From Chloroflexota bacterium (GTDB lineage: Bacteria; Chloroflexota; Dehalococcoidia; Lucifugimonadales; UBA3495), in assembly GCA_009840165.1 (NCBI GenBank), contig VXOG01000098.1, forward strand, positions 1-64,000: 64,000 nucleotides of DNA, given 5' to 3'. The position numbers and the translations under genes are program-made. Position 1 is the stretch's first letter, and every line of letters begins with the position of its first letter. Of this stretch, positions 1 through 64,000 are shown piece by piece. Below the pieces are notes generated by a model. The model had not been told where the DNA came from. It saw only the letters and a list, made by a program, of their open reading frames with translations, and did no database searches.

Positions 1-2
1 CG

Positions 3-428
3 TTTGTACAGATGTACAACGACGATCAATTGGACGCCGAGCTGGTTCCCCAGGGCACCCTGGCCGAGCGAATGCGCGCCGCCGCCGCCGGCATCGGCGC
101 GTTCTACACCCCCGCCAGCGTGGGAACCGAGTTGGCCGAGGGCAAAGAGCACCGGGAGATCAACGGACGCACCTACGTTTTGGAATACCCCCTGCCCGCC
201 GATTTCGCACTCATCCGCGCCTACCGCGCCGACACCTTCGGCAACTTGCAATTCCGCCTCACCCAACGCAACTTCAACCCCATCATGGCCATGGCCGCCG
301 ACATTACGGTTGTGGAGGTCGAGGACAGCATCGTTGAACCGGGAGAAATCGACCCCGACTGCGTTCACGTCCCCGGTGTCTATGTTGACCGCTTGGTGAA
401 GATTCCCGAGAACGGGATCTGGGACTGA
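3..428 (+). CDS. 3-oxoacid CoA-transferase subunit A (5' partial)
   Basis: C-terminal part of the alpha subunit of a class I 3-oxoacid (acetoacetate/succinyl type) CoA-transferase, which with subunit B moves CoA between acyl groups in ketone-body or short-chain acid breakdown. The frame is already open at the left window edge (F-V-Q precede the first Met), so the true start lies outside. Visible family signatures are VPQGTLAERMRAAAAGIGAF, the FYTP...GT..AEGKE segment, and RNFNPIMAMAA followed by VEPGEIDPDCVHVPG. About 140 of the usual 220-240 residues are present. The next gene is subunit B, 85 bases downstream, which supports the assignment. The exact substrate cannot be told from sequence. 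Confidence 0.9.
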   Translation, partial: FVQMYNDDQLDAELVPQGTLAERMRAAAAGIGAFYTPASVGTELAEGKEHREINGRTYVLEYPLPADFALIRAYRADTFGNLQFRLTQRNFNPIMAMAADITVVEVEDSIVEPGEIDPDCVHVPGVYVDRLVKIPENGIWD

Positions 429-442
429 CGAACCGCTATTAC

Positions 443-470
443 GTAGGGGCGAATAATCATTCGCCCCCAC
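443..470. repeat. dispersed palindrome, family A (GAATAAT core)
   Basis: A 28-base near-perfect palindrome of the form GTAGGGGCGAATAATCATTCGCCCCCAC-like arms, lying between the two CoA-transferase genes. The same unit recurs at 13502, 32802 and 47376. It could fold as a hairpin in RNA between the two genes, but lacks a T-run. Confidence 0.85.
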
Positions 471-513
471 CTTGCACCCATAAACCCATTGGGAAACTGA
501 AAGGAGTGGACAA

Positions 514-1203
514 ATGACCACCGCCGACAAACCCCGTCTTTCCCGACAATCCATGTGCGACCGCCTGGCCATGGAGTTTCAGGACGGCTGGATCGTGAAC
601 CTGGGCGTCGGGATGCCGACCTTGTGCTCTAACTACCTTGAGTGTGAGCCGGACAAGGAAATCATCTTCCACTCCGAAAACGGCGTTATCGGCTACGGCC
701 CGTTGGCCCCCGCCGGCGAAGAGGACAGGCACCTGGTCAATGCCGGCGGCCAGAACGTCGTCGCGTTGCCCGGCATGGCCATCGTCCACCACGCCGATTC
801 CTTCGGCCTGATACGCAAGGGTATGGTGGACGTCACGGTGATGGGTGCCTACGAGGTTTCCGAAAACGGTGACTTCGCCAACTGGCGCATCCCAGTGCGC
901 AAGGGCGGCGGCATCGGCGGCGCCATGGACCTGGCGGCCTGCGCCAAGCGTGTATTCATCGCCATGGAACACAACCAGCGCAACGGCGCTCCCCGCGTCC
1001 TCAAGAGCTGCAACCTGCCCATCACGGCGCCCGGCGTGGTGAAGCTGCTGGCCACCGACCTGGGCCTGTTCGAGATCACTGAAGCCGGCTTCGTCCTGAA
1101 AGAATACGCCCCCGGCTGGTCCCCCGAAGACATCCAGGAACAGACCGAAGCGAAGCTGATCATCGCCAACGACCTGCGGGCGATACGGGTGCGGCCTGAG
1201 TAA
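514..1203 (+). CDS. 3-oxoacid CoA-transferase subunit B
   Basis: Beta subunit of the CoA-transferase, 229 residues, the normal length for the family. The segment IIFHSENGVIGYGP holds the conserved Glu in S-E-N-G that forms the glutamyl-CoA thioester in this family. The N-terminal half carries VNLGVGMPTL, typical of these subunits. An AGGAG ribosome site lies eight bases before the ATG. It pairs with the upstream subunit A to form the active heteromer in the cytoplasm, probably cleaving or activating acetoacetate-like acids. The substrate is inferred from family only. Confidence 0.93.
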   Translation: MTTADKPRLSRQSMCDRLAMEFQDGWIVNLGVGMPTLCSNYLECEPDKEIIFHSENGVIGYGPLAPAGEEDRHLVNAGGQNVVALPGMAIVHHADSFGLIRKGMVDVTVMGAYEVSENGDFANWRIPVRKGGGIGGAMDLAACAKRVFIAMEHNQRNGAPRVLKSCNLPITAPGVVKLLATDLGLFEITEAGFVLKEYAPGWSPEDIQEQTEAKLIIANDLRAIRVRPE

Positions 1204-1218
1204 GTTCTGCGTGCAATC

Positions 1219-2328
1219 ATGTACACGTCGTTCAGCATCGAAAACTTCCGCCTGTTCGACCAACTCACGGTCGAACCCCTGGCCCGCGTCAACCTGATAG
1301 CGGGCCAAAACAACGCCGGCAAGACGGCGCTGCTAGAAGCGCTGTGGTTACTAAGCTACGCTACAGCACCTCGACAAGCACTCAGAATCGCCAACTGGCG
1401 CGAATCTATCGACTATACTCGGGGGTCTTTTTTCGCGGACCTTTTTCAGCAATACCAGACTGATTTGACTATTCGTGTGCAAGCTGTGGACGGCCAAACG
1501 CTTAATCAAAGAATCCTCGAAGTCAGACGTCAATACCGCGCCCAACAAATGCTATTGGACTTGTCCGAACCCGATGACGGAGACCAACGAATCGAAGACG
1601 TCGAAGAATTCGATTTTGAAAGCGAATTGACGTTCGATTATTTGGACGACAACGGCGCGGCATCACGTACTAGTGCGTGGCTGGACGGCGAGTCGAGGCT
1701 AGGAAAGTTCCGCCCAATGTTGCGCGAAAGCAGAAAATTGTCTGCGTCGCCCGGGCATCGTTGCGTTTTCGAGTATGCCAGAAACAGGATGAATAGTCGC
1801 ACTCTGGCCGCCAATTTCGGCTCTGCCGAAATTGAAGGGGCATTACCCGTTATTGAGGAAACAATCCGGCTGCTTGAGCCTCGACTCAAACGCCTGACTA
1901 CTATAGCGGATATCCGTGGCTTTCCTTCGATATACGCAGATATCGGGGCGAGCAGACTTTTTCCGTTGTCGGTAATGGGAGATGGAACGAAGCGCCTTCT
2001 GGCTTTGTGTTTGTCGTTTTTAAGGGCTCAGCACGGAGTGCTCCTTGTTGACGAGATTGAAGACGGGTTGCACTACAGCGTGTTGGTAGATGTCTGGAAG
2101 AACTTGGACTTGCTCTCCCGTACATTCGACGTTCAGGTCGTTGCTACGACCCACAGCTACGAGTGTATATATGCAGCCCATTCCGCTTTCAAGGAACAAC
2201 CGAGCGCCTCTGACTTCGCATTTTTCAGGCTACAACGGAACTACGAATCAAACAACATTGAGTGCGTAGCGTATGACGACATAGAAGCATTTGATTACGC
2301 AATGAAATATGAGAAAGAGGTCAGATAA
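1219..2328 (+). CDS. AAA family ATPase (AAA15/OLD-like)
   Basis: 369-residue ATPase related to the RecF/OLD/AAA15 group. N-terminal SFSIENFRLFDQL opens the fold, Walker A is GQNNAGKTAL near residue 30, a signature-like MGDGTKR lies mid-protein, and Walker B LLLVDEIEDGLHY is followed by the TTHSYE switch. The stop TAA shares one base with the ATG of the next gene, a Toprim-like protein, so the two are translationally coupled. Base composition is clearly lower in GC than the flanking metabolic genes, and codon use is different, suggesting transfer. ATPase plus Toprim pairs are known in PARIS, OLD and Gabija anti-phage systems; a defence role is my inference, not shown. Confidence 0.8.
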   Translation: MYTSFSIENFRLFDQLTVEPLARVNLIAGQNNAGKTALLEALWLLSYATAPRQALRIANWRESIDYTRGSFFADLFQQYQTDLTIRVQAVDGQTLNQRILEVRRQYRAQQMLLDLSEPDDGDQRIEDVEEFDFESELTFDYLDDNGAASRTSAWLDGESRLGKFRPMLRESRKLSASPGHRCVFEYARNRMNSRTLAANFGSAEIEGALPVIEETIRLLEPRLKRLTTIADIRGFPSIYADIGASRLFPLSVMGDGTKRLLALCLSFLRAQHGVLLVDEIEDGLHYSVLVDVWKNLDLLSRTFDVQVVATTHSYECIYAAHSAFKEQPSASDFAFFRLQRNYESNNIECVAYDDIEAFDYAMKYEKEVR

Positions 2329-2993
2329 TGGCATCTCAGACAATGGCCGCAGGATCTCAGAAATTGCTGTTGGTGGAAGGTGCCGATGACCGCCGATTAT
2401 TTGGGGCGTTAGCCAACCACTTGGCAATCCACGGTATAACCATTGAAAGTTATAACGGTAAGTCTAATTTGGGAAACGATTTGGCAAATCGAACCAGGAG
2501 CCCGCATTTTAGTTTGTACTCGTCCTTAGGAATCGTTCGCGATGCAGATGATAATGCTCAGTCTGCTTTCAATAGCGTCATCAGTGCACTGCTGCGCGCA
2601 AAACTGCCTAAACCAACCTCACCTGTTTCGCCCGCAACGGAGCATGGCTTGCGGGTAGCCGTACTAATTATCCCGCCTGATGAGGATTCCGGCGAATTGG
2701 AAAACCTGTGTCTGCGTTCGATTGAGAACGCGGAAGAACGAGCCTGCGTTGATGCCTGCATCAACTGCGTCGAAACGGCGGGTGAACCCATTTCAGCCAA
2801 CCGCCTTGCCAAAGCCAAAGTGCATACTTATCTGGCGGCAGGCCCCGAACCGGGATTTTTCGCTGGCACACCGAACGAATCCACTGACCGACGAAACCCC
2901 GGCTTGCGAGTAGGTGAAGCCGCAGAAGCGCGGGTTTGGGATTGGACCTCACCTGCGTTCGCTGCGGTCGCCGACTTCCTTCGCAGCCTGTAG
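2328..2993 (+). CDS. Toprim-like (DUF3226-type) protein, partner of the ATPase
   Basis: 221 residues starting with KLLLVEGADDRRLFGAL, the acidic-Gly signature that opens Toprim/DUF3226/DUF4435 folds, followed by LGIVRDADDN (the D-x-D metal-binding pair) and PPDEDSGELENLC (D-x-G-x-L-E-x-L). The order of these motifs fits a metal-dependent Toprim-type nuclease or effector domain. It starts on the last base of the upstream ATPase gene, so both products are probably made in fixed ratio. It shares the lower GC of its partner. The protein family number is given from motif resemblance and is less certain than the fold. Confidence 0.7.
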   Translation: MASQTMAAGSQKLLLVEGADDRRLFGALANHLAIHGITIESYNGKSNLGNDLANRTRSPHFSLYSSLGIVRDADDNAQSAFNSVISALLRAKLPKPTSPVSPATEHGLRVAVLIIPPDEDSGELENLCLRSIENAEERACVDACINCVETAGEPISANRLAKAKVHTYLAAGPEPGFFAGTPNESTDRRNPGLRVGEAAEARVWDWTSPAFAAVADFLRSL

Positions 2994-3006
2994 GAGGCCG
3001 AACAGG

Positions 3007-3759
3007 CTACCCGAAATACCCCTGCCCCCCATTCACGTGCAGCGTTTGGCCGGTTACGAAGCCGCCGTCGTCGGTGCACAGGAACGTGATGGCCGACGCG
3101 ATCTCGTCGGGCTTGCCCTGCCGTCCCAGCGGGATTCCCGACGAATCTGGGACGCGACCGGCATACCACTCCGGGTTGGCCCGCGACGTATCGATACTGC
3201 CGGGCGCGATCACGTTGACCCGGATGTTGTGCGGCGCGAATTCCGAGGCCAGTGCCCTCGCCATCCCCACCAATCCCATCTTGGCTGCCGACACGTGCGC
3301 CCGCTGCGCGGTGCCTCGAAACGCTCCGTCGCCCGTGATGAACACGATGCGCCCGAAGTTGTTGTCCACCATCTGCTGGATTACGCCATGCGTAGTGTAG
3401 AAGGAACCGTCCAGCACCACGCCCCGCACGTGCTCCCAGTCTTCCAGGGTCAGCTCGGTAAAGGGTTTGTGGGGGCGGATGGCGGCGTTGTTGATGAGTA
3501 TGTCGATACGGCCGAAAGTGGACATCGCCGCGTCGATCATGGCGTCCACCTGCTCTTTCTGCGACACATCAGCCAGCACCGGCAGCGCCTTCACTCCCAG
3601 CTCCTCAACTGCCGCCGCGGTGGCCTCCGCCTCATCCCGGTTGCTGCGGGCGTTGACCACGATGTTCGCTCCCTCTGAAGCCATCATCAAAGCCGTGGCG
3701 CGCCCGATGTTGCGGCCCGATCCGGTGATCAACGCTACTCTGCCATCCAACTTGCCCAT
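3007..3759 (-). CDS. SDR family oxidoreductase with altered active site
   Basis: Classical short-chain dehydrogenase of 250 residues. TGSGRNIG at residues 12-19 is the cofactor loop, NNAA at 90-93 the structural motif, and PGSIDTSRANPEWY the region after the active site. The usual Ser and Tyr of the Ser-Tyr-Lys catalytic set are absent: alignment on K160 places Val156 (after His155) where Tyr should be and Gly143/Asp144 where Ser should be. Start chosen at the ATG with GGGAG eight bases upstream; a TTG 15 bases further upstream is possible. It faces away from the lipoprotein gene. Reaction unknown; a normal dehydrogenase mechanism is doubtful. Confidence 0.9.
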   Translation of the reverse strand: MGKLDGRVALITGSGRNIGRATALMMASEGANIVVNARSNRDEAEATAAAVEELGVKALPVLADVSQKEQVDAMIDAAMSTFGRIDILINNAAIRPHKPFTELTLEDWEHVRGVVLDGSFYTTHGVIQQMVDNNFGRIVFITGDGAFRGTAQRAHVSAAKMGLVGMARALASEFAPHNIRVNVIAPGSIDTSRANPEWYAGRVPDSSGIPLGRQGKPDEIASAITFLCTDDGGFVTGQTLHVNGGQGYFG

Positions 3760-3830
3760 GTTTACATCTCCCAAATTGCTGAATCCTTTGGTCTAATGTC
3801 GGCATTATAGCGCACCTCCGACTCCCACCT

Positions 3831-3836
3831 TATACT
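3831..3836 (+). promoter_or_regulatory. -10 box TATACT, possible leaderless promoter
   Basis: TATACT ends six bases before the ATG of the lipoprotein gene at 3843, and no ribosome-binding sequence lies between. This spacing would put transcription start at or next to the start codon, as in leaderless genes. No convincing -35 box is seen. Confidence 0.45.
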
Positions 3837-3842
3837 GTAACT

Positions 3843-5837
3843 ATGCGTCTCGCTCTTGGCTTCCTCTTATTGCTGCTGTTGGGTGCATTGTTGGCTTGCA
3901 ATGGCTCCGAATCCGACGGGGATGCAAACGTGCAAGCGCAAGCGACCATCCAGGCCGCCATCGCCAGCGTCAACGCCACCCTGGAAGCGGACGGCGGCGA
4001 CCGTGCGCCTTCCACTGCAACGCCGGTCCCTATCCCCACGCCGACCCGGTCGGCGCCCGCAACCTCGACACCTGCCGCACAAGTTTCCCCTCCGGCAGGC
4101 GGGTCCGATTTTCGAGCATTGGACAATGCGGACTACCTGCTCCAGTCTGAGCCACCATCGGCCAGGACAATCCAGGAGTTGCAGTGGATCGCGGATGGCA
4201 TCACAAGCGACGAACTCGAAACCGCCGAGCATCTGACCCAGTTGGCGGCGTTTCACCAGGAAATTTTCTGGTCTCTCGTGAACAAACCTTGGCTCCAGGA
4301 CGGGCTCGCCGAAGCCGAAATTTCGGCGGTCAAGAGCGTCCTGATTATCGCGCAGCGGGATGGTGATGCTGCGGAGCGTGTCGTAGCTTTGCGCTGGTTG
4401 TCGGACGCAATTACGGACATTGAAACGTCCGCCGTCGAAGACCTTGCTCTTATCGCCCAGTCCGACGCGGACGGAACGCTGCGCATTGCCGCCATGCCTT
4501 TCCTGGAGTCCCTGGATGCTCCGGATGTTGCGGCTTTGCGGTCGCTGCAACAACTGGCCTTCCTCAACCCCAGGGTGTTCCGGCAGGTACTGACGCATCC
4601 CACGCTGCGCGACGGCATCACCGACGAATGGGCTCAGATCGTCGCCACGTTCAACGGAGTCGGCAGAACCAATCCCGCCTTGATTGACACCCTGCTTGAT
4701 TCCGAACGGGTGACCGTCGAATCCCGGGCCATCGACCTGCCCTTGTCGGGTGCGGTGATGCTGGCGATCATCCGCACCGGTCCCGGCGCCGCCCGCAGCA
4801 TGGACCTGCTGGAAACTGCGGTGCGCAACAGCGAAGAGTTCATGGCTGCCCCCCTGCCTGTCAACTACGTGGGGCTGCTCTACGAGTTGGCCGTGGCCGG
4901 TTCGTCCGCCGGCACCAACTTCGGCGTCAGTATAACCATCCGCCCTAAATTCGACGTGGACGACGGGAGCCACGAGGCCGATTCGGCAGGACATATCATC
5001 GCCCACGAGGTTGCCCATTACTACTGGAACAACAACGTGGACTGGATCGATGAGGGCGCCGCCGAACTCATGGCGTCAGTGTCGGAACTGGCTCGGGTCG
5101 GCCGGCCCCTCGACGCCGCCAACTACCCTTGCGGCTACGTTACCAACCTTGCGGCGCTGGAATTCCTGGATACCACTCACGAGTCTAATGCTTTCGTGTG
5201 CAACTATTCCTTGGGAGAGCGCATATTCCTGGACCTGTACCGCAGACTGGGCGATGACGCCTTCCGTCAGGGTTTCCGAAATCTGTACCAGCGCTCCATG
5301 GTCGAGGACGGTACGGATGACCTGCCGGGAACGTTGGTCGAGGTTGATGATTTGAGGTCAGCGCTCAGCGCGGCTGCGGACGGCGACACAGTTGCTGCAA
5401 CCATCGCCCGCTGGTACGACGGATCGGAACCATTTGACACCAACCGTCTCGATTTCAGGGCCGTCGATGCAGCGTTGCCCAGCGTCAATGGCCGCATTGA
5501 CCGATCCTACGTCAGCTCTGCCGTAATGGGGCAGCCGCTATCGCAGTTCTCCGCGCGGGACGTCAGCGGGCCGGCGTATCTCAACCTGGAATACTCATAC
5601 CGGATAACGGGAGATCCCGTGGAGATTCCCCTGCAAATAGTTGAATCGTATCAGGACGGCTTCGCGTTTCGCCGCCGCAGCGCCGCCATCACCGCGCAGG
5701 AGGGATACCAGGGCGGCAAGCAATGGCTGCAAATCGGCCCACCCTTAGGAGAGCGGTGGGCTCTCGGCTGGCACCAGGTCCAGGTGTACGAAAGCGGCCG
5801 CAAACTGGCCGAGGTTCAGTACGTGGTTACGCCTTGA
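3843..5837 (+). CDS. lipoprotein with gluzincin-type metallopeptidase motif
   Basis: 664 residues. A hydrophobic signal ends in LLAC, giving a lipobox with Cys19, so the product should be a lipid-anchored exported protein. A Thr/Pro-rich linker (about 55-80) follows, then a long helical region, and a zinc peptidase motif HEVAH at 388-392 with a Glu in WIDEGAAE eleven residues later. That arrangement resembles the peptidase MA/M1-like proteins found in Chloroflexota. The C-terminal 130 residues look like a beta-rich domain. Substrate unknown. The gene stands alone between a divergent SDR gene and a convergent propeller gene. Confidence 0.75.
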   Translation: MRLALGFLLLLLLGALLACNGSESDGDANVQAQATIQAAIASVNATLEADGGDRAPSTATPVPIPTPTRSAPATSTPAAQVSPPAGGSDFRALDNADYLLQSEPPSARTIQELQWIADGITSDELETAEHLTQLAAFHQEIFWSLVNKPWLQDGLAEAEISAVKSVLIIAQRDGDAAERVVALRWLSDAITDIETSAVEDLALIAQSDADGTLRIAAMPFLESLDAPDVAALRSLQQLAFLNPRVFRQVLTHPTLRDGITDEWAQIVATFNGVGRTNPALIDTLLDSERVTVESRAIDLPLSGAVMLAIIRTGPGAARSMDLLETAVRNSEEFMAAPLPVNYVGLLYELAVAGSSAGTNFGVSITIRPKFDVDDGSHEADSAGHIIAHEVAHYYWNNNVDWIDEGAAELMASVSELARVGRPLDAANYPCGYVTNLAALEFLDTTHESNAFVCNYSLGERIFLDLYRRLGDDAFRQGFRNLYQRSMVEDGTDDLPGTLVEVDDLRSALSAAADGDTVAATIARWYDGSEPFDTNRLDFRAVDAALPSVNGRIDRSYVSSAVMGQPLSQFSARDVSGPAYLNLEYSYRITGDPVEIPLQIVESYQDGFAFRRRSAAITAQEGYQGGKQWLQIGPPLGERWALGWHQVQVYESGRKLAEVQYVVTP

Positions 5838-5873
5838 CGGTGAGTCGGTGAGAGCCGGAACCAGACGCGCTTT

Positions 5874-6986
5874 TCACCGTAGCAATCGATTCAACCCTGA
5901 GTGTCTGCTCGGATCCAGGTCCCGTCCGGCCAGCGCCGGATGTTCCGGGCCGTAGCGATGGCAGCGGAAGGTGGCGTTGGAAGCTTCTGCGCCGTCGCCG
6001 CTGGAGGCGTAGAAGGGGTTGATGTACTCCCAGACGATTTCGCCCCGTTGGGTTACCTCGAACAGGCGGCCCGGGGCACCCTCGCAGATCAAAGTGTTGC
6101 CGTTGGGCTGACGTTCGGCGCTGCTGATGTTGTAGCTGTAGAAGGAAATGTCGGGAGAGCCTCGGTACTGCCAGTGGATTTCGTTGGTTTCCGGATCTAC
6201 TTCCACGATGCGGGAATGGCTGGCGCCGCGGCGGTGGCTGCCGTTGTCGAAAATCAGCACGCGGCCACTGTCCAACCAGGTGGGATGGTGCTGCTGGTAG
6301 AGCTCGCCCGGCCCCCACTTCCACTTGAACGCTCCGGAGGCGCGGTCAACGATGCCCACGGTACTGGTGAGGCGGTAGCTGACGAGGAGATCGCCGTCGG
6401 CGGTGACGTTGAGGCAATTCTGATGGGTCCATTCGCGACGTGGTTCCATGTGGGAGATAATGTCCTCGGCCAGGTCGAGATGTTCCCAGGAGCGCCATTC
6501 CCAGACGGTGGCTCCGTCGGGAGTGATCTCGCGGACAAGGTCGCCCAGCATACCCGGAGCGAAATCAACGTCGTATCCGCCCTGCACCTGGTCCGGCAGA
6601 CCGTCGGGGAGGGGTTCCCAGAGCAGGGCCAAAGTGTTGCCGTTGGGCAGCCTTACAAAGTCGTGGTGCAGCATTACGTTGCGATAGGCCCAAACCACGT
6701 TGCTGTCCCAGTCGAGTTCAATGAGGCTGGCCGACGAGCCGCCGACGGCTTCCACGCCCCCGGCATCGCTGGGCGGCATGGTCCGACACAGCAGGTTCCC
6801 GTTGTTCAGCAGGTAGGCGTAGTGGATGCCTTCGTCGGAATGCCAGCGGTGTACGACGTTGCCGCGCATATCGATGAGGTAGGCGTCCTTGCCGCCCCGC
6901 GTGGTGGAAAACAGCGTGTAGCCCCGTTGGCAAGCCGCCGGAGTGTAATGAATCAAACCTACTGGATGATGAATCGACCAGCCCAT
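5874..6986 (-). CDS. arylsulfotransferase (ASST)-like beta-propeller protein
   Basis: 370 residues built from repeated blades such as VRLPNGNTLAL, ADGDLLVSYR and RQPNGNTLICEG alternating with V-W-x-W/Y strands, as in the arylsulfotransferase and PQQ-like propeller group. NGNTL repeats and multiple His (HHDF, QQHHPTW, SHRR) are visible. There is no signal peptide, unlike the classical periplasmic ASST, so it may act in the cytoplasm. Starts at an ATG preceded by a GGAG-like site. It converges on the lipoprotein gene. Sulfate transfer is a family-level guess; many members are uncharacterised. Confidence 0.75.
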   Translation of the reverse strand: MGWSIHHPVGLIHYTPAACQRGYTLFSTTRGGKDAYLIDMRGNVVHRWHSDEGIHYAYLLNNGNLLCRTMPPSDAGGVEAVGGSSASLIELDWDSNVVWAYRNVMLHHDFVRLPNGNTLALLWEPLPDGLPDQVQGGYDVDFAPGMLGDLVREITPDGATVWEWRSWEHLDLAEDIISHMEPRREWTHQNCLNVTADGDLLVSYRLTSTVGIVDRASGAFKWKWGPGELYQQHHPTWLDSGRVLIFDNGSHRRGASHSRIVEVDPETNEIHWQYRGSPDISFYSYNISSAERQPNGNTLICEGAPGRLFEVTQRGEIVWEYINPFYASSGDGAEASNATFRCHRYGPEHPALAGRDLDPSRHSGLNRLLR

Positions 6987-7074
6987 GACGGAGTCCTCCC
7001 GAAACGATGATCGCGGATTATAGCAGGGGGAGCCTTGGCTGCCCGCCTATCAGCGCCGATGGCAGTGTGCTATC

Positions 7075-7980
7075 TTGCGCGCCGTGTGGATTTTCCTGGC
7101 AATTTGCAGCGCGGCCTCGCTGGGTTTCGCCAACATCGCCCACAAAAGGCTCCTGGATAACTACCTGGACGGCGTTGGCGTTCTGGGGGCCGGCTCTATC
7201 CTGACCCGTCTGGCGGCCGCCGTAGTGATGCTGGCCGCCGTCGGTTGGCCGGCCCATGCCCCGCCTCAGGCGGTGGGCATCGGATTGCTATCGGGCGTGT
7301 GTCTGGGCGCCGGCCTGCTGTTCCTGTTTCTTGGCCTGAGATTGGGCGAGGCGTCGCGGGCCGTCGCCATCAGCCAAACCAACCCCATCCTGGTGGCCCT
7401 GCTGGCGCTGACGGTGTTGGGCGAAAAAGTTGGTCCGATGCAGTGGGTGGCCATCGCGCTGGTCGTCTGCGGGGCGGTTCTGGTATCGGTAGAAGGGTTG
7501 GGTCGCCGGCTGTTCCGCCTCACGCCTGGTCTGACCGCGCTGGTGGCCAGTTCAGCCGGCCTGGGAATGTCCTTTTTCTTGGCGAAGTTTGTGCTCAGCG
7601 ACTTGACGCCGTGGGAAGTTTTCGCGATGCAGGAGTTGGGAATGGTGCCGGTGTTCGCCGTATATGGCCGACCGTCTAACTGGCGCAAGCTGTATGAGGG
7701 TCTGCGCTCCAAATCGGCCCTGGCCACGTTCCTGATCGGGGAGGGCCTGCTGCCGCAGCTGGCGATAATACTCTTCGTCTGGTCGTTCGCGTTCGGGCCG
7801 GTGTCGGGAGCGTCGGCCATACTGGCGACACGGCCGATGTTCGTATTCATCGCGGGATCGCTGCTGAGCTGGCGTCGGCTGAGCCTGATGCAGGAGTCTT
7901 TGGGAGCGCAGGCGCTGGCCGCCAAATTCATCGCCATTGTGATGATCGTCAGCGGCACTACCCTCCTGGCGGTGTTCTGA
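7075..7980 (+). CDS. EamA/DMT-family membrane transporter
   Basis: About 300 residues, almost entirely hydrophobic with ten predicted membrane segments arranged as two EamA repeats (SRAVAISQTNPILVALLAL in the first; SGASAILATRPMFVFIAGSLLSW in the second). Such proteins export or import amino acids, sugars or metabolites. The longest reading starts at a TTG; a GTG nine bases later is preceded at seven bases by TATCTT and could be a leaderless start. No ribosome site is clear for either. Substrate not predictable. Confidence 0.88.
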   Translation: MRAVWIFLAICSAASLGFANIAHKRLLDNYLDGVGVLGAGSILTRLAAAVVMLAAVGWPAHAPPQAVGIGLLSGVCLGAGLLFLFLGLRLGEASRAVAISQTNPILVALLALTVLGEKVGPMQWVAIALVVCGAVLVSVEGLGRRLFRLTPGLTALVASSAGLGMSFFLAKFVLSDLTPWEVFAMQELGMVPVFAVYGRPSNWRKLYEGLRSKSALATFLIGEGLLPQLAIILFVWSFAFGPVSGASAILATRPMFVFIAGSLLSWRRLSLMQESLGAQALAAKFIAIVMIVSGTTLLAVF

Positions 7981-7988
7981 TGAAGATC

Positions 7989-8024
7989 ACCCTCACCCTG
8001 ACCCTCTCCCATCAAGGGAGAGGG
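7989..8024. repeat. dispersed palindrome, family E (CCCTCTCCC)
   Basis: CCCTCACCCTGACCCTCTCCC arm facing GGGAGAGGGG around a short loop. It overlaps the 3' end of plsY and provides that gene's last codons and stop. Related copies stand at 30223 and 37161. Confidence 0.8.
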
Positions 8025-8638
8025 GAGATCGAGACCGATTCCGCCGGCCGACTGCGAAATTTGAGACTCCAGAAATGCACGGCGCCGACGACGATGAATA
8101 ATCCCACGCAGTAGCAGATGATGCCCCAGGACACGTCGAACAAGATTCTCCCCAAGATTATCGACGAAACATAGACGAAGGCCAGCGTCAACGTCGTGCT
8201 GCGGGTGCGCCAGAGTATCGCCAGGGCGGGCAGGGCTACCAGCAGAACCGGCCCGGTGAGGACGGCTCCGGTAACGCCAACGGCAGTGGCCGCGCCCCGA
8301 CCTCCTCTGAACCGCAACCATACGGGCCAGACGTGTCCGCCGATGGCGGCGGCCCCGCTCAGCAATCCCAGCCCCGACACGGTATCCCAGGAGCCGGCCA
8401 GCACGTTGAAAAACAGCACAGGCACGGCGCCTTTGACAATGTCCACCGTGCCGACAAGCACTCCCCAACGGGAGCCAAGCATGTGTCCGATGTTCGCCGC
8501 GCCCGCATTGCCGTCGCCCGCCAGTCTGATGTCAGCGAACGTGCCGCCGACCCTCTGCGCGACCAGGTAAGCGGTCGGCAGGCTGCCCAGCAAGTAGCCC
8601 AGTCCGCCGGCGGCGGACAACGCCAGCAGCCACAGCAT
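8012..8638 (-). CDS. plsY: glycerol-3-phosphate acyltransferase PlsY
   Basis: Membrane enzyme that moves the acyl group of acyl-phosphate to glycerol-3-phosphate, the first step of phospholipid synthesis. The three PlsY blocks are visible: GSLPTAYLV near residue 18, GDGNAGAANIGHMLG near 42 (family usual GSGNxGATN), and GGHVWPVWLRFRGGRGAAT near 100. Length 208 residues and five membrane segments fit the family. The last residues (ISPLP) and stop are written by a dispersed repeat, so the original C-terminus may have been replaced. It lies 14 bases after ilvE on the same strand, probably co-transcribed. Confidence 0.95.
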   Translation of the reverse strand: MLWLLALSAAGGLGYLLGSLPTAYLVAQRVGGTFADIRLAGDGNAGAANIGHMLGSRWGVLVGTVDIVKGAVPVLFFNVLAGSWDTVSGLGLLSGAAAIGGHVWPVWLRFRGGRGAATAVGVTGAVLTGPVLLVALPALAILWRTRSTTLTLAFVYVSSIILGRILFDVSWGIICYCVGLFIVVGAVHFWSLKFRSRPAESVSISPLP

Positions 8639-8652
8639 GCGTCACCATTCCG

Positions 8653-9633
8653 TCAGGCCGGTACCAGGCTCCCGGTCTTTACCTGGGTGCACCAGTGCCG
8701 GTATTTGGGGTTCTTGCCCACCACGATGTCGAAGTACATGCGCTGCAATTCGCTGGTAATCGGGCCGGGTTGCCCGTCGGCGATGGGCCGGCAGTCCAAC
8801 TCCACCACGGGGGTCAGATGGGCGGCGGTACCGCTAAGGAACACCTCGTCGGCAAGGTACAACTCGCTGCGGTCAATGGTCCTCATGTCGATGTCCAGGC
8901 CCAACTCGGTGCGCGCCAGCTGCATCACCGTGTCTCGGGTGATGCCGCCCAGGGCATTGTCCTCCAGCCCCGGCGTGTAGATGCGACCGTCCTTGACCAT
9001 AAACAGGTTCTCGCCGGAACCCTCGGACACGTGGCCGTCGTGATTCAGCAGAATGGCTTCGTCGAAGCCACTGAGTGTCGCTTCGGTCTTGGCCAGGATA
9101 CTGTTGACGTAAATGCCGCAGGCCTTGATGCGGGCCGGGATCATCGGGTCGTCAACGCGGCGCCAGGATGAGGTGCAGCAGCGCAGTCGGTCGCTGCCCA
9201 GATAGTTCCCGAAGGGAACGGTGATCAGCGTGAAGTCGGCCGCAAGCTCCTGGAGTTTCAGGTTGGCGACCAGTTCCTCGCTCTTATAGGCCAGCGGGCG
9301 GATGTAAATGTCGCTGGTGTGCCGGTTGCGCTCGACCAGCTGGGTGGTGATGTCACACAGCTCGTCGGCGGTGTAGGGTATGTCCAGCATCAGGATGCGG
9401 CACCCGTCCAGCAAGCGGACGTAGTGCTCGCGCATGCGGAAGATGTTGATCGCTTCCTGCTCGGCATTCCAGTTGCCGCGGATGCCCTCGAATACGCCGG
9501 TTCCGTAGTGCAGAGCGTGGGTCATTACGCTTACTTTGGCCTCGCTTACCGGAACGAACTGGCCGCGGAAGAACACTTGCAGTTCGTCGGCGTTGAAGGA
9601 AGCCTGGCCATTGGTGGTGCCGTTGGTAGTCAC
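8653..9633 (-). CDS. ilvE: branched-chain amino acid aminotransferase (class IV)
   Basis: 326-residue PLP enzyme that interconverts Val, Leu, Ile and their 2-oxo acids. Features include HALHYGTGVFEGIRGNWN near the N-terminus, the Lys in RPLAYKSEE that binds PLP, EGSGENLFMVKDGRIYTPG, and FLSGTAAHLTPV near the end. Start taken at a GTG because AGGGGGC stands six bases upstream and family proteins begin near here; a longer in-frame extension to 9720 has no such support. Followed by plsY on the same strand. Confidence 0.95.
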   Translation of the reverse strand: MTTNGTTNGQASFNADELQVFFRGQFVPVSEAKVSVMTHALHYGTGVFEGIRGNWNAEQEAINIFRMREHYVRLLDGCRILMLDIPYTADELCDITTQLVERNRHTSDIYIRPLAYKSEELVANLKLQELAADFTLITVPFGNYLGSDRLRCCTSSWRRVDDPMIPARIKACGIYVNSILAKTEATLSGFDEAILLNHDGHVSEGSGENLFMVKDGRIYTPGLEDNALGGITRDTVMQLARTELGLDIDMRTIDRSELYLADEVFLSGTAAHLTPVVELDCRPIADGQPGPITSELQRMYFDIVVGKNPKYRHWCTQVKTGSLVPA

Positions 9634-9666
9634 GTAATGCCCCCTTATGAGCAAAGATTGCCGAGT

Positions 9667-9696
9667 ATTATAGCGTTGGCCGCCGGGAGTTGCCAA
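9667..9696 (-). promoter_or_regulatory. promoter for ilvE-plsY
   Basis: Read on the minus strand: TTGGCA (9696-9691), 18-base spacer, TATAAT (9672-9667). The -10 ends about 33 bases before the chosen GTG start. Match to sigma70 consensus is good in the -10. Confidence 0.65.
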
Positions 9697-9812
9697 TCCA
9701 GCGCAATATTTTTGAAACACGGATACAAAACCGGGTGGAGTATAATATCCCGCGATGTTTGCCGAAATCGTCGCATTGCACGGCGATTATCGCGGCCTGA
9801 GGGAGTTCCCTG

Positions 9813-11189
9813 TTGTTGCAAGCGCGTGAACTTGCCCACCCGGTGCGGTTGGTGCGAGGCATGTTTTACGGGTGGTGGCTGGCCGTCATCGGCGCGGTGA
9901 TCATGGTCATCGGGACGGTCCCGCTGTTCCAGGCGCTTTCACTGTGGATGCCGATCCTGCAACAGAATTTTGGCTGGACGACGACGCAACTCTCGTGGGC
10001 CTTCACGCTGACCCGCGTGGAAGGGACGGTAATGGGGCCAATCGCCGGTTGGGGCGTGGACAAGCTTGGCCCGCGCAAGATGGTGGTCATCGGGCTGTTG
10101 ATCTTTGCCGCCGGTTTCATCCTGTTCAGCAGGACGGCGAACCTCTGGATGTTCTACCTGTCCTTTGTGATCGTGAGCCTGGGGGCGGGATTGGGATCGT
10201 GGCTCCCGGCCAACACGGCGCTGAACAACTGGTTCCGTGCCAGACGATCCACGGCCATGTCGATACCCATGCTGGGTTTCGGACTGGGCGGCGTGGTGAT
10301 AGTGCCCCTGATGGCGTGGGCCATGGGCTGGGACGCCAGGACGGCCACGGAGATACCGGGACGCCTGGGTTGGCAGAACACGGCGCTGGTGGTTGGTTGC
10401 GTGGGATTGGTGGCGTCAGTGCCGCTGGCGATGCTAGTGCGTAACCGTCCCGAAGACTACGGCCAGCACCCGGACGGCATTGACCCTGACACAGTGACCC
10501 AGACCGGGCCCCAGCAGTCCACCAACGGCGGCACAACTGCGCCGGACTACTCGTGGCAGGAGGCGATACGGACGCGCGCCTTCTGGCTGATCACCATGGG
10601 CCATGCCAGTTCGTCGATCATTATCATCAGCGTGATGACGTACCTGGGCCTGGTGATGGTGGAGAAGGGCCTCACCCTGGTGGAGGTTGGCCTGGTAATC
10701 TCGGTGCAAACGGCGGTGTCCACGGCGTTCATGGTGATCGGCGGCATGGTAGGCGACCGCATACCCATACGGATTGCGATATGGGGCTTTTCGTTCCTGC
10801 AATCCATCGCCATCGTCGTGCTGCTGTTCGCGGAAACGCTGCCTCTGTTCTTCTTGTTCGGCATACTGATGGGTATCGGGTTCGGCGGACGCACGCCGCT
10901 GACCACCTCGATACGCGGCGTGTACTTCGGCCGGAGTAGCTTCGCCCGTATCACCGGCATCTCGATGATTCCCATGAACATAATGTTCATCGTGGTGGTT
11001 CCGTACATCGCGTGGATGCGGGACAGTATTACGGGAACCTACACGCTGCCGTTCGCCACCATAGCCATCGTCAGCGCGATCGGCTCGTTCATGTTCCTGG
11101 TGCTGGGCAACCCGCAGCTGTCGCCGTCGCAGCGACGGCAGGCTGACGTGCGGCGGCTGGTAACGCGGGGCGCGGGAGCGGACGATTGA
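9813..11189 (+). CDS. MFS transporter (OFA/monocarboxylate-like)
   Basis: 458 residues, twelve membrane segments. The loop after TM2 reads GWGVDKLGPRKMVVIG, the conserved G-x-x-x-D-x-x-G-P-R-K of the major facilitator fold, and a second domain begins around SWQEAIRTRAFW. The overall form resembles the oxalate/formate and monocarboxylate carriers. TTG start with TGAGGGAG eight bases upstream. It is followed 16 bases later by a second, related carrier, suggesting duplication and joint expression. Substrate unknown. Confidence 0.88.
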   Translation: MLQARELAHPVRLVRGMFYGWWLAVIGAVIMVIGTVPLFQALSLWMPILQQNFGWTTTQLSWAFTLTRVEGTVMGPIAGWGVDKLGPRKMVVIGLLIFAAGFILFSRTANLWMFYLSFVIVSLGAGLGSWLPANTALNNWFRARRSTAMSIPMLGFGLGGVVIVPLMAWAMGWDARTATEIPGRLGWQNTALVVGCVGLVASVPLAMLVRNRPEDYGQHPDGIDPDTVTQTGPQQSTNGGTTAPDYSWQEAIRTRAFWLITMGHASSSIIIISVMTYLGLVMVEKGLTLVEVGLVISVQTAVSTAFMVIGGMVGDRIPIRIAIWGFSFLQSIAIVVLLFAETLPLFFLFGILMGIGFGGRTPLTTSIRGVYFGRSSFARITGISMIPMNIMFIVVVPYIAWMRDSITGTYTLPFATIAIVSAIGSFMFLVLGNPQLSPSQRRQADVRRLVTRGAGADD

Positions 11190-11205
11190 TCGGGGGTTGC
11201 GGTTG

Positions 11206-12531
11206 ATGGAACCGGTCGAGGGATACGGCCGGCCGGGAGTGATGTGGTGGCTCTCGGAGTTGACCCGCAGCCATAGCACCGGTGGAGTGTTCTACGGCTG
11301 GCGGCTGGTCGTCATAGGATTCCTCATAATCCTCGTGGGTCGCGAAATCGGCGATGGGTTGATTGGACCAGTGTGGGGCAGCCGGACCTACCAAGGTGAG
11401 GGGATCGGGCCGCCCTGGGTCCCATTGGTCATTGCGGCTTACGCGCTTGGCGGGTTGGCATCCCTGTGGTTTGCAGGCTGGGGGGCCGACCGCTTGGGGC
11501 CGAGAAAGATGGCGCAGATTGGATTGCCCTTGGCAGGACTGGTCGCGCTATTGGCGGTGATTCCAGTTCCGGGCGTCCTCGAGGTCGCAGTCGCCGGCCT
11601 GGGCGCCCTGGGGATGATAGGTGCCTATGTTCCGGCGGTAACGGCGCTGAACAATTGGTTTCGCGACCGGTTGGCATTGGCCGTGGCGCTGATGCTCTTC
11701 GGAGCGGCAATCGGCGCAAAGATAATTGGTCCATTGCTGACCCTGCTGACCCTGCCGCAGGTGGTCGTGGACTGGCGGTTGCTGACAGTAGTATGTGGCG
11801 CGGCGATATTAGCGGCGGCGTTGCCGTTGGTTCGGGCCCTGCGCGATCGACCGGAGGATTGGGGAGAGCATCCCGATGGCCTGACTCCGGCGCCGGCGGC
11901 GAGCATCCCGAACTACTCATGGCGGGAAGCCGTGCGGTCGCGTCAATTGTGGTTACTTATCGCCGCCGGTTGTTGTGTGGCTAGCGCAGAGTCGATAGGC
12001 GCCGTTTACCAATGGCAGATTATCTCACGTGGTGACGCCACATTCGAAGCCATCGACAGGATCGGAATGTTCCAAGATTATGCGTCGGTGGCGGGCATAC
12101 TGGCTGGCGGATTAGCGAGCTATCGGTTCCCCGTCAGGTGGGTATTGTCCGGAGCGGCGGTTGCCCAAGCGGTGGGTATGGCCGTGTTGTTGCCCGGGCT
12201 TGAGCTTGGGTTGTTGGAAGTGGCGGTTTTGCGGGGCTTGGCATCGGGAATGGGAACTGCGCCGACCATCGCCGCGGTGGGAATCTATTTTGGCCGGCGC
12301 AGTTTTGGAATGCTCACGGTAATGACATTCATCATTACATTCGTAGCGTCGTCCGCCGCGCTGCCTTCCTCTGGCTACCTCAGCTACCTCGACGCGGCGG
12401 CCGGCGTGTACATCTCAATTTTCATGGCAGCCGCCATAGTGAGCCTGGTTGGCGCCGGCTTATACGTGATGCTGGGCCAGCCCCGATTGTCGCCGGCACA
12501 GCGCGCTGAGGAGCCGGCGATCAGTTGTTGA
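11206..12531 (+). CDS. MFS transporter (paralogue of the preceding gene)
   Basis: About 440 residues with the same plan as its neighbour: FYGWRLVVIGF at TM1, GWGADRLGPRKMAQIG after TM2, PAVTALNNWFRDR at TM4-5, and NYSWREAVRSRQLW opening the second half. The two genes align over their full length by these markers, so they look like tandem duplicates. The ATG has CGGGGG ten bases upstream; a TTG nine bases earlier is less likely. Its last 11 bases overlap the 3' end of the opposite luciferase-like gene. Confidence 0.86.
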   Translation: MEPVEGYGRPGVMWWLSELTRSHSTGGVFYGWRLVVIGFLIILVGREIGDGLIGPVWGSRTYQGEGIGPPWVPLVIAAYALGGLASLWFAGWGADRLGPRKMAQIGLPLAGLVALLAVIPVPGVLEVAVAGLGALGMIGAYVPAVTALNNWFRDRLALAVALMLFGAAIGAKIIGPLLTLLTLPQVVVDWRLLTVVCGAAILAAALPLVRALRDRPEDWGEHPDGLTPAPAASIPNYSWREAVRSRQLWLLIAAGCCVASAESIGAVYQWQIISRGDATFEAIDRIGMFQDYASVAGILAGGLASYRFPVRWVLSGAAVAQAVGMAVLLPGLELGLLEVAVLRGLASGMGTAPTIAAVGIYFGRRSFGMLTVMTFIITFVASSAALPSSGYLSYLDAAAGVYISIFMAAAIVSLVGAGLYVMLGQPRLSPAQRAEEPAISC

Positions 12532-13477
12532 ACTTCGCCATCACCTCATCGGCGAACAGGGCGAGGGTTTCGGAAGGCGTAGGATACGAGAAGACGATGC
12601 AGAAATAGCGGATGCCGAATTCAACGTATTCGTTGATGCGGTCGGCGACCTGCTCCGGAGTTCCGGATAAGGTGTTCTCCAATCGTTGGGATTGGTACTC
12701 GTAGGCAGTCACGCCGGCCTCTCCGGCGAGTCGCGCCACCAGCGCGTCGTATTCCCGTTGGGTAGGCGCGATGACGCAGTCGGCGTTGTGGGTCCACTCG
12801 ATGGCGGACGGGTCCCGGCCGGCTTCTGCGGCGGCGCGAAAGACGATGCTCTGATGCATGAGATGATCGTTCACCGTGTCGTTGTTGCCCACGTTGGCGA
12901 TGTCGGCGATGCGCCCAATGGTAGGCATGACATAGAGCGGGCCGTGGCCCCCGACGAATATGGGAGGCGTGGGCTGCTGAATGGGTTTGGGTTGGATGGT
13001 CGCGCCGTCGATGTTGTAATATCGTCCGTTGAATGTTACGGACGATTCAGTCCACAGGCGGCGGATGAAATGTACCGACTCCTCCAGCATCTCGCACCGT
13101 TCGCTGGTGGAAGGAAACTCAAGACCGCTGGACCGGGTGTCGCTCCGACTGCCGCCCGCTCCGATGCCGATGGTGACACGCCCTCCGCTGATGACGTCCA
13201 GGGTCGCGGCCATCTTGGCGAGGAGAGCAGGATGGCGGTAAGGGTTGGCCAGCACCATCGGCAGTGCGCGGATCCGTTGAGTCTGGGCCAGCAACGCGGT
13301 AAGTGTGGTCCAGCATTCCAGGGCGTCGGTGTTGAGCAGGTCGAACACGCTGGCCGAGTAGTAGCCCAGGCGATCCGCTTCCAGCCAGATGCGCTGCAAA
13401 TCCTCGTAGGAGTAGCGGTACTGGTTGACGCGGACGTTGAATTTGACGGGTGGTTTGTCGGGTGAAGTGTTCATCAT
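12521..13477 (-). CDS. LLM class flavin/F420-dependent oxidoreductase
   Basis: 318-residue TIM-barrel protein of the bacterial luciferase-like family. Visible marks are WLEADRLGYYSASVFD, TLDVISGGRVTIGIGAGG, and QPTPPIFVGGHGP. Such enzymes use reduced FMN or F420 to oxidise organic substrates, and are numerous in SAR202-type genomes where they are thought to attack recalcitrant organics. It precedes no obvious partner but lies 77 bases from a second family member on the same strand. Cofactor choice cannot be decided here. Confidence 0.88.
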   Translation of the reverse strand: MMNTSPDKPPVKFNVRVNQYRYSYEDLQRIWLEADRLGYYSASVFDLLNTDALECWTTLTALLAQTQRIRALPMVLANPYRHPALLAKMAATLDVISGGRVTIGIGAGGSRSDTRSSGLEFPSTSERCEMLEESVHFIRRLWTESSVTFNGRYYNIDGATIQPKPIQQPTPPIFVGGHGPLYVMPTIGRIADIANVGNNDTVNDHLMHQSIVFRAAAEAGRDPSAIEWTHNADCVIAPTQREYDALVARLAGEAGVTAYEYQSQRLENTLSGTPEQVADRINEYVEFGIRYFCIVFSYPTPSETLALFADEVMAKFNN

Positions 13478-13501
13478 CGTCGTAAAGCAGTCGCCAGAAA
13501 T

Positions 13502-13529
13502 GTAGGGGCGAATAATTATTCGCCCCTAC
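13502..13529. repeat. dispersed palindrome, family A
   Basis: 28-base perfect palindrome with GTAGGGGCGAATAA arm and TTATTCGCCCCTAC arm, between two luciferase-like genes. Confidence 0.9.
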
Positions 13530-13554
13530 GGGAGCCTGAGAATTGTAACGGCGG

Positions 13555-14739
13555 TTACTTGGAGCCGTTGCCGTTTCGGAAGGCCGGAATGACTTCCTTG
13601 CCGAATTTCTCGATGGAGGCCATTACCTTTTCGTGGGGGATGGTTTCTGTCTGCATGATGAGCATGACCTGGTCCACGCCAATATCCTCGTACATCTGGC
13701 AGGTCTTGATGCAGGACTCGGGGTTGCCGGCGATGATGACGCCGCGATCGGACAGAGTCTTGCCGTCTAACTGGGCAATAGCTGCGCGGGCTGCGCCGGG
13801 GCCGGCGTCCAGCGACAGGCCGACATCCTGGGCCAGCTGTTGGTGTTCCTCGTCGGACTGGCGGAGCCAGCGGCTGAAGTCGGCGGTCAAATGGTCCGGC
13901 ACACCGCCCCAGGCTTCCAGCAGCTCCTCGTAGGCTCCGATGCGGCCGGCGATATAGGGCTTGTCGGGGCCGAAGAAGGTCTTCATGGATTCGGCGGCCA
14001 GTTCCTTGGCATAGTCGTCATCGTCGTCGCAGAAGCCGTGGACGTTGTTGCCCCAGAACTCAGTGATGAACTCGCCGACCGGTTCGCAGTCCTTGAGGGC
14101 GTCGCGGTAGATTTGTACCTTTTCCTTCAGAACTTCCACGGCGTAGGAAGCGGAGGACAACACGCCGATGCCCTTCTGCGCGGCCAGGCGGAAACTGTCC
14201 TCGGAGGTGCAGGCCAGGTACATGCGCGGGTGTGGCTGCTGGAAAGGCTTGGGCAGCACGCGGCGCTTGGGGACACTCCAGTGCTCTCCCTCGTACTCGT
14301 ACTCGTCGGAAGTCCATATCTTGGGCAGCATGTTGATGGATTCGTTCCACAGACTGCGGGTGTCGCGAGGGTCAACGCCCAGGCCGGTCTGCTCGTAGGC
14401 GTTGGAGCGGCCGGTGCCGACCTCGATGCGCCCGTCGGTGAGCTGGTCCAGCAGGGCGACACGCTCGGCCACGCGCACCGGATGGTGGTAGGGCAAGATG
14501 CAGACGCCGTAGCCGATGCGGATGTTCTTGGTGATACGGCTCAACGCGCCGAACATGGCGTCCTGGGAGGGCGAGCCGGAGAAGCCGGTGAGGAAGTGGT
14601 GTTCCACGAACCAGAGGTTGTCAAATCCCACCTGGTCGGCCAGCTCGCACTGTTCCAATGTTTCCTTGTAAAGGGCGTTCCAATCGATCTCAGTGCCCTG
14701 GAACGGGCGCTGGCATTCGTAAAGCAGGCCGAACTGCAT
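13555..14739 (-). CDS. LLM class flavin-dependent oxidoreductase (luciferase alpha-like)
   Basis: 394 residues, longer than its neighbour and closer to the alkanal monooxygenase form: NLWFVEHHFLTGFS near residue 45, GYGVCILPYHHPVRVAE, and DGRIEVGTGRSN around 105-117. GAGGAGATT stands just before the ATG. It is probably a two-component FMNH2-dependent monooxygenase; no flavin reductase gene is adjacent. The substrate cannot be predicted. Together with the 12521 gene and the two MFS carriers it forms a small uptake-and-oxidation neighbourhood. Confidence 0.88.
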   Translation of the reverse strand: MQFGLLYECQRPFQGTEIDWNALYKETLEQCELADQVGFDNLWFVEHHFLTGFSGSPSQDAMFGALSRITKNIRIGYGVCILPYHHPVRVAERVALLDQLTDGRIEVGTGRSNAYEQTGLGVDPRDTRSLWNESINMLPKIWTSDEYEYEGEHWSVPKRRVLPKPFQQPHPRMYLACTSEDSFRLAAQKGIGVLSSASYAVEVLKEKVQIYRDALKDCEPVGEFITEFWGNNVHGFCDDDDDYAKELAAESMKTFFGPDKPYIAGRIGAYEELLEAWGGVPDHLTADFSRWLRQSDEEHQQLAQDVGLSLDAGPGAARAAIAQLDGKTLSDRGVIIAGNPESCIKTCQMYEDIGVDQVMLIMQTETIPHEKVMASIEKFGKEVIPAFRNGNGSK

Positions 14740-14900
14740 GGCTAATCTCCTCTCTTGGTGACGGATTACATCAAGCGCACACGACGCAGCGGCGGTTTAT
14801 GGAACCGCAAGAGGCGCTGCCGGCCCTGGGCGCGAATTGGCGGCAGTATAGCGCAAACGCGCGGTGTTGGGAAATTATGTTTGGCCCCGCAGCGCTGTGG

Positions 14901-14906
14901 TACAGT
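14901..14906 (+). promoter_or_regulatory. -10 box TACAGT, possible leaderless promoter of the toxin-antitoxin pair
   Basis: TACAGT ends six bases before the ATG at 14913, the same spacing as at 3831. No ribosome site precedes the ATG. Confidence 0.35.
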
Positions 14907-14912
14907 ACGGTA

Positions 14913-15182
14913 ATGCCTGATTACGATTGGGACCCGAGCAAGGACGAACTGTTGCGACGAACGCGCAGAGTTTCTTTTGCCGACGTGGTGTACAGCATTG
15001 AACACGGTGGCTTACTGGATACAATTGACCATCCCAATCAGGAACGTTATCCAGGACAGCAAATTTATATCGTTCGCATGAGGGATTACGTGTATCAAGT
15101 TCCTTTCGACCGGACGGAATCGGGCGTCTTTCTGAGGACCTTGTATCCCAGTCGCAGGGCATTTAGAGATTATCTACGATAG
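14913..15182 (+). CDS. BrnT-like toxin
   Basis: 89 residues. The opening DYDWDPSKDELLRRTRRVSF and EHPNQ-like IDHPNQERYPGQQIYIV, then the basic ending TLYPSRRAFRDYL, match a common BrnT/RelE-fold toxin type. Such proteins cut mRNA and are held inactive by the neighbouring antitoxin. Start set at the ATG because the family begins here; the reading frame stays open upstream. The probable antitoxin gene begins 13 bases downstream. Confidence 0.7.
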   Translation: MPDYDWDPSKDELLRRTRRVSFADVVYSIEHGGLLDTIDHPNQERYPGQQIYIVRMRDYVYQVPFDRTESGVFLRTLYPSRRAFRDYLR

Positions 15183-15195
15183 CGGGGGCGAAACG

Positions 15196-15555
15196 ATGAC
15201 CACCACGGACAACGAAAACCGGGAACCTCCATTTTCCCAAGAGGAACTGGCTGAGTTGTGGCCTTTCGATGTACCTTGGCCTTTCAACGACGATGACGGC
15301 GTTGAAGATGAAGAAGAGTTGGATATGTTGCGTTCCCTGGAGCGTGGCGAATGGCGTTCTGTGCCCAACCTTGAGGAAGAAATGGAACGCGCCCGCCAAA
15401 TGGCCCGCAACACCATGGCGACCTGGAGCGAGGAAAAGTTGGCCGAAGTCCGCCAGCGTGTGGAGGCCAAAAACAACGGCGTTTGGAAACCGCCCGCGCC
15501 CCTTGCCGGCGACTCTGTTAGTGACGATAATTCCCACCAAAGCGAAAACACCTAG
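15196..15555 (+). CDS. putative antitoxin of the BrnT-like pair, unusual C-terminus
   Basis: 119 acidic residues. The middle segment MLRSLERGEWRSVPNLEEEM and RARQMARNTM is the conserved toxin-facing part of antitoxins that follow this BrnT-like type. In those, a ribbon-helix-helix DNA-binding segment (K-D-x-R-I-N-I-R-x-S) comes next. Here it is missing and replaced by SEEKLAEVRQRVEAKNNGVW and a Pro/Ser tail. The protein may therefore neutralise the toxin but not repress the operon. Assignment rests on position and that segment. Confidence 0.55.
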   Translation: MTTTDNENREPPFSQEELAELWPFDVPWPFNDDDGVEDEEELDMLRSLERGEWRSVPNLEEEMERARQMARNTMATWSEEKLAEVRQRVEAKNNGVWKPPAPLAGDSVSDDNSHQSENT

Positions 15556-15579
15556 GCGTCTATCAGGAGGCGTAACCGA

Positions 15580-17118
15580 ATGAAGTATGACGTAATTATC
15601 ATCGGCGCCGGGTCTGCCGGCTGCACGATGGCGGCCCGCCTGACCGAGGATCCGGACCGCTCGGTGCTGCTGCTGGAAGCCGGGCCGGACTACCCCGATT
15701 TTGAACTGTATCCCGACGACCTGAAGTACGGCTACGACCAGACTGCTTCGGCGGTCAACGCGCCGCACAACTGGACCTTCTGGGCGCAAAACCCCGGGCA
15801 GGCCAACCCCATGCCCGTGCCCCGTGGCCGGGTGGTGGGGGGTTCCTCGGCCATCAACGGCCAGGTGCTGCTGCGAGGCGTGCCGGAGGACTACGACGCC
15901 TGGGCAGCGCTGGGTAACGACGAGTGGGGGTTCACCAACTGTCTGCCTTACTTCCGCAAACTGGAAACCGACACTGACATCACCGACGACTTCCACGGCA
16001 ACACTGGGCCGATACCGGTGCGCCGGCATCGTCGGGAGGACTGGTTGCCGGCGCAGGTGGCCTTCTGGAATGCTTGTCGCGCCGAGGGCTATCCCGACGA
16101 CCCTGATATGAACCATCCCGATTCGGGCGGCGTGGGCCCCATCCCCATGAACAACCCCAACGGCGTCCGCATGAGCACGTCCATCACGTACCTGCGGGAG
16201 GCGCGGCACCGACTGAACCTGACCATCCGCGCTAACGTCACCTGCCGCCGTATCGTTTTCGAGGGCAACCGGGCCGTGGGCGTCGAGGTTGAGAGCGGCG
16301 GCGAGGTGTTCACCGTCGAGGGCGACGACATCATCCTTAGTTCGGGATCCATCGGATCGCCGCAGCTGCTGCTGCTGTCTGGCGTCGGCCCGGCCGACCA
16401 CCTGCGCGAGATGGGCATTCCGGTGGTGCATGAACTGCCCGGCGTTGGTCAGAACCTCCGCGACCATCCCAACATCCGCGTGCCGGTGAAAGTGAAGGAC
16501 GACTTCCCGCTAGACCCGTCGGCGCCACGATCCCAGGTCGCGCTGCGGTACACCGCCACGGGCAGCCACCTTCGGAACGACATCCAGATCATGCAGTCCT
16601 CATTCTCGTCGCCCATCGCCGGCGATCCGCTGGAAGCCGAGGGCATACGGTTCACTTGCATCCTGGAGCTGGCCGTGGGTTCCGGACACCTGCAACTGGC
16701 CAGCACCGACCCCAATGAGCAGGTGGCCCTGAACTACAACTACTTCCAAGAGGAGTTTGACCTTTCGCGGATGCGCGAGGCCGTGCGACTCTGCGTGAAC
16801 CTGCTGGACAGCGACCACTACCGGGACGTGGCCGACGAATTGCTCGACCCGCTTCCGGCAGACCTGGAGAGCGACGAGGCGCTGAACGATTGGCTGAAGC
16901 GCACCGTCAGCACTTCGCAGCACATCTCCGGTACCTGCAAGATCGGTACGCCCGACGACCCGATGGCCGTGGTTGACCAGCACTGCCGGGTGTACGGCCT
17001 CGAGGGCCTTCACATCGCCGACGCATCAGTGATGCCCGACTGCATACGCGCCAACACCAACTGCACGACTATAATGATCGCCGAGCGCAAGGCCGACTGG
17101 ATCCGCGCCGGCGAATAG
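15580..17118 (+). CDS. GMC family FAD oxidoreductase (choline dehydrogenase-like)
   Basis: 512 residues. DVIIIGAGSAGCTMAARL at the N-terminus binds the ADP part of FAD; GRVVGGSSAINGQVLLRG near residue 85 and GSIGSPQLLLLSGVGP near 260 are the two GMC signatures; SQHISGTCKIG and the later MPDCIRANTNC hold the active-site His and Asn positions. These enzymes oxidise alcohols such as choline or sugars. AGGAGG stands upstream of the ATG. No BetB aldehyde dehydrogenase is near, so choline is not assured. Confidence 0.93.
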   Translation: MKYDVIIIGAGSAGCTMAARLTEDPDRSVLLLEAGPDYPDFELYPDDLKYGYDQTASAVNAPHNWTFWAQNPGQANPMPVPRGRVVGGSSAINGQVLLRGVPEDYDAWAALGNDEWGFTNCLPYFRKLETDTDITDDFHGNTGPIPVRRHRREDWLPAQVAFWNACRAEGYPDDPDMNHPDSGGVGPIPMNNPNGVRMSTSITYLREARHRLNLTIRANVTCRRIVFEGNRAVGVEVESGGEVFTVEGDDIILSSGSIGSPQLLLLSGVGPADHLREMGIPVVHELPGVGQNLRDHPNIRVPVKVKDDFPLDPSAPRSQVALRYTATGSHLRNDIQIMQSSFSSPIAGDPLEAEGIRFTCILELAVGSGHLQLASTDPNEQVALNYNYFQEEFDLSRMREAVRLCVNLLDSDHYRDVADELLDPLPADLESDEALNDWLKRTVSTSQHISGTCKIGTPDDPMAVVDQHCRVYGLEGLHIADASVMPDCIRANTNCTTIMIAERKADWIRAGE

Positions 17119-17141
17119 AAGCAAGGCAATCGTATTTTATC

Positions 17142-17169
17142 CGTCATTCCCGCGAAAGCGGGAATCCAG
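17142..17169. repeat. dispersed palindrome, family C (CATTCCCGC)
   Basis: Perfect hairpin with CATTCCCGC arm and GCGGGAATCCAG end, 15 bases before the selenoprotein start. It may lie in its leader. Confidence 0.9.
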
Positions 17170-17183
17170 AGTAGGAGAGGAAA

Positions 17184-17963
17184 ATGACAACCGCAGTACG
17201 AGAAGTCCACGTTTACACCAACCCTGGTTGATTCAGCTGTCGGACGCTGGAGGAATTCCTCGCGTCCAACGGTGTTCAGTATGAACACCATGACCTGCTG
17301 ACCGACGAGGCGGCCCGCGAAGACCTGAAGTCCCGGGGCGTACTCTCCGCGCCCGTGACCATCATCGACGGCACGGAAGTGATCATCGGGTACTACCCCA
17401 AGAAGCTGATCCCGGCGCTGGGCTTGGAGGACGCTCCCATCGACCTGTCAGGCAAAACGGCCTGGCTGGGCGACAAGTACCGCGTGATCCTGGAAGCCGC
17501 CGTCCGCGCCACGCTGGAGCTTTCCGAAGAGCAGCTGTCCCAGCCGGTGCAGTGGCGGCCCGAGATGCTCCGCGACACGTTGGTGCATATCGTGTCGTTC
17601 CCGGAACTGGCCTACACTAGCCGCACCCGGGGATCTATGAGCTCCGATGATATGCGGGCCTGTCGCGAGAGCCTGGCGCACCTCCAGAAACCGCAGGAGA
17701 TTGCCGACTATGCCTGCGGCGTCGCTGACGATCTCGTTGCCTTCCTCAACAGCGGCGATACCGAGGGATTCGACCGGGTGGTGCCGGCCCACTACGGCGG
17801 TGAGGTCACCGTGCTGGAACTGCTCAACATCATCCTCAGCCACAGCACGCACCACCTCAAGCAGGTGTACTGGTTCATGGACACCAACCTGAACCAGCCG
17901 GCGAAGACTCCCGCCACTGAGGGCGACATGGAGGGCATCTTCACGCCGGCCCAACTGATCTAA
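17184..17963 (+). CDS. probable selenoprotein: glutaredoxin-like domain fused to DinB-like domain, in-frame TGA = Sec16
   Basis: Reading from the ATG at 17184 (GGAGAGG site five to eleven bases upstream) gives MTTAVREVHVYTNPG, then TGA at 17229-17231, then FSCRTLEEFL, and stays open to TAA at 17961. The TGA falls exactly on the first position of the U-x-x-C redox motif (Sec16, Cys19) of a glutaredoxin/NrdH-like fold, followed by the cis-Pro segment LSAPVTIIDG. Residues from about 85 form a four-helix DinB-like domain with HSTHHLKQVYW. A hairpin directly after the TGA resembles a bacterial SECIS. Ordinary annotation would start the gene at 17355 and lose the redox site. The fusion suggests a thiol/selenol-transfer enzyme. 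SelB and tRNA-Sec were not seen here. Confidence 0.8.
17242..17267 (+). promoter_or_regulatory. SECIS-like hairpin after the in-frame TGA
   Basis: GGACGC (17242-17247) pairs with GCGTCC (17262-17267). Two unpaired bases T-G (17248-17249) are followed by an inner stem GAGG/CCTC around the loop AATT (17254-17257). The loop begins 22 bases after the TGA, within the distance usual for bacterial SECIS elements, and a bulged U below a short upper stem is also found in the E. coli fdhF element. Confidence 0.65.
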
Positions 17964-17991
17964 CCACGCCAAGCGCGAGGACTGAAGGAAA

Positions 17992-18963
17992 ATGGCAGAA
18001 CCACTGATAGCGTTGGACGAGTTGCCCGAAACCCGGGTGATCATAGCCGGCTGGCGCCGTCAGTGGTCTGACGGCGGCAACATATCCAGCGGAATGCCGC
18101 GCTGGTTGATCGACAAACTGTCGGCGCGGCGCATCGGGCAGATGACCGACGAAATTTCCCGGATGTGTTTCCCGTTCCAGGTGGCCGGCACTCACGACCT
18201 GTACCGGCCCCGCGCCGCGTTCAACGAGGGCTTGCCCAGCCGTCCCATGCAGTGGGACAACGGGTTCTGGGACGCCGGTGATGGTCTGGTGATATTCTTA
18301 GGTATCGAGCCGTGGTACCGGATTGACTTGTATGGCCAAGCCTTCTTTGAAGCAGTGTCGGCGCTGGGCAACCCCAAAATCGCGGCGGTGGAAGGTTACA
18401 ACGGGCCCGCGCCGCCAGAGCAGGAACGGCGGATTTCGTGCGTGTACAGCAAAGCGGCAATGGCCGACGAGTTGCGCCAGCACGGTATGCTGTTTTCCAG
18501 CTACGGGTCCCAGCAGAGGCAGGGACCGACTATCGGGATGGCTATGGTGAGCTTGGCCCACTACCAGCATCCCGACGTGGAGATGGTGCGAGTGGGCGCC
18601 ATGGCCCCGATGTTCCCGTTCAGCGGCGGCAGCGGCGGCCAGCTGGGTATCACCACTGACCACCGCGCCTTCTACGACATCATGCGCCGGCTCCGTGCGT
18701 TGTACTCTCTGGACATCGATCTGTCGGATCTCAGGCCACGGTATGAGGAAGAGGCCGAACGGCTCCAGGAATCGCTTGATAGGGTGGCGCAAAGGAATGA
18801 TGAGGCCCGGCGTTACATCGAGCGAGTGCGGGGAGAGCACAACTTCATGCCCTTCGAGGAACCCGTCGAACTGCCGCCCGGCATCGAGGGAACCCTCGCC
18901 GACATCCTGGGGCAATTCGACCTGCCTGGCGAGGATGACGACGGCCTGGCCGGGGCGCGTTGA
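17992..18963 (+). CDS. PAC2 family protein
   Basis: 323 residues resembling the PAC2 (proteasome assembly chaperone 2-like) family seen in actinobacteria and Chloroflexota. TRVIIAGWRRQWSDGGN opens the first strand-turn, and ADELRQHGMLFSSYGSQQRQGP and GMAMVSLAHYQHPDVEM mark the second half; the C-terminal 90 residues include a charged coiled-coil-like stretch (RYEEEAERLQESLDRVAQRN) usual for bacterial members. Role unknown. It follows the selenoprotein by 28 bases with a GAAGGAAA ribosome site and is likely in the same transcript. Confidence 0.75.
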   Translation: MAEPLIALDELPETRVIIAGWRRQWSDGGNISSGMPRWLIDKLSARRIGQMTDEISRMCFPFQVAGTHDLYRPRAAFNEGLPSRPMQWDNGFWDAGDGLVIFLGIEPWYRIDLYGQAFFEAVSALGNPKIAAVEGYNGPAPPEQERRISCVYSKAAMADELRQHGMLFSSYGSQQRQGPTIGMAMVSLAHYQHPDVEMVRVGAMAPMFPFSGGSGGQLGITTDHRAFYDIMRRLRALYSLDIDLSDLRPRYEEEAERLQESLDRVAQRNDEARRYIERVRGEHNFMPFEEPVELPPGIEGTLADILGQFDLPGEDDDGLAGAR

Positions 18964-18988
18964 TCCCCTGGCAGCATTGCGAAACGAT

Positions 18989-19017
18989 GTAGGGGCGGGT
19001 TTCAAACCCGCCCCTAC
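18989..19017. repeat. dispersed palindrome, family B (GGGTTTCAAACCC)
   Basis: Perfect 29-base palindrome, GTAGGGGCGGGTTT arm, A/C centre, AAACCCGCCCCTAC arm, between convergent genes. It could act as a bidirectional terminator stem. Confidence 0.9.
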
Positions 19018-19044
19018 GTGCGCTGGTAGTTTGGACGTCGCGAG

Positions 19045-19494
19045 CTAGTCGATAACCAACACCGTGTTCTCGCGACCCTCGCGACGCATTTCGGCGAGGC
19101 CCTCTTCGGGGGTATCGAACTTGTCGTAGTAGAACTCGATGCCGTTCCCGTCCGGGTCCTCAAAGTAAACGCTGCCGGTCATGCCGTGGTCGGTGGTACG
19201 GTCAACCTTGATGTCGTTTTCGATCAGGCTGTGGTACAGGTCGCGGAGGGAGTCGAAGTCCTCCACCTGCACGGCGAAGTGGTTGAGGCCGATGTTGCCC
19301 TTGCGCGTGGCGGGGGAATCATCGGACGCCTGAAACAGGGCCAGGTCGTGGTGAATCTCGCCGCAGGTCAGGAACGTGGCAGTGGGGCGCGACACCGCGA
19401 TCTCGAATCCGAGAATCTCGGTGTAGAACTTGGTGGACGCTGCGACGTCCGAGACGTTGATTACCAGATGGCCGACTTGCTTGGGTTTAACCAT
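19045..19494 (-). CDS. VOC family protein (glyoxalase/extradiol dioxygenase fold)
   Basis: 149 residues with two beta-alpha-beta-beta-beta units. KQVGHLVINVSDVAAST places a probable metal ligand at His9; GLNHFAVQVEDF gives a second His and PDGNGIEFYYDKF a Glu, the usual ligand trio. The pattern is closest to catechol dioxygenase or fosfomycin-resistance-like members. AAAGGAGC stands before the ATG. Reaction unknown. Confidence 0.85.
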   Translation of the reverse strand: MVKPKQVGHLVINVSDVAASTKFYTEILGFEIAVSRPTATFLTCGEIHHDLALFQASDDSPATRKGNIGLNHFAVQVEDFDSLRDLYHSLIENDIKVDRTTDHGMTGSVYFEDPDGNGIEFYYDKFDTPEEGLAEMRREGRENTVLVID

Positions 19495-19575
19495 TTTGCT
19501 GCTCCTTTCGCAAAAAGATGGGCGCCTGTTGGCGGTAATATACGATAGTTGAGGCCAGCGGGCAATAATTCGGCG

Positions 19576-19740
19576 CTAGTCGGCTGCAACCTCTTCGGGC
19601 GTGAGGATTACTTGCCCAGTATCGGGTTGATGGCGGTGGCGCATCACCAGGTCCACGCGCTGGTGAAGGGCCTGAACCAAACCCTTGACTTCGCCAACTT
19701 CTTGAGCCAGCGTCATTACTGCTAACGTAATCGTTTCCAT
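19576..19740 (-). CDS. small hypothetical protein, 54 residues
   Basis: Frame from ATG at 19740 reads METITLAVMTLAQEVGEVKG and ends LTPEEVAAD. The N-terminal half could form an amphipathic helix with regular Val/Leu spacing. No family recognised. It fills the gap between the VOC and MFS genes and has codon usage like a coding sequence, but no clear ribosome site. Confidence 0.35.
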   Translation of the reverse strand: METITLAVMTLAQEVGEVKGLVQALHQRVDLVMRHRHQPDTGQVILTPEEVAAD

Positions 19741-19824
19741 ACTTGCACTGCCGGTTGCGGTGTGGGCGGAGTATGGAACAGATATGTGTTCACCGGCAAC
19801 GTGGGTATGTCATCGGTGGCGGCG

Positions 19825-21060
19825 CTAAATCTCATCCATCCGGCGCACCATCGGGCGGTACAGCCACCCGCCGACGGAAATCACCAGCAGCACCGCCGCG
19901 CCGCTGGTGATGGCGATGGACCAACCCCAGATCTGCGCCAGCCAGGTGAGCGGCCACGCCCCCAGAAAGTGGAACACCGGGGCCAACTGCATCATCGCCA
20001 TCATGCGCCCGCGCATCTCCGGCGCGGTGGTCAGCTGCATCAGGGAACTGGACACCGGCCAGAAACCTCCAATGCTGGTGGAGCCGACCATGGCTACCAG
20101 AACGCACCCAGCCCAGAACCACGGCGTCCACGCCATCACCATCAGCCCGACACAGCACAGGGTGACTTCCACGTACATCAACAGCCCCTTGCGCTTCCGG
20201 TCTCCCCAACTGGCAACGACCATCGACCCGAGGAACGCGCCCCCGCCGCGCGCCATCATAAATATCCCGGTCTGGGTGCCGTTCAGCTTGAGAAATTCTT
20301 GGGTGAAACCGACCACCACCTGCATGTACGCCATGCCAAAGAACCCGAAGGATGCCGACATGAGGATCAACACGGCAGCCATCGGTGTCCTGATGGCGTG
20401 GGAGAAGCCGCCGATGAGGTCGGAGATGGGCGACGAATTGCGCCGGGTTGTGGTGGGCGGCTTTGCCACCATCAACAGGAAGAAGATGCCCACCAGGTAG
20501 CTGGCGCCGTTGATCATGATGGCCGCCCAGGTATCGATGTTGTCGATAGCCCAGCCGCCAACCAGGGGGCCCGCCATGTTTCCGATTTGACCGACGGAGG
20601 TGTGCAACGCGACGGCGTTCATCATGTCCTCGCGCGGCACCAGGTCCGCAGCCAGGGCGAAGCGGGCCGGCATCTGCACCGCCATCAGCCCGCCCAGGAT
20701 GAATACAACGACATACACGTGCCAGATCTGCGCCAACCCGGCCAGCGCCAGAAACGCCAGCGCCAAGGTGATCGCCGCATTGCCCATGACGCAAAATATC
20801 AGGAACAGCTTGCGATCCACCCGGTCGGCCAATACTCCTCCGACGAAGGTGAAGAACAGGTTGGAGACACCGAAAATGCTGACCGCCAAACCCAGCGACG
20901 TTTTCTCGCCGGTGAGGTCAAAGATCAACCAGCCGATGCCGAGAAACTGGATGCCCTGGCCGAAGGACTGGACGCCGATGTTCAGAAAGAACCACCGGAA
21001 GTCCCGGTGGCGCAACGCGGAGAAGGTGCTGAGCCGGCCAGCAATGGCAGCGGCGGCCAT
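19825..21060 (-). CDS. MFS transporter (EntS/macrolide-efflux-like)
   Basis: 411 residues, twelve membrane segments, starting LSTFSALRHRDFRWFFLNIG and with GGVLADRVDRKLFLIFC after TM2, the wording of the EntS/DHA3-type exporters. Probably extrudes a small molecule. It ends the unit started by the dehalogenase gene, five bases away on the same strand. Confidence 0.86.
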   Translation of the reverse strand: MAAAAIAGRLSTFSALRHRDFRWFFLNIGVQSFGQGIQFLGIGWLIFDLTGEKTSLGLAVSIFGVSNLFFTFVGGVLADRVDRKLFLIFCVMGNAAITLALAFLALAGLAQIWHVYVVVFILGGLMAVQMPARFALAADLVPREDMMNAVALHTSVGQIGNMAGPLVGGWAIDNIDTWAAIMINGASYLVGIFFLLMVAKPPTTTRRNSSPISDLIGGFSHAIRTPMAAVLILMSASFGFFGMAYMQVVVGFTQEFLKLNGTQTGIFMMARGGGAFLGSMVVASWGDRKRKGLLMYVEVTLCCVGLMVMAWTPWFWAGCVLVAMVGSTSIGGFWPVSSSLMQLTTAPEMRGRMMAMMQLAPVFHFLGAWPLTWLAQIWGWSIAITSGAAVLLVISVGGWLYRPMVRRMDEI

Positions 21061-21065
21061 GGCGG

Positions 21066-21791
21066 CTATGACACGTCCGCAGGCGACAACAGGCGGTCGG
21101 CCAGTTGATGAAAGTCCGCAACTTCGAAATCGGGCAGGTAGGGCGATTCCTCGTTGGGCAGGTCGTAGCGGTTGACGTAAGCGCCCCGATAACCGCAGGC
21201 TCTGGCGCCGGTGATGTCGAAAGAGTGGGCGGCGACCATCAGAATCTCGTCGGGAGATTTGCCTAGGATGCGCGCTGCGGTGCGGTACACCGACGGGTGG
21301 GGTTTGAATGAACCGGCTTTTTCCACGGATATGACGTCGTCAAAGGGGATGCCGATGTTGTCCCGCACCAGTTTTTCCAGGTAGGTCTGCTCGCCGTTGG
21401 AAAGGGCTACCAGGCGGAAGCGTCCGCTGTCGGCCAGTCGCCGCAGGCCGGTCACCGCGTCATCATAGGGACGCAAATCATTGTACACGACCATGAACTT
21501 CGCCACGTCATCGTAAGTGAAATCCACCTTGTTCATGCGCAGGCAGTACATGAAAGAACGGCGGCAGGTTTCCAGGTAGCCGCTATGACCCAGCATGAAC
21601 AGGTTGTCCTGGTATTGTTCGATGCGTTGCCGGCCACGCCAGTCGGCCCAGAACGCTGCGCCGGACAGGTCGGAACCGTGGTCTTTCAGGAATTGTCCCG
21701 CCGGGCCGGCCAGACTTCCGCCCAGATCCAACACCGTGCCGAACATATCAAAGGCAAGGGTATTGACCTGGGCGATGGGGTTGCTTGGCAT
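21066..21791 (-). CDS. haloacid dehalogenase type II-like hydrolase
   Basis: 241 residues of the HAD fold. FDMFGTVLDL gives the nucleophile Asp15, ALSNGEQTYL the Ser/Asn loop, EKAGSFKPHP the Lys, and MVAAHSFDITGARACGYRGAYVNR the last motif, all in the order of (S)-2-haloacid dehalogenases. Halide release from 2-haloacids is the family reaction; related enzymes may use other substrates. Start chosen at the ATG with GGAG nine bases upstream; the frame extends 19 codons further without support. Confidence 0.88.
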   Translation of the reverse strand: MPSNPIAQVNTLAFDMFGTVLDLGGSLAGPAGQFLKDHGSDLSGAAFWADWRGRQRIEQYQDNLFMLGHSGYLETCRRSFMYCLRMNKVDFTYDDVAKFMVVYNDLRPYDDAVTGLRRLADSGRFRLVALSNGEQTYLEKLVRDNIGIPFDDVISVEKAGSFKPHPSVYRTAARILGKSPDEILMVAAHSFDITGARACGYRGAYVNRYDLPNEESPYLPDFEVADFHQLADRLLSPADVS

Positions 21792-21807
21792 GAACGATTC
21801 TCCGGCG

Positions 21808-22050
21808 TTATTCGGCGGGTTTGATGTTGTCGATATTGGTCTCGTCAACGTTGATCTGGCGCTTTACGCTGTCGAAATATACGATGAGCCAGGTGGCGGG
21901 GCCGATGGTGCGCTTCTCTCGCACCTCGCCAACGTCGCCGGTGGTGATGCTGCGCACGGAAGAGCCGACCGGGGAGGCCATGACTTCGCGAACCTCGAAG
22001 TCGGCGACGGCTTCGACTTTCATTCCCTTTTCGTATAGGTCAAAACTCAT
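21808..22050 (-). CDS. small hypothetical protein, 80 residues
   Basis: Starts MSFDLYEKGMKVEAVADFEV after a strong AGGAGG site and ends in DETNIDNIKPAE. The pattern of short strands with GDVGEV and TWLIVYFD suggests a small SH3-like barrel, but no family is recognised. It is 16 bases upstream of the dehalogenase gene on the same strand. Confidence 0.7.
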   Translation of the reverse strand: MSFDLYEKGMKVEAVADFEVREVMASPVGSSVRSITTGDVGEVREKRTIGPATWLIVYFDSVKRQINVDETNIDNIKPAE

Positions 22051-22142
22051 CGGAATACCTCCTGGGGGAAAGCGGCGCGAATACTGCCGTTGCAGTGTAC
22101 GAGCCGAGGGTAACAGTGTCAACGAAAGCACCCTCGCTCCGT

Positions 22143-22171
22143 CCGCTCATAGTGAGCCTGTCGAACCACGG
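22143..22171. repeat. dispersed repeat, family D (GAGCCTGTCGAACCA)
   Basis: CCGCTCATAGTGAGCCTGTCGAACCACGG-type unit in the gap between divergent genes. Relatives are near 28089, 28131, 37778, 47471 and 54985. Confidence 0.7.
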
Positions 22172-22277
22172 CCGGACTGGCGCGAGGGATCTCTTTACTG
22201 GACGGGCTAAGCGGCGGCGGGTATGATTGAATCGTCAAACCACCCATCGCAAAACTATCCGGAGGTACACTGCTGCA

Positions 22278-22637
22278 ATGAAAATCGTAAAGATGTCGGA
22301 TGTGGAACGGACTGAAGGCACCGCGCCCCTGTTCACCGGGCCGGTGGGCCGGCAGGCGATTCTGGATCCCGACGACAGTAACAACTTCAACTTCGGCATC
22401 GTCCACTTCGGCGCCGGCGTGCGCAACAAGTTTCATACCCACAGCGGCGACCAGATTCTCATCGTCACCGAGGGCACCGGCATTGTTGCCACCCGCGACG
22501 AGGAAGTTACGGTCAACGAGGGCGACGTCGCCATCATTCCGGCCGGCGAAGACCACTGGCACGGCTCCCGCGAAACGGCCATGTCCCACATCACCATCAC
22601 GGTGAAGGGCAGCCAAACACAGCAGAACGAAGACTAG
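22278..22637 (+). CDS. cupin domain protein
   Basis: 119 residues forming a single cupin barrel. FGAGVRNKFHTHSGDQILIVTEG holds the first cupin motif with His residues and a later acidic residue, and EGDVAIIPAGEDHWHG the second. A metal-binding site is therefore probable. ATG start is preceded by a GGAGG site 12 bases upstream. A TATGAT box at 22222 could be the promoter -10. Small cupins of this kind act as isomerases, dioxygenases or binding proteins; role open. Confidence 0.85.
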   Translation: MKIVKMSDVERTEGTAPLFTGPVGRQAILDPDDSNNFNFGIVHFGAGVRNKFHTHSGDQILIVTEGTGIVATRDEEVTVNEGDVAIIPAGEDHWHGSRETAMSHITITVKGSQTQQNED

Positions 22638-22666
22638 CTTCGTTTCGGAACCGACTCCTGACGGCG

Positions 22667-22695
22667 TAGGGGCGGGTTTCAAACCCGCCCCTACA
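22667..22695. repeat. dispersed palindrome, family B
   Basis: Perfect 29-base palindrome identical in arm and centre to the copy at 18989. Confidence 0.9.
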
Positions 22696-22712
22696 TTTGT
22701 GCCAATCACACC

Positions 22713-22810
22713 GTCGTTCCTGCGCAAGCAGGAACCCAGAAAACTTCTGTAACAGCAACGTCAACTTGATATAGCGCTCTCTGGATTCCCGCTTCCGCGG
22801 GAATGACGGG
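22713..22810. repeat. composite inverted repeat of two family C units
   Basis: One unit reads CGTCGTTCCTGCG...CCCAG (22713-22740), the other CTGGATTCCCGC...GACGG (22782-22810) in opposite orientation, about 40 bases apart. The pair forms a larger inverted repeat, as a small non-autonomous mobile element would. Confidence 0.75.
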
Positions 22811-22824
22811 AAGTGTCAAAGGGC

Positions 22825-24324
22825 CTAGTGATGCCGGTGACCATGGTCGCCGTGCCCGTGGTCGTCGTGTCCACCGTGGCCATGGTCGTCGTGATGGCCA
22901 CCGTGATCTCCATGCCCGCCACCGTGTCCATGGTCATCATAGTGTCCATGGCCGTGACCGTCGTGATGGTCGGGTTCGGGAGCCGCTTGCGGCAGCCGGA
23001 TCACGGCCAACAGCGCCGCGGCAACCAGGTACAGGGCGCCGGTGTAGTAGAAGAGGTAGTCGTAATTGATGACGTAGAGCCACCCGGCGATGATCGGGGA
23101 CGCGGCGCTGAGGATGAACCGCGACGTGGAAAGCAGGCCCAGCGTCGTGGCGGCGGTTCCTTCCCGCACGATGTCCATGGCCGCGGCCGTCAGAATCGGT
23201 TGGTCGCTGTACAGGAACAGCCCCAGCAGGGCGAGCAGGATGGTCATTACCGCCAGGTTGGAACCCAAGGGGGCCATCAGCAGCGTGACAACGGCCAGGA
23301 AGAGCATCCCCGGTATCAGCACGATTTTGCGGTTCAGCCGGTCAGACAGATAGCCCATCACCGGGCTGGCGAATATGCCCACCAACACCAGCAGGCCGAC
23401 GAGAGACCCGCGAATGAACAGGTTCTCAAAGCTGCGGTGCTCGGTGAGCGTGCTGCCCAACCCTAGCTCGTCAACCAGGTACAGGGGCAGAACTGTGATG
23501 AACCCGATGTAGGCCATGCCGCGCAAGCCCGCTACCACCGTAATCCCCCAGACGCGGGGATTGCGTACCAGCAGCTTGGTCTCGGCAAGCTGGGTCTGCA
23601 TGGTGCTGACGGCGCGTTCCTCCACCGCAGCCTGGGCGCGATGCCCGATGTCGCGGAAGGCCCAGAAGACCAGGAAGGCCAGGAAAATGGGCACGGCGGC
23701 ATAGATGGTGATGATGGCCTGCCACGCCAGCACGGCGAGCAAGGCTCCGGTGAGGACCGGGCCGATCACATCTCCGATATTGCCGCCCACGCCGTGCAAC
23801 GACAGCACGGAGCCTCGCCGGTGGGTGAAGTGGGATGACAACGCCGCCATGGCTGGTAGGTGCCAGACTGATGCGGCGATTGCCACCACCGCCATGCCGA
23901 TGACCAGCAGAGCGTAACCCGCGGGATTGAGGGACGTGGCGGAAGGCGATGATACCCATGTGGCGCCAGGTACCTGCCAGCCGGCCGAGGCCATCAGCAG
24001 CCAGCCCACTCCGAACATGGCCATGCACACCGCCATCACCCAGCCCCAGTAACGGCGCAGGGCGTCGGTGAGCACTCCGCCGGGCAACGCGACCACGCCA
24101 GAGGCGATCTCGCGGGTGGTTTGGAGGCTGGTGGCGGCGATGACGCTGCCGCCCAGCAGCAGGTCACGCACCTCCGGCAGGACGACTATGAAGCTCTGGG
24201 CGATGGAGTGAAACACGCCATGCCCGCTGGACAGGCCGCCGATGACAAATGCCGCGCCGCGTCGGAATCCGGTGCGGCCCTCCGTTACCGAAGGGGCGGC
24301 GTGATGATGATGAGCGTGCGCCAT
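22825..24324 (-). CDS. MFS transporter with His-rich N- and C-terminal tails
   Basis: 499 residues with twelve membrane segments; GGVLTDALRRYWGW follows TM2. The N-terminus begins MAHAHHHH and the last 51 residues hold 20 His with Gly and Asp, a metal-binding tail. It lies behind znuB on the same strand in a zinc uptake locus, so a zinc or other divalent-cation carrier or buffer is likely. The tail DNA is repetitive (CATGG/CCGTG units) and could vary in length between strains. Export or import cannot be told from sequence. Confidence 0.85.
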   Translation of the reverse strand: MAHAHHHHAAPSVTEGRTGFRRGAAFVIGGLSSGHGVFHSIAQSFIVVLPEVRDLLLGGSVIAATSLQTTREIASGVVALPGGVLTDALRRYWGWVMAVCMAMFGVGWLLMASAGWQVPGATWVSSPSATSLNPAGYALLVIGMAVVAIAASVWHLPAMAALSSHFTHRRGSVLSLHGVGGNIGDVIGPVLTGALLAVLAWQAIITIYAAVPIFLAFLVFWAFRDIGHRAQAAVEERAVSTMQTQLAETKLLVRNPRVWGITVVAGLRGMAYIGFITVLPLYLVDELGLGSTLTEHRSFENLFIRGSLVGLLVLVGIFASPVMGYLSDRLNRKIVLIPGMLFLAVVTLLMAPLGSNLAVMTILLALLGLFLYSDQPILTAAAMDIVREGTAATTLGLLSTSRFILSAASPIIAGWLYVINYDYLFYYTGALYLVAAALLAVIRLPQAAPEPDHHDGHGHGHYDDHGHGGGHGDHGGHHDDHGHGGHDDHGHGDHGHRHH

Positions 24325-24353
24325 AGCGACCTCCTGTGGCCGTTTCGATTCCT

Positions 24354-24440
24354 CGTCATTCCCGCCTACGCGGGAATCCAGAGTAGTTGCTATGTCTTGA
24401 TCGTTGCAATTATTGGATACCGGCGAAAGCCGGTATGACG
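24354..24440. repeat. composite inverted repeat of two family C units
   Basis: CGTCATTCCCGCC...ATCCAG (24354-24381) and TTGGATACCGGCG...ATGACG (24413-24440) in opposite orientation between the MFS gene and znuB. Confidence 0.8.
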
Positions 24441-24464
24441 AAATTACTTTTGTTGGGTTGGAGG

Positions 24465-25337
24465 CTACTCGAACGTTCCGCCGGACTCCCGGGGCAGCCG
24501 CGAGATGCCGCCTTCGGAGCCGGGGAACCAGTTGCTGCGAATTTTGGACCAGGCCAATACTGCCACAAATAACGCTGACGAAAGCAGCACTACGCTGGCT
24601 CCCGATGATACATCAACGAAGTAGCTTATGTAGATACCCAGCACGGAGCAGATTACTCCTAGCGCGGTGGACAGCATGACCATAACTCGGAAGCTGTTGG
24701 TCAGCAGGCGCGCGACGATGGGCGGGATCACCACAGCGGCGGCTATCATCGTAACGCCGAGCACCTGCATGGAAACTACCACGGTGCCAGCCAGCATGAG
24801 GGAAAACAGCGTGTCAACCCAGCCTGTGGGAACTCCGTAGAACTGGGCGACATCGGGGTCGAAGGTGGCGAAGAGAAATAGCTTGTAGGCCACGAAGAAA
24901 ATCAAGGAGATCAATCCGGCGGCAACGGCGATGGCGATCAGGTCCTCTCGGTCAACGGCCAGCACGCTCCCCCACAGCGAAGCCTCGAAGTTTTTGGTGG
25001 CGCCGGGGCTGCGGCTTACGATGGCAATGCCCAGGGCGAAACTGGCGGTGGTGATGATCCCGATGGCGGCGTCGGAGCCGATGGGGTTCTTGCGAGTGGT
25101 CCACGCGATCAGCAGCGCCGACAGGAAACCCCAAACCGTCGCGCCGATGAAGAAGTTGATCGACATGATGGCGCTGACGACGGCGCCTCCGAAAACGGCG
25201 TGGGATAGCCCGTGCCCGATGTAAGCCATGCCGCGCAGCACGATGTACACGCCCATGAGAGCGCACAGGCCGCCGACCAGGCTGGCCGCGATGATCGCCC
25301 GCACGAAGAAACCGAACTCAAAGGGTTCCAGCAGCAT
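24465..25337 (-). CDS. znuB: zinc/metal ABC transporter permease
   Basis: 290-residue membrane protein of the ABC-3 family with about eight membrane segments. GLCALMGVYIVLRGMAYIGHGLSHAVFGG at the N-terminus is the classic ABC-3 sequence and AAVVIPPIVARLLTNSF holds the coupling region. It forms the channel for ZnuC and ZnuA. It follows znuC across a composite repeat. Confidence 0.92.
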   Translation of the reverse strand: MLLEPFEFGFFVRAIIAASLVGGLCALMGVYIVLRGMAYIGHGLSHAVFGGAVVSAIMSINFFIGATVWGFLSALLIAWTTRKNPIGSDAAIGIITTASFALGIAIVSRSPGATKNFEASLWGSVLAVDREDLIAIAVAAGLISLIFFVAYKLFLFATFDPDVAQFYGVPTGWVDTLFSLMLAGTVVVSMQVLGVTMIAAAVVIPPIVARLLTNSFRVMVMLSTALGVICSVLGIYISYFVDVSSGASVVLLSSALFVAVLAWSKIRSNWFPGSEGGISRLPRESGGTFE

Positions 25338-25373
25338 CTTTTACTCTACACCTGTCATTCCCAACCTTATACC

Positions 25374-25450
25374 GTCATTCCCGCGAAAGCGGGAATCCAG
25401 CGTTCTGCGGTGCAGAGGTTTCTGGATTCCGGCTTTCGCCGGAATGACGT
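25374..25450. repeat. composite inverted repeat of two family C units
   Basis: Forward unit 25374-25401 and reverse unit 25423-25450, 21 bases apart, between znuC and znuB. Transcripts could fold it into a long hairpin. Confidence 0.85.
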
Positions 25451-25480
25451 CGTGGAGTGGGAGGGAATGATTGGGATAGC

Positions 25481-26425
25481 CTAATCGCTGGCGTCCTGGT
25501 GATGGTGGTGGGCTGGCACGTTGTCGCCCGTGGGGTGAGTGTGTGAGAGGATGGGTTCACGGTGGCTGTCGTCCGGCACGGTTGCCAGGGGTTCGCCGCC
25601 GTTGCGGTCGATCCAGAAGTGCGCGCTCTCGGCGACCATGGGCATCCCGTGATACTGGATAACCGGCATCTCCGCGCCGTACACTTCCCAAAGGATGTGG
25701 GGAGATATCACCCGGTTGGGCGGCCCATCCGCCACTATGGAACCGTTGAGGCAGACGATCCGCGGCAGATGCACCGCCACCGTGTTGATTTCGTGGGTGG
25801 ACATGATGATGGTTACGCCGGCATGGTTGAGATCGTGCAGCAGGTGCATCACGTCGTCGCGGGTTTTCACGTCCACGCCGGCAGTGGGTTCGTCCAGCAG
25901 CAGCAACTCCGGGCTGCTCACCAGCGCCCGCGCCAGGAAAACCCGCTGCTGCTGTCCGCCGGACAGCTGGCGGATGTGCCGTTTGCCCAAGTTGCCGATG
26001 CCGAGCCGCTCCATCATGTCGTGGGCCAGTTCCCGCTCCTGCTTGCGGAACCAGGGAAACCAGGCGTTGGACATGGTTCGCCCCATCATCACCACTTCCT
26101 CCACCGTAACAGGGAAGTTCCAGTCGATGGTTTCCAGCTGCGGAACGTAGCCGGCGGATGCGCGTCGGGCGCGCAGCGGAGTGTTGTGAACCTTCAGTTC
26201 CCCATCCTGCACCGGCACCGCCCCCAGAATGGTACGCAGCAGCGTGGTCTTGCCGGAACCGCTGGGTCCCAGCAGACCGACGAAATCGCCGGGCATTATC
26301 TTCAGGTCAACGCCGTTGAGAACCGGCGCTCCGCTGTAACCGGCCGATACGTTTCGCAGTTCGACGACCGGCTTGGCGTCGGGATCGGGCCTGTGGAGGT
26401 GTTCCAGCTCGGGTGGGTGCAGCAT
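25481..26425 (-). CDS. znuC: zinc/metal ABC transporter ATPase
   Basis: 314 residues. Walker A GPSGSGKT at 53-60, the signature LSGGQQQRVFLARAL, Walker B LLLLDEPTAG and the switch HEI in STHEINTV are all present. The C-terminal 60 residues are a His-rich extension (HTHPTGDNVPAHHHHQDASD) beyond the normal ATPase length of about 250, which may bind metal. Position between znuA and znuB and the His tail point to zinc. Confidence 0.93.
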   Translation of the reverse strand: MLHPPELEHLHRPDPDAKPVVELRNVSAGYSGAPVLNGVDLKIMPGDFVGLLGPSGSGKTTLLRTILGAVPVQDGELKVHNTPLRARRASAGYVPQLETIDWNFPVTVEEVVMMGRTMSNAWFPWFRKQERELAHDMMERLGIGNLGKRHIRQLSGGQQQRVFLARALVSSPELLLLDEPTAGVDVKTRDDVMHLLHDLNHAGVTIIMSTHEINTVAVHLPRIVCLNGSIVADGPPNRVISPHILWEVYGAEMPVIQYHGMPMVAESAHFWIDRNGGEPLATVPDDSHREPILSHTHPTGDNVPAHHHHQDASD

Positions 26426-26467
26426 GGCTAGTCCGTGTTGATGGCGAATGACCGGATGGAGTTGGAG

Positions 26468-27508
26468 TTACTGAGGATAGACCGCGTTGGACTCGCCTTC
26501 AAAGACGGGTGAGATGTCAACTTCGTCCAATGCGGACGCGTCGCCGCCCAGAGCGGGTATGATGATCCGCAAGTTCGCCACCTCGAGGCCCAGGTAGCTG
26601 TGGTCGGCGTCGCCGGGGCCGCCGGGCAGGTCATCGTCGCTCAGTTCGTCGATGTACGTGGCTCCCGATTCCGCGGCGATGGTCTCCATGATGTCGTTGG
26701 GAAACACCTCCGAACCGAACACCGCCGGGATGCCTTCGGTCTGGATCTGGGTGATCAAGTCCGCTACCTCCTTGGCCGAGGGTTCCGAGAAGTCCTCCGG
26801 CTGGGCGGCGCCCACGACGGTTATACCATACCGGTCGGCGAAGTAGGCCCAGGAGTCATGGTAGGTGAGCAGTTTGCGGTTTTCCGGCGGTATGGTGGGT
26901 ATCGCTTCCTTGATGGCCGCGTCCAGCGTCGCGATGCGGGCCGCGAACGCATCGTAGTTGGCCGAGTAGTAATCTGCATTGGCCGGGTCCCGGGCGGACA
27001 GGTTGTCCCGGACGATCTCGGCGTAGCGCAGCGTCAGGATGGGGTCAGGCCAGAGGTGCGGGTTGGGGTGTCCCAGCTCTTCCGGGAACGAGAAGTCGAA
27101 CTGCCATTGGTCGCGGGTGATGGTCTGCTCGCCCAGGCTCACGATGGACGCGCCGGCCTTGAGGTTCGACTTGGCCATTTCCAGGGTGGGCTCTTCCAGG
27201 AACAGGCCGTTGAGAAAGATCAGGTCCGCCTGCGACAGGGTGGCGGCCACGGACGGGGCGGGTTCAAAGGTATGGGAGTTCACGCCTTCGGGCACCACGC
27301 CCTGTAGGCTGATGCGGGTTCCGCCGATGTTTTCCACCACACTGGTGATGGGAGAGACCGTGCTGACAACATTCAGCGGGGATGACGACGTTGAGGGTGA
27401 GGACGCCGGAGGTTCCGTCGGGGCCGGGGCCGGGGCCGCTGGTGAACAGGCAACCAGTACTGCGGCGGCGAGCGCAATCAGCAGGGCTGAAAACAGCTTG
27501 TAAAACAT
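26468..27508 (-). CDS. znuA: zinc/metal ABC transporter substrate-binding lipoprotein
   Basis: 346 residues. A signal peptide ends in LVAC, lipobox Cys21, then a Pro-rich linker. The cluster A-I metal-binding features include GVNSHTFEP, GHPNPHLWPDP and LLTYHDSWAYF, which supply three His ligands, and a late Asp/Glu (GSEVFPN region). It captures Zn or Mn outside the membrane for ZnuBC. The start is the ATG before the signal peptide; a longer frame to 27577 would lose the signal. It lies 41 bases after zur. Confidence 0.92.
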   Translation of the reverse strand: MFYKLFSALLIALAAAVLVACSPAAPAPAPTEPPASSPSTSSSPLNVVSTVSPITSVVENIGGTRISLQGVVPEGVNSHTFEPAPSVAATLSQADLIFLNGLFLEEPTLEMAKSNLKAGASIVSLGEQTITRDQWQFDFSFPEELGHPNPHLWPDPILTLRYAEIVRDNLSARDPANADYYSANYDAFAARIATLDAAIKEAIPTIPPENRKLLTYHDSWAYFADRYGITVVGAAQPEDFSEPSAKEVADLITQIQTEGIPAVFGSEVFPNDIMETIAAESGATYIDELSDDDLPGGPGDADHSYLGLEVANLRIIIPALGGDASALDEVDISPVFEGESNAVYPQ

Positions 27509-27549
27509 GGAGCTATACCTCTGAGAAAGTGGAGTTGGGCGGACGCAAT

Positions 27550-27978
27550 CTACGTCACGGCTCGGCATTGATTGCAAACGCCGCCGATGGTGATGTTGTC
27601 CAGGTTGGGGGAGAACCCGAACTCCTGCTCCAGTCGTTGACTGAATTCGGCCAGATAGTCGGGGGTGAGAGTCTGGACGCCGTCGCAGATGGAGCAGACC
27701 ATGTGGTTGTGGGGATTATGATGGTCGGACATTTCGAAGTGCAGCTTGTTGCCGATGATGACCTCGGTAACCACGCCCAGGCCCTTGAGCCATTGCAACG
27801 TGCGATAGATGGTCGCCAGGTCAACGTAGGGGTGTTCCTCACGGGCCAGGTTCCACACTTCATCAGCGCCGATATGCCCGGTACGCCGGGCGACGATATC
27901 CAGGACGGAAAGCCGTTGTGGCGTCATCCGATAGCCTTGAGCGCGAAGCCGCGAAACCGCTGCATCGTGGCCTGACAT
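27550..27978 (-). CDS. zur: Fur family regulator, probably zinc-sensing Zur
   Basis: 142 residues. GYRMTPQRLSVLDIV and VDLATIYRTLQWLKGLGVV form the winged helix, HFEMSDHHNPHNHMVC holds the regulatory metal ligands, and two C-x-x-C pairs at Cys95/98 and Cys135/138 form the structural zinc site. It is the first gene of the co-oriented zinc operon, so zinc is the most likely signal. GGAGGTT precedes the ATG. The -10 to start region includes the imperfect palindrome GCATAAATTTGC, a weak operator candidate. Confidence 0.88.
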   Translation of the reverse strand: MSGHDAAVSRLRAQGYRMTPQRLSVLDIVARRTGHIGADEVWNLAREEHPYVDLATIYRTLQWLKGLGVVTEVIIGNKLHFEMSDHHNPHNHMVCSICDGVQTLTPDYLAEFSQRLEQEFGFSPNLDNITIGGVCNQCRAVT

Positions 27979-28016
27979 GTGCGAACCTCCGTTGTTGCAT
28001 AAATTTGCGGAAACGA

Positions 28017-28044
28017 ATAATAGCACAATTCCTGTCGGTGTCAA
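28017..28044 (-). promoter_or_regulatory. promoter of the zur-znu operon
   Basis: Minus strand: TTGACA (28044-28039), 16-base spacer, TATTAT (28022-28017), ending 38 bases before the zur ATG. It is the only strong promoter seen for the whole zinc group. Confidence 0.75.
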
Positions 28045-28088
28045 TACTGCCAAATGGACTAGTGGAGTTCTTTCAAAGTCCTTTCCAA

Positions 28089-28158
28089 CCGCTCATGGTG
28101 AGCCTGTCGAACCATGCCGCTCAAATGGGCATCCTTCGACAAGCTCAGGATGAGCGGG
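28089..28158. repeat. two facing family D repeats
   Basis: CCGCTCATGGTGAGCCTGTCGAACCATG (28089-28118 region) and ATCCTTCGACAAGCTCAGGATGAGCGG (28131-28158) lie in opposite orientation, forming a 70-base inverted pair between zur and hsp20. Confidence 0.75.
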
Positions 28159-28201
28159 CGCAGAAACTTTGCACAACCTCAGTGGACGAACCACACAAAA
28201 A

Positions 28202-28226
28202 GGGGGCGGGTTCATCACCCGCCCCC
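28202..28226. repeat. GC-rich palindrome, family B variant
   Basis: GGGGGCGGGTTC/ATCACCCGCCCCC hairpin downstream of hsp20; it may terminate the hsp20 transcript. Confidence 0.7.
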
Positions 28227-28253
28227 GGCGTAAACGACCTGTGAGGCCGTCGA

Positions 28254-28730
28254 TTACGCGCTGTCAGATGCCGCCCCGCCGGCGATGTGGAGCCGCCGGG
28301 TCTGCGCCGTTTCGGCCACGGGCACCGTCACCGTCAGCACGCCGTTGTCCAGGGCCACGGCCGCGTCGTCCAGCTTGAGGTCGCTGGGCAGCCGGATGGC
28401 TCGGGAGAAGTTGCCGGTGCGGCGCTCCCTCATCAGGTACTCTTCGCTCTCACGGGTCACCTCCGACTGGCGCGACGCCTTGACCGACAGCACCCGGTCG
28501 GGGCTTATGGACACGTCCACGTCATCGGCGGCAAAGCCGGGGAGCGACGCGCTCACCGTCAGCGCCTGGTCGTCCCGGCGCACGTCCATGGGGATGGACC
28601 ACGTGTCCGAGGGTTGTTCGTCGTCGCCCTCCATGGGATCGCCCCAGCGTTGGCCCACCCACAGCGGGTTGGACATCAGGCGGTTGAAGCGGCGCATTTC
28701 GCGGAAGGGGTCAAATCGTTGCATGGTCAT
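28254..28730 (-). CDS. Hsp20/alpha-crystallin small heat-shock protein
   Basis: 158 residues. The alpha-crystallin domain spans about 45-140, with ALTVSASLPGFAADDVDVSI and the end GVLTVTVPVAE, close to the usual G-V-L-x-V-x-V-P. It forms large oligomers that hold unfolded proteins. AAGGAGG precedes the ATG. It is divergent from dnaJ-hspR-clp and shares their regulatory region. Confidence 0.93.
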   Translation of the reverse strand: MTMQRFDPFREMRRFNRLMSNPLWVGQRWGDPMEGDDEQPSDTWSIPMDVRRDDQALTVSASLPGFAADDVDVSISPDRVLSVKASRQSEVTRESEEYLMRERRTGNFSRAIRLPSDLKLDDAAVALDNGVLTVTVPVAETAQTRRLHIAGGAASDSA

Positions 28731-28802
28731 AATCGTTCCTCCTTGGTCATCGGCTCGTTGGCCGGAGAATTCGGTTTGCCGTTGCTTTCCGGCGTTGATG
28801 AC

Positions 28803-28831
28803 ACTATACAAACTTGATGGTTTCTTGTCAA
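28803..28831 (-). promoter_or_regulatory. hsp20 promoter with overlapping inverted repeat
   Basis: Minus strand TTGACA (28831-28826), 17-base spacer, TATAGT (28808-28803). An inverted repeat TTGA-N10-TCAA (28814-28831) covers the -35 and spacer, similar in layout to the HspR (HAIR) operator CTTGAGT-N7-ACTCAAG but not identical. Confidence 0.75.
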
Positions 28832-28846
28832 CTATATCGTATTAGA

Positions 28847-28887
28847 TCAATCAGGTTATTGACTAAATAACAATCGCGTTATATGAT
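28847..28887 (+). promoter_or_regulatory. dnaJ-hspR-clp promoter with overlapping inverted repeat
   Basis: TTGACT (28859-28864), 17-base spacer, TATGAT (28882-28887), 36 bases before dnaJ. The inverted repeat TCAAT-N6-ATTGA (28847-28862) overlaps the -35 box, so a bound repressor would block it. HspR, encoded downstream, is the natural candidate. Confidence 0.75.
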
Positions 28888-28923
28888 GGTATCCAGACCA
28901 ATTACACGCAAACGGACACCGCA

Positions 28924-29850
28924 ATGGCTGACTACTACGACATACTGGACGTACCGCGCACCGCCGACGAGAAGGAAATCCGTCAGGCGTACCGCCGGCT
29001 GGCCCGCCAGCATCATCCCGACGTGAACCCGGGGGACGACGCTGCCGCCGAACGGTTCAAGACCATCAACGCCGCCTACGAAGTGCTGTCGGACGCCGAC
29101 AAGCGGGCGAAGTATGACCGCTACGGCGACCAGTGGCAGCACGCCGAGCGCTTCGAGCAGCAGGGCAGCCCCGACTTTTCCCCGTTCTTCCGGAGCGGGA
29201 ATTTTCGGACGCACGACTTCGGCGATGGCCGCAACGGTTTTACCTTCACTACGGGAGGCGATTCGTTGTCTGACATCCTGGGCGGTCTCGGAGGCTTGGG
29301 AGGGTTCTCCGGTTTCAACGGTATGGGCGAGCGCATGCGGCCCCGGCCGGCCGACGTGCCGGTGGAGGTCACCCTGGAGGAGGCCGACCGGGGAACCACA
29401 CGCTTGGTGAACCTGCCCGACGGTCGCCGCCTGGAGGTGAAGATACCGGCCGGCATAGCTGACGGCGGCCGGGTTCACATCGCCGCCGGCAACGAATCGG
29501 GCGGCGAGTTCAACCTGTTGGTGTCCGTATTGCCGCACCAGCGTTTCGAGCGCGAGGGGTCGGACCTGCACACATCGGTGGAGGTGCCCCTGCTGGACGC
29601 GGTTCTGGGAGGCAAGGCGCAGGTCAGAACCCTGCGCGGCCAGATCGAGCTGACGCTGCCGCCTGAAACGCAGAACGGCCGGCGATTCCGACTGGCCGGC
29701 CAGGGCATGGCCCGGCTGAACGACCCGGAGCGCCGGGGCGACCTGTACGCGACCGTGAACGTAAAACTGCCGTCGAGCCTCACGGACGAACAGCGCGCTC
29801 TCTTTGAGCAGATGCGCGAGTTGGAAACCGAAAAAGAATCATCAAGATAA
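28924..29850 (+). CDS. DnaJ-family co-chaperone (CbpA-like)
   Basis: 308 residues. J domain with HPD at 31-33, a Gly/Phe-rich stretch (about 100-140), then two DnaJ C-terminal beta domains ([40 protein letters not shown]). The Cys-rich zinc domain of classical DnaJ is absent, so it is of the CbpA type. It stimulates DnaK, which is not in this window. hspR follows at 13 bases. Confidence 0.93.
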
Positions 29851-29863
29851 GGAGATATTTGCC

Positions 29864-30205
29864 ATGACGCAAAATGACGATTTCACTACCGAACCCTGCT
29901 TCGTCATCAGCGTCGCCGCCCGCATGGTGGGATTGCACGCCCAGACGCTGCGTTACTACGAACGCGTGGGCCTCGTGATGCCGTCCCGCTCGGGAGGCAG
30001 GCAGCGCCTCTACTCCATGGCCGATGTGGAGCGGCTGCGACGCATCAAGACCTTTACCGACGAAATGGGCGTGAACCTCGCCGGTGCTGAAGTAGCCCTC
30101 AAACTGGTTGACCGCATCCGGGAGCTGGAAGCCCAAGTGGAGGCTTTGACCAACGAGGTGGCGCGGTTGAGAGCCGTCGGACATAACAGGCCCTTACGCT
30201 CCTGA
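29864..30205 (+). CDS. hspR: MerR-family heat-shock repressor HspR
   Basis: 113 residues. FVISVAARMVGLHAQTLRYYERVGLVMPSRSGGRQRLYS is the MerR winged helix with the HspR wording, followed by a coiled-coil tail. HspR proteins repress heat-shock genes at HAIR inverted repeats together with DnaK. It sits between dnaJ and clp, which is typical of actinobacterial and Chloroflexota clusters. AAGGAGA precedes the ATG. Confidence 0.9.
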   Translation: MTQNDDFTTEPCFVISVAARMVGLHAQTLRYYERVGLVMPSRSGGRQRLYSMADVERLRRIKTFTDEMGVNLAGAEVALKLVDRIRELEAQVEALTNEVARLRAVGHNRPLRS

Positions 30206-30222
30206 AGAGCGTCTAAAATCTT

Positions 30223-30258
30223 CCTCTCCCCTGGCGGGAGAGGGTTGGGGTGAGGGGG
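30223..30258. repeat. dispersed palindrome, family E
   Basis: CCTCTCCCCTGGCGGGAGAGGGTTGGGGTGAGGGGG-type unit between hspR and clp. Stem CCTCTCCC/GGGAGAGG. Confidence 0.85.
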
Positions 30259-30306
30259 ATTTCTCTCACGATCTTATCAGGCGATAGTAATACAGAGGTG
30301 ACCGAT

Positions 30307-32790
30307 ATGGTACTGAGCGCAGAAAAATTCACCCGTCAGGCGCAGGAAGCCCTGCAACACTCCCAGGAACTGCTGAGGAACTACCAGCACACCCAATGGG
30401 ACGTGGAGCACGTCCTGCTGGCCCTGGTCGCCCTGGAAGACGGACTGCCCGAGCGCATCCTGCGCGAGCTGGGTGTGGACCCGGAACAGGTCAAGAGCCG
30501 TCTGCACCAGTCGCTGGAAGGTATGCCGAAAATGGTCGCCGGATCCCAGCAGATTTTCATCACGCCCCGGCTGCAACGCTTGCTCCAGGTGTCGGATGAA
30601 GAGGCCCAACGGCTGCGCGACCAGTTCATCAGCGTCGAGCACTTGCTGGTCGCCGCCGCCCGGGAAAATTCCGGCGATTCCGCCCGCCTGTTCCAGGACC
30701 TGGGCATCAACCAGGAAATGGTCTATCAGGCGATGCAGAAACTGCGCGGCGCCCACCGGGTCGATGACCCCAACGCCGAACAGCGCTACCGCTCCCTGGA
30801 GAAGTATAGCGTTGATCTCACCGAGCTGGCCCGCGTCGGCAAGCTGGACCCCGTGGTGGGCCGCGAGCAGGAAATTCGCCAGGTGATGCAGACGCTGACC
30901 CGGCGCACCAAGAACAACCCGGTGCTGATCGGCGAGGCCGGCGTGGGCAAAACGGCCATCGCCGAGGGCCTGGCCAGCAAGATCATCTGCGACGACGTGC
31001 CGGATTCCCTGCACAACAAGCGGGTGATGGCCCTGGACATGGGCCGGCTGGTGGCCGGCGCCAAGTTCCGCGGCGAGTTCGAGGAACGCCTGAAGTCGGT
31101 CATCGACGAGGTCACCTCGTCCGAGGGCGAGGTGATCGTGTTCCTGGACGAAATGCACACGCTGGTCGGCGCTGGCGCCGGCGAGGGCGGGCTGGACGCC
31201 AGCAACATGCTCAAACCCGCCCTGGCCCGGGGCGAGCTGCAAGCCATCGGCTCCACCACGCTGGACGAATACCGCAAGCACATCGAGAAGGACCCGGCGC
31301 TGGCCCGCCGGTTCCAGCCGGTGTACGTGGAAGAACCCGACCAGGAACAGGCCCTTGCCATCCTGCGGGCGCTGAAGCCGCGCTACGAAGCTCACCACAA
31401 GGTGACCATGACCGACAACGCGCTGGAAGCGGCAGTGCGCCTGAGCGACCGCTACATCACCGACCGCAAGCTGCCGGACAAGGCCATCGACTTCATGGAC
31501 GAGGCGGCCAGCAAGGTCCGCATCGACGCCGGTTCCCTGCCGCCCCAGGTGCAGGAGATGGAAAACCGCCGCCGGGAACTGCTGGACCTTGAAGAGCGCG
31601 CCAACCAGATGTCTGACTACGAGCGGTCGGCCCAGCACCGCACCGAGCGGATGCGCCTGGAAGAGGAGTTGAACGCCGAGCATCGGCGGATCGAACACGA
31701 CTCTGGCCCCGACCTGGTGGTGAACGAAAAGGACATCGCCGAGCTGGTGTCCAACTGGACCGGCGTCCCGGTGGGTCAGCTGATGGAAGGCGAGGCCGAA
31801 CGCCTGCTGCGCATGGAAGACCATCTGCACCAGCGGGTCATCGGCCAGGACGAGGCTATCAACGCCGTGTCCGACACCATCCGCCGCGCCCGCTCCGGCC
31901 TCAACGACCCCAAGCGGCCCTACGGCAGTTTCATCTTCCTGGGCCCCACCGGCGTGGGCAAGACGGAGCTGAGCCGGGCGCTGGCCGAGTTCCTGTTTGC
32001 GGATGATGACAACATGGTGCGCCTGGACATGTCCGAGTACAGTGAGCGGCACACGGTGTCGCGGCTTATCGGCGCGCCCCCCGGCTACGTCGGGTATGAC
32101 GACGCGGGGCAGCTGACCGAGGCGGTGCGCCGCCGGCCGCACCAGGTCATCCTGTTCGACGAAATCGAAAAGGCGCACCCGGACGTGTTCAACCTGCTGC
32201 TTCAGATCCTGGAAGACGGCCGGCTGACCGACGGCCAGGGCCGCACCGTGGATTTCCGCAACACCGTGATCATTATGACCAGCAACCTGGGTACCGGCGA
32301 CCTGTCACGGCAGCCCTTCGGCCTGGGCCCCGGCGCCGACCGGGAGCAGGATGCCGGCAAGGTTACCGCCGAGCAATCCCGCGCGGTGCATGAGGCGTTG
32401 CGCCGGGCCTTCCGCCCGGAGCTGCTGAACCGTATCGACGAGACCATCGTGTTCCACCCGCTGAGCCGGGCGCAGATCGGCCGGATCGTCGGTCTGCTGG
32501 TCGCCCAGGTGCAGGAGCGGCTGGCCGAGCGCAACATCACCTGCGAACTGACTGAGGCCGGCTGCGACTGGCTGGTCAAGGAAGGGTTCGACGTGAGCTA
32601 CGGGGCCCGCCCGTTGCGCCGCGCTATCCAGCGCCACCTGGAAAATCAGCTGTCGCGGGGCGTGCTCTCCGGCGAGTTCGCCGAGGGCGACCACGTAATC
32701 GCCGACGTGAATGAAGCCGGCGACGGACTGACGCTGTCGGTCAGCGTACCAGCGCCTGAACAAGAGAAGGAACCGGCCGGGGTGGCCTGA
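30307..32790 (+). CDS. ClpC/ClpB-type AAA+ unfoldase
   Basis: 827 residues. N-terminal Clp repeat ([20 protein letters not shown]), NBD1 with Walker A GEAGVGKT at 209-216, a short middle region (about 415-480), and NBD2 with [10 protein letters not shown]. The middle domain of true ClpB is near 120 residues; here only about 60 lie between the NBDs, which is closer to ClpC. The position behind hspR is one usually held by clpB. It could be a disaggregase or feed ClpP. ATG chosen after ACAGAGGTG. Confidence 0.9.
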
Positions 32791-32801
32791 TGAGCAACAC
32801 G

Positions 32802-32829
32802 GTAGGGGCGAATAATTATTCGCCCCTAC
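32802..32829. repeat. dispersed palindrome, family A
   Basis: Perfect 28-base copy, identical to that at 13502. It supplies the last residues and stop of the DUF5615 gene on the minus strand. Confidence 0.9.
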
Positions 32830-33199
32830 TTCCTGGAAAAGTCCGCGAACGTATCGTAGAGGAACTGACCATTGAAAAATTGCCTTCCCAATCGTTTCTT
32901 GATTCCACGGTGCGCAGCATGAAGTTCGGTCGCTCGGCGACATCTATGTCGGCGATTCGAAACAATATCAACCCCGAAGGGGCGCCGGCGCCGTGCAAGA
33001 AGATAAGCTCTCCGAAGTCCTTCTTGTCGAAAGTGATCAGGATACGGGATTCTTGAGCAGCTAATCGCAGTACATCGCGATCTATCAGGCCAGGCTGGTA
33101 TTCGGATACGGAAAGGACATCGTGACCGGCGACTCGCAACAGGGCAACGGCCTCGTCTGGTATGTTCTCGTCAGCGCAGAGTCGGAGAGGCATCCACAC
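32816..33199 (-). CDS. DUF5615 PIN-like toxin
   Basis: 127 residues. LRLCADENIPDEAVALLRVAGHDV holds the first acidic site, and ILITFDKKDFGEL the second, both typical of DUF5615 (Mut7-C/PIN-like) proteins that pair with DUF433 antitoxins. The final residues (GSRGE) and the TAA come from a family A palindrome, which suggests an insertion at the end of the gene. The antitoxin gene lies upstream with a 19-base gap. Confidence 0.8.
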   Translation of the reverse strand: MWMPLRLCADENIPDEAVALLRVAGHDVLSVSEYQPGLIDRDVLRLAAQESRILITFDKKDFGELIFLHGAGAPSGLILFRIADIDVAERPNFMLRTVESRNDWEGNFSMVSSSTIRSRTFPGSRGE

Positions 33200-33217
33200 A
33201 CCAGCGAATATTCTCGA

Positions 33218-33484
33218 TTACCCGGCTGGTTGTTCGTATTCGACGCCTGCTATCCAGGCGTCGATTTCCGACGTTATTGGCGGTTCCAGAGACTCGCTGG
33301 CGTAGCGCAAGCAGGCGCGGACATCATCGGAACAGATATGCGAATAATTGGCTAACAGGTATTCCTCAGTGGCGCCGGATGCCATCATTTCCAAAATGAG
33401 CGCTACGGACAACCTGGTGCCCTTAATGCGCGGACGCCCGCCCACTACTCCGGGAGTGCAGACAATGCGTTCTTGCCAATCCAT
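33218..33484 (-). CDS. DUF433 family antitoxin
   Basis: 88 residues starting MDWQERIVCTPGVVGGRPRIKGTRLSV, the strongly conserved DUF433 segment (VCTPGVxGGRPRIKGTR), followed by a helix-turn-helix region ATEEYLLANYSHICSDDVRACLRYA. It is the usual partner of DUF5615 proteins. Start set at the ATG before DWQERI; a longer frame to 33523 adds unrelated residues. Confidence 0.85.
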   Translation of the reverse strand: MDWQERIVCTPGVVGGRPRIKGTRLSVALILEMMASGATEEYLLANYSHICSDDVRACLRYASESLEPPITSEIDAWIAGVEYEQPAG

Positions 33485-33538
33485 GCTTCCTACTCTCCCG
33501 ATATGATAAATCGATTCTATCATCGGCGATAATCAGGT

Positions 33539-34447
33539 TCAATTAAGCACCAGCACCGCACCGGCAACCACCACCCACGCGCCTATCGACAGCAGCAGCG
33601 GCGCGTCCCGCAGCATCAGTATTTCCGGCGATTCAGCGTCCTTGCTGTTGTTCAGCAGATACAGGTAGCGGAACAGGCCGAAAATCACCAGCGGCACCGT
33701 GAGCAGCATGGTGTTGTTGTCCGGCAGGTTGTCGGCCTCCACGGCGTACAGCGTATAGCTGACCAGCGCGGCCGTGGCGGATAGCACCAGCAGTTGCCCG
33801 CCCACCGGCGGCCCGTAGTGTTGCAGGGTAGGCCGCTGCGCGTCCGGGTCAGGGCCGGCCAGCCGCGCCTCGGCGTAGCGCCGGCCAATCACGATGAACA
33901 GCGCGCCGGCCGCCGTCACCGCATAGAGCCACGGGGACGGCGTCGCGCCCACGGCCACCGCTCCCGCCACGGCGCGCATCACGTAGCCGGCCGCCACCAG
34001 CATCACGTCAATCAGCGCGACCCGCTTGAGCCGCAGCGAGTAACCCACGTTGACCAGCAGATACACGGCGCCAATCACCGCCAAAGGCGCTAACGGCGGT
34101 TCGGATATGGCGTAAAGGCCGAACATCCCCCCAACAACCAGGACGAACTGGGCGGCGACCGCCATCGGCACGGGCAGAATTCCCGATGCGATGGGACGGA
34201 ATCGCTTGGTCGGATGCTGCCGGTCCGCCTCGCGGTCGGCTAGGTCGTTAATGATGTAAACAGCCGACGACAGCGCGCAGAAAGCTGCGAACAATGCGGC
34301 CAGCCGCGGCGCATACGCCAGCAACGTCATCAGTTCGGTCGGCGACCAGACCAGGTCAACGGCGAACAGCAACGGCAGGAACACCAGCAGGTTCTTCACC
34401 CACTGCCGCGGCCGCATGGCTTTGAAGAGTCCGACAACGGAGTTCAT
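33539..34447 (-). CDS. UbiA-family prenyltransferase (decaprenyl-phosphate phosphoribosyltransferase-like)
   Basis: 302 residues with about nine membrane segments. MRPRQWVKNLLVFLPLLFA opens the protein and INDLADREADRQHPTKRFRP holds the Mg/diphosphate-binding Asp motif. These match the DPPR synthase branch of UbiA proteins that attach phosphoribose to polyprenyl phosphate, the start of arabinofuranose donor synthesis. The DprE1/DprE2 partners are not in the window. It overlaps the flippase-like gene by four bases. Confidence 0.85.
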   Translation of the reverse strand: MNSVVGLFKAMRPRQWVKNLLVFLPLLFAVDLVWSPTELMTLLAYAPRLAALFAAFCALSSAVYIINDLADREADRQHPTKRFRPIASGILPVPMAVAAQFVLVVGGMFGLYAISEPPLAPLAVIGAVYLLVNVGYSLRLKRVALIDVMLVAAGYVMRAVAGAVAVGATPSPWLYAVTAAGALFIVIGRRYAEARLAGPDPDAQRPTLQHYGPPVGGQLLVLSATAALVSYTLYAVEADNLPDNNTMLLTVPLVIFGLFRYLYLLNNSKDAESPEILMLRDAPLLLSIGAWVVVAGAVLVLN

Positions 34448-35409
34448 TGGTTGTCCGCCGTAATCTCCTGCCGCGTTTTAGGTTGGCCCTCGGCGCCTCC
34501 GGTCCGACTGATCCACACCCACGCCACCAACCCGATTAGCACCGCGAACCACAGGGTTGCCAGCCTTGTGAGCAACGTAGCCAGCGCCGCTTCGGGCGCG
34601 CCCAGGCCGGCCTGCCGCAGCAGGGCTACCATGCTGCCCTCGAAACCTACCAACCCGCCGGGCAGAGCGGTCACCGCGCCCACCAGCGCCGCCGCCGCCG
34701 AAATCGGCACGGCGATCAGTGGCGAGACCCATTCGCCGATGCCGACGATGACGATCCACAGCGCCAATCCCTCGGCAGCCCAGGCCAAGGCGCCCAGGAT
34801 CACCGCGACCGTGAGCATGGCCGGCGACATCAGGCGGCGGAAGCCGTCCAGCGATTGCGCCAGCGGCTCCCGCCATCTCCGCAGCACCGGCAATCGCAGC
34901 GCGAACTCTCCATATCGAGACGCGGCCAGGATCCCGGCGATGACTGCGACCACCAGAATGCTGCCCACAATCAGGGCCACGGCAGTCGGCAATAGCACGA
35001 TGCCGGTAAGCCCCAATAAGCCCACCGACACTACGTCCGTAAGGTGTTCCATGACCACAGCCGGCGCGGATGCCGAAACCGGGACGCCGGCCCGGCGGTT
35101 CAACCACACGCTCTTGAGCAACTCGCCCGCCTTCCCCGGCGTGATGGACAGGGCGAGTCCGGCAACGAAAACCGATGCGCTTACCGAGGAGGACACCTGG
35201 ATGTCCAGCGCCCGCAGGTATATCGCCCACCTCAGGTAGCGCAGCACATAGTTGACTACTGCCAGACCCAGGGCCGCCGCCAACCCCGCGTAAGGCGACG
35301 GCGCGCTCGCTAACAGGCTGCTCACCTCCCGCAGGTCTCCGTACACCAGCAGCCCGGCGAACGCCGCCACGGTCAGCAGGATTAGCAGCAGCCAGTTGCG
35401 CCGGTTCAA
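34444..35409 (-). CDS. flippase-like / lysylphosphatidylglycerol synthase TM domain protein
   Basis: 321 residues, about eight membrane segments. NRRAGVPVSASAPAVVMEHLTDV and ALPGGLVGFEGSMVALLRQAGL match the LPG-synthase transmembrane/AglD-like family (UPF0104). It overlaps larB by four bases and the UbiA gene by four, so the three are likely coupled. Lipid-linked sugar handling is plausible next to a UbiA enzyme, but unproved. Confidence 0.8.
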   Translation of the reverse strand: MNRRNWLLLILLTVAAFAGLLVYGDLREVSSLLASAPSPYAGLAAALGLAVVNYVLRYLRWAIYLRALDIQVSSSVSASVFVAGLALSITPGKAGELLKSVWLNRRAGVPVSASAPAVVMEHLTDVVSVGLLGLTGIVLLPTAVALIVGSILVVAVIAGILAASRYGEFALRLPVLRRWREPLAQSLDGFRRLMSPAMLTVAVILGALAWAAEGLALWIVIVGIGEWVSPLIAVPISAAAALVGAVTALPGGLVGFEGSMVALLRQAGLGAPEAALATLLTRLATLWFAVLIGLVAWVWISRTGGAEGQPKTRQEITADNQ

Positions 35410-36173
35410 TCCGCCCCACTATTTGGCATCAGGCAAATCTGCGCCGCCAGGTAGCCGGCGCCGAAGCCGTTGTCGATATTCACCACGCCGACGCCCGGCG
35501 CACAGGAATTGACCATCCCCAGCAGCGCGGCCAAGCCCTCGAAACTCGCCCCATAACCCACGCTGGTGGGAACCGCAATGACCGGCGCGGATACCAGCCC
35601 GGACACCACGCTGGCCAGCGCCGCCTCCATGCCGGCGACAACTACGATCACCCGTGCCTGCTGCAATCGTTCCAGCTGATCCAGCAGCCGGTGCAGTCCG
35701 GCGACGCCCACGTCGTTCAGCCGTCCGGCGGAGCAGCCCATCAGCTCGGCGGTAACCGTGGCCTCCTCGGCCGCCGGCAGGTCGGCGGTGCCGGCGGTAA
35801 CGATCAGCAGCCCCGTGTCCCGTGGCGCGGACGGTGGATCTGCGGGAACCACGATGCACCGGGCCAACTGCCGGTACTCCGCCGATGGAACTACAGCCGA
35901 CACTGCCCGAAAAGCATCCGGTGCGGCGCGTGTCACCAGCACGGGATGGCCGCGATCCCCCATGGCGGATACGATCCCGGCGATCTGCTCCGGCGTCTTT
36001 CCTTGTCCCATCACCACCTCGGGCCAGCCGGTGCGCAGTGGCCGGTGATGGTCCAGTCGGGCAAAGTCCAGGTCCTGGTACGGCAAACCCCGCAGGGCAA
36101 CCACCGCGTCGGACACGGCTACGCTCCCATCGCGTACCCCTTCCAGCAGGGCGAAGAGCGACGCCGAATCCAT
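35406..36173 (-). CDS. larB: nickel pincer cofactor biosynthesis protein LarB
   Basis: 255 residues of the PurE-like LarB family, which carboxylates and hydrolyses nicotinic acid adenine dinucleotide in making the Ni-pincer cofactor. EVVMGQGKTPEQIAGIV, TAGTADLPAAEEATVTAELMG, VVAGMEAALASVVSGLV and IAVPTSVGYGASFEGLAAL are all visible. LarC and LarE are absent here. Its grouping with membrane lipid genes is unusual. Confidence 0.93.
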   Translation of the reverse strand: MDSASLFALLEGVRDGSVAVSDAVVALRGLPYQDLDFARLDHHRPLRTGWPEVVMGQGKTPEQIAGIVSAMGDRGHPVLVTRAAPDAFRAVSAVVPSAEYRQLARCIVVPADPPSAPRDTGLLIVTAGTADLPAAEEATVTAELMGCSAGRLNDVGVAGLHRLLDQLERLQQARVIVVVAGMEAALASVVSGLVSAPVIAVPTSVGYGASFEGLAALLGMVNSCAPGVGVVNIDNGFGAGYLAAQICLMPNSGAD

Positions 36174-36176
36174 GCT

Positions 36177-36557
36177 TCAACCCGTTTCGGACGCCTGAGC
36201 GGTTGCGGCGGTTTGCGTCTTGATCAGGCGGTAGAGGCCGCCCAGCGTGCTCATGCCGGCCACATAGGCCGAGAACACCGCCACCGCAATCCAGGTCAGG
36301 ATCACGAACCGTCCGGGTATGGGCAGCGCCAGGGTCACGATAATGGCGATTGCTGCCAGAATCACAGCGGACACCGCTCCAACCACGCAGCCGAACCAGG
36401 CCGCGGCCAGCAGCGGCGCGCGGTCCCCTACGTCCACGGATCGGATGCCGAAATACGCGCCCAGGAACGGCCCGAAAGGCGCCAGCAACACCTGGGCGAT
36501 GGGGATCACCGTGCATATCAGCATCACGGCCAGCGCGGTGAGTACGCCTTTAGCCAT
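36177..36557 (-). CDS. small integral membrane protein, 126 residues
   Basis: Four hydrophobic segments starting MAKGVLTALAVMLICTVIPI, with GPFLGAYFGIR in the first loop and AAWFGCVVGAVSAVILAAIA. The layout resembles small DUF5518-like proteins, but I do not recognise the family with certainty. It is three bases upstream of larB and likely in the same transcript. ATG at 36557 preferred over a longer hydrophilic extension. Confidence 0.7.
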   Translation of the reverse strand: MAKGVLTALAVMLICTVIPIAQVLLAPFGPFLGAYFGIRSVDVGDRAPLLAAAWFGCVVGAVSAVILAAIAIIVTLALPIPGRFVILTWIAVAVFSAYVAGMSTLGGLYRLIKTQTAATAQASETG

Positions 36558-36664
36558 GGCGGGGCAGCCGGTCGGGGATTGGCGATGATAAGGTTCGCAT
36601 GGGAGCAATCAGTATAGCCGGCCGGGGGCGACGGCGCATTGGCGTTTCGGATTATAATCTCCGC

Positions 36665-36696
36665 GTAGGGGCGGGTCTTGTGCCCGCCCTGGGTAC
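36665..36696. repeat. degenerate family B palindrome
   Basis: GTAGGGGCGGGTCTTGTGCCCGCCCTGGGTAC-like hairpin just upstream of the thioesterase gene, with a mismatch-bearing arm. Confidence 0.7.
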
Positions 36697-36718
36697 AGTC
36701 AGGACGCAGGAGGAAACA

Positions 36719-37147
36719 ATGACGCAGCAGGAAGCATCCTCGCCGGCCGAGCAGGACGGGCCGTTCGCCGAATTACTGGACATACGACCCGGCGAATCAG
36801 CCAACGGCGTGGGCACGGCCTTTATGACGGTGGCGGACAAGCATCGCCAACGCGCGGGCGCAGTGCAGGGAGGCATATTGGTGGCCCTGGCCGACTACGC
36901 ATTTTTCCGCGCCTGCCGGTCGGTCCTGAAAGAGGGCGAACACGCCGTCACCATCGAGCTGAAACTGAATTTCATCGCCCCGGCCCGGGAGGGAGAACTT
37001 ACCGCTCGCACTAATATCAAGAGCCGCGGCGGGCGGATCATCGTCGGCGACATGGAAATCACCGGGCCGGACGGCAGCCTCATCGCCACCGGCTTGGGAA
37101 CCTACATGACGGTGTACGACCGCCGGACGACGCCAAAGCTAGACTGA
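36719..37147 (+). CDS. PaaI-like hotdog thioesterase
   Basis: 142 residues. NGVGTAFMTVADKHRQRAGAVQGGILVALADYAFFRA is the hotdog core with the G-A-V-Q-G-G-I-L-x-x-L-A-D segment; the helix carries the Asp seen in PaaI active sites. It hydrolyses acyl-CoA thioesters, possibly aromatic ones. AGGAGG precedes the ATG. It stands alone between repeats. Confidence 0.88.
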   Translation: MTQQEASSPAEQDGPFAELLDIRPGESANGVGTAFMTVADKHRQRAGAVQGGILVALADYAFFRACRSVLKEGEHAVTIELKLNFIAPAREGELTARTNIKSRGGRIIVGDMEITGPDGSLIATGLGTYMTVYDRRTTPKLD

Positions 37148-37160
37148 GGAAGCATTAAAA

Positions 37161-37199
37161 CTCCCTCTCCCCTGGTGGGAGAGGGTTGGGGTGAGGGGG
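37161..37199. repeat. dispersed palindrome, family E
   Basis: CCCTCTCCCCTGG...GGGAGAGGGTTGGGGTGAGGGGG unit after the thioesterase gene, followed by TTTT, so it may terminate transcription. Confidence 0.85.
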
Positions 37200-37233
37200 C
37201 TTTTGAATTCCCGGCGACTGCTTTGTGGCACGG

Positions 37234-37263
37234 TTGGCATTCCCCGTATCAATTGGGTATAAT
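37234..37263 (+). promoter_or_regulatory. promoter of the Rrf2 regulator gene
   Basis: TTGGCA (37234-37239), 18-base spacer, perfect TATAAT (37258-37263), 24 bases before the start. Confidence 0.7.
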
Positions 37264-37286
37264 CGTCAGAAGACGGAGGTGTCGGT

Positions 37287-37766
37287 TTGCGCATCCCCAT
37301 GAGAGTCGATTACGGGGTTCGGGCGTTGGTCGAGTTGGCCATGCGCTACGGTGACGGCCCGGTGCAAACCTCCGCCATCGCCTACCGGCAGGGCATTCCA
37401 GAATCGTACCTGGAACGGCTGATGTCCGCGCTGAACAAAAGCGGCTTCGTCCACAGCCGGCGTGGCCCCCAGGGCGGCCACCTGCTGGCCCGTCCTCCGC
37501 AGCACGTCAATCTGTATGAAATCATGCAGGAACTGGACGGCAATTCATCGCCTCTTGATTGTCTGACCCTCCCGACGGACTGCATGTTTGCGGACTGCTG
37601 CGCCCAAAAGGAAATCTGGCAGACGGTGGAGGACTCCATTCAGAAGGTTCTTGAAGGGACCACGCTGGCGCACCTGGCCGAGCGGCAATGCGCACTGACC
37701 GAGGGATCCACCACACGGGCCGATGATTGGCAACCGGTTGCTGGTCCGGTTCCGGCATCCGTTTGA
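37287..37766 (+). CDS. Rrf2 family regulator with Fe-S type cysteines
   Basis: 159 residues. RVDYGVRALVELAMRYGDG and GIPESYLERLMSALNKSGFVHSRRGPQGGHLLAR form the winged helix; Cys92, Cys99 and Cys104 (with Cys105) match the IscR-type [2Fe-2S] ligands in spacing. It probably senses Fe-S or redox state. The TTG start is supported by GGAGGT six bases upstream, though a Met five codons in is possible. It precedes the MoeB/CysM genes and may govern sulfur assimilation. Confidence 0.88.
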   Translation: MRIPMRVDYGVRALVELAMRYGDGPVQTSAIAYRQGIPESYLERLMSALNKSGFVHSRRGPQGGHLLARPPQHVNLYEIMQELDGNSSPLDCLTLPTDCMFADCCAQKEIWQTVEDSIQKVLEGTTLAHLAERQCALTEGSTTRADDWQPVAGPVPASV

Positions 37767-37777
37767 TCCCAGGTTTC

Positions 37778-37805
37778 CGCTCATCCTGAGCCTGTCGAAG
37801 GATGC
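37778..37805. repeat. dispersed repeat, family D
   Basis: CCGCTCATCCTGAGCCTGTCGAAGGAT unit after the Rrf2 gene, ending just before the next promoter. Confidence 0.7.
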
Positions 37806-37813
37806 CCTTTCAC

Positions 37814-37841
37814 TTGACAAAAAATCCGGCCCGGCGATAAA
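37814..37841 (+). promoter_or_regulatory. promoter of the moeB-cysM unit
   Basis: TTGACA (37814-37819), 16-base spacer, GATAAA (37836-37841). It would give a leader of about 200 bases. Confidence 0.6.
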
Positions 37842-37888
37842 CTCGCTGGAAATGCTGCCAACGCGACGCTTGATCCTCACCTGCGCCT

Positions 37889-37997
37889 GTCCCGGCACAT
37901 AGGGGACGGGCTGACTGCAACTGCAAAGCGCCTGTGCCCGCAAAAACCGTGCCACGGATTGGGGCGCGGGTTTTCTTTTGGGCGGGAACCCCGCGCC
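37889..37997 (+). promoter_or_regulatory. structured leader with mutually exclusive hairpins before moeB
   Basis: A first stem is GTCCC/GGGAC (37889-37907). A second, CCCGC (37937-37941) with GCGGG (37966-37970), contains an inner CCGT/ACGG stem and is followed by TTTTCTTTT, so it looks like a terminator. A third stem, GGCGCGGGTT (37963-37972) with AACCCCGCGCC (37987-37997), uses the same bases and so cannot form with the second. This is the arrangement of an attenuator or riboswitch. No known riboswitch class is recognised. Confidence 0.5.
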
Positions 37998-38051
37998 AAT
38001 GCTGTCCTACACATCGATCACACCGAAAATACCGACACGGAGGAACCCCAA

Positions 38052-38903
38052 ATGGTGCAACCACTTCGGTTGACCCCGGACCAGGTCAAACGCTACAGCC
38101 GCCATATCATCATGCAGGACGTGGGCAGCGCCGGACAGCGCAAAATGATGGAGTCCAGCGCGCTGATCATCGGCGCCGGCGGACTGGGTTCTCCCTCGGC
38201 GGTGTACCTGGCGTTGGCCGGCGTAGGCAAGCTGGGCATCGTTGACTTCGACGTGGTCGAACTGTCCAACCTGCAACGGCAGATCCTCCACCACACGCCC
38301 GACGTGGGACGCCCCAAAGTCCAGTCGGCCCTGGACAACATCAAGTCCTACAACCCTGAAGTTGACGTGGTGTTGCACGAAGCCTGGCTCACCTCCGAGA
38401 ACGCCTTTGACATCATCGGCCAGTACGACATTGTGATCAACGGCGCGGACAACTTCGCCACCCGCTACCTGGTCAACGACGCCTGCTACTTGCTCAACAA
38501 GCCGCTCATCGACGGCAGCATCCTGATTTTCGACGGCCAGGCCACCGTATTCCTGCCGGGCCAGGGCTGCTACCGCTGCCTGTTCCCCGCCCCACCGCCT
38601 CCGGGTATGGTGCCCAACTGCGCTGAGGCCGGCGTGCTCGGCGCGCTGACCGGCCTGGTCGGGTCCATTCAAGCCACCGAAGCGCTCAAACACATCCTGG
38701 GCATCGGGGAGAGCCTGTCCTCCCGCCTGCTGGTCATTGACGCTTTGAGCATGCAATTCCGGGAAGTCCGCCTCCGGCGGAACCCCGACTGCCCGCTGTG
38801 CGGGGAAAACCCGACGGTGAAGGAGCTCATTGACTACGAAGTGTTCTGCGGAGTGGCCGAGGAAGCCCCCGAACCCCTCGCCGTCGCGGCCGGGGCCGTG
38901 TAG
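38052..38903 (+). CDS. MoeB/ThiF-family E1-like adenylyltransferase
   Basis: 283 residues. RYSRHIIMQDVGSAGQ is the family opening, GAGGLGSPSA at 41-50 the ATP site, and two C-x-x-C pairs (CYRC and CPLC) the structural zinc. NCAEAGVLG carries the candidate catalytic Cys. These proteins adenylate the C-terminal Gly-Gly of small sulfur carriers such as MoaD, ThiS or CysO. Here it stands 24 bases from cysM, pointing to sulfur-carrier-dependent cysteine synthesis. No rhodanese domain is fused, and no carrier gene is beside it. Confidence 0.92.
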   Translation: MVQPLRLTPDQVKRYSRHIIMQDVGSAGQRKMMESSALIIGAGGLGSPSAVYLALAGVGKLGIVDFDVVELSNLQRQILHHTPDVGRPKVQSALDNIKSYNPEVDVVLHEAWLTSENAFDIIGQYDIVINGADNFATRYLVNDACYLLNKPLIDGSILIFDGQATVFLPGQGCYRCLFPAPPPPGMVPNCAEAGVLGALTGLVGSIQATEALKHILGIGESLSSRLLVIDALSMQFREVRLRRNPDCPLCGENPTVKELIDYEVFCGVAEEAPEPLAVAAGAV

Positions 38904-38927
38904 AGTCAAATTGTTGAGACGCTGCTA

Positions 38928-39878
38928 ATGCTCACCAAGGCCGCCTACAAAGGTCTGATTTCCACCATCGGCAACACGCCGCTGGTGGAACTGGAAAACC
39001 TGAGCCCTAACCCCAACGTCCGGCTGTACGCCAAGCTGGAGGGTCAGAACCCCACCGGCAGCGTCAAGGACCGCATCGCCCTCAAGATGATCGAGCGCGC
39101 GGAAGCGAACGGTGAAATTTCACCCAACCGCACCATCCTCGAACCCACGTCGGGCAACACCGGCATCTCCCTGGCCATGATCGGCCGGCTGAAGGGCTAC
39201 AAGGTGTCCGTGGTGATGCCCGAAAACGTCTCCGTGGAGCGCACGCAACTGCTGGAAGCATACGGCGCCGAGATCATCTACTCCGACGGGACGCTGGGTA
39301 CCAACGGGAGCGTGGTGGTCGCCCAGGAAATCGTCGAGAAGAACCCCCACGACTACCTGATGCTCTACCAGTACGGTAACGAGGGCAACCCTGAAGCCCA
39401 CTACGAGGGAACCGGCCAGGAAATCGTCGAAGCCTTGCCGGACGTGGACGTGTTCGTCGCCGGCCTGGGCACCGGCGGCACGCTGATGGGCAATGCCCGC
39501 CGCCTCAAGGAACACCGCAGCGACATCAAGATCATCGCAGTCGCGCCCGAACCGGACGACTTCATATCCGGTCTGCGTCGCCTGGAGGACGGATTCATAC
39601 CGCCCATCCTGGACATCAACCTGCTGGACAACCGCCTGCTGGTGAACAGCTTCGATTCCTTCTACATGACGAAAGACTTGATGGACAAGGAAGGCATCTT
39701 CGCCGGCATCTCCTCCGGTTCGGTCATCGCCGGCGCGTTGAAGTGGGCGGAGCGCATGGAGAGCGGCAACGTGGTCTGCCTGCTGGCAGACGGCGGCTGG
39801 AAATACCTGAGCAGCCAGTTGTGGACGCGGGACTACGAAACCCTTGCCAAAGAAGCCCAGGGCAAGATCTGGTGGTAG
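38928..39878 (+). CDS. cysM: cysteine synthase (CysM/CysK family)
   Basis: 316 residues, PLP enzyme. NPTGSVKDRIA holds the PLP Lys47, EPTSGNTGISLAM the substrate loop, and GLGTGGTLMG the phosphate-binding Gly loop. The C-terminus ends in KIWW, a long tail seen in some CysM. It makes cysteine from O-acetyl- or O-phospho-serine and a sulfur donor. The neighbouring MoeB/ThiF gene suggests a thiocarboxylated carrier as donor. ATG follows GAGACGCTGCTA. Confidence 0.93.
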   Translation: MLTKAAYKGLISTIGNTPLVELENLSPNPNVRLYAKLEGQNPTGSVKDRIALKMIERAEANGEISPNRTILEPTSGNTGISLAMIGRLKGYKVSVVMPENVSVERTQLLEAYGAEIIYSDGTLGTNGSVVVAQEIVEKNPHDYLMLYQYGNEGNPEAHYEGTGQEIVEALPDVDVFVAGLGTGGTLMGNARRLKEHRSDIKIIAVAPEPDDFISGLRRLEDGFIPPILDINLLDNRLLVNSFDSFYMTKDLMDKEGIFAGISSGSVIAGALKWAERMESGNVVCLLADGGWKYLSSQLWTRDYETLAKEAQGKIWW

Positions 39879-39897
39879 GCTAGGGCGGCAATTCGCC

Positions 39898-39926
39898 TTG
39901 CCCATTGGCCGTGACGATGATATAAT
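39898..39926 (+). promoter_or_regulatory. promoter of the nusA-infB operon
   Basis: TTGCCC (39898-39903), 17-base spacer, perfect TATAAT (39921-39926), giving a leader of about 165 bases. Confidence 0.75.
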
Positions 39927-40008
39927 CCTGCCACATAAACGCCCTGTTGCAGGGATGAAGGCCATCCGACGTTCGGGCCTGCAACGAGAGGTTCAAGGAT
40001 TGACTATT

Positions 40009-40035
40009 AGGCGGGGCGTACACCCGCCTTATTTC
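40009..40035 (+). terminator. terminator-like hairpin in the nusA leader
   Basis: AGGCGGG (40009-40015), seven-base loop, CCCGCCT (40023-40029), then TATTTCT. Placed between the promoter and nusA it could be an attenuator through which NusA controls its own operon. rimP, which usually precedes nusA, is absent here. Confidence 0.6.
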
Positions 40036-40096
40036 TATCAATTCCACCGGGGCGAGCCCAAAGACCGGAGCGAGCGTTCGGCCAGCGGAGGACAAC

Positions 40097-41887
40097 GTGA
40101 AAAGCGATTTCATGATGGCGTTGAATCAGTTATCTGCCGAACGCGGACTACGCAAGGAACTGGTGCTCAACAAGGTGGAGGTGGCTCTGGCCACCGCGTT
40201 CCGCCGGGACAGCGTCGCCGGCGCCAAAAACCTCTCGGTGAAGCTCAACCCCAACACGGGCGACATCAGCATCTTCCCGTTGCGGACCGTGGTGGAGGAA
40301 GTGGACGATCCCGAGACCCAGATTCTGCTGTCCGAGGCTTTGAAAATTGCCCCCGACGCCCAGGTGGACACTGAAATTCCCGAATCCGACGAGGTATCTT
40401 ACGACACTAGCCGCATCTCCGCTCAAACCGCCCGGCAGGTTCTCATGCAGGGGTTGCGTGAGGCGGAAAGGGAAAAGACCTTTGAAGAATACTCCGGTTA
40501 CCAGGGCGAAATAATCAGCGGCAGCATCGAAAGCATTGAAAAAGGCCCCACGGTTTTCGTCAACCTGAACCCTCACCAGGCCCAGAACCAGAATCGGGCG
40601 CGGGGTATCATGCGTCCTGACAACCAGGTTGGCAATGAACGCTACCGCAAGGGCCAGAACCTCAAGGTGCTGCTGGTGGAAGTCCAGCAGACCACCCGCG
40701 GACCCGAGGTAGTGGTCAGCCGTTCACATCGAGACCTTCTGCGCCGGCTCATGGAGGCTGAAGTTCCCGAAATCAGCAACGGCACGGTGGAAATTCGCGC
40801 CATCGCCAGAGACCCCGGGATTCGCAGCAAAGTTGCTGTCGCATCTCACCAGGACGGCGTTGACCCGGTGGGCTCCTGCATTGGGCTGCGGGGCAATCGT
40901 ATCCAGAGCATCGTCAACGAGTTGCAGGGCGAAAAGATCGACGTTATCGAGTGGGACTCAAACCCCCAGGTTATGATTTCGCGCGCCCTCAGCCCGGCCG
41001 ACGTGGGCGCGGTGGAACTGGATACGGATGAACGGACGGCGTATGTGGTGGTTCCCGAAAGCCAGATGTCGCTGGCCATTGGCCGCGACGGTCAGAACGC
41101 AAAGTTGGCTGCTCGTCTGACCGGATGGCGGCTGGACATCAAGAACGTGGAACAATGGGAGGCCCTGCGGGCGGCGCGCGCCGCTGAAGCCGCGCGCATC
41201 GCAGCCGAGCAGGCAGCCGCGGCCGCACTTGCAGAAGCGGAAGCCGAGGCCCAAAGAGCTGCTGCCGCCGCTGAAGCGGTTCAGGAACAGTCCGAAGTAG
41301 AAACCCTGAGCGTTGCTGAAGCCGCCGAGGCCGCGATTGCGGAAACCGGCCTGTCTGTAGAAGCGCCTGAAGCTGTTGAACTCCCTGATGAGGTGGTGGA
41401 GATTGAGACTGCGGTTGCCGCGGAAGCTCCGGCGCTGATTGAAGAAAGCGCGCCTGAAGTTGCTGAGCCGGTCGCAGAAGAGGCTGAAACCGACCCGGAC
41501 TACGACGAAGAAGCTCTCCTCGCCGCAATGTTGGCGGAGGAAGAGGCTGCTGCCGCCTTGGCGGAAGCGCAGCGTGAAGCAGAGCCTGAACCCGAACCCG
41601 AGTCGGTTGGCCTGAGCGTAGATGCCCTCGAAAATCTCACCCTGGACGACGTAATTGAAGATTACGATGAGGCCGAGGATGAGTTTGAAGATGAGGAACT
41701 TGACGAGGATATGAGCGAACTTCTCGCTGGCCTGCCTAACCTGGCGCCTGATGCGGGCAAGATCCGGTTCGCGGAAGACATTGTTGGCGATTTCAGAGGA
41801 GGCTCCGGACGCCGGCGGCGCGGCGGCGGCAACCGGCGTGGCGGCAACGTGCCGGGCGCTCGCGGCCCGGGCCCGCGCCGACGCTAA
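40097..41887 (+). CDS. nusA: transcription factor NusA with acidic and Arg/Gly-rich tail
   Basis: 596 residues. N-terminal domain (1-130), S1 domain (about 135-200), KH1 and KH2 (about 205-350; [17 protein letters not shown] and [24 protein letters not shown] are the KH cores). After about 350 the protein is a long Ala/Glu-rich low-complexity tail of 230 residues ending in [13 protein letters not shown], much longer than in E. coli. GTG start follows GGAGGACAAC. It acts in pausing, termination and antitermination. Confidence 0.95.
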
Positions 41888-41937
41888 ACTCACCCCATGA
41901 CCGTATCACGACTCTCAGTAGACGGCAGGTAACCGGG

Positions 41938-42273
41938 ATTCCCAAAAAGCGACACATACCCGAACGCAGTTGCATCGCCTGTGGCCGGAAAGGTCCTAAG
42001 GGCCAGTTGACTCGAATTGTCCGCACGCCACAGGGGTCGGTCATGCCCGACCCAACCGGCCGGGCCAACGGCCGAGGAGCTTACCTGTGCCACGGCGTTG
42101 GGTGCTGGGAACGGGGGTTGGCAAAGCGGGCGCTGGAGAGAAGCCTTCGGGCGCGACTGGCGGATTCAGACCTCGAAGCCCTGCAGGACTACTACATCGA
42201 GCTAATCTCATCCGCCGGCGCCAGCGCCGGAAAGACCCCGGACGCCCACGCGGAGTCCGTACCCCAGGGCTGA
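41938..42273 (+). CDS. ylxR: YlxR family RNA-binding protein, no ordinary start codon
   Basis: The conserved YlxR reading runs IPKKRHIPERSCIACGRKGP, then LTRIVRTPQG, DPTGRANGRGAYLCHGVGCWERGLAKRALERSL. Its C-x-x-C opening lies upstream of the first possible ATG/GTG/TTG start (TTG at 42007), so that start is wrong. ATT at 41938 with GCAGGT eight bases upstream is the best candidate; the alternative is a shift from a short frame starting ATG at 41897 (stop TAA 41930). Position between nusA and infB is the classical one. YlxR is a nucleoid/RNase P-associated RNA-binding protein. Confidence 0.8.
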   Translation: MPKKRHIPERSCIACGRKGPKGQLTRIVRTPQGSVMPDPTGRANGRGAYLCHGVGCWERGLAKRALERSLRARLADSDLEALQDYYIELISSAGASAGKTPDAHAESVPQG

Positions 42274-42327
42274 ACCCGCCGTAGCCGGAATCCCTTCACG
42301 GGTTCCTGGCACGAGGAGGTGTTATTT

Positions 42328-44139
42328 ATGACGACTACCCAACAACGCACCGCAGGCGCCAGGCGGCCCAGGCGCGGTGAACCCCGCCGCAATACCCCGC
42401 GAGCATTGGTGCTGCCCGAGTCTCTGGCCGTGAAAGAGCTGGCAGACCTGCTGGATCAATCGCCGATAGACGTGATCAAACAGCTGATGCGGCACGGCAT
42501 CATGGTGTCGGTGAATCAGGTAATCGACCATCAGGTGGCCACCATTGCCGCCGCCGCCTACGGCGTGCGGACCCGCCTGGCGGAGCTTGCCGAAGATACC
42601 TCAGCGATAAACGCCAGCGGCGCGGAAGACAACGAAGCCCTTTTGGAAGCCCGTCCACCGGTGATTACCATACTCGGACACGTTGACCACGGCAAAACCA
42701 GCCTGCTGGACTACATTCGGTCAACGGCGGTGGTGGAGAAGGAAGCCGGCGGAATCACTCAGCACATTGGCGCGTATCAGGTTTCCCGGGAAGGCCAACC
42801 CATCACCTTCCTGGACACTCCCGGCCACGCTGCCTTCACGGCGATCCGATCCCGCGGCGCCCGTGTGACCGACATTGCGGTGCTAGTCGTCGCCGCAGAC
42901 GACGGGATTATGCCCCAGACCGACGAGGCCATCGACCACGCTCGCGCAGCCGAGGTGCCGATAGTCGTGGCAATCAATAAGATGGACCTGCCCAGCGCCC
43001 AGCCCGATGTCGTCAAGCGCCAGCTGAGCGAGCGCAACCTGCTGGTGGAAGAATGGGGCGGCGACATAATCGCCGTTCCCGTCTCCGCACAGACCGGCGA
43101 CGGCGTAGATGACTTGATCGAGAACCTGTTGGTGCTCTCGGAGATCCTGGAACTCAAGGCCAACCCGGAGCGGGCGGCGGCCGGCGTGATTATCGAAGCC
43201 ACTCTGGACCGTCGCCGGGGCCCATCCGCCACCGTGCTCGTCCAGGCTGGAACCCTGCGGGTGGGTGACCAGATTGTCGCCGGCGGCGCGTGGGGCAGAG
43301 TCCGCGCCATCACCAACGAACGCGGCGAGGCCATGGACGAGATCGCTCCCGGCTCTCCCGGCGTGGTCACCGGCCTCAACGCTACACCGGAAGCTGGCGA
43401 TATTTTGCGGGTAGTATCCAACGAGCGAACGGCCCGTCAGACCGCGACCCGGCACGGCCAGCGCGCCAGCACGGGCAACCTGGACACCGTTTTGACCCTG
43501 GACAACATCGTGAAGCAGATCGATGCCGGGGATGTCAAGGAACTGGTCCTGGTGCTTAAGGCCGATGTTCAGGGCAGCGTTGAAGCGGCGGTGCAGTCAA
43601 TTGAGAAACTGTCCGATGGCGACGTAAAAGCTCGCGTCATTCACTCCGGTTCCGGCTCGGTCAGCGATTCTGACGTACAGTTGGCCGCGGCTTCCGGGGG
43701 CATCATCCTTGCCTTCAACGTCGGCTTTGAAATCGGAGCGGAGCGCACCGCCGAACGGTTGGGCGTTGAAGTGAGGAATTACCAGATCATCTATCGCCTG
43801 CTGGAAGACGTGGAGCAGGCTCTCCACGGCATGTTGGAACCCGAATACGAGGAAGTGACCGTCGGACGAGCCGAAGTGCGCGAAATCTTCGTGGGTCGTC
43901 GTGGCGTCCAGATCGCCGGTTGCCGTGTGCTGGACGGCCGCATCACGCGCCAGGGTACGGTGAGAGTGATGCGGGATGACGACGTGATCGCCGAAACCGA
44001 GATGTCAAGCCTGCGGCACTTTCGGGATGAGGTCAACCAGGCCACGGCCGGCACGGAGTGCGGTATCGTTCTGGACTCTTTCAACGACTACGAGGAAGGC
44101 GACGTGATCCTGGCCTACCGCATGGAGCGGGTCAACTGA
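42328..44139 (+). CDS. infB: translation initiation factor IF-2
   Basis: 603 residues. Short N-terminus, IF2-N helix-turn segment ([20 protein letters not shown]), G1 motif GHVDHGKT at 117-124, DTPGHAAF, and NKMD. It carries initiator tRNA to the ribosome. GAGGAGGT stands seven bases before the ATG. A short-form IF2 lacking the long N-terminal linker of E. coli. Confidence 0.96.
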
Positions 44140-44155
44140 ACTTTTTGAGGTGAAC

Positions 44156-44539
44156 ATGGCTGACCGCCGCCGCATTGAGCGTGTCAACGGGCTGCTCCGT
44201 CAGGAAATTTCCAACCTCATCGCTTCTCAGGTCAACGACCCGCGGCTCAACGGGCTCATCACCATTACCCAGGTCAGGACCACGTCCGACCTGCGTAACG
44301 CCCGCGTGTACGTCAGCGTGATGGGACACGACTCGGCGCGACAGGAAGCGTTGGCTGGAATCCAGTCGTCCGCGTCATATTTGAGGCGCGAGCTGCGCCA
44401 CCGGGTATCGCTCCGCTACATACCCTTCCTGCAGTTTGTGCTGGACGACGCCATGGTCGAGGCTGACCGCCTGATGCGAATCATCGACGACCTGCCCGTA
44501 TCTGAAGCAAGCGGTGATGTCGGCTCCCCTCGTCTATAG
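44156..44539 (+). CDS. rbfA: ribosome-binding factor A
   Basis: 127 residues. RIERVNGLLRQEISNLIASQVNDPRL opens the KH fold and IPFLQFVLDDAMVEADRL closes it. It helps 16S maturation. 16 bases after infB, with GAGGT upstream of the ATG. Confidence 0.94.
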   Translation: MADRRRIERVNGLLRQEISNLIASQVNDPRLNGLITITQVRTTSDLRNARVYVSVMGHDSARQEALAGIQSSASYLRRELRHRVSLRYIPFLQFVLDDAMVEADRLMRIIDDLPVSEASGDVGSPRL

Positions 44540-44553
44540 CCCGGGAGTGAGTC

Positions 44554-45543
44554 ATGGCAACCGTTCGAAAGAATGAGCCGTCGGCTCACGGGCTTCTCAA
44601 CCTGTACAAACCGGCCGGCATCACTTCCATGGATGCCCTGCGCCGAGTGAAGCGCGTTGCGGGTCAACGCAAGAAGGTAGGGCACGCCGGAACCCTTGAT
44701 CCGTTGGCCGAGGGTGTACTGCCCATCTGCTTCGGCCAAGCCACCCGCCTGATGGAGCAGGTGGTATCCGGCCGCAAGCGCTATCGCATGGCCATGCGCC
44801 TGGGCGCCACCAGCACCACTTACGACGCTGAGGGCGACATAACGGAAAGCGTGGCGCGAGTCAGGTTGAACCGTAGCGAGGTCGCGGCTGCTTTGGTCAA
44901 CTTCGTCGGGCGCATCGAACAAGTGCCGCCCATGTACAGCGCGATCAAAGTGGATGGTCGCCGCCTGTACGAACTGGCCCGAGCGGGCCAGGAAGTCGCG
45001 CGCGCTCCGCGTCCGGTCCAGGTATATGAGATCCACATTGATGAAATCGGCTGTTCCTTTCTGCGCCTCACCGTCGATTGCGGTCGGGGTACGTATCTGC
45101 GCTCCATCGCCCATGATCTGGGCCAAGCCCTGGGGTGTGGAGCGTATGTCACCGAGCTGCGTCGAACCAGGTGTGGCCGGTTCAGGGCGGAGGACGGCGT
45201 GACGCTGGAAGGACTGGAGGATTCCGCTGCCGCAACGGACTGGCGCGTTCACCTTCAGCCGGTGGACTGGGCGCTCCAGGATTGTCCCGCATTGCGTGTG
45301 TCCGCCGACCAGGCGGCTGCTATCATACAGGGACGGGCTATCCAGGCAGATGGCGACACATCGGCTTCCGAAACGCCGGAGACGTGGCGAGCCTACGATC
45401 CTGACGGTGTTTTCCTGGCGTTGTTGGAGTTCCAGGCCGAGCCAGGTTGCTGGCAACCCCGGAGGGTCTTCCAGGGTTCTGGCGTGTCTCCCTACGCACC
45501 GTTGCCGTCGGGCGCGCCGTCCGTCCGGTTGGCAAGATGGTGA
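44554..45543 (+). CDS. truB: tRNA pseudouridine(55) synthase TruB
   Basis: 329 residues. GHAGTLDPLAEG holds the catalytic Asp49; RYRMAMRLGATSTTYDAEGD, PPMYSAIKVDG and CGRGTYLRSIAHDLG are family motifs. It modifies U55 of tRNA. 14 bases after rbfA. Its stop codon overlaps the start of the next gene. Confidence 0.95.
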   Translation: MATVRKNEPSAHGLLNLYKPAGITSMDALRRVKRVAGQRKKVGHAGTLDPLAEGVLPICFGQATRLMEQVVSGRKRYRMAMRLGATSTTYDAEGDITESVARVRLNRSEVAAALVNFVGRIEQVPPMYSAIKVDGRRLYELARAGQEVARAPRPVQVYEIHIDEIGCSFLRLTVDCGRGTYLRSIAHDLGQALGCGAYVTELRRTRCGRFRAEDGVTLEGLEDSAAATDWRVHLQPVDWALQDCPALRVSADQAAAIIQGRAIQADGDTSASETPETWRAYDPDGVFLALLEFQAEPGCWQPRRVFQGSGVSPYAPLPSGAPSVRLARW

Positions 45544-45854
45544 GCGCGATGTTTTCCGACGCGAGGTGCCGGGCATGCGGCAGGGCGCTGGGTGGTTCCC
45601 GCTATACGTTCCGTCCGTCCGGCGGCGCTGAAGCGATCATAAAATGCCTGAAATGTGCCTTGCGCCACTGGCCCATGCTCCGACGGTCCCTGATTGCGAG
45701 TCTGGTGGTTGGTACGGCGCTAACCGCGTTGAATCAGGGCGATGCCATCCTGTCCGGCCAGATTGCAGGCGCGTTGGCGTGGAAGATTCCGTTGACCTAT
45801 TGCGTACCCTTTCTGGTCGCAACCTACGGCGCGCTATCCAACAGCCGCAGCTAG
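45537..45854 (+). CDS. NrtS-like small membrane protein with zinc ribbon
   Basis: 105 residues. ATG overlaps the truB stop (ATGGTGA), so it is translationally coupled. Two C-x-x-C pairs (CRACG; CLKC) form an N-terminal zinc ribbon, then LRRSLIASLVVGTALTALNQ and IPLTYCVPFLVATYGALS, the conserved NrtS (nitrate/nitrite-transport-related) wording with two membrane segments. Most NrtS proteins lack the ribbon. Transport role inferred from family. Confidence 0.75.
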   Translation: MVSAMFSDARCRACGRALGGSRYTFRPSGGAEAIIKCLKCALRHWPMLRRSLIASLVVGTALTALNQGDAILSGQIAGALAWKIPLTYCVPFLVATYGALSNSRS

Positions 45855-45889
45855 GCTGTGTCGAAATGTCTCGTCATTCCCGCATGCCC

Positions 45890-45986
45890 CGTCATTCCCG
45901 CGAAAGCGGGAATCCAGGCGTCATTGTGACTAAGTACGTGCCTGCCGCATGACGATTCTGAATTCCGCGCCGGCGCTGGAATGACG
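45890..45986. repeat. composite inverted repeat of two family C units
   Basis: CGTCATTCCCGCG...ATCCAG (45890-45917) and a diverged reverse unit ending GGAATGACG (to 45986), between the translation operon and lexA. Confidence 0.7.
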
Positions 45987-46009
45987 GAAGACTTATCTGA
46001 AAACACGCC

Positions 46010-46663
46010 CTAGAACTGGCGCAGAACTTCCACTACTCGGCCGCGCACTTCCACGTTGTCAGCGTCGGCGTAGATGGGATCCATGGTGCTGTTGGCCGGT
46101 TGCAGGCGAACGCGGCTACCCTCACGGTAGAACTTTTTGAGCGTCGCTTCCTCTTCTTCTTTGAGCCACGCCACGACCATCTCGCCGTTCTGGGCCGTGT
46201 TCGTCGGGGTGATCACCACCACGTCGCCGTCATCGATCAGAGCGTCGATCATCGAGGTTCCCTTCACGGACAGGGCGAACAGGGTGCCGTGCTTTTTCTT
46301 CAGCTCGGGCCGCACTTCCACGATGTCGAATTCGGCGGCAGCGGCGGCCCCTTCGCTTGAAAACGCAGGTATCGGTTCACCAGCGGCGATGCTGCCCACA
46401 ATCTGGACCCGGGTCGAGCCGGTGTTCACCGGCAGTCCGGTTTCGTCCAGCAGCTCGATGCCGCGGGCGATTTCTGACCGCCGCTTCAAATAGCCGTATC
46501 GCTCCAGCAGGCGCAGGTTATAGTCCACCACCGAGGTGCTGCTGATTTCGCAACCCCGCTGGATGTCGCGTACAGTCGGTGGCATACCGTTTTCTTCTAG
46601 GAATTGTTCTATGTATTGCAAGATGCGTTGTTGGCGAGGTCGTAGTTCGCGTTTTGTAGTCAT
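46010..46663 (-). CDS. lexA: LexA repressor
   Basis: 217 residues. Winged helix (RQQRILQYIEQFLEENGMPPTVRDI), then Ala94-Gly95 in GSIAAGEPI as the self-cleavage site, Ser137 in VKGTSM and Lys176 in ATLKKF as the catalytic pair. It represses SOS genes and cleaves itself with RecA. Its own operator lies upstream. Confidence 0.96.
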   Translation of the reverse strand: MTTKRELRPRQQRILQYIEQFLEENGMPPTVRDIQRGCEISSTSVVDYNLRLLERYGYLKRRSEIARGIELLDETGLPVNTGSTRVQIVGSIAAGEPIPAFSSEGAAAAAEFDIVEVRPELKKKHGTLFALSVKGTSMIDALIDDGDVVVITPTNTAQNGEMVVAWLKEEEEATLKKFYREGSRVRLQPANSTMDPIYADADNVEVRGRVVEVLRQF

Positions 46664-46712
46664 GGGCGGTCGCCTCCGGGTTCTGGTCTGGAGTTTCGCG
46701 TAGCGGAAACTT

Positions 46713-46755
46713 TGTTCTTTCCGAACATATTACCCGTTTTCCATAAGGGTGTCAA
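46713..46755 (-). promoter_or_regulatory. lexA promoter and operator
   Basis: Minus strand: TTGACA (46755-46750), 17-base spacer, TAATAT (46732-46727). Just downstream lies the perfect inverted repeat TGTTC-N5-GAACA (46713-46727), touching the -10 box: a likely LexA site for autorepression. Confidence 0.8.
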
Positions 46756-46888
46756 CGATCCAATCCCGAACCATCCAATCCCGGATGAGCATACGACTGG
46801 GGTTTTCACATTTTTCAGGGCCGTTATAATCGCTGGAGTGCCAAATGGCCGCTGAGTAAAATGCGTAACGACTTGAGAGGAGTGTTTC

Positions 46889-47359
46889 ATGCCTGAGATA
46901 GAAAACAAACTGAAAGAGATGGGCCTTGAGTTGCCACCGCCCCGGCCCCCGGGAGCCGGCAACATCATTCCCTTCGTGCGGACGGGTAACCTGGTATTCC
47001 TGTCGGGAACCGGGCCGGGTCTGCCTGGTGGCGGGCTGCTGCACACCGGCAAGCTGGGCTCCGACCTGACCGTCGAGCAGGGCTACGACTGCGCGCGCCA
47101 GACCATGCTGAACCTGCTCACCAACCTGAAGGGGGCCATCGGCGACCTGGACAAGGTGAGCCACATCGTGAAGCTGCTCTGCATGGTCAACTCAGCCCCC
47201 GACTTCGCCGGCCCGCCCCTGGTGGCCAACGGCGCGTCCGACCTGCTCATCGAGCTCTACGGCGACCGGGGACGCCACGCCCGCTCCGCCGTCGGCATGG
47301 CCACACTGCCCGGCGGCATGCCCATCGAGATCGAGATGATCGTGGAGGTCGAGGACTAA
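46889..47359 (+). CDS. RidA/YjgF family protein
   Basis: 156 residues. NLVFLSGTGPGLPGG, GYDCARQTMLNLLTNLKGAIGDLDKV and the C-terminal IEIEMIVEV are the family marks. The deaminating Arg of canonical RidA is not clearly present (GRHARSAVGMA has Arg in the right region). It may remove reactive enamines or serve another hydrolysis. GAGGAGTG precedes the ATG and TATAAT stands at 46825. Confidence 0.88.
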   Translation: MPEIENKLKEMGLELPPPRPPGAGNIIPFVRTGNLVFLSGTGPGLPGGGLLHTGKLGSDLTVEQGYDCARQTMLNLLTNLKGAIGDLDKVSHIVKLLCMVNSAPDFAGPPLVANGASDLLIELYGDRGRHARSAVGMATLPGGMPIEIEMIVEVED

Positions 47360-47375
47360 CACGGCGGTGATGGTT

Positions 47376-47403
47376 GTAGCGGCGAATAATCATTCGCCCC
47401 TAC
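47376..47403. repeat. dispersed palindrome, family A
   Basis: 28 bases with one mismatch in the left arm (GTAGCGGCGAATAATC). Confidence 0.85.
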
Positions 47404-47431
47404 GCCGCCAACGTAAACCGATCTGACCTAT

Positions 47432-47460
47432 GTAGGGGCAGGTTTGAAACCTGCCCCGTC
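47432..47460. repeat. dispersed palindrome, family B
   Basis: GTAGGGGCAGGTTTGAAACCTGCCCC arm-and-arm palindrome, with a diverged GTC end. Confidence 0.8.
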
Positions 47461-47470
47461 TAACCTACGT

Positions 47471-47499
47471 TTGTCCTGAACCCGTTGAAGGACGAGCCA
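47471..47499. repeat. dispersed repeat, family D variant
   Basis: TTTGTCCTGAACCCGTTGAAGGACGAGCC, a worn copy of the family D unit. Families A, B and D are stacked within 125 bases here. Confidence 0.5.
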
Positions 47500-47507
47500 C
47501 GCCCACA

Positions 47508-48743
47508 TCACCGTGAACGGTCGGCGTACTCGGTCTTGGCCGTTTCCACCAGCGTCGCGTCCCGCAGCAGGTCGGCGGCGGTGAGACTCAAAGCCTTGGC
47601 CACCTGCAACGCGCTGGACAGGGCGAAATCGGTAATCGCCGTCTCGCACATGTCACGCGTGTGCGATGCCACCGGCGTCTCGCTGACGGCGTACCGCAAC
47701 TCGTAGGCCGGCATCACTTGGCTAACGTTCCCGAAGTCGGTGGACGCTCCGCTGCCCGGGCGGCCGGGAATCGGATCATCCAGCCGGACGCCCAGGGCTT
47801 GCAGGTTGGCCCCCACGGCCTGCGCCAGAGTCAGGTTGGGCTGGACGTTCTCATAGAAGGGGTAGAACTCCTCGATCTCCAGGGTTGCGCCCGTCATGGC
47901 TGCCGCTCCCTCAGCCACCTGCCGCACCTTGCCCACCACCTCGTCGCTCAGGTACTGGCCGCTTCTTGAGCGCAGCATGAAGTTTGCCGCGGCAAACTCC
48001 GGCACCACGTTGGGCGCCGTGCCGCCGTCGGTGATTACCCCGTGAATGCGCACGTCGTCCCGCAGGTGCTGGCGCAGCGCGTCGATTCCCGTGAACAAGT
48101 GGATCACGGCATTCAGCGCGTTGATGCCGGCCTCGGGCGCAGCGGCGGCGTGGGCGGCCCGCCCGTGGTACATGTAGCGGTAGCCCACCATTGCCAGGCT
48201 CCAGCTCTCGCCTCGGGGGGATACGGCGGGCACGATGGTACGATTGGAAAAGGGATGAGACGACAGGGTGGCGTCCACGTTGTCGAACACCCCCGCTTCC
48301 AGCAAGCGGATCTTGCCGCCGCCTCCCTCTTCCGCCGGCGTCCCGATGATCTCCACGCGCCCCGGCAGGTTCGCAGCGTTTGCCTGCAACCCTAGTGCCG
48401 CGCCCATGGCGGCCATGGCAATCAGGTTGTGACCACAACCGTGTCCGATTTCGGGTAGCGCGTCGTACTCCGCCAGCACGGCAATGGTCGGCCCGTTTCC
48501 CGCGCCCCCCGGAATGGTGGCCCGAAACGCCGTTTCTACCCCGCCGATGCCCCGCTCCACGCGAAAATCGCGCCGTTCCAGGAAACCGGCCAGCGCATTT
48601 GAGGAATAATATTCCTCGTAATTCAGCTCCGGATGGGCATGCACGTCTTTTGAGAGGTCGAAGAGGTCCGTTTTCGACGTCTCGATGGCCGAGTTGGAGT
48701 TGCTCGCCAATTCGTCCTTAGACCCGGTATGCAGGCTGGTCAT
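47508..48743 (-). CDS. M20 family metallopeptidase/amidohydrolase (AbgB-like)
   Basis: 411 residues. VLAEYDALPEIGHGCGHN holds the zinc ligands of this M20 branch, EIIGTPAEEGGGGKIRLLEAG the catalytic Glu, and GRAAHAAAAPEAGINAL the dimerisation region. Close to p-aminobenzoyl-glutamate or amino-acid-amide hydrolases. ATG preceded by AGGAGG. Divergent from typA. Confidence 0.9.
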   Translation of the reverse strand: MTSLHTGSKDELASNSNSAIETSKTDLFDLSKDVHAHPELNYEEYYSSNALAGFLERRDFRVERGIGGVETAFRATIPGGAGNGPTIAVLAEYDALPEIGHGCGHNLIAMAAMGAALGLQANAANLPGRVEIIGTPAEEGGGGKIRLLEAGVFDNVDATLSSHPFSNRTIVPAVSPRGESWSLAMVGYRYMYHGRAAHAAAAPEAGINALNAVIHLFTGIDALRQHLRDDVRIHGVITDGGTAPNVVPEFAAANFMLRSRSGQYLSDEVVGKVRQVAEGAAAMTGATLEIEEFYPFYENVQPNLTLAQAVGANLQALGVRLDDPIPGRPGSGASTDFGNVSQVMPAYELRYAVSETPVASHTRDMCETAITDFALSSALQVAKALSLTAADLLRDATLVETAKTEYADRSR

Positions 48744-48861
48744 GATGCGCGTCCTCCTGTTGTACGGAAGCCTGGGAAAGATCGCATTGTAATCCCTGAG
48801 CGGCGGCCCGTGTAGTCGGCGCGGTTGGTGGTATCCTTGATGGCGCATGAGGTGAATCCTT

Positions 48862-50700
48862 TTGGAAGATTACTGTAACAACGACATTCGCAATCTGGCC
48901 ATCATCGCCCACGTTGACCACGGCAAGACCACCCTGGTTGACGCGCTGCTGAAGCAGGGCCGGGTTTTTCGTGACCACCAGCAGGTGGGCGAGCTGATCA
49001 TGGACACCAACCCCCTGGAGCGCGAACGCGGCATCACCATCCTGGCCAAGAACGCATCCGTCTCCTATCGCGGCGTCAAGATCAACATCATCGACACGCC
49101 GGGCCATGCCGATTTCAGCGGCGAGGTGGAGCGCGTGATGAACATGGCCGACGGCTGCCTTCTGCTGGTGGACGCCGTGGACGGCCCCATGCCGCAAACC
49201 ACCTACGTGCTGCGCCAGGCCCTCGAACAACACGTCAGGCCGATGGTAGTCATCAACAAGATCGACCGCCCGGAGGCGCGGGTGGCAGAGGTGGAGGGGC
49301 TGGTGCAGGATCTGTTCCTCGAACTCGCCACCGACGCCGACCAGCTGGATTTCCCCGTGCTGTACGCATCGGCGAAACAGGGCTGCGCCACCTCCGATCC
49401 TGCGCGTTCGGGAACCGATATGCAGCCCCTCTTCGACGCCATCCTGGAGTCGGTGCCGCCGCCCACAGGCGACCCCGACGGGCCGGTGCAGATGCTGGTG
49501 GCTGCGCTGGACTACGACAACTACCTGGGGCAAGTCGCCATCGGGCGCATTACCAACGGGACGCTGCGGCTGCGGGATCAGGTAGCGTTGCTGAACCGCC
49601 ACGGCGATGCCACCACCCACAGCCTGGAGCGCATCTTCGCTTTCCACGGCATGGAGCGGGTGGAGGTTGCGGAAGCCTATGCCGGCGACATTGTAGCCGT
49701 CACCGGTCCCGAGGGAGTATCCATCGGCGATACCATCGCCAGCGGCGAGGAACCGCAGGCCCTGCCCACCATCGACATCCAGGAACCCACCGTCCGCATG
49801 ACCTTCGGCGTCAGCACCTCGCCCTTCGTGGGACGAGAGGGCGGACGCTGCACCTCCCGCAACCTCTACGACCGCCTGATGCGCGAACTCCGCACCAACG
49901 TCAGCCTGCGTGTCGAGACGACCCCAAGCCCCGACGTGTTCGTGGTTGCGGGCAGGGGCGAGCTGCACCTGTCCATCCTGGTGGAGACCATGCGCCGCGA
50001 GGGTTATGAGTTCCAGGTTTCCCGGCCGGTTCCCGTCACCAGGAAGGTTGACGGCAAAGTGCATGAACCCTACGAAATCCTGCACATCAGCACCCGCGAG
50101 GATTATGTGGGTGCGCTGACCGAGTACCTGGCCGGTCACCTGGCGCAGATGCGCGACATGCGTTACGGCGAAGACGGCTACGTACACCTGGAGTACCGCA
50201 TTCCCACCCGAGGCCTCATTGGCTTCAACTCCTTCTACCTGCGCACCACCCGCGGCGACGGCGTGCATACCAGCAACTTCGAGTCCTACGCCCCCATGGA
50301 GGACGAGATCAAAACCCAGCGCGGCGGTGCGCTGGTGGCGTCGGAAGGCGGCCCCGCCGTAACCTACGGCCTGCTCAACGCCCAACGTCGCGGCGATACG
50401 TTCATCGATCCGGGAACCCAGGTGTACGAGGGCATGGTCGTGGGTTGCCGCCGCCAGGAAGGCGACATCGAGATCAACGTCTGCAAGGAGAAAAAGCTCA
50501 CCAACATGCGCTCCTCAACTGCGGACGTGGCCGAACGCCTCAACGCCACCATCCGCATGAGCCTGGAGGAAGCCCTGGAGTTCATCTCCGACGACGAATT
50601 GGTCGAGGTAACTCCCCAAACCTTCCGCCTCCGCAAGATGGAACTCTCCGCCCACGACCGCAAGCGCAACCGCCGCAACGGAGCCCGCAGCCGCGACTAA
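48862..50700 (+). CDS. typA: translational GTPase TypA/BipA
   Basis: 612 residues. G1 AHVDHGKT at 16-23, [11 protein letters not shown] (switch), DTPGHADF and NKID, then domains II, III and V ([21 protein letters not shown] is the TypA-specific C-terminal segment). It acts at low temperature and stress in ribosome assembly. TTG start follows GAGGTGA. Confidence 0.95.
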
Positions 50701-50718
50701 GGGCTGTTAACATTTCCT

Positions 50719-50813
50719 ATCATTCCCGCTTTCGCTGGAATCCAGAGAGTACAAATACGGCCAACGTTCCTGTCGCAGAGGTTTTCTGGGTTCCTGCGAA
50801 AGCAGGAACGACG
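50719..50813. repeat. composite inverted repeat of two family C units
   Basis: CATTCCCGCTTTCGCTGGAATCCAG-type unit (50719-50747) and CTGGGTTCCTGCG...GAACGACG (50786-50813), in opposite orientation. TATAAT at 50831 follows. Confidence 0.8.
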
Positions 50814-50864
50814 ATGTAATTTCCGAATAGTATAATGCGCCCTACTGCCGCAGGGGGAAACGCC

Positions 50865-51644
50865 ATGACCGCCGTCGATTACTCCGTTCTGGACAACCCC
50901 GAGGCATCGGGCCATACGTTTCATCCCCTGCGCGGCTGGAGCGAAACCCCCGATGGCGCGGTGGACTATGGGATCACCGTGACCGACGGTACGGTCCTGT
51001 CCAGCCGCTTCTTCGCGGTGGGGCGCGAGAACCCCACCGTGCTGTTTTTCTACGGCGGCGGCGAGAACGTCGCCCGTTACGACGAGATCGCGCCCCACTA
51101 CAACGGAATCGGCGCAAACTTTTTCGTCGCCGACTACCGGGGGCACGGCGCGTCCAGCGGCACACCCGGCTTCAACGCCATGCTGTCCGATGCCCACGAC
51201 GTGCTCGGCTGGTTGATTGAGACCATGAGCGCGCTGCGGTTCACCGGCCCGCTGTACGTCATGGGCCGCTCCATGGGCCGCCACGCGGCCGGCGAGCTGG
51301 CCGTCAACGCCGCCGACCGGATCAACGGCGTCATCATCGAGAGTGGCCGCGCCAACCTGGGACGGTACGCCCAAGGGCTAGACCCCGACGTGGCGCAGGC
51401 GCTGGAGGACGACTACCAGGCCAGGTTTTATTCCATCAACATTCCCGTCTTGGTGATGCACGGCCAGTGGGACGAGTCCGCCCCGCTGGCCGAAGCAGTC
51501 GATATGTTCAACAAGCTGCAAACCGCCAACAAGCACCTGGAAATCATCCCCGGCGCCGGCCACAACGACCTGATGTACGTGGAAATGCGGCAGTACTTCC
51601 GAGCCGTCAGGGGTTTCATGGCCCGCTACGCCGAGAAGAATTAG
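50865..51644 (+). CDS. alpha/beta hydrolase
   Basis: 259 residues. GRSMG gives nucleophile Ser136; WDESAP and GAGHNDL give the acid and His. FFYGGGENVARYDE is the oxyanion-turn region. Serine hydrolase of unknown substrate; the alternative neighbours do not help. ATG preceded by AGGGGGAA; a TATAAT box lies at 50831-50836. Confidence 0.85.
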   Translation: MTAVDYSVLDNPEASGHTFHPLRGWSETPDGAVDYGITVTDGTVLSSRFFAVGRENPTVLFFYGGGENVARYDEIAPHYNGIGANFFVADYRGHGASSGTPGFNAMLSDAHDVLGWLIETMSALRFTGPLYVMGRSMGRHAAGELAVNAADRINGVIIESGRANLGRYAQGLDPDVAQALEDDYQARFYSINIPVLVMHGQWDESAPLAEAVDMFNKLQTANKHLEIIPGAGHNDLMYVEMRQYFRAVRGFMARYAEKN

Positions 51645-51681
51645 ACGCAGGATTTGACTTATTGACGTGCAGGAGACAGGC

Positions 51682-52080
51682 ATGGGCATTTTTTACTCGA
51701 AAGTAAGCGTCGCTAACCTGGCCGGGGACGACGCTTACGAAACCGAAGCATTGGTTGACACCGGAGCCACCGATTCGGCGTTTCCCGCCGCGTTGCTGGA
51801 GGGTTTGGGTATCCGGCCCGAACAGCCAGCCATTTATGTTACGGCTGATGGCTCCGAAGTGGAGTGTGGGTGGGGATACGCCCGCTTCACTATCGCTCTA
51901 GACGACGATCGAAGCGTGAGCGGCGTCGCCCCGGTAGCTTTCTGGCCAGACGAGAGCGGACAATGCATCGGGGCGACCACGCTCCAATACCTGAGACTCG
52001 TGGTGGATATGCCCGATGAAAGGTTAGTTCATGTCCAAACTGGCCGGCGCGGCTGGGCCGGCAGATTGGAACGAGGTTGA
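51682..52080 (+). CDS. retropepsin-like aspartic protease domain protein
   Basis: 132 residues. EALVDTGATDSAFPAALL gives the D-T-G active-site turn (Asp26) of a single-domain retropepsin-like fold, and CIGATTLQYLRLVVDMPDERLV the later conserved strand. Bacterial relatives are homodimeric proteases of unknown substrate. GAGACAGG upstream of the ATG. Ends 88 bases before the Rieske gene. Confidence 0.75.
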   Translation: MGIFYSKVSVANLAGDDAYETEALVDTGATDSAFPAALLEGLGIRPEQPAIYVTADGSEVECGWGYARFTIALDDDRSVSGVAPVAFWPDESGQCIGATTLQYLRLVVDMPDERLVHVQTGRRGWAGRLERG

Positions 52081-52167
52081 TCGCACGATATTAAGCGGCT
52101 CCAAAATCCGTGCGCTGACCTTCAAGGCGGCCAACCCATGCAAGCGCAGAACAGGAGGGGAGGCATC

Positions 52168-53910
52168 ATGGCGACGCAGACAGCGCAACAGATACTCGCC
52201 GGCAGTATTGACGATCTGAAAGCCGGCGGGTGCCGGGTGGTCACCGGCGGCGGCCATGCCATCGCCGTCATCTACCACGACGGGCAGGTGTACGCCGTGG
52301 ACAACCGCTGTCCCCACATGGGCTTCCCGCTGGATCGTGGCAGCGTCAAGGATGGCATCCTGACGTGCCACTGGCACAACGCCCGCTTCGATCTCGCCAG
52401 CGGCGGTACCTTCAATCCCTTTGCCGACGATGTGCGCAGTTTCCCCGTAACGATCCGCGACGGGCAGGTGTGGGTGGACCCTCAACCCGTGCAGCGCGAC
52501 GAGGAGGCCCACTGGGTCGGCCGGCTGCGCGACGGCTTGGAGCACAACATCCGCCTGGTGTCCGCCAAATCGGTGCTGGGGCTGCACGCCGCCGGCGCGG
52601 ACTACCGGGCGCCCTTGCACGTGGGCGCCGATTTCGGCACGACCTACAGCGCGGCGGGATGGGGCGCAGCCATGACCATGCTCACCGCCGCCGCCAACAT
52701 GCTACCCCACCTGGCCGAGGAGGATCGCCCGGTTGCCATGTATCAGGGACTGCTCCACGTGTCCCGTGAGTGCGCTGGCCGTCCGCCCCGGTTCGTAGTA
52801 GATCCGCTGCCCACCGGAGAGACGCGGCCCGCAGTCTTCAAACAGTGGTTCCGCAACTTCATCGACGTGCGCGACGAGGACGCCGCCGAGCGCAGCCTGC
52901 GCACCGCCATCGAGCTGGGTTTCCCGTCCAGCCACATCGCCGACATGATCTTCGCCGCCGCCACCGATCACATCTACCTGGACGCCGGGCACACGCTGGA
53001 CTTCGCCAACAAGGCTTTCGAGCTGCTGGACCACATCGGTTGGGAGCGTGCCAGCCAAGTTCTGACCAGCCTGATGCACGGCATGGCCCGCGCCCGCCGC
53101 AGCCAGGAACTCAGCGCATGGCGGCACCCCATCGACCTTGCATCGCTGCTGTGGCAGGCTCGGGAGGAGCTGCCGGCGCTACTCGTGGAAGGCAGTAGAA
53201 CATCCGGATGGGACGACGCGGATGCCCTGGCCCAGCATCTGCTTGGCGACAACCCCGCCGACATCCTGGACGCCATCAAGGATGCCATCCAGCACGGCGC
53301 GACGGCGGAGCAGTTGGGTTCGGTGGCGGCCCACGCCGCCTTTCTCCGCATGGCCCACTTCCACGTGTCCAATGAGTTCAACGACTGGGACACGGTGCAT
53401 AACACGCTGACGGCGGCTAATGCTCTGCACCGGGCGTTGCAGCGCGCGCCGTCGCCCGAGCTGCTGCGTGGTGTCTTCGACGTTGCCATGAGCATCTACC
53501 TGGACCGCTTCCTGAACATGCCGGCCCAGCGCATACCGGAGACGGCCAGCGACCCGGTGGACGGAGCAAAGTTGCTGGCCGAGATCAGCGAGCGTATGGA
53601 TGTGCGCCAACAGGTGGAAGAGGTGTCGCACCTGGTATCCAGCTATCTTACTGGCGGCGCGGATCCCGACGCGCTGGTGGCGGCGCTGGGGCGGGCGATG
53701 TTGTCGGAGGATTCCGGCTTCCACTCCTTCCAGATCGTTGACGCGGGGTTCAACCAGTACCGGAACCGGAAAGGCACGGAGTCGGGCCGCCACGTCCTCA
53801 TCGGCATGGCCCGCTACTTGGCTGCCCACGCTCCAACACCCCGCGCCGTCGGCCAAACCTACCAGATCGCCCTGCGCCTGCACCGCGGCGAAGAGATATT
53901 CCGCGAGTAG
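52168..53910 (+). CDS. Rieske [2Fe-2S] protein fused to a large helical domain
   Basis: 580 residues. Residues 1-100 are a Rieske domain with Cys48-Pro-His50 and Cys67-His-Trp-His70. The remaining 480 residues are almost all helical and His-rich (AHAAFLRMAHFHVSNEFNDW), with no family I can name; they may form a second metal or substrate site. No oxygenase alpha subunit or reductase gene is adjacent. AGGAGGGG precedes the ATG at 52168. The role is probably an oxidoreductase. Confidence 0.8.
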   Translation: MATQTAQQILAGSIDDLKAGGCRVVTGGGHAIAVIYHDGQVYAVDNRCPHMGFPLDRGSVKDGILTCHWHNARFDLASGGTFNPFADDVRSFPVTIRDGQVWVDPQPVQRDEEAHWVGRLRDGLEHNIRLVSAKSVLGLHAAGADYRAPLHVGADFGTTYSAAGWGAAMTMLTAAANMLPHLAEEDRPVAMYQGLLHVSRECAGRPPRFVVDPLPTGETRPAVFKQWFRNFIDVRDEDAAERSLRTAIELGFPSSHIADMIFAAATDHIYLDAGHTLDFANKAFELLDHIGWERASQVLTSLMHGMARARRSQELSAWRHPIDLASLLWQAREELPALLVEGSRTSGWDDADALAQHLLGDNPADILDAIKDAIQHGATAEQLGSVAAHAAFLRMAHFHVSNEFNDWDTVHNTLTAANALHRALQRAPSPELLRGVFDVAMSIYLDRFLNMPAQRIPETASDPVDGAKLLAEISERMDVRQQVEEVSHLVSSYLTGGADPDALVAALGRAMLSEDSGFHSFQIVDAGFNQYRNRKGTESGRHVLIGMARYLAAHAPTPRAVGQTYQIALRLHRGEEIFRE

Positions 53911-53986
53911 CAGATTGCGGTAACATGTACTTGTCCACGTGCCCCTCCGCTCGTTCCAGTGCCCACCACAATAGGAAATAAACATC

Positions 53987-54319
53987 ATGACCGTACCCGA
54001 CGCCACAGTACAGGCAGCCAGGGACAATATGCGTAGGCTGCTCGATGAGACTTTCCAGGGAACAGTAACGTTTGACCCGATTACAGTTGAGCCCGTCGTC
54101 GACTTTTATGGTGATGACACCCTCGAGATCATAGTCGTCTATGACGGCGATTACTCGCTGCTCGACCCGCACAAGCTCATCAGAATATCGTCTGAACTGG
54201 ATGACATCCTGTATGGTATGGGGTTCCGCAATTTTCCACTGGAGTCCTACATCTCCAAGGACGAGTACCCCGAGTGGCTGTGGATGTCCAACCACCCCAG
54301 ACCCTGGGAGCTTGAATAG
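53987..54319 (+). CDS. hypothetical protein, 110 residues
   Basis: Starts MTVPDATVQAARDNMRRLLD; a small alpha/beta protein with ELDDILYGMGFRNFPLESYI. I do not recognise the family. It stops two bases before a HEPN-like frame, so the two may be partners as in a toxin-antitoxin or nucleotidyltransferase/HEPN pair. No strong ribosome site. Confidence 0.55.
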   Translation: MTVPDATVQAARDNMRRLLDETFQGTVTFDPITVEPVVDFYGDDTLEIIVVYDGDYSLLDPHKLIRISSELDDILYGMGFRNFPLESYISKDEYPEWLWMSNHPRPWELE

Positions 54320-54321
54320 CC

Positions 54322-54588
54322 TTGGACCATCGATCGGCGAAAGATCGATTGGCATCGTACCGGCGGTATAGCTCCGCTCCCGCAATTCTCGACTTCGCTA
54401 GCGCATTCGGGCGCCTGCAAGCGGACCGCCTCGACGCCGACTATAATCCGCGCAGTGTATTCACACGCTCACAGGTTGTTAGCCTAATCGACCTGGCCGA
54501 GTCTGTAACACAGGCTTTCGATAACCTCCCGGTTCGCCAACGCCGGATGTTAGCCACGCATTTGATGGTCGGCCGCAGCAGGGGCTGA
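54322..54588 (+). pseudogene. HEPN-like protein fragment, probably truncated
   Basis: 88 residues from a TTG. SSAPAILDFASAFGRLQADRLDADYNPRSVFTRSQV and LAESVTQAF... resemble the C-terminal half of HEPN-type proteins whose N-terminal half carries the Arg-His active site. That N-terminal half is not here, so the gene looks truncated at its 5' end, or the protein is a short variant. Confidence 0.45.
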
Positions 54589-54650
54589 CCTGCCCAGTTG
54601 CCGGATGGTATCAACGGGCGTTGGGTAGTGAACCCACACGACGCTGGCCG

Positions 54651-54680
54651 GCAGGGGGCGGGTTTGAAACCTGCCCCACG
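54651..54680. repeat. dispersed palindrome, family B variant
   Basis: GCAGGGGGCGGGTTTGAAACCTGCCCCACG, imperfect arms. Confidence 0.75.
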
Positions 54681-54757
54681 AACCCCACGCGCATATTGAC
54701 CGCTCTGGTTATATAATCCAGCCGTACCCAACATCCCGACAACCCGGAGGTCGATTT

Positions 54758-54958
54758 ATGCCTGACCAAAGTGAAATGTCCATCGACGAACTACAGCAGC
54801 TTTGCGACCGCGCCGACCTCGGCATGAGCCGCGAGGAAGTGGAAGCGCTCAAGCCGGTGTACGACCTGTACGCCGCTTACGCCCGGCAGTGCCATGAGAT
54901 CGAATTCGGCGCCACCGAAATGATCGTGGAGTATCACCCCGACTGGCCGGAGGAGTAG
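54758..54958 (+). CDS. small protein upstream of amidase (GatC/AtzG-like)
   Basis: 66 residues, two helices with acidic residues, MSIDELQQLCDRADLGMSREEVEALKPVYDLY. Similar in position and size to the AtzG/GatC-like small subunits that assist amidases. It is 79 bases before the amidase gene. CGGAGG upstream of the ATG. The TATAAT at 54712 is a possible promoter -10. Confidence 0.65.
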   Translation: MPDQSEMSIDELQQLCDRADLGMSREEVEALKPVYDLYAAYARQCHEIEFGATEMIVEYHPDWPEE

Positions 54959-54984
54959 CCCGAGTATTGGCGAGTATGGATTAT

Positions 54985-55013
54985 CCCGCTCGTCCTGAGC
55001 TTGTCGAAGGACG
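54985..55013. repeat. dispersed repeat, family D
   Basis: CCCGCTCGTCCTGAGCTTGTCGAAGGACG between the small protein and amidase genes. Confidence 0.7.
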
Positions 55014-55037
55014 TGCTATTCAAGGAGAAACTACCTC

Positions 55038-56444
55038 ATGGCTACATCCGACACCCCATTGCATTTCCTGACCATTCACCAGGCGGGAGAGCTGATGCGC
55101 AAGGGCGAACTTTCCCCGGTGGAACTCACCCGCGCCTGTCTCGAACGCATCGCCGATACCGACGACCGCCTGCACTCTTTCATCCTGCTGCTGGCTGACG
55201 ACGCCATGGCGCAGGCCCGCGTCGCCGAGGCCGAAATCCTGCGCGGTGAGTACCGGGGACACATGCACGGCATACCCTTCGCGTTGAAAGACCTGTACGA
55301 CACCGCCGGCGTCCGCACCACCTCCGGCTCCCGCGTGGACATCGACCGCGTTCCCGCTGAGGACGCCACCACCACGGCGCGGCTCAAGGCCGCCGGCGGC
55401 ATCCTGCTGGGCAAGCTGGCGATGCACGAGTTCGCCCTCGGCGGCCCCGACTGGACCACGCCCTTCGAGCCGGCCTGCAACCCGTGGAACCTCGACCACA
55501 TCACCGGCGGGTCCAGCAGCGGCTCCGGCTCGTCGGTGGCGTCCGGCCAAGCCCTGGGCGCGCTGGGTTCCTGCACCGGTGGGTCGATACGCGGTCCGGC
55601 CTCGCTCTGCGGCATCGTCGGCCTGAAACCCACCTACGGCCGCGTCAGCCGCGCCGGCGTGGTGACCCTCAGCTGGTCCCAGGACCACGCCGGGCCCATG
55701 ACTTGGACCGTGGAGGACACCGCCTACATGCTCCAGGCCATCGCCGGCCACGACCCCAAGGATCCCACGTCCAGCACGGCGCCGGTTCCCGACTATTCCC
55801 TGTCGCTGCGGGAGGGCATCCGGGGTGTCAGGCTCGGCTTGCCCCGCCATTATTTCTTCGACCCGGATCCCAGCGTTAACCCCGAAGTCGTTGCCACCGT
55901 GGAGAAAGCCATTGGCGAGCTGGAAAGCCTGGGCGCCATCGTGGAGGAAGTATCCCTGCCCTCCCTGGAACACGTGCGCGCCGCGAACTCAGTGATCATG
56001 GTCAGCGAGGCTTACGCCTACCACGAACCCAACTTGAAGGCGCGTCCGCAGGACTTCGGGGAGATCGTGCGCGAACGGTTCCGCATCGGCGCGCTGATGT
56101 CTGCGTCCGACTACCTGCAGGCCCAGCGGGTCCGCACGCTCGCCCGTCGGGAGTTTGCCGAGGTGATGAAGACCGTGGACTTCCTGGTGACGCCCACCAT
56201 GACCCAACCGGCCGCTGCCTTCGACGGCTACGATCCGGTCAGCACGGCGCGGGGGCGCAGTTTCACCGCGCCGTTCAACGTCACCGGCCTGCCGGCCATC
56301 TCGGTGCCCTGCGGGTTCACCGAGAGCGGCCTGCCCATCGGAATGCAGATCGCCGGCAAGCCCTTCGACGAGCCGGGTGTGATCCAGGCGGCCTACACCT
56401 ACCAGCAGCACGCCCGCTGGTACACAACGAGGCCGCCGATCTAG
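55038..56444 (+). CDS. amidase (amidase signature family)
   Basis: 468 residues. Catalytic set Lys84 (FALKDLYDTAG), cis-Ser159 (GGSSSGSG) and Ser183 (TGGSIRGPA). It hydrolyses carboxylic amides or acts as a GatA-type subunit; the nearby small protein makes an AtzE/GatA-like complex possible. AAGGAGA precedes the ATG. Confidence 0.92.
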   Translation: MATSDTPLHFLTIHQAGELMRKGELSPVELTRACLERIADTDDRLHSFILLLADDAMAQARVAEAEILRGEYRGHMHGIPFALKDLYDTAGVRTTSGSRVDIDRVPAEDATTTARLKAAGGILLGKLAMHEFALGGPDWTTPFEPACNPWNLDHITGGSSSGSGSSVASGQALGALGSCTGGSIRGPASLCGIVGLKPTYGRVSRAGVVTLSWSQDHAGPMTWTVEDTAYMLQAIAGHDPKDPTSSTAPVPDYSLSLREGIRGVRLGLPRHYFFDPDPSVNPEVVATVEKAIGELESLGAIVEEVSLPSLEHVRAANSVIMVSEAYAYHEPNLKARPQDFGEIVRERFRIGALMSASDYLQAQRVRTLARREFAEVMKTVDFLVTPTMTQPAAAFDGYDPVSTARGRSFTAPFNVTGLPAISVPCGFTESGLPIGMQIAGKPFDEPGVIQAAYTYQQHARWYTTRPPI

Positions 56445-56453
56445 AGGAATAGC

Positions 56454-58061
<1,608 letters not shown>

Positions 58062-58065
58062 AGCG

Positions 58066-59568
58066 ATGTTCTCCAAAGTCTTGGTAGCCAATCGCGGCGA
58101 GATTGCCGTCCGCATCAACCAGACCCTGCTGGCCATGGGCATCGCTCCCGTCGCCGTCTATTCCGAGCCGGACGCCGACACTCCTCATGTCAACACGGCG
58201 GAGCAGTCCGTGCCCTTGCCGGGCAGCACGGCAGAGGACACCTACCTCAGCATTCCCAGGATCATCGAGGCTGCCCGGCACTGCGGGGCCGACGCCATCC
58301 ACCCCGGCTACGGTTTCCTGTCCGAGAACCCCGCATTCGCCCAGGCCTGCCAGGACGCGGGGATCACGTTCATCGGCCCGACGCCGGAGAGCATGGCCGC
58401 TCTGGGCGACAAACTGCGCTCCAAGGATATCGCCATCGCTGCCGGCGTCCCCACAGTACCCAGCGCTCCCGCCCTCCGACCGGGAGATCCTGCGGCCACG
58501 GAGTTCGCGGAGCGGTGGGGGTTCCCCCTGATGGTGAAAGCCGCGGCCGGCGGCGGCGGCCGTGGTATGCGCCTGGTCAACCGCCGGCAGGATCTGGCCG
58601 GCGATATGGAACTGGCCAGCCGCGAGGCGCAGGCCGCCTTCGGTGACGGCCGGGTGTTTCTGGAGCGGTACGTCGCCAATCCTCGGCACGTGGAGGTGCA
58701 GGTGCTGGCCGACGCCCACGGACACACCATCCACCTGGGAGAGCGAGAATGCAGCATCCAGCGCCGCCACCAGAAGATCATCGAGGAGACGCCATCGCCC
58801 GTGTTGACGCCGGAACTACGCCAGCGTATGGGCAATGCCGCCGTCGCATTGGCTCGACAAGCCGGCTACGTCAACGCCGGCACGGTTGAGTTTCTCTTGG
58901 ACACACGCTCCGCCGAGTTCTACTTCCTGGAAATGAACGCCCGCCTCCAGGTCGAGCACCCCATTACCGAGGTCGTGCTAGGGCTGGATATGGTGGAATG
59001 GCAAATCCGCATCGCCAGCGGAGAACCGCTGACGCTGCGGCAGGAGGACATCACGCCCCGGGGCCACGCCGTCGAGTGCCGCATCTACGCCGAAGACCCT
59101 TACCGCGATTTCGTGCCATCCACCGGAACCCTGCTGCGCTGGCGTCCACCCAGCGGTCCCGGCCTGCGGCTGGACAGCGGCGTGGCCGAAGGACAGGAGG
59201 TGTCCATCTACTACGACCCGATGCTGGCCAAGTTGATTGCCTGGGCGCCCACCCGCGATCTCAGCTTGCGCCGGGTGGAGGTGGCCCTGTCCCAGTTCGT
59301 GGCGCTGGGTGTGATTACTAACATCCCGCTGCTCCGGGCGGTCATGCAGCATGAGCAGTTCCAGCGGGGCGAATACGATACCGGCTTTTTGGAATGGAAT
59401 CCTGCGGTCACCAGGCCGGCGATGTCCGACGAAACCCGCACGATGGCGCGGGCACTGGCGGCGTGGGCGGCACAGCAGCCGGTTGGCATGGATTCCCGCT
59501 TTCGCGGGAATGACGGTCAGGAAAGTGTCAACCCGTGGCACTCCGCCGGCCAGCGGAGGCTGCCATGA
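58066..59568 (+). CDS. biotin carboxylase subunit with in-frame repeat-derived tail
   Basis: 500 residues. FSKVLVANRGEIAVRI, AIHPGYGFLSENPAFA, the ATP-grasp Gly loop AAGGGGRGM, HVEVQVLADAHG and EMNARLQVEHPITE are standard biotin carboxylase marks. Residues 475-484 (MDSRFRGNDG) are the in-frame reading of a family C palindrome (59489-59516); the final 16 residues also look unrelated to the family. It forms carboxybiotin on the partner encoded next, with which it overlaps by four bases. Confidence 0.93.
   Translation: MFSKVLVANRGEIAVRINQTLLAMGIAPVAVYSEPDADTPHVNTAEQSVPLPGSTAEDTYLSIPRIIEAARHCGADAIHPGYGFLSENPAFAQACQDAGITFIGPTPESMAALGDKLRSKDIAIAAGVPTVPSAPALRPGDPAATEFAERWGFPLMVKAAAGGGGRGMRLVNRRQDLAGDMELASREAQAAFGDGRVFLERYVANPRHVEVQVLADAHGHTIHLGERECSIQRRHQKIIEETPSPVLTPELRQRMGNAAVALARQAGYVNAGTVEFLLDTRSAEFYFLEMNARLQVEHPITEVVLGLDMVEWQIRIASGEPLTLRQEDITPRGHAVECRIYAEDPYRDFVPSTGTLLRWRPPSGPGLRLDSGVAEGQEVSIYYDPMLAKLIAWAPTRDLSLRRVEVALSQFVALGVITNIPLLRAVMQHEQFQRGEYDTGFLEWNPAVTRPAMSDETRTMARALAAWAAQQPVGMDSRFRGNDGQESVNPWHSAGQRRLP
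59489..59516. repeat. family C palindrome inside the biotin carboxylase gene
   Basis: TGGATTCCCGCTTTCGCGGGAATGACGG unit, read in frame as part of the protein C-terminus. Confidence 0.9.
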
Positions 59569-60107
59569 CGACCGGCCAGGGCGAAATGCGGGAAACGTAT
59601 CCCGATGTGGGAGAAGCCTACCGCTATCGGACGGAATCGTCGGAACGCAGCCTGACCTTCCAGCTTGACGGCGGTGTCTTGGAAGGATCGCATACTGCCA
59701 TTACGCTGGACATTGAGTCCCGCGAGGCCGGCGAAGGGCTGTGCCGCGATTTATCAGGCCGGACCCACCACTTTGCCTGGGCGTGGGTCGGCCCGGAGTT
59801 GCACTTGTGGCTGGGCGGCGCGTTGTACGTGTTCCAGCGTGCCGAAACTCGCCGGCGAGGCAGAGCCGCCGGAACCGAGACATCGGAGGATGTCCTGGCC
59901 CCCATGCCCGGTGCGGTGCTGGAGGTGCTGGTCGCAGAGGGCGACCGCGTGGAGCGCAACCAGACGGTAGTAGTTATGGAGTCCATGAAAATGGAGTTGG
60001 TTATTACGGCCTCCCGCAGCGGCGTCGTGCGCCGGGTGGCGGTGGAGGCCGGCCAGCAGGTTGACCGCGGCATGCGCCTGCTGGAGCTGGCCCCGGAAGG
60101 AACCTGA
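59565..60107 (+). CDS. biotin carboxyl carrier protein-like subunit
   Basis: 180 residues. The last 75 form a biotinyl domain: LAPMPGAVLEVLVAEGDRVERNQTVVVMESMKMEL with biotin-bound Lys142 in M-K-M. Residues 1-95 are a beta-rich domain with AWAWVGPELHLWLGG resembling the bridging region between BC and BCCP in fused MCC/PCC alpha subunits. So the alpha chain, usually one protein, is split here into two genes with ATGA overlap. Confidence 0.88.
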   Translation: MTTGQGEMRETYPDVGEAYRYRTESSERSLTFQLDGGVLEGSHTAITLDIESREAGEGLCRDLSGRTHHFAWAWVGPELHLWLGGALYVFQRAETRRRGRAAGTETSEDVLAPMPGAVLEVLVAEGDRVERNQTVVVMESMKMELVITASRSGVVRRVAVEAGQQVDRGMRLLELAPEGT

Positions 60108-60158
60108 TTCGAGGGAGCCTGATTGATGGTTTTCCTTACTCCTTGATAACTGTCGGAC

Positions 60159-62960
60159 ATGACACCCGAACAGACAGCCCGCATCCACATTGACACCCTG
60201 CTGGAGAAGTCCGGTTGGGCGGTTCAGGGCGCCGGCTCGGTCAACCTGTCAGCGGCCCGCGGCGTGGCAGTCCGGGAGTTCGGGTTGAAGCCCAGCCATG
60301 GGACCGCCGATTACCTGTTGCACATCGATGGCAAGGCGGCCGGCGTCGTGGAGGCGAAACCCGCCGGCTACACGCTTACCGGCGTGGAGACCCAGTCGGG
60401 CAAGTACACCGACGGGCTGCCGGACATACTTCCGGCGCACCGCAAGCCGCTGCCGTTCCTCTACGAGACCACCGGGGCGGAAACGCGCTTCACCAACCTG
60501 CTGGACCCTGATCCGCGCAGCCGCAACGTTTTCGCTTTCCATACACCCGATGCGTTGGCTCATTGGGTTGGTTCCGAACCAGCCGCAGCGGAATCTTCCC
60601 TTGCGCGAATAGCAGAGGCGGGCAGCTCTTACGGCGTCGCGCGCAACCTGCGCCAACGCCTCCGGTCCATGCCGTCGCTCGATGCCGGGTCGCTCTGGCA
60701 GGTGCAGGAGCGGGCCATCCTCAACCTGGAGCAGTCATTGGCCGAAGGCCGGCCGCGGGCGTTGGTCCAGATGGCGACGGGCAGCGGCAAGACTTTCACC
60801 GCCTGCAACCTGGTGTACCGTCTCATCAAGTACGCCGGCGCCAGGCGGGTGCTGTTCCTGGTGGACCGCAACAACCTGGGTCGCCAGACCCTGCGGGAAT
60901 TCCAGGGGTTCACGACGCCCGAGGAGAACCGGAAGTTCACCGAGCTGTACAACGTCCAGCTGTTGCAGTCCGGCCACATAGATCCAGTGAGCCGGGTGTG
61001 CATCTCCACCATCCAGCGGGTGTACTCCATGCTGCGGGGCGAGGAGATTGACGAGGAATTGGAAGAACGCTCCGGCTTCGATTTCGCTCAGCTGAACCGC
61101 TATCCGGCGACGGTGGAGTACAACCCCGCGTATCCCATCGACACTTTCGACCTCATCATCACCGACGAATGCCACCGTTCCATCTACAACCTGTGGCGGC
61201 AGGCGCTTGAGTACTTCGACGCCTTCCTCATCGGCCTGACGGCGACGCCATCGGCGCAGACCTTCGGGTTCTTTCAGCAGAACCTGGTGATGGAGTACCC
61301 CCACGAGCAGGCGGTGGCCGATGGCGTCAACGTCGATTCCGACATCTATCGCATCCGCACGCAGATCACTGGGAAAGGCTCCACCGTTGAAGCGAAGCAA
61401 TACGTTGACCGCAGGGACCGGCGGACGCGGGATCTGCGGTGGGAGCAACTGGATGAAGACCTCACCTATGTGCCCAACCAATTGGACAGGGACGTGGTGG
61501 CCGAGGACCAGATTCGCACCGTCATCCGCACGTTCCGAGACAAGTTGTTCACCGAGATATTCCCCGGTCGGACGGAAGTCCCAAAAACCATCATCTTCGC
61601 CAAGGACGACAGCCATGCCGACGACATAGTGGACATCGTGCGCACGGAGTTCGGCAAGGGCAACGACTTCTGCCGGAAGATCACCTATAGAGAGCACGCT
61701 CCCGAACAGCTGATCGCCGCGTTCCGCAACAGCTACCACCCGCGCATCGTGGTGACGGTGGACATGATCGCCACGGGCACCGACATCAAGCCCGTCGAGA
61801 TCGTGTTCTTCATGCGCAACGTGCAGAGCCGCAGCTTCTTCGAGCAGATGAAGGGCCGCGGCGTCCGCGTCATATCGCCCACCGATTTCAACGCGGTGAC
61901 GCCCGACGGCTACAACAAGGACCGATTCGTCATTGTGGACGCGGTTGGCGTCACCGAGTCCGAGCTGTCCGAATCATACTCGCTGGAGCGCGAACCTACG
62001 CTATCCTTCGGCCGCCTGTTGGACCTCATCGCCTTCGGCAGCCGAGAGCCGGACCATCTCGCCTCGTTGGCGAGCCGCCTGGCCCGGCTTTCCCGCAAAA
62101 TTTCGCCGGCGGAACGGGAAACCATCGAGACCACCGCCGGCGGCGTCCCGCTGCAATCTCTCATCACCAACCTGCTGCGGGCCACCGACCCCGATGCAGC
62201 CATCCAAACGGCGCGTGATACAACCGGCCTGGACGACTCGCCACCGGAGGCTATCGCCGATGCGGAGCGGCAGCTCCGCGAGGACGCCGCCGCGCCCTTC
62301 GCCTACAACCCCGAACTGCGCGACCGGCTGGAAACCGTCCACCAATCCTACGAGCAGACCATCGACACCGTGAGCAAGGACGTGGTGCTGGAAGCCGGGT
62401 TCACCGATGGCGCCGCTCAAGACGCCGTGCAGTCCTTCCGCGAGTTCATCGAAGAGAACCGTGACGAAATCACCGCGTTGCAGGCGCTGTACGAGCGGCC
62501 CTACCGACAGCGGCTGCGCCTGGACCACATCCGCGCGCTGGCCGACGCCATGCAGGCGCCGCCCCGGTCGTGGACCACGGAGCGGCTCTGGCAGGCATAC
62601 CAGCGGCTGGACGAGTCACGGGTGCGCGGCTCCGGCCAGCGGCAGTTGGCAGACATCGTCGCCTTGGTGCGTTACGCCATCGGCGACGCCGAGGAGCTGG
62701 CGCCCTTCGCCGACCACGTGAATCGCCGGTTCGAGGGCTGGCTGGCAATGCAGGAAACGGCCGGTCGCCAGTTCACGCCGGAGCAATTGCGGTGGCTGGA
62801 GTCCATCCGCGACCACATCGCCGGCAGCGTCAGCATCGAGCCGGCCGACTTCGAGTATGCCCCCTTCAACCAGCAAGGCGGCCTGATGGGAGCTTACACC
62901 CTCTTCGGGGACGATCTGGAACCCATCATCAACGAACTGAACCTGGAGCTGGTGCGGTAG
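60159..62960 (+). CDS. hsdR: type I restriction endonuclease subunit R (HsdR)
   Basis: 933 residues. A PD-(D/E)xK nuclease lies at Asp51...Glu65-x-Lys67 (TADYLL..AGVVEAK). The helicase has MATGSGKTFTA (Walker A), DECHRSIYNLWR (DECH) and LTATPSA, then the second RecA lobe with TGTDIKP and EQMKGRGVR, and an EcoEI-type C-terminal domain. It cuts DNA remotely after translocation. No hsdM or hsdS is in the window, so it is orphan here or they lie beyond 64000. Confidence 0.92.
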   Translation: MTPEQTARIHIDTLLEKSGWAVQGAGSVNLSAARGVAVREFGLKPSHGTADYLLHIDGKAAGVVEAKPAGYTLTGVETQSGKYTDGLPDILPAHRKPLPFLYETTGAETRFTNLLDPDPRSRNVFAFHTPDALAHWVGSEPAAAESSLARIAEAGSSYGVARNLRQRLRSMPSLDAGSLWQVQERAILNLEQSLAEGRPRALVQMATGSGKTFTACNLVYRLIKYAGARRVLFLVDRNNLGRQTLREFQGFTTPEENRKFTELYNVQLLQSGHIDPVSRVCISTIQRVYSMLRGEEIDEELEERSGFDFAQLNRYPATVEYNPAYPIDTFDLIITDECHRSIYNLWRQALEYFDAFLIGLTATPSAQTFGFFQQNLVMEYPHEQAVADGVNVDSDIYRIRTQITGKGSTVEAKQYVDRRDRRTRDLRWEQLDEDLTYVPNQLDRDVVAEDQIRTVIRTFRDKLFTEIFPGRTEVPKTIIFAKDDSHADDIVDIVRTEFGKGNDFCRKITYREHAPEQLIAAFRNSYHPRIVVTVDMIATGTDIKPVEIVFFMRNVQSRSFFEQMKGRGVRVISPTDFNAVTPDGYNKDRFVIVDAVGVTESELSESYSLEREPTLSFGRLLDLIAFGSREPDHLASLASRLARLSRKISPAERETIETTAGGVPLQSLITNLLRATDPDAAIQTARDTTGLDDSPPEAIADAERQLREDAAAPFAYNPELRDRLETVHQSYEQTIDTVSKDVVLEAGFTDGAAQDAVQSFREFIEENRDEITALQALYERPYRQRLRLDHIRALADAMQAPPRSWTTERLWQAYQRLDESRVRGSGQRQLADIVALVRYAIGDAEELAPFADHVNRRFEGWLAMQETAGRQFTPEQLRWLESIRDHIAGSVSIEPADFEYAPFNQQGGLMGAYTLFGDDLEPIINELNLELVR

Positions 62961-63039
62961 GCGTTCTGTATCAAGATAAATCTTGACGCAAATTTCCGTA
63001 ATGTCCTAAACTACCTGAACACCAGATGAGGTATCAAAA

Positions 63040-63267
63040 ATGGTTGCAAAGCGTGAAAAATTTTCCAGCCAGGCATCTCCTGAGTTGCTTGCCGAGATGC
63101 GTGAAATTGCCAGCAATCAAGGGCGTTACTTTCAAACCGTGCTGGAAGACGCGATGCGGTTGTACATCGAAACCAGCAAGCAAGAGCGTTCGCGCCCCGA
63201 AGTGATGGCCCACTACCGGGACAGCGTAGCGAAGCACCGCCGTCTCTACGAATTGCTGGCACAATGA
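63040..63267 (+). CDS. putative antitoxin of the Doc pair
   Basis: 75 residues, MVAKREKFSSQASPELLAEM and GRYFQTVLEDAMRLYIETSK; a ribbon-helix-helix-like N-terminal half and charged C-terminal helix. Its stop overlaps the start of doc (ATGA), so the two are coupled as a toxin-antitoxin pair. Confidence 0.7.
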   Translation: MVAKREKFSSQASPELLAEMREIASNQGRYFQTVLEDAMRLYIETSKQERSRPEVMAHYRDSVAKHRRLYELLAQ

Positions 63268-63674
63268 CCCGTGACTTTCCAACCATCCGTGAGGTCGTCG
63301 ATATGCATGACGACCAGCTTCTCCAATTTGGCGGGGAACCGGGGATCCGCGATACCGGCGCGCTTGACTCGGCCATCATGCGCCCTCAAATTGGGTACTA
63401 CAACGTTATTATAGAGGAGGCCGCCGCACTATTGGAGAGCTTGGCCATGAACCACCCGTTTGTAGATGGCAACAAACGCACGGCTTTTGCTGCTACCGAG
63501 GTTTTCCTGCGGATCAACGGTTATTTCATCGACTGCGACAGTCTAGAAGCCCACGAGCACTTCATGCACCTGTTCGATACCAATTCGTTCCGGTTTACGC
63601 AGCTCGTGGATTGGCTGTCGGACAACGTCAAGTCGCTGCCATCGACGCGAGCAACTCGGATGGGGATTCCATGA
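63264..63674 (+). CDS. doc: Doc (death on curing) Fic-fold toxin
   Basis: 136 residues. HPFVDGNKRTAF at 64-75 is the Fic/Doc active-site motif with His64. Doc phosphorylates EF-Tu at Thr382 and stops translation. Its stop overlaps the ATG of the next gene (HicB-like) by four bases, giving a three-gene coupled unit. Confidence 0.9.
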   Translation: MTRDFPTIREVVDMHDDQLLQFGGEPGIRDTGALDSAIMRPQIGYYNVIIEEAAALLESLAMNHPFVDGNKRTAFAATEVFLRINGYFIDCDSLEAHEHFMHLFDTNSFRFTQLVDWLSDNVKSLPSTRATRMGIP

Positions 63675-63901
63675 AATACGTAGCGATAATCGGCAAGACC
63701 GGCAACGGCTATGCGGCGGACTTGCCGGATTTACCCGGTTGCATCGCCGCCGCCGATACTTTTGAGGAAACATGGCAGTTGATCCAGGAGGCCGCTAATT
63801 ATCACGTCGAACTGATGGCCGAGCACGGCGAGACCATCCCCGAACCGCTGAACGTTGCCGTGGAAGTGGAGGTGGAAGTACCGGCGCCTGCTGCGTCGTA
63901 A
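63671..63901 (+). CDS. HicB-like antitoxin
   Basis: 76 residues, MKYVAIIGKTGNGYAADLPDLPGCIAAADTFEETWQLIQEA: the partial RNase H-like fold of HicB antitoxins. No HicA toxin is adjacent on either side. ATG coupled to doc. Confidence 0.8.
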   Translation: MKYVAIIGKTGNGYAADLPDLPGCIAAADTFEETWQLIQEAANYHVELMAEHGETIPEPLNVAVEVEVEVPAPAAS

Positions 63902-63957
63902 CCAGCCGTCGTTGAGACCGGAACGTAACGCAAACCGCTCGAAATGGAGGAGAAACG

Positions 63958-64000
63958 ATGACCAGCGTAACGGAGATTCAGGAGGCCATTCTGAACCTGA
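63958..64000 (+). CDS. start of an antitoxin-like gene (partial at window end)
   Basis: ATG after GGAGGAGAAACG; the visible residues MTSVTEIQEAILNL resemble the opening of small RelB-type addiction-module antitoxins. The gene continues beyond the window. Confidence 0.4.
   Translation, partial: MTSVTEIQEAILNL

What the first reader, a model, noticed from the sequence alone, without database searches (positions are those of the whole stretch)
17184..17963. Probable selenoprotein: glutaredoxin-DinB fusion with in-frame TGA at the redox site
The TGA at 17229-17231 lies exactly at the first position of the C-x-x-C motif (U16-F-S-C19) of a glutaredoxin-like domain. Coding continues in the same frame for 243 codons, with the cis-Pro segment and then a DinB-like four-helix domain. 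A hairpin directly after the TGA (17242-17267) has an 11-base outer/inner stem, a bulged T-G and a loop 22 bases from the TGA, fitting bacterial SECIS rules. TGA is a normal stop elsewhere in this window, so code reassignment is unlikely. A glutaredoxin-DinB selenoprotein is not a standard textbook form.
Basis: partly seen in the sequence, partly recalled or inferred. Interest (0 to 1): 0.92.

Follow-up and report, generated by a model that had tools for sequence, protein, structure and literature searches.

The report
Selenium-containing glutaredoxin fused to DinB enzyme
A marine bacterium of the SAR202 kind carries a gene whose apparent stop codon is almost certainly read as the rare selenium amino acid selenocysteine, giving a redox protein joined to a metal-binding enzyme domain, a combination we did not find described before.

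Summary
The finding holds. TGA 17229-17231 lies at the first position of a glutaredoxin U-x-x-C motif (U16-F-S-C19); the frame runs on 243 codons through a glutaredoxin and a DinB domain to TAA. All 41 named-contig orthologues spanning the codon have TGA there and end on TAA or TAG. Wider searches found TGA in every Chloroflexota match reaching the site. Two full-length Cys homologues exist on Roseomonas and Variovorax plasmids. The genome encodes tRNA-Sec, SelA, SelB and SelD, SelD itself with an in-frame TGA. The hairpin after the TGA is stronger than synonymous codons give, unlike ten control segments; covariation is modest. U16, C19, cis-Pro57 and His135/220/224 are invariant over 18 divergent members. 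So it is a selenoprotein glutaredoxin fused to a DinB-type, probably metal-binding, domain. Each half is known; the fusion is absent from a 119-entry 2026 list. Its enzymatic role, a thiol-dependent reductase or transferase in oxidative catabolism, is inferred.

The parts
17173..17177 (+). Shine-Dalgarno-like AGGAG, 6 bases before the start codon
   Evidence: read by eye from the sequence; similar purine runs precede the start in many orthologues (listing, not scored)
17184..17963 (+). Glutaredoxin-DinB selenoprotein gene, 259 codons plus TAA, one in-frame TGA
17205..17423 (+). Glutaredoxin domain (about residues 8-80): UxxC at 16-19, cis-Pro57, Gly69
   Evidence: PF00462 7.5e-10 over 8-65; secondary structure of the model; cGrx1 7c10 and BC3987 3zij/3zit by Foldseek
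17229..17231 (+). TGA codon read as selenocysteine (Sec16)
   Evidence: TGA in 42 of 42 rows; Cys in two distant full-length homologues
17237..17272 (+). Putative bacterial SECIS hairpin in the coding region just after the TGA; consensus apical loop 17253-17255 beginning with G
   Evidence: synonymous-site conservation
17451..17888 (+). DinB (S-transferase-like) domain, about residues 90-235, with His135, His220, His224
   Evidence: PF12867 5.9e-8, PF05163 7.7e-6; helices in the model; His triad invariant
15580..17118 (+). GMC-family FAD oxidoreductase next door, recurrent neighbour; possible partner
   Evidence: PF00732 6e-46; a GMC homologue in 31 of 42 loci
17992..18963 (+). PAC2-family protein gene downstream, recurrent neighbour of unknown link
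   Evidence: PF09754 1.2e-10; homologue in 17 of 42 loci

Best explanation
The gene at 17184-17963 encodes a selenoprotein. Ribosomes reach UGA at codon 16, SelB bound to the following mRNA hairpin delivers Sec-tRNA, and a 259-residue protein is made: an N-terminal glutaredoxin with redox motif U16-F-S-C19, and a C-terminal DinB four-helix bundle with a three-His site of the metal-binding type. Shown here by sequence: the conserved Sec codon, the machinery, the hairpin, purifying selection on both sides of the TGA, and joint conservation of both active sites. Inferred (my estimate about 40%): the DinB domain binds a metal-activated low-molecular-weight thiol, as bacillithiol and mycothiol transferases do; the Sec-glutaredoxin in cis carries out or resolves the selenide/thiol exchange on the substrate (S-conjugate, disulfide or peroxide). 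It would thus be a one-chain thiol-dependent reductase/transferase, probably serving oxidative catabolism, since GMC oxidoreductases are recurrent neighbours.
For: TGA in 41 of 41 orthologues spanning the site plus the window; the search peptides did not include the site. All 41 orthologous frames run 241-245 codons past the TGA and end on TAA or TAG. pN/pS 0.31 for residues 7-15, 0.26 for 17-80 and 0.35 for 81-259. Order search: 62 of 64 matches contain a TGA; the other two do not reach the site, one at a contig end. Class search 17 of 17 and phylum search 6 of 6 matches with TGA (sets overlap, a few matches are partial). Position checked in fetched loci: 52 of 54 with TGA, the two others Cys. 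tRNA-Sec 66.4 bits, ARAGORN anticodon TCA; SelA 552, SelB 363, SelD 374 bits; over cut-off in only 5, 1, 2 and 2 of 14 control genomes. selA in 43 of 50 family genomes and 18 of 18 good ones. Hairpin mean z -1.84 against synonymous resampling, controls -0.63 to +0.15; 95.4% of 432 pair cells standard. Invariant U16, C19, P57, H135, H220, H224; three His are the only residues fully conserved in eight B. subtilis bacillithiol transferases (PMC5815605 passages). Model pLDDT 87.6, matches to glutaredoxins and YfiT/DinB structures.
Against: No protein-level or selenium-labelling evidence exists. Covariation is thin: two pairs with two-sided changes and 10 further pair types, no more than in shuffles (320 and 198 of 500 reach them); of the 12 two-sided cells 11 sit at one pair and may be one inherited event. 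Six of 42 sequences do not reach z -1, and only 22 of 42 reach p 0.05 against synonymous resampling. Rfam found no hit in the window; the SECIS family rang in none of 14 control genomes, so it is uninformative. Five of 43 family genomes with the gene lack a selA match; they are 56-87% complete. The thiol partner is unknown: bacillithiol synthase BshC has no match in 50 of 50 genomes, other thiols were not tested. The GMC association could be partly chance: the genome has 17 GMC matches. The stated confidence is for the selenoprotein identity, not the enzymatic role.
Confidence: 0.95

Rival explanations
1. The TGA is a real stop: a 15-codon remnant is followed by an independent DinB gene starting at GTG 17355, the glutaredoxin being a pseudogene or an assembly error.
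For: A plain ORF listing gives a 202-codon GTG ORF 17355-17963; no protein data.
Against: Same TGA in 42 of 42 sequences; glutaredoxin codons 17-80 under purifying selection, pN/pS 0.26; C19, P57 and G69 invariant in 18 rows.
Confidence: 0.01
2. The TGA is read through as another amino acid (Trp or Cys by near-cognate or suppressor tRNA), or TGA is reassigned in this organism.
For: The frame is open under any code that reads TGA.
Against: TGA ends 4 of 13 neighbouring genes checked; full Sec machinery; the non-TGA codons seen at this place are Cys codons (15 of 15, 2 of 2 fusions); hairpin signal specific to this place among eleven segments tested.
Confidence: 0.02
3. It is a selenoprotein, but the DinB domain is not a thiol transferase: it binds a substrate or metal while the Sec-glutaredoxin acts as a peroxidase or disulfide reductase, for example clearing peroxide made by the neighbouring GMC flavoenzyme.
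For: GMC homologue in 31 of 42 loci; no BshC match in 50 of 50 genomes; that GMC enzymes can be peroxide-forming oxidases is recalled.
Against: Complete His triad as in BstA-H; whether this GMC protein is an oxidase is unknown.
Confidence: 0.35
4. The hairpin is a by-product of GC-rich coding sequence and Sec insertion uses some other signal.
For: 38 of 1756 TGAs in the window fold as strongly; six of 42 orthologues fold weakly; two of five covariation measures do not exceed shuffles.
Against: Synonymous resampling: mean z -1.84 against -0.63 to +0.15 in ten control segments of the same genes; several third positions nearly frozen around the TGA and at codons 28 and 31.
Confidence: 0.05

Closest known systems
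Selenoprotein glutaredoxin (UxxC, PF00462; listed as experimentally verified in PMC13188914 Table 1, citing Kim et al. 2011, of which only the reference was seen)
   Same: Grx profile, UxxC, Sec at first position; cGrx1 (7c10) is the top profile match in the PDB, 6.5e-23, and a top Foldseek match. That native cGrx1 is the Sec form is recalled.
   Different: No DinB domain is named for it; single-domain as recalled.
Uxx-star Grx-like (seleno)proteins (NF041212, NF041211) and HUGP/GUXX-star fusion (NF045501)
   Same: Grx-like selenoproteins; weak scores 33.6, 23.7 and 19.9 bits.
   Different: All below curated cut-offs (66, 100, 325); fusion partner not DinB by name.
DinB / S-transferase-like superfamily (BstA/YfiT, mycothiol transferase)
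   Same: DinB_2 and DinB Pfam over cut-off; His triad with HxxxH; YfiT 1rxq and YjoA 3dka in Foldseek.
   Different: Fused behind a Sec-glutaredoxin; thiol cofactor unknown; NCBIfam mycothiol transferase model not reached (17.6 of 170 bits).
Unnamed Cys-type Grx-DinB proteins WP_207446294.1 (Roseomonas marmotae) and WP_162571355.1 (Variovorax sp. SRS16)
   Same: Same two domains end to end, same His triad, Cys at the Sec position.
   Different: Cys, not Sec; 23% identity; Pseudomonadota plasmids. In Variovorax DinB_2 is just under cut-off (23.4 of 24.8).

Membership tests
Bacterial selenoprotein | In-frame TGA conserved at a redox position, Sec/Cys pairs among homologues | tested here: met
   42 of 42 TGA; Cys in two full-length homologues
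Bacterial selenoprotein | Sec machinery selA, selB, selC, selD in the genome | tested here: met
Bacterial selenoprotein | SECIS hairpin right after the UGA with G early in the apical loop, 16-37 nt away (rule recalled) | tested here: met
   loop after 22 bases; G at loop column 40 in 40 of 42; pairs 95.4%; covariation modest, and bSECISearch itself not run
Bacterial selenoprotein | Selenium in the protein | not testable with these tools
   needs 75Se labelling or mass spectrometry
Glutaredoxin (PF00462) | Pfam profile over cut-off, CxxC-type motif and cis-Pro | tested here: met
   39.3 bits, cut-off 22.9; U16/C19/P57 invariant; that Pro57 is the cis-Pro is by position and recalled knowledge
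Glutaredoxin-like YruB family (TIGR02196) | Score over NCBIfam cut-off | tested here: not met
   55.6 of 88.55 bits; best NCBIfam hit
Uxx-star family (NF041212) | Score over NCBIfam cut-off | tested here: not met
   33.6 of 66 bits
DinB / S-transferase-like superfamily | Four-helix bundle profile over cut-off | tested here: met
   PF12867 33.7 bits (cut-off 24.8), PF05163 26.4 bits (cut-off 23); model and Foldseek
DinB / S-transferase-like superfamily | Three conserved metal-binding His | tested here: met
   H135, H220, H224 invariant in 18 rows and in 15 rows with Cys forms; metal itself not tested
DinB thiol S-transferase (activity) | Transfers a low-molecular-weight thiol | not testable with these tools
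   BshC no match in 50 of 50 family genomes; other thiols not tested

The most novel reading that the evidence does not exclude
A self-contained selenoenzyme in which a metal-bound low-molecular-weight thiol in the DinB half reduces a selenenyl-sulfide formed in the glutaredoxin half, giving SAR202-type bacteria a dedicated Sec-dependent reductase or S-conjugate-processing enzyme for recalcitrant organic matter, with an as yet unidentified thiol.
Probability: 0.2. Interest if true: 0.8.

Novelty: new variant of a known kind. Interest (0 to 1): 0.6.

Why it matters
It adds a widespread selenoprotein architecture to a largely uncultured marine lineage: 43 of 50 genomes of the window's family carry it, and it may be one reason why that lineage keeps the Sec machinery. 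A gene caller that treats TGA as a stop would see a DinB-only ORF (17355-17963), so the gene may be widely misannotated; I did not check deposited annotations. Two active sites of known chemistry, conserved together on one chain, make the question of which thiol and substrate these bacteria use directly testable.

Tried and rejected
Rfam SECIS_1 (RF00031) search of the own genome gave nothing, but rang in none of 14 controls, so it says nothing. Rfam gathering scan of the window: 0 hits. Viral contigs: 29 pattern matches, none a relative. Hairpin energy alone was rejected as proof: 38 of 1756 TGAs fold as strongly. 'No other in-frame TGA' is no evidence, because each frame was cut at the next stop of any kind; the informative fact is that all 41 frames reach nearly the same length and end on TAA or TAG. 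The tree puts the two Cys proteins inside a group with Sec members (95/91), but their branches are long and their own join weak (84/44), so I draw no direction of Sec/Cys change; short and partial loci were left out of it. Bacillithiol as the thiol: no BshC match in 50 of 50 genomes. GMC paralogue with in-frame TGA as a second selenoprotein: set aside, the TGA sits at a Trp position. Short glutaredoxin matches: 15 of 70 rows have Cys codons, none matching beyond query residue 117, so not Cys forms of the fusion; matches without a fetched locus were not read at the codon. Rows left out: L092 lacks the site; L048 gave no row covering it; the SECIS alignment A1 used 36 of 42 sequences, and A4 for folding 32 of 42, the rest left out by hand as close to others; A2 (18) and A5 (15) were picked by hand.

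Full report
What is there. The window lies in contig 84 of a 3.76-Mb genome in 115 contigs. Its closest named relatives are metagenome genomes labelled Chloroflexota/Chloroflexi, Dehalococcoidia and SAR202. ATG 17184 opens a frame with TGA as codon 16 (17229-17231) and TAA at 17961-17963. Read through, the 259-residue protein has glutaredoxin PF00462 (residues 8-65, 7.5e-10) and DinB_2 PF12867 (112-228, 5.9e-8), both over cut-off. The best NCBIfam hit is GlrX_YruB; none of the 16 NCBIfam models listed reaches its cut-off.

Is the TGA conserved? A scan of genome contigs with six peptides, none covering the site, gave 42 loci. Of these 41 span codon 16 and 41 of 41 have TGA there; the 42nd, L092, starts at residue 29. 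With the window, 42 of 42. All 41 frames run 241-245 codons past the TGA and end on TAA or TAG, never TGA. That one search shows no further in-frame TGA follows from how the frames were cut and is no extra evidence. Identity to the window runs from 95% to 61%. pN/pS is 0.31 for residues 7-15, 0.26 for 17-80 and 0.35 for 81-259, so both domains are under purifying selection as one protein.

Wider distribution. In the order, 54 of 250 genomes match at 1e-20 or better, 43 of them among the 50 of the window's family; 62 of 64 matches contain a TGA and the two without do not reach the site. One of these, G899:C219, ends at its contig end, 11837; the other is the second piece of a split match in G327. 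In the class, 13 of 393 genomes and 17 of 17 matches contain TGA, three of them partial (G327, G084, G142); in the phylum, 6 of 400 and 6 of 6, one partial (G084). These draws overlap. G084 and G901:C309 carry an additional TAG. The position was checked for the fetched loci L097-L150 (54, with duplicates): 52 have TGA as first stop, in a G-stop-x-x-C setting except L105 (a glutaredoxin-only match in Acetoanaerobium, T before the stop); the two without a stop are the Cys proteins. Some genomes carry two divergent copies with TGA (G347, G385, G273, G285).

Cys counterparts. A protein search of plasmids found 6 records, two covering over 80% of the query: Roseomonas marmotae WP_207446294.1 and Variovorax sp. 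SRS16 WP_162571355.1. Both have Cys exactly at the Sec column (G-C-S-S-C) and keep the His triad. Sec/Cys exchange at an aligned redox position is the classical mark of a selenoprotein (established knowledge).

Machinery. The genome has a tRNA-Sec (66.4 bits; ARAGORN TCA anticodon), SelB (363 bits), SelD (374 bits with one in-frame TGA, motif C-A-G-U) and SelA (552 bits). The tRNA model also gives weaker hits to ordinary tRNAs, one of them over cut-off and shown by ARAGORN to be tRNA-Ser; in the 14 control genomes the four models are over cut-off in 5, 2, 2 and 1. selA is found in 43 of 50 genomes of the family and 18 of 18 that are at least 90% complete with at most 5% contamination. Five genomes with the fusion lack a selA match; they are 56-87% complete.

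SECIS. The 47 bases from the TGA fold at -21.6 kcal/mol, z -3.34. That energy is reached by 38 of 1756 TGAs in the window, so it proves little alone. Against synonymous codon resampling the segment has mean z -1.84 over 42 genes (39 below 0, 22 at p 0.05 or less; window -4.24), while ten control segments of the same genes have means between -0.63 and +0.15. A common 12-pair structure is standard in 95.4% of 432 cells in 36 sequences; no shuffle of 500 reaches this or the covariation score, but the numbers of pairs with two-sided change (2) and of further pair types (10) are reached by 320 and 198 of 500. Of 12 two-sided cells 11 sit at one pair. So covariation is modest. Six of 42 sequences do not reach z -1 in a simple shuffle test. 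The apical loop begins with G in 40 of 42. Third positions are nearly frozen at CCT GGT TGA TTC and at codons 28 (TCC) and 31 (GTT); averaged over codons 17-34 the codon variety is lower than in residues 61-259 (0.55 against 0.70-0.75) but equal to codons 7-15 (0.55).

Both active sites. In 18 fusion proteins down to 21% identity, ten positions are invariant: G15, U16, C19, L26, P57, G69, H135, H220, H224, Q227. With Cys forms included, in 15 rows, nine remain, all but G69. Eight B. subtilis bacillithiol transferases share three completely conserved residues, the His67, His160 and His164 of BstA (PMC5815605, passages), the same H...HxxxH pattern. The AlphaFold2 model (32 window and orthologue sequences, TGA as Cys; pLDDT 87.6, pTM 0.77) has the strand and helix order of a glutaredoxin followed by a helical bundle. 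Foldseek lists cGrx1 7c10 (TMt 0.94) and BC3987 for a stretch the size of the N-terminal part, and 2p1a, DR0053 6iz2, YfiT 1rxq and YjoA 3dka (best chains TMt 0.65-0.76; E 0.002-0.006) for one the size of the C-terminal part; only 6 matches in all are at E 0.001 or better, all of them glutaredoxin or thioredoxin-like. The assignment to the two halves is by aligned length and name; the listing gives no ranges.

Neighbourhood. A GMC flavin oxidoreductase homologue lies within the fetched flank in 31 of 42 loci, a PAC2-family gene in 17, either in 38. Among 32 loci under 80% identity to the window protein, GMC is present in 21, in two arrangements unlike the window's: downstream on the same strand (12) or upstream on the opposite strand (9). 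The rows are related and the genome has 17 GMC matches, so this is suggestive only. The Roseomonas Cys homologue sits beside isochorismatase, AtzG-like and amidase genes, the Variovorax one near transporter, SDR and dehydratase genes.

Mechanism. DinB-family enzymes conjugate bacillithiol or mycothiol to electrophiles (PMC4360819 passages), and metal dependence is described for them (PMC10950700 passages; PMC5815605 passages). I infer that the DinB half supplies a metal-activated thiol and the Sec-glutaredoxin half performs the redox exchange. This is untested. Bacillithiol is unlikely as the thiol, since BshC has no match in 50 of 50 genomes.

Novelty. The 2026 review PMC13188914 lists 119 selenoprotein families and subfamilies; I read its Table 1 (section 7, parts 1-2 of 3) and searched its text: no DinB. 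DinB does not occur in the held main texts of PMC9312934, PMC2398784 and PMC12013277 (term searches only); PMC2398784 mentions selenoprotein fusions to domains called Unknown_1 to _3, whose nature I could not check. Searches for selenoprotein + DinB (2 of 2 papers listed), selenoprotein + glutaredoxin + Chloroflexi (3 of 3), selenocysteine + SAR202 (2 of 2), DinB + glutaredoxin + fusion (8 of 9 listed), and two broader ones (10 of 13 and 8 of 122 listed) showed no title or abstract start describing this fusion. The library holds no bioRxiv collection and lacks most subscription papers. Sec-glutaredoxins and DinB transferases are each known, so I call it a new variant of a known kind.

Noticed in passing
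G000:C7:11329-12252 (L017:1375-2448, - strand): The genome's SelD has an in-frame TGA near its N-terminus (C-A-G-U), so it looks like a selenoprotein itself; a second TGA in that frame near the C-terminal end is probably its stop.
   Followed up: partly
G000:C23:23739-25265 (L151): A GMC oxidoreductase paralogue has one in-frame TGA where the window's copy has Trp; more likely a nonsense change or error than selenocysteine.
   Followed up: partly
G000, 17 matches: Expansion of GMC flavin oxidoreductases in this genome, two of the matches being adjoining pieces on C7, one with a TAA.
   Followed up: no
L103:2315-5382: The Roseomonas Cys-type fusion sits between an isochorismatase-family gene and AtzG-like/amidase genes, suggesting a catabolic operon.
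   Followed up: no
L083: A contig labelled Mesorhizobium carries an orthologue whose 75 bases around the TGA equal those of Dehalococcoidia contig L095; probably a mis-binned contig.
   Followed up: no
window about 17146-17165 and about 25400: Seen by eye: an inverted repeat (ATTCCCGC...GCGGGAAT) lies between the GMC gene and the fusion; chance ORFs there and near 25.4 kb share the peptide WIPAFAGMT, pointing to a dispersed repeat.
   Followed up: no
G347, G385, G273, G285: Second, divergent Grx-DinB copies with TGA, so the family has paralogous subgroups.
   Followed up: partly
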